From Bacillota bacterium (GTDB lineage Bacteria > Bacillota_B > Desulfitobacteriia > Desulfitobacteriales > Desulfitobacteriaceae): a stretch of 8,714 bases of DNA. Positions within the stretch are counted from its first letter, which is position 1; each line of letters starts with the position of its first letter. Both the position numbers and the translations under genes were made by a program. The stretch spans positions 1 to 8,714 of the forward strand of contig JAJYAS010000106.1 in the NCBI GenBank assembly GCA_021779415.1, written 5' to 3'. Of the stretch, positions 1 to 8,714 are shown one piece after another. The notes under the pieces were generated by a model. The model ran no database searches and had not been told where the DNA came from. It was given only the letters and a program-made list of their open reading frames with translations.

Positions 1-1
1 G

Positions 2-703
2 AAAGGCTTTCCGTTTCCTGAAGGGGTTAGTGGAATGCTGGTTAGTCAAACATCAGACCAAGAAATTAAGCTTTCTTTCAATGGCGTGGGAGCTCATGGC
101 AGTCTTCCCCAAAATGGAAAAAATGCCGTCATTTATGCCTTGCAATTTCTTAGAACACTTCCACTAGACCCTATGGAACAACACTTGATTGATAATATCT
201 TGAAATTCCCTGGCACAGGTTTTTATGGAGAGGGTTTTGGAATTACTCTAAGTGATGAACCCTCGGGAAAGCTATCCCTCAACTTGGGCATTTTAGAATT
301 GAGTTCCGATCAGATGCGGTATGTCGTCGATATCCGTTATCCAGTTACCTATAAGCTGGACGACGTTCTACTTCCCATTGAAAGAATAGCAAAGACAGAG
401 AAGTTGACGCTAAACGTTTTAACCCACCAAGCAGCTCATCACGTTCCCAAAGACAGCGCCTTGGTTCAGTCTCTACTCAAAGCATATTCTGATGTCACTG
501 GACTTGAAGCCTTTGCCTTTGCAATTGGTGGTGGAACCTATGCCAAAGCGTTACCTCAAGGGGTTGCCTTTGGTCCCGTTTTTCCAGGTGAACCTGAAGT
601 GATTCATTGTCCTGATGAGTATATTTCGATTGATAAACTTCTTTTAACAACTAAAGTTTACGCACAAGCAATTCTTAATTTAGCGGCTGACCCCGAAGTA
701 TGA
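2..703 (+). CDS. PepV-like M20-family dipeptidase, C-terminal half (5' truncated by window edge)
   Basis: The reading frame is open from base 2, so the ATG at 35 is an internal methionine and the gene begins upstream of the window. About 233 residues are visible, against roughly 470 for PepV/Sapep dipeptidases (peptidase family M20, zinc enzymes that cleave Xaa-dipeptides such as beta-Ala-His in the cytoplasm). Recognisable pieces are AHGS (codons at 92-103), whose His matches the lid-domain His that contacts substrate in PepV, the GGGTYAKALPQGVAFGP block (about 527-577), and VIHCPDEY near 599-622, whose His (605-607) matches the last metal ligand. The remaining metal ligands would lie in the missing N-terminal half. 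The gene converges on the minus-strand operon, and I see no hairpin terminator after its stop. Family assignment is firm; the exact substrate is not shown by the sequence. Confidence 0.9.
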   Translation, partial: KGFPFPEGVSGMLVSQTSDQEIKLSFNGVGAHGSLPQNGKNAVIYALQFLRTLPLDPMEQHLIDNILKFPGTGFYGEGFGITLSDEPSGKLSLNLGILELSSDQMRYVVDIRYPVTYKLDDVLLPIERIAKTEKLTLNVLTHQAAHHVPKDSALVQSLLKAYSDVTGLEAFAFAIGGGTYAKALPQGVAFGPVFPGEPEVIHCPDEYISIDKLLLTTKVYAQAILNLAADPEV

Positions 704-830
704 TCGAACCAATGATTATCAAATCACCAACACAATAAAATCCTGTCAACTTGTTGTTCTTCAATATCTTCTAGCACAGCCTTTAGAGCAACGAATGGGC
801 ATGAATATCCGATATAATTGCAACTTTCAT
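702..830 (-). pseudogene. Frameshifted N-terminal remnant of a calcineurin-like metallophosphoesterase
   Basis: Read on the minus strand from the ATG at 830, the sequence gives MKVAIISDIHAHS, the classic start of a YfcE-type metallophosphoesterase (D-x-H metal-binding motif). That frame hits TAA at 785-783. A one-base loss near 790 restores the family pattern as ALKAVLEDIEEQQVDRIL (789 to about 736). A second frame change near 729-735 is needed to reach GDL (728-720), the family's second metal motif. Similarity ends at the dipeptidase stop codon, so the rest of the gene (family length about 160-240 residues) is gone. A good ribosome binding site, AAGGAG at 844-839, still sits 8 nt before the ATG. 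The remnant lies just after the chemotaxis gene on the same strand, so it may once have been the third gene of that operon. It cannot encode a working enzyme. Confidence 0.8.
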
Positions 831-879
831 AGCAGATTCTCCTTCTTGTTATAAATTTACTCGTCCTCAAAATGTATTT

Positions 880-2598
880 TTAGATCCTAAAAGTGCTAAC
901 TCCAGTTTGTAAGTTCTGGGCCAAGTCAGTCAGACTTTGACAAGATAAGTTAATCTGATCGATAGACGCTGTGAATTCTTCAATGGCTGCGGAAACGGTG
1001 GTTGCCTGGTCGGCAGTAACCAGGCTGACAGCACCAATGTGTTGAATTCCTGAAACGATTTGTTGACTTCCGCCTGCCATTTGCTGTATGGAAGAGGCAA
1101 TCCCTCCTACTTGTTCAGAAACTTCAATCACCATATTCAATATATCAGATAGGCCAAGACCGGCGGTGTTTACCACCTTAATTCCATCGTTAACGTGAAC
1201 TTCTTCAGCATCAATAGCAACGATAACACGATTGATGTTATTCCTGTTTACAACCACTAAAGCAGTGATTTGTCCTGTCGCTACTTTGGCCTTTTCAGCC
1301 AACTTGCGAACCTCTTCAGCCACTACAGAGAAGCCACGCCCCTGCTCGCCAGCACGGGCAGCCTCGATAGCGGCGTTTAAAGCCAGAAGATTGGTTTGCT
1401 CTGTAATACCAGTTATTAAGCTAGCGATATCCGCTATCTGATCAGAGCCCTCAGCCAATAAGGTGATAGTTTCTTTAACAACTCGATTACCCCTGCTGAT
1501 GTTGTCCATTTGCTTAATAGCCTGAGTAAGAGCCCTTTGCCCATTTTCAGTAGTCGTAGTTGTTTTTAAGGTGAGGGTAGTGACGCGCTGGCCTGCCTCC
1601 GCTACCATTTGAATGTTAATGTTCATTTGTTCCATAGCCGCAACGGTCTCGTTAACTGCACAGGCTTGTTTTTCCGTTCCACCAGCCACCTCGGCTATGG
1701 AAAGTGCTATTTGGCCAGAGGCACTTGAACTTTGTTCCGTAATATTTAAAAGCTGGTGAGCTGAAGTAGCAACGTCCGTCGATGACGCAGAGACTTGTTT
1801 GACCAAGCCTGACAGACTATTCGTCATAAGATTAAAGGCCTCTGCAAGTTGTCCAACTTCGTCCTTGGAGGTCGTTTTTAACTTGGTCACCCTAAGATTT
1901 CCTGAGGCAAGCTCTCGAACGTTTGTTAGCATTATTTGTAGAGGTTTGGCGATGGCACGGGCCACCAGAGCTCCAATGATAAATGCCAGAACAGCGACGG
2001 CCAGCGGGAAACCTAATAGCATTTTCATCGTTTGTGCAGAATTAAGATTTTCGCGCAAAATGCTACTTTTTGCTTTCTGAGTGCTAAACTCTACGAGTTC
2101 GGCGAGCATAGTTTGAATATCGTCTAAGTCTTTGGTAGCGTTATTAGAAAAGTAGATATAGGCTCCTTCTTTGTCCCCGCTATCCATTAGCGAAACTACC
2201 TTTTGCCATTCGTCGCTGTATTTTTGCAATGAGTCCCTCACATTCGCCAGTTTGTTAACTTCAAAGGGCTCTTTAGCAAGGGGGGTATAGTTGTCCAGTG
2301 ATACGGTGGTTAAGCCTTTTAGTACTGTAGTCTGAATGAGTAAGTTTTGCTTCTTGGAAGCGTCAAGAGGGGCTAAGATAAGTTCTACGTTTACACTACG
2401 CATCATACGCATATTGGCATTGGCATCATTAATAAATTTTACTGAAATCAAAGCATTTGAATAGGTATCATTTATGGCTACTTTGGATTGATTATAAAAA
2501 TAATACCCCATAAAACTTAAACCGAGCATGAATAATACCATGACAAGGACTAAAGCATTAATTTTGTAGAACGTTTTCCAGTTGTAAAACCATTTCAT
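880..2598 (-). CDS. Methyl-accepting chemotaxis protein with four-helix-bundle-type sensor and HAMP
   Basis: This 572-residue transmembrane chemoreceptor would sense an outside signal and control CheA kinase. Order of parts: short basic N-terminus, TM1 (about 13-35), an extracytoplasmic helical sensor (about 36-190, 4HB_MCP type in character), TM2 (about 192-216), HAMP (about 217-268), and the coiled-coil signalling domain to the end. The CheA/CheW-contacting hairpin tip is canonical: [20 protein letters not shown] at about 400-419, followed by [19 protein letters not shown]. There is no C-terminal CheR-docking pentapeptide. The stretch after the tip ([15 protein letters not shown]) departs somewhat from the usual heptad pattern but has no break. 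The start has a strong GGAGGAG (2613-2607), 8 nt upstream, inside the last codons of the preceding c-di-GMP gene. Only 5 bp separate the two genes, so translational coupling is likely. The ligand is unknown. Confidence 0.95.
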
Positions 2599-2603
2599 TT
2601 ACA

Positions 2604-4772
2604 TTACTCCTCCAATCGTATTAAAAAAGAGTTTCCTCCCAATGCTTTAACTTCTTTCTTGATTTGGGCAGCTCGTTCAGAAACGAGTATAGGCGTCCAA
2701 TTTCGGTCCGTGGTGTTTATGCTCAGGCCGGCTAGGGCCACGCTAAGGTTTTCTGTACCAGGTAACTGATCGCAAGATTGTTCAAATTGGGCGACGATGT
2801 TGACTGCTAACTTTTCCAAGTCCGAGGGGGAAGAAATTATAATAAAATCGTCGCCACCTATGTGTCCAACAAAGGTTTTTCCGGCGGTTTTAAATGACTC
2901 ATTTAGCAAAACCTCACTTAACATTTTGATAGCAACATCTCCTCGTTGAAAACCGTATAAGTCGTTATAATATTTGAATTTGTTAAGGTCAACATATAAT
3001 AGGCCAAAGGTCAAACCGCGTTCTAAATGTTGTCGAATCTCCTGGTCAATGCGTAGGTTGCCTGGCAACCCAGTCAGCGGGTTAGCTCCTTGGGCAAGCT
3101 GAATCTGCCTTTCGGATATAGCTTTAATAAGATTTGCCACGGAAACCATGCCGACCGGCTTGCGTTGGTTAGCCACAATAATGCTGTCATACAGCTGGGC
3201 ATCCGAGCGTTGCATAGCTAAACTAGACACCACTTCTAAAGGAGTGGTGTCTTCCACTATGAGTGGATTTGAGTCCATTATAACGGAAACACTTTTCTCT
3301 AAAAAAAGAGAGACCCCATAGCGGGTACCTAGCGCGGCAAAAAGTCTGCCGCGCTGCATTACACCAACAATACGTGAGTTTTCGGTTATCCCCACCAGCC
3401 ATTGGTTTGGGTGCTCACGGAAGTAAGTTTCGATGGAACTGACAAGGGCGTTGGTATCGAACAAGGGTATGGGCTCTAACATGGAAAGAACAGGGCATTG
3501 ATCTATAGATTTAAGCCGACGCACCGGATCAAGGATCTCCATAACGGCTGGATTAATGCTTTCTCGTTCAAAAGTGGGTCTTGCAACAAAGAAGCCCTGT
3601 ACGTAGTCCACTCCCAATTGGACCACAGTACGCATTTCTTCTGCCGTTTCCACTCCTTCTGCGATGATACGGCACCCTATACGCTTAGAAAAGGTGACAA
3701 AGGTCTCCAGCAAGGCCCATTTTATAGGATCAGTATTCACTCCCTGAATTAAAGATCGGTCAATTTTAAGAAAGTCAGGATGTAGCTCCGCTACGGACTG
3801 TAACGAGGAGTAGCCTGCTCCAACGTCATCCAAAGCAATTAGGTAACCCTGATTACGATAATGATCTAGAGCATCACGGAACGTGGAGAAATCCTCGATT
3901 GCACTTCGTTCGGTAATTTCCAGGACAACATCCGTTGGGGCTAACCCTTTCTCACTAAGTAATTTTCTTGTATGACCAGAGGCAAACTCGGGGTCGATTA
4001 GGACTTGAGGGTTAATGTTGAGGAAGAGCATTTCTTTGTTTTGGACAACATTAGGGTAGGAATTAATAGCTTGGCGCCGACAATGTGTTTCGATCGGATA
4101 GAGCTGACCTATTTTTTCAGCAAAGGGGAAGAGTTCAGCAATATTGTTAAAACAAGAGGAGCCTGGTATACGGGCCAACGCTTCAAACCCAAACACCTCT
4201 CCACTTCGTGTTTCAATAATTGGTTGAAAAGCGGCTTTCAAGTACTTGTCGGGCTTTTCGATCAGATGGGTAATCTCTTCACGGCGCGCAAAAAAATTGG
4301 GATCTGGTTCGGATTTGTTAAGAAGAAAGGCCTCTTTCACTGCCGCATACAGTAAATAATCGGCACTTCGGCCGACTTCGTTGATACACTGGGCGAGTCC
4401 GGAACGAAGGCATATTTTCTCGTTAACTAGCTTTCTAATTCTGCGGTTAAACCTTTCTTCCATAGGGCGAACCCATTGTTCGATGACTTCGGTGATGTCC
4501 CAATGTATGGTTTCTCCCGGAACAAAATAAACAACAAAGTCATCCCCACCTCTGCATTCTATATGAGAGAACAAATAGAGGCTGCGTTGCTGTTTAAGTG
4601 TAAGATTAAGTTCATTTTCAATTTCAGCCAGAATTTGGTTGCAGATTTTGTACCCATAACGAAATTCCACCTCCTGAAATTTAATGATATCAAGATATAA
4701 CACCCAGATTGTTTTCTTGTCCCTAAGTAGACGGTATAGCTTTTGTTGGCTCATATCTACCGACTTAAACAT
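2604..4772 (-). CDS. GGDEF-EAL-CBS-GGDEF cyclic-di-GMP turnover protein
   Basis: The protein has 722 residues from the ATG at 4772, chosen because AAGGAG (4785-4780) lies 7 nt upstream; the in-frame ATG at 4799 has no such site. Domains: a divergent GGDEF (about 15-165) with RGGDDF at 74-79; a full EAL phosphodiesterase (about 178-400) with EALAR at 197-201, the NIN motif, ITE (E288), DDVGAGYSS at 315-323, KID (K336), EGVET (from E372) and QGFFVARP; a CBS pair (about 430-555); and a second GGDEF (about 565-721) opening with LTGLPGN and carrying GGDDF at 639-643. All EAL catalytic positions I can place are kept, so c-di-GMP hydrolysis is likely. Both cyclase motifs have Asp for the usual Glu, and neither has an upstream RxxD inhibitory site, so cyclase activity is uncertain. 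CBS pairs usually bind adenine nucleotides. No membrane segment is evident. It is the first gene of an operon with the chemoreceptor, behind a Pho-box-like promoter. Confidence 0.93.
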   Translation of the reverse strand: MFKSVDMSQQKLYRLLRDKKTIWVLYLDIIKFQEVEFRYGYKICNQILAEIENELNLTLKQQRSLYLFSHIECRGGDDFVVYFVPGETIHWDITEVIEQWVRPMEERFNRRIRKLVNEKICLRSGLAQCINEVGRSADYLLYAAVKEAFLLNKSEPDPNFFARREEITHLIEKPDKYLKAAFQPIIETRSGEVFGFEALARIPGSSCFNNIAELFPFAEKIGQLYPIETHCRRQAINSYPNVVQNKEMLFLNINPQVLIDPEFASGHTRKLLSEKGLAPTDVVLEITERSAIEDFSTFRDALDHYRNQGYLIALDDVGAGYSSLQSVAELHPDFLKIDRSLIQGVNTDPIKWALLETFVTFSKRIGCRIIAEGVETAEEMRTVVQLGVDYVQGFFVARPTFERESINPAVMEILDPVRRLKSIDQCPVLSMLEPIPLFDTNALVSSIETYFREHPNQWLVGITENSRIVGVMQRGRLFAALGTRYGVSLFLEKSVSVIMDSNPLIVEDTTPLEVVSSLAMQRSDAQLYDSIIVANQRKPVGMVSVANLIKAISERQIQLAQGANPLTGLPGNLRIDQEIRQHLERGLTFGLLYVDLNKFKYYNDLYGFQRGDVAIKMLSEVLLNESFKTAGKTFVGHIGGDDFIIISSPSDLEKLAVNIVAQFEQSCDQLPGTENLSVALAGLSINTTDRNWTPILVSERAAQIKKEVKALGGNSFLIRLEE
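2607..2613 (-). promoter_or_regulatory. Chemoreceptor ribosome binding site embedded in the end of the upstream gene
   Basis: GGAGGAG encodes part of the final Leu-Glu-Glu of the c-di-GMP protein and lies directly against its TAA stop (2606-2604), 8 nt before the chemoreceptor ATG. The arrangement suggests that ribosomes ending on the first gene help initiate the second. Confidence 0.8.
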
Positions 4773-4779
4773 TTGAAAA

Positions 4780-4785
4780 CTCCTT
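4780..4785 (-). promoter_or_regulatory. Ribosome binding site that fixes the c-di-GMP gene start
   Basis: AAGGAG on the minus strand lies 7 nt before the ATG at 4772. It lies inside the longer reading frame that starts at 4799, which argues that the first nine codons of that frame are leader and not protein. Confidence 0.8.
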
Positions 4786-4843
4786 CTTTGACCCAGCATC
4801 GTGCCTAATTTGAGTCTGCTACAATGTGTAATATCCTTACTAC

Positions 4844-4897
4844 ATAATAGTATCTAATTGTAAAAATCTATTTAAGTGAATGTAAATTTATTGTTAA
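4844..4897 (-). promoter_or_regulatory. Pho-box-like promoter of the c-di-GMP/chemoreceptor operon
   Basis: On the minus strand four hexamers start exactly 11 bp apart: TTAACA (4897-4892), TTTACA (4886-4881), TTAAAT (4875-4870) and TTTACA (4864-4859). A -10 box TATTAT (4849-4844) follows after 9 nt. No TTGACA-type -35 is present at the proper distance, as expected for an activator-dependent promoter. Predicted transcription start is near 4837, giving a leader of about 65 nt. The geometry is the same as at the response-regulator and pstS promoters in this window. The repeat matches the known PhoP/PhoB-type binding site in form; binding itself is inferred. Confidence 0.75.
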
Positions 4898-4945
4898 ATT
4901 TATCCTCTTTAGAGTTTTTAAACGAATTTTAGGATAAGTATAACG

Positions 4946-4991
4946 TTGCTGTTTCAGTAATAACAATATTTGTTAATTACTGAAACAGCAA
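4946..4991. repeat. 46-bp near-perfect palindrome between two divergent promoters
   Basis: Arms TTGCTGTTTCAGTAA (4946-4960) and TTACTGAAACAGCAA (4977-4991) are perfect 15-bp inverted repeats. Inside them TAACAA (4961-4966) pairs with TTGTTA (4970-4975), leaving a 3-nt loop and one bulged A, so about 21 bp can pair. No T-run follows on either strand, which argues against a terminator. By the predicted start sites (about 4837 leftward, about 5082 rightward) it lies in DNA transcribed by neither operon, so it is more likely a DNA-level site such as a dimeric operator, or a small mobile-repeat relic, than an RNA hairpin. Confidence 0.85.
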
Positions 4992-5010
4992 TATAAATAA
5001 TTAACTCAAA

Positions 5011-5075
5011 TTTAACAGAACTTAGTTGTTTCTTAACCTGAGAATAATACTTCCTTTACAGTCATGCGATAAAAT
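5011..5075 (+). promoter_or_regulatory. Pho-box-like promoter of the phospholipase-glycosyltransferase operon
   Basis: Hexamers at 11-bp steps are TTTAAC (5011), TTAGTT (5022), TTAACC (5033), ATAATA (5044, weak) and TTTACA (5055-5060). After exactly 9 nt comes the -10 box TAAAAT (5070-5075). The last hexamer and its distance to the -10 are the same as at the three other promoters here, but the inner repeats are weaker, so this is the least certain of the four. The predicted transcription start near 5082 puts the upstream in-frame TTG (5026) outside the message. Confidence 0.6.
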
Positions 5076-5088
5076 TGTCTTAAAACAC

Positions 5089-5098
5089 AGGAAAGGTG
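5089..5098 (+). promoter_or_regulatory. Ribosome binding site of the phospholipase C-family gene
   Basis: AGGAAAGGTG is the only good Shine-Dalgarno match near the gene start. It allows TTG at 5104 (5 nt after it) or ATG at 5110 (11 nt after it), and rules against the far-upstream TTG at 5026. Confidence 0.65.
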
Positions 5099-5109
5099 TT
5101 GACTTGGAC

Positions 5110-5823
5110 ATGTATGAGAGGATTATTGGTCAGACTCTTGGGCGGATGACAAAGTTGCTTCTTGCTTCAGCGGGACCCTTGCAATATTTTCTCGACACAC
5201 CAGGCGTAACCCATGTTCATTGTCTGGAACAGGCCTATATTACTTTAAAGCAGGATGGAAAAGAGGATGTAGTCAGATTATTCAAGGCACATCACTCGAC
5301 ACTGACAAAAGGTTTATACTGGGCTGACCGCGGTTGGAAAAACGTCAATCATTTTTATAGTCATCCCGATAAGCAAGGACTCATTAGCTGGCCGGGTGCA
5401 ACAGCCGAGTGTCAATATTATTTCAACAAGGCTTTTACTTTTTTCCCAAAGAACGTCGATAAAGGAATGTTCTTTTTGGGCGCAGCGCTACACCTAGTAC
5501 AAGACATGTGTGTTCCACACCATTCCTTAGGGATTCTTTTCGACGGTCACAAAGAGTTTGAAACATGGGCAACCAATAACTGGGGCAAGTTTCCTGCAAT
5601 ATGTGGTATGTATTTGCCGTTTTTACATCCAGCCCAATGGATTGAGCATAATGCTAGCGTTTCCGGTCCGCTATATTCCTTGGTATCTCAGGTGGAGGGA
5701 TGTTCTGTAGAGAGCTATCATAAGGCATCAGAAATATTGATCCCGCTGACAATTGCCACTTCAGCGGGTTTTTTGAATTTTGCCCGAAACCAATTAGACA
5801 GTTTAACCTTACGTCTCGCGTAA
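5110..5823 (+). CDS. Zinc-dependent phospholipase C-family protein (PF00882 type), apparently cytoplasmic
   Basis: From the ATG at 5110 (TTG at 5104 is an alternative) the protein has 237 residues. The zinc-ligand pattern of Bacillus/Clostridium phospholipase C is visible: THVHCLEQA (His 35 and 37), D73 in ADRGW, NHFY (His 81), HLVQD (H128-x3-D132), PHH (His 137/138, six after D132 as in the B. cereus enzyme) and HKEFE (H147-x3-E151). The family hydrolyses phospholipids to diacylglycerol and a phosphorylated headgroup. Unlike the secreted toxins, I see no signal peptide and no mature N-terminal Trp, which normally supplies a zinc ligand; the N-terminus (MYERIIGQTLGRMTKLLLA) is only mildly hydrophobic. 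The next gene, 37 nt on, is a diacylglycerol glycosyltransferase, and the shared promoter looks phosphate-controlled, which supports a role in membrane lipid turnover. Family is well supported; substrate and location are inferred. Confidence 0.82.
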   Translation: MYERIIGQTLGRMTKLLLASAGPLQYFLDTPGVTHVHCLEQAYITLKQDGKEDVVRLFKAHHSTLTKGLYWADRGWKNVNHFYSHPDKQGLISWPGATAECQYYFNKAFTFFPKNVDKGMFFLGAALHLVQDMCVPHHSLGILFDGHKEFETWATNNWGKFPAICGMYLPFLHPAQWIEHNASVSGPLYSLVSQVEGCSVESYHKASEILIPLTIATSAGFLNFARNQLDSLTLRLA

Positions 5824-5860
5824 ACAATCAGAATGAGGAAATTGAGAGGGAGGGCTAGAG

Positions 5861-7009
5861 TTGAAAAAATTAAGGATTCTTGTGTTTTCTGCAGCGTTTG
5901 GAAATGGACATTTTCGTGCGGCAGAAGCTGTTATCGAAGGCATACGTATTGAGGAGCCTTTTGCAGAAATTACTCATTTGGATTTTGGAGATTTTTTAAG
6001 TAAGCGTTTAAATACCATGGTAAAAAACTTATACATGGAGATGATTAAACATACCCCGAGGCTTTGGGGACGATTTTATGATAAAACAGCTAGGCTACAA
6101 CCTAAGTCGATGATGCAACGTTTTCTGAATCACATAGGGCGCAGTGATTTTCTTAAATACATTCAGGCATTTGAACCAGATCTCATCGTCTGTACTTATC
6201 CTACAGTTTCTTCGATTCTAGCCCAACTCAGGCAGGAACGTATTCTTAATGTTCCGGTAGTTACTGTAATCACTGATTATACTGTTCACAGTCTTTGGGT
6301 CCATCCAGGTGTTGATCGTTACATGGTGGCTTGTAAGGAAGTAAAGAAAAGTTTAGTGTCCTGGGGAATTGAACCACAACGTGTTTATGTGACGGGGATC
6401 CCAGTCAGTCCGAAATTCGAACGAGAAATGGATCGAGGGCACATTGTTTCCAAATTAGGTTTAAAGCCAGAGCTACCCACCTTTTTAGTGATGGGAGGTG
6501 TGTATGAGATCGAAATTGTGAAGAGAATCTGCAAGCAACTCGCAGATTCTCTCATTCCAGTTCAAGCTATTATTGTCTGTGGAAAGAATGAAAAGCTATA
6601 TAACTCGTTAGTAGAAGTAAAAGTCCAGGCTCGTAACCTCATCGTGCGGTTGGGGTATGTTCATAATGTTGAGGAATTAATGGAGGTTTCCGATCTGATT
6701 ATAACTAAGGCGGGTGGATTAACGGTTTCCGAGGCTTTAACAAAGCACTTGCCACTTGTAATCTTCAAGCCGATCCCCGGGCAAGAAGTTGAAAATGCAC
6801 AGTTTGTGCAACGCGTAGGCGCAGGGCAGGTTGCAGGGAGTGAAGAGGAATTGGAACAACTTCTAAAGCGCTGCTTAAGCTATCCCGAGAATATAGAAAG
6901 AATGCAGGAAAAAGCAGCGGTCGCTTTACCAGGCCCCTCCACAGAACAGGTTGTGGAGGCTTTGCTGCAATTAGTGTCGGATTTGAGAATGAAGCAGAAA
7001 ACTGGATAA
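5861..7009 (+). CDS. Diacylglycerol glycosyltransferase, UgtP/MGDG-synthase type (GT28)
   Basis: The protein has 382 residues, close to B. subtilis UgtP. TTG start at 5861 with GAGAGGGAGGG (5844-5854) 6 nt upstream. The N-terminal MGDG-synthase-type acceptor domain (about 1-180) has GNGHFRAAEAV at 14-24, with H17 equivalent to the conserved His of the family, and TDYTVHSLWVHPGVDRYMVA at about 138-157. The C-terminal nucleotide-sugar domain (about 200-370) has MGG (211-213), KAGGLTVSEAL (283-293) and PIPGQEVENA (304-313), all hallmarks of this family and the related MurG fold. Such enzymes sit on the inner face of the membrane and transfer glucose or galactose from UDP-sugar to diacylglycerol, giving glycolipids and lipoteichoic-acid anchors. 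Sugar type and processivity cannot be read from the sequence. As second gene after a phospholipase C that would supply diacylglycerol, its substrate fits the operon. No clear terminator follows. Confidence 0.9.
   Translation: MKKLRILVFSAAFGNGHFRAAEAVIEGIRIEEPFAEITHLDFGDFLSKRLNTMVKNLYMEMIKHTPRLWGRFYDKTARLQPKSMMQRFLNHIGRSDFLKYIQAFEPDLIVCTYPTVSSILAQLRQERILNVPVVTVITDYTVHSLWVHPGVDRYMVACKEVKKSLVSWGIEPQRVYVTGIPVSPKFEREMDRGHIVSKLGLKPELPTFLVMGGVYEIEIVKRICKQLADSLIPVQAIIVCGKNEKLYNSLVEVKVQARNLIVRLGYVHNVEELMEVSDLIITKAGGLTVSEALTKHLPLVIFKPIPGQEVENAQFVQRVGAGQVAGSEEELEQLLKRCLSYPENIERMQEKAAVALPGPSTEQVVEALLQLVSDLRMKQKTG
6522..6552 (+). repeat. Perfect 11-bp inverted repeat inside the glycosyltransferase gene
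   Basis: AGAGAATCTGC (6522-6532) and GCAGATTCTCT (6542-6552) are exact inverse complements with a 9-nt loop. The region encodes an ordinary helix (KRICKQLADS) of the C-terminal domain, so the hairpin may be coincidental. It would be stable in the mRNA, and no T-run follows. Confidence 0.7.
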
Positions 7010-7062
7010 TCAGCGACATAGCGTTGTTTCCGGAACCTGTTCAAAAGGGAAATGGTCAAAAA

Positions 7063-7227
7063 ATGATTGAATTTGCCCTAGGATATGGGCTATGCTTTGG
7101 TCAAAACATAACGGGAGGATCGAATTTTCATGGTTTCTATAGAGAGAAGCCAGTTGATTTGGGATGTCATGAACTGGATGAAGAATGTATTGGCGAGCTG
7201 TTATCCAGAAAAAAGAGGATGTCTTGA
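7063..7227 (+). CDS. Doubtful small ORF, 54 residues, no recognised family
   Basis: The frame runs from ATG 7063 to TGA 7225-7227, with an in-frame TTG further up at 7024. The protein begins MIEFALGYGLCFGQNITGG and ends with basic residues (LLSRKKRMS). It has three cysteines and two histidines but no motif I recognise, no signal peptide and no membrane segment. The nearest Shine-Dalgarno-like bases (AGGGA, 7046-7050) are 12 nt from the ATG, which is poor, and nothing suitable precedes the TTG. It follows the glycosyltransferase by 53 nt on the same strand and could ride on that message, or be a decayed coding remnant. Treat it as tentative. Confidence 0.25.
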   Translation: MIEFALGYGLCFGQNITGGSNFHGFYREKPVDLGCHELDEECIGELLSRKKRMS

Positions 7228-7244
7228 TTGATCAGTCATAATAT

Positions 7245-7298
7245 ATAACAATAAATTTACATTCCGTTCATACAGACTTTACAAACAACAATTATGAT
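7245..7298 (+). promoter_or_regulatory. Pho-box-like promoter of the response regulator (autoregulation likely)
   Basis: Four hexamers start 11 bp apart: ATAACA (7245), TTTACA (7256), TTCATA (7267) and TTTACA (7278-7283). The -10 box TATGAT (7293-7298) follows after 9 nt. The sequence is close to the pstS promoter even between hexamers (both have TTTACATT and then GTTCAT and AGACTTTACA in the same register), so the same regulator very probably reads both. The obvious candidate is the PhoB-like protein encoded just downstream. Confidence 0.8.
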
Positions 7299-7330
7299 AT
7301 AGGTAGTTGTACATTTTGAATTAAAATCGT

Positions 7331-7366
7331 AAGGGAGGGCCTTTATTGGGAGGAGTTATGGTGTGA
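7331..7366 (+). promoter_or_regulatory. Double ribosome binding site with possible overlapping leader micro-ORF
   Basis: Two Shine-Dalgarno sequences stand in tandem: AAGGGAGGG (7331-7339) and GGGAGGAG (7348-7355). The second serves the GTG start at 7363 with 7 nt spacing. The first lies 6 nt before TTG 7346, which opens a six-codon frame ending in TGA 7364-7366, so stop and GTG start overlap as GTGA. This could couple or tune translation of the regulator, but it may be chance in a purine-rich stretch. Confidence 0.35.
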
Positions 7367-8055
7367 CCAAAATTATACTCGTAGCGAACGAGGTCCAAAT
7401 TCAAGAATTAGTCCGGGTTAACTTAGAAAGAGATGGGCATAATGTAATAATCGGATTAAACGGCGAACAAGGGTTAGAACTTGCTAGGAGAGATAAACCA
7501 GACATTATTATTATTGATCTAACGCTTCCACTTATTGATGGATTTGAGGTTATCAAAACACTGCGTAACCAGAAGGATACCCATGATGTTCCAATAATAA
7601 TTCTAAGTGACAGCGATGATGTCATGGACAAAATAATCGGACTTGAGCTCGGTGCCGACGACTACTTATCTAAACCTTTTAGTCCCAGAGAATTATCTGC
7701 CAGGATTAAGGCTAGACTTAGAGAGATTCAACGTAAAATTGAGATGGTAGATAGCCCTCTGAGATGGGGAGGATTGGAAATTGAGAAAGAAAGCTATACT
7801 GTTACCCTGGATGAACAGCTTTTAAATCTAACTGTGAAGGAATTTGAATTGCTCGTTCTCTTTGTATCAAATCCTTACCAAGTATTCAGTCGGGAATATC
7901 TCATTCAAAAGGTCTGGGGTAACCTTTCCAACTCAGGTACCAGAGCACTTGATGTTCATATCAGTCATTTGCGCAATAAATTGAAATCGTTAGGACCTGT
8001 ACTCGACTCGGTACGTGGAGTTGGCTACACTTTTACACACCGAGAAAAATACTGA
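7363..8055 (+). CDS. OmpR/PhoB-family response regulator with atypical receiver
   Basis: 230 residues from GTG 7363. The receiver domain (1-120) keeps the phospho-acceptor D52 in IIIIDLTLPLIDG, S82 in the Thr/Ser switch position, GADDYL (98-102) and K104 in SKPF. At the place of the acidic Mg2+-binding pair (usually VDDE) it reads VANE, so A8 and N9 replace both aspartates. The C-terminal winged helix (about 132-226) is intact: LTVKEFELL, the recognition region with TRALDVHISHLRNKL (193-207), and VRGVGYTF. Such proteins bind tandem direct repeats upstream of target genes. The gene has repeats of exactly that kind before it and lies just before pstS, so a PhoB/PhoP role in phosphate starvation is the natural reading. 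No sensor kinase gene follows; the next gene is pstS. Without the acidic pair, phosphorylation by a kinase may be impaired or unnecessary. Confidence 0.9.
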   Translation: MTKIILVANEVQIQELVRVNLERDGHNVIIGLNGEQGLELARRDKPDIIIIDLTLPLIDGFEVIKTLRNQKDTHDVPIIILSDSDDVMDKIIGLELGADDYLSKPFSPRELSARIKARLREIQRKIEMVDSPLRWGGLEIEKESYTVTLDEQLLNLTVKEFELLVLFVSNPYQVFSREYLIQKVWGNLSNSGTRALDVHISHLRNKLKSLGPVLDSVRGVGYTFTHREKY

Positions 8056-8058
8056 GAT

Positions 8059-8112
8059 TTAACTTAAACTTTACATTGAGTTCATTAAGACTTTACAATC
8101 TTACAGTATAAT
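8059..8112 (+). promoter_or_regulatory. Pho-box-like promoter of pstS
   Basis: Hexamers at 11-bp steps are TTAACT (8059), TTTACA (8070), TTCATT (8081) and TTTACA (8092-8097). A perfect -10, TATAAT (8107-8112), follows after 9 nt. The site starts 3 bp after the response-regulator stop codon, so pstS has its own promoter even though read-through from the regulator is possible (no terminator is seen between them). pstS is a hallmark Pho-regulon gene, which anchors the reading of the shared repeat. Confidence 0.85.
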
Positions 8113-8162
8113 CATTTTATGTTAAGGAATTGGCACATAGGAAATTTAAGGAGGAAACAAAA

Positions 8163-8714
8163 TTGTTTAAAGCGAAATCGAAGATTGCTCTTGTAAGTAC
8201 TACTTTATTGGCTCTCTTGGTCCTAGTAGGATGTGGTCAAACAGCTGCACCAACTCCTACACCAACGACACCGACCTCAAACGCTACAACTATTGACAAG
8301 AAAACGATTTCTTCTGCAGGTTCAACAGCACTTCAACCACTCGTTAAATTAGCTGCGGATGAGTTTATGACTAAAAATGCTGGTGTACAGGTAAACTTAA
8401 GCGGTGGAGGTTCGTTTACGGGTTTGAACAATGTAGCTAGCGGTTCTGTAGATATCGGAAACTCAGATGTGCTTGTTACGAATGAACTAAAAGACAAAGG
8501 ATTAGTTGATCACCAAGTCGCTGTAGCGCCTTTCCTCATCATTACTAATAAAGATGTTAATGTTGACAACTTGACCAAAGCTCAACTCACGGATATCTTT
8601 ACTGGGAAAATTACAAACTGGAAAGATGTTGGTGGTAAGGACGTCCCGATATCCATTATCGGACGCGCAAAATCATCCGGATCCCGTGCAACGATCAGTA
8701 CGATTATAATGGAT
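8163..8714 (+). CDS. pstS: PstS-type phosphate ABC transporter substrate-binding lipoprotein (3' truncated)
   Basis: TTG start at 8163 with AAGGAGG (8148-8154) 8 nt upstream; 184 codons are visible and the frame is open at the window edge. The N-terminus is a lipoprotein signal: basic KAKSK, hydrophobic core, and lipobox LVGC with the modified Cys at 24, followed by a Pro/Thr-rich linker (about 30-43). The mature part starts like PstS with ISSAGSTALQPLV, then SGGGSFTGL, IGNSDV, FTGKITNWKDVGG and GRAKSSGSRAT, the loops that cage phosphate in this family. The protein captures phosphate outside the membrane for the PstCAB permease, whose genes would be expected just past the window. Its Pho-box promoter and its place behind a PhoB-like regulator agree with this role. 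Confidence 0.93.
   Translation, partial: MFKAKSKIALVSTTLLALLVLVGCGQTAAPTPTPTTPTSNATTIDKKTISSAGSTALQPLVKLAADEFMTKNAGVQVNLSGGGSFTGLNNVASGSVDIGNSDVLVTNELKDKGLVDHQVAVAPFLIITNKDVNVDNLTKAQLTDIFTGKITNWKDVGGKDVPISIIGRAKSSGSRATISTIIMD

Follow-up and report, generated by a model that had tools for sequence, protein, structure and literature searches.

The window, that is, the whole stretch of 8,714 nucleotides that was analysed, contains the 3′ end of an M20 peptidase gene and the features listed below, among them a gene for a predicted phospholipase C (PLC) and one for a glycosyltransferase (GT).

880–2598, minus: chemotaxis receptor (name assigned by eye)
2604–4799, minus: GGDEF-EAL-CBS-GGDEF protein of cyclic-di-GMP turnover (the EAL gene), a recurrent neighbour of PLC
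4859–4886, minus: Pho-type box of the divergent GGDEF/EAL gene, the strongest box in the PLC–EAL intergenic region, with a −10 element at 9 nt
5033–5060, plus: Pho-type box of the PLC–GT operon, three hexamers with an 11-bp period, from box scans
5070–5075, plus: probable −10 element TAAAAT, 9 nt 3′ of the PLC box, a spacing common to the regulator, pstS and EAL promoters
5110–5823, plus: predicted zinc-dependent PLC (PF00882, 237 aa), from a profile match; start at ATG 5110 or TTG 5104
5861–7009, plus: UgtP/MGDG-synthase-type diacylglycerol GT (PF06925 and PF04101), from profile and structure matches
7024–7227, plus: 67-aa ORF, the first part an apparent relic of phnI (C–P lyase), with 70% identity over 30 aa
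7256–7283, plus: Pho-type box of the regulator gene, from box scans, with a −10 element at 9 nt
7363–8055, plus: PhoB/OmpR-type response regulator, from profile matches
8070–8097, plus: Pho-type box of pstS, from box scans, with the −10 element TATAAT at 9 nt
8130–8714, plus: PstS phosphate-binding protein, running past the window end; start at 8130 or later, possibly TTG 8163

The PLC and GT genes are separated by 37 bp, and no terminator-like site falls in this gap among those listed, in agreement with the single operon proposed in an initial annotation of this DNA. The PhoB-like regulator and pstS that the annotation placed beside the pair are also there: the best NCBIfam match of the regulator is TIGR02154 (PhoB) at 192 bits, under its cut-off of 296, and PstS scores 145 bits against TIGR02136, likewise under the cut-off. 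The closest genome record found, Desulfosporosinus sp. I2 (L001), has a PLC 97% identical and a GT 95% identical over the available part. A near-perfect inverted repeat (4946–4991; fold z −6.9) lies between the two divergent promoters; among 14 relatives scanned, this hairpin is present in L001 only, and it was rejected as a conserved part of the locus. The groups of genomes G001, G011 and G013 we take to be Desulfitobacteriia, Negativicutes and Desulfotomaculia, respectively.

The phospholipase and the glycosyltransferase

The window PLC matches PF00882 with 31.5 bits, above the gathering cut-off of 26.8, and PF00882 is the sole family that it matches at E 0.1 in the profile scan. It is thus a PF00882-type protein outside the PlcP family, as originally annotated; PlcP is a metallophosphoesterase. 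The zinc-ligand positions His35, Asp73, His81, His128, Asp132, His138, His147 and Glu151, whose identity we assume from PC-PLC, are invariant across 23 aligned rows, and the eight side-chain positions are intact, in PC-PLC order, in 126 of 127 PLC rows. The PC-PLC fold is found in the window PLC and, like the eight zinc-ligand positions, is held in common with Bacillus cereus PC-PLC and other PF00882 enzymes. From family, fold and zinc-site positions, the protein is predicted to be a zinc phospholipase C.

Secreted Bacillus-type PC-PLCs have a signal peptide, and the N-terminal Trp of the mature protein is a zinc ligand. The window PLC lacks the Trp ligand and shows no signal-peptide-like stretch by hydropathy (maximum 12-mer value 1.17; values above 2.5 occur in 2 of 127 rows); it is ~18% identical to these enzymes and is paired with a GT. 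An internal P-L-Q segment occupies the place of the Trp ligand; near this place, Gln25 is found in 113 of 127 rows and a Trp in that stretch in seven. A membrane-binding amphipathic helix at the N-terminus was considered and is unsupported (moment 0.45, shuffle p 0.083). The subfamily also carries a signature, W-A-D (71–73), Q-D-x-C (131–134) and Trp153, which is invariant in the 127 rows except for two changes at Ala72.

The UgtP/MGDG-type assignment of the GT is borne out by both of its domains, PF06925 (MGDG_synth, 128.2 bits) and PF04101 (Glyco_tran_28_C, 45.4 bits), an architecture held in common with UgtP, a processive diacylglycerol glucosyltransferase, and with plant MGD1. Its best match among solved structures is the processive diacylglycerol β-glucosyltransferase 9wde (188 bits), and it scores 119 bits against plant MGD1 (4wyi). 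Unlike UgtP and MGD1, however, the window GT is a PLC-linked paralogue under the equivalog cut-offs: against the NCBIfam equivalog for diglucosyl diacylglycerol synthase (UgtP), it reaches 283 bits where 500 are required, so the prediction extends to a diacylglycerol glycosyltransferase and not to one sugar, processivity or exact product. PF06925 genes occur in all 14 genomes searched (one to five each), and the nine of these with a PLC-linked GT hold two to five each, so that the linked GT is one of several paralogues there.

Distribution and assembly of the gene pair

The PLC subfamily is carried by 33 of 45 genomes in the family of G001, by 9 of 10 in the order and 53 of 250 in the class of Pelosinus, and by 60 of 113 in the class of Desulforamulus. 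A same-strand GT lies within 200 bp of PLC in 20 of 30 loci of the G001 family (the best-scoring 30 of 47 match rows) and in 35 of 39 loci of Negativicutes, the class of Pelosinus (the best 39 of 60, order loci included). It does so in none of 30 loci of Desulfotomaculia, the class of Desulforamulus (the best 30 of 92). In a separate, partly overlapping set, the GT adjoins PLC in 27 of 67 loci. Among the closest Desulfosporosinus loci, the GT stands beside PLC in 20 of 24, being absent from L012, L016, L022 and L023. Among the loci of the G001 family without an adjacent GT, L095 and L096 have a GGDEF/EAL gene 3′ of PLC in its place. The order is PLC–GT in Desulfosporosinus and GT–PLC in Negativicutes.

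The association of PLC with a GT is therefore lineage-specific. The idea that PLC is a phosphate gene everywhere was rejected on account of the Desulfotomaculia, in which no box was found in 29 promoters either; without GT or box, PLC would have a different role there. Upstream neighbours are mixed in seven loci of this class or similar ones: PEPCK, malate dehydrogenase, pyruvate carboxylase (twice), POR, TatC and PHP. A Desulfotomaculum MAG outside that set (L053) has no GT beside PLC, yet carries an 18/18 period-11 site upstream of 5959, and so differs from the 29 class members scanned. Desulfosporosinus lacus L018 (6001–11701) holds a second PLC–GT copy, followed by genes for a 154-aa protein of unknown type, UDP-galactopyranose mutase, a GT2 enzyme and an LPG_synthase_TM-like protein; this 154-aa third gene was considered as common to L018 and L043, and no similarity was found (E 0.40).

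A GT tree of 66 rows comprised 13 linked Desulfosporosinus GTs (including that of the window), 26 linked Negativicutes GTs, 26 unlinked paralogues and one other; the linked GTs are a selection, and one short paralogue was omitted. The 13 Desulfosporosinus GTs form one clade (98/92), nested in a 22-row clade (100/96) with nine Desulfosporosinus paralogues. Of the 26 Negativicutes GTs, 25 form a different clade with one paralogue (98/95), and the linked GT of L098 takes a third place. Forcing 38 linked GTs into a single clade cost 217 log units (p-AU 1.8e-7), in a test that left out L098, which favours one clade, and on a tree with no known root, a number of whose rows are compositionally odd or long-branched. 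The simplest reading of these sequences is that a GT was recruited independently beside PLC in two classes, which would be strong evidence that both proteins work together; the suggestion of an independently assembled Firmicute version is thereby backed. The PLC-adjacent GTs of L098 and L049 come from a third PF06925 branch, that of L049 being convergent, on the opposite strand and downstream.

Pho-type promoters and the phosphate neighbourhood

A generic TTWACA scan of the window gave strong sites for the regulator (21/24) and pstS (20/24), and a site for PLC that is weak alone (18/24, p 0.028); the EAL box (complement of 4859–4886) reached 22/24 in its four-hexamer form. The pstS promoters and several regulator promoters of Desulfosporosinus have in common a box made up of three hexamers with an 11-bp period. 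A weight matrix built on 15 pstS and regulator boxes, picked by register, scored 28.7 bits for pstS, 25.7 for the regulator, 18.6 for the EAL gene on the minus strand and 6.6 for PLC (p 0.03), against −13.0 to −2.5 on five control stretches. The Pho-like box claimed before the operon thus exists at 5033–5060, slightly downstream of 5011, where the initial annotation began the feature, and it recurs in relatives. The window promoter of PLC has the 11-bp direct repeats of pst promoters in a form that is weak by itself, and the strongest box of the intergenic region points away from PLC, to the divergent GGDEF/EAL gene.

In nine relatives, the PLC promoters scored 0.8 to 14.3 bits, eight at p ≤0.04, the rows being related and not independent. 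Of 20 Desulfosporosinus loci scanned, ten have the PLC box as their top forward site, 49–51 bp ahead of the start, and the other ten do not. The EAL box is present in four of five relatives by the matrix, and the fifth (L015) shows a site in a separate scan. Each of the four window promoters has its best −10 match exactly 9 nt past the third hexamer, and the same spacing occurs in all 13 PLC promoters of relatives examined (13 of the 20 Desulfosporosinus loci).

A period scan of non-redundant promoters (three hexamers, threshold ≥16/18) found period 11 in 7 of 17 PLC–GT and 16 of 30 GT–PLC promoters, and nine other periods in at most one and none, respectively. The period-11 box is present in 23 of 47 GT-linked promoters vs 8 of 63 PLC-only promoters (Fisher p 4e-5). 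The conservation of the pair with Pho boxes that the initial annotation proposed as a check thus holds for most Desulfosporosinus loci and, in reversed order, for Negativicutes, with boxes in about half of both non-redundant sets, and fails in the Desulfotomaculia loci. A −10 element at 9 nt was not seen in Negativicutes promoters. Instead, of the 19 non-redundant promoters with a box ≥15, 16 have an extended −10 element exactly 20 nt (9 + 11) past the third repeat, a spacing that came from a wider scan and was found after looking; any other spacing between 3 and 35 nt occurs in at most 5 of 19.

In Anaerospora (L043), one box type precedes GT–PLC (4718; −10 match 5 of 6) and the next permease gene (8316; 6 of 6) and also lies in the start region of pstS (7288; 6 of 6), where it overlaps the first potential start codon. 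The same type precedes pstS in L167 (4938, minus). Its presence before GT–PLC and pst genes alike ties the box to phosphate. Pelosinus-type GT–PLC loci have no clear forward box in 10 of 11 cases (15–16/24, p 0.27–0.64), L103 being the exception (p 0.02). Among extra Desulfosporosinus PLC–GT copies, L028 has no box, and L018 and L019 have TTTAGA repeats of period 11 (18/24) instead of the usual box, with no pst beside them.

Phosphate genes recur around the pair. In D. lacus (L014), genes for the regulator, PstS, two permeases and an ATPase come after the operon. Both L043 and L167 have a gene for a PhoR-like kinase divergent from GT–PLC, with PstS encoded downstream. In D. fructosivorans (L003), genes for a GntR regulator, PhnG, PhnH, PhnI and PhnJ lie 3′ of the GT gene, and the first 30 residues of the 67-aa window ORF show their 70% identity to that PhnI gene (10295–11455), so that the ORF looks likely to be a relic of a C–P lyase operon.

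A GGDEF/EAL gene lies within 600 bp of PLC in 18 of 30 loci of the G001 family, 10 of 39 of Negativicutes and none of 30 of Desulfotomaculia, counted over the best-scoring loci. In Desulfosporosinus the two genes diverge; in the 10 Negativicutes loci, and in Paradesulfitobacterium-type loci without a GT, the GGDEF/EAL gene lies downstream, on the strand of PLC. The GGDEF/EAL gene, which in the window has the strongest Pho-type box of the PLC–EAL intergenic region, thus recurs near PLC in two classes; regulation through cyclic di-GMP may belong to the same response to phosphate.

Proposed function and relation to known systems

It is proposed that plc-gt is probably a phosphate-starvation lipid-remodelling operon. 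The proposal is based on the genes themselves, on zinc-ligand positions that are kept in a PLC without an export-signal-like stretch, on a pairing that recurs in two classes, each with its own gene order and GT clade, and on promoters like those of pst. From this genomic evidence we infer enzyme activities, regulation and lipid change. At low phosphate, as promoter anatomy suggests, a phosphorylated PhoB/PhoP-type regulator would bind the 11-bp repeats and turn on plc-gt transcription. Judging by family, fold and zinc-site positions, the cytosolic zinc PLC would then cut inner-leaflet phosphatidylglycerol or phosphatidylethanolamine into diacylglycerol and a phospho-headgroup, whose phosphate the cell could reuse. 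The UgtP-type GT, as its family implies, would transfer a sugar from a UDP-sugar to that diacylglycerol, and the membrane would stay intact with a phosphorus-free glycolipid as the product. The initial annotation identified the genes correctly, and probably this function as well. Several points count against the operon reading: the GT falls under the UgtP equivalog cut-off, secreted PC-PLCs have an N-terminal Trp zinc ligand that this PLC lacks, and 10 of the 30 loci examined in the Desulfosporosinus family have no GT next to PLC. The PLC box of the window is weak by itself and is not the top site in half of the Desulfosporosinus loci scanned, about half of the GT-linked promoters lie under the box threshold, and 10 of 11 Pelosinus-type loci show no clear forward box. 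The Desulfotomaculia, with PLC but neither GT nor box in the loci scanned, and the deviating extra PLC–GT copies also count against it.

UgtP in Bacillus serves glycolipid anchor synthesis, and the GT here, being UgtP-like, could likewise supply the glycolipid anchor of lipoteichoic acid or of some other envelope glycan. PLC would then do no more than recycle phospholipid or used anchor lipid, and the two enzymes would adjust the wall without replacing phospholipid. The extra D. lacus copy, upstream of genes with a glycan- or glycolipid-building look, fits this explanation. It is nonetheless unlikely: the pair is frequent in Negativicutes (35 of the best 39 of 60 match rows), which are diderms not known to have lipoteichoic acid, further PF06925 paralogues of the same genomes could make anchors, and the Pho-type promoters and pst neighbours point elsewhere.

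Secreted Bacillus PC-PLC is phosphate-regulated, and the shared family and fold, together with a phosphate context that includes the phn relic, would also suit a PLC that scavenges phosphate from exogenous phospholipid beside a merely co-regulated GT. This is highly improbable given the window PLC without a signal-peptide-like stretch, the 2 of 127 rows with hydropathy above 2.5, and a GT that appears to have come to adjoin PLC at least twice. That PLC acts on something other than membrane phospholipid (a nucleotide, a cyclic dinucleotide or another phosphodiester), perhaps in connection with the GGDEF/EAL neighbour, is a little less improbable, and still very unlikely.

The proposed remodelling operon resembles the PlcP–Agt system of marine and soil Proteobacteria. 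In Proteobacteria, PlcP and a glycosyltransferase are often encoded in one operon that has a Pho box (PMC4796936, the main text of which makes no mention of Firmicutes, Gram-positive or Clostridi). In both, a diacylglycerol-making PLC and an adjacent glycosyltransferase leading to a phosphorus-free glycolipid follow a Pho box, functions that are predicted from genes here (PMC4796936). The window has this arrangement of adjacent PLC and GT with a Pho-type box, the box by itself being weak (p 0.03). In contrast to PlcP–Agt, PLC here belongs to PF00882 (PC-PLC/S1 fold), the GT is a PF06925/PF04101 protein of the UgtP type and not Agt, and the lineage is Firmicutes, often with a cyclic-di-GMP gene alongside. 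Desulfovibrio alaskensis G20, a sulfate reducer like the bacterium that carries the window, replaces >90% of its phospholipid with MGDG, GADG and ornithine lipid at low phosphate (PMC5193443, whose main text lacks the word phospholipase); unlike the window's lineage, it is a Proteobacterium with an Agt homologue. Acididesulfobacillus is described as making hexose-hexosamine glycolipids (PMC8982180), and this relative (L024) carries the PLC without a linked GT. No paper on a PF00882–UgtP pair was found among the literature matches listed, a search mostly of papers outside subscription. The remodelling logic is known; novelty seems to lie in the enzymes, in the lineages and in the repeated assembly.

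Phosphate-famine lipid remodelling is known from Proteobacteria, algae and plants, and a defined gene pair is here put forward for anaerobic Firmicutes of soils, aquifers and sediments. If the proposal is true, unrelated enzymes have arrived at one and the same two-step solution in evolution, the occurrence of phosphorus-free glycolipids under anoxic conditions would be partly accounted for, and a phospholipase family known mostly as secreted enzymes would gain a cell-internal physiological role. A broader reading, which falls just short of an even chance, is that phosphate-sparing lipid remodelling arose convergently in Firmicutes on two or more occasions, in Desulfitobacteriia and in Negativicutes, with L098 as a possible third case. 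On every occasion, a local UgtP-type paralogue would have been recruited beside the same cytosolic phospholipase, a PF00882 enzyme whose third zinc site is rebuilt, and both would have been linked with Pho-type promoters and, in many cases, with a cyclic-di-GMP enzyme. Membrane composition and lifestyle would then switch jointly in phosphate famine.

As a separate observation, L168 (5402–11322) encodes an EAL/GGDEF protein, a GT, a PLC and a CYTH-CHAD protein consecutively on one strand; CHAD is a polyphosphate-binding domain.
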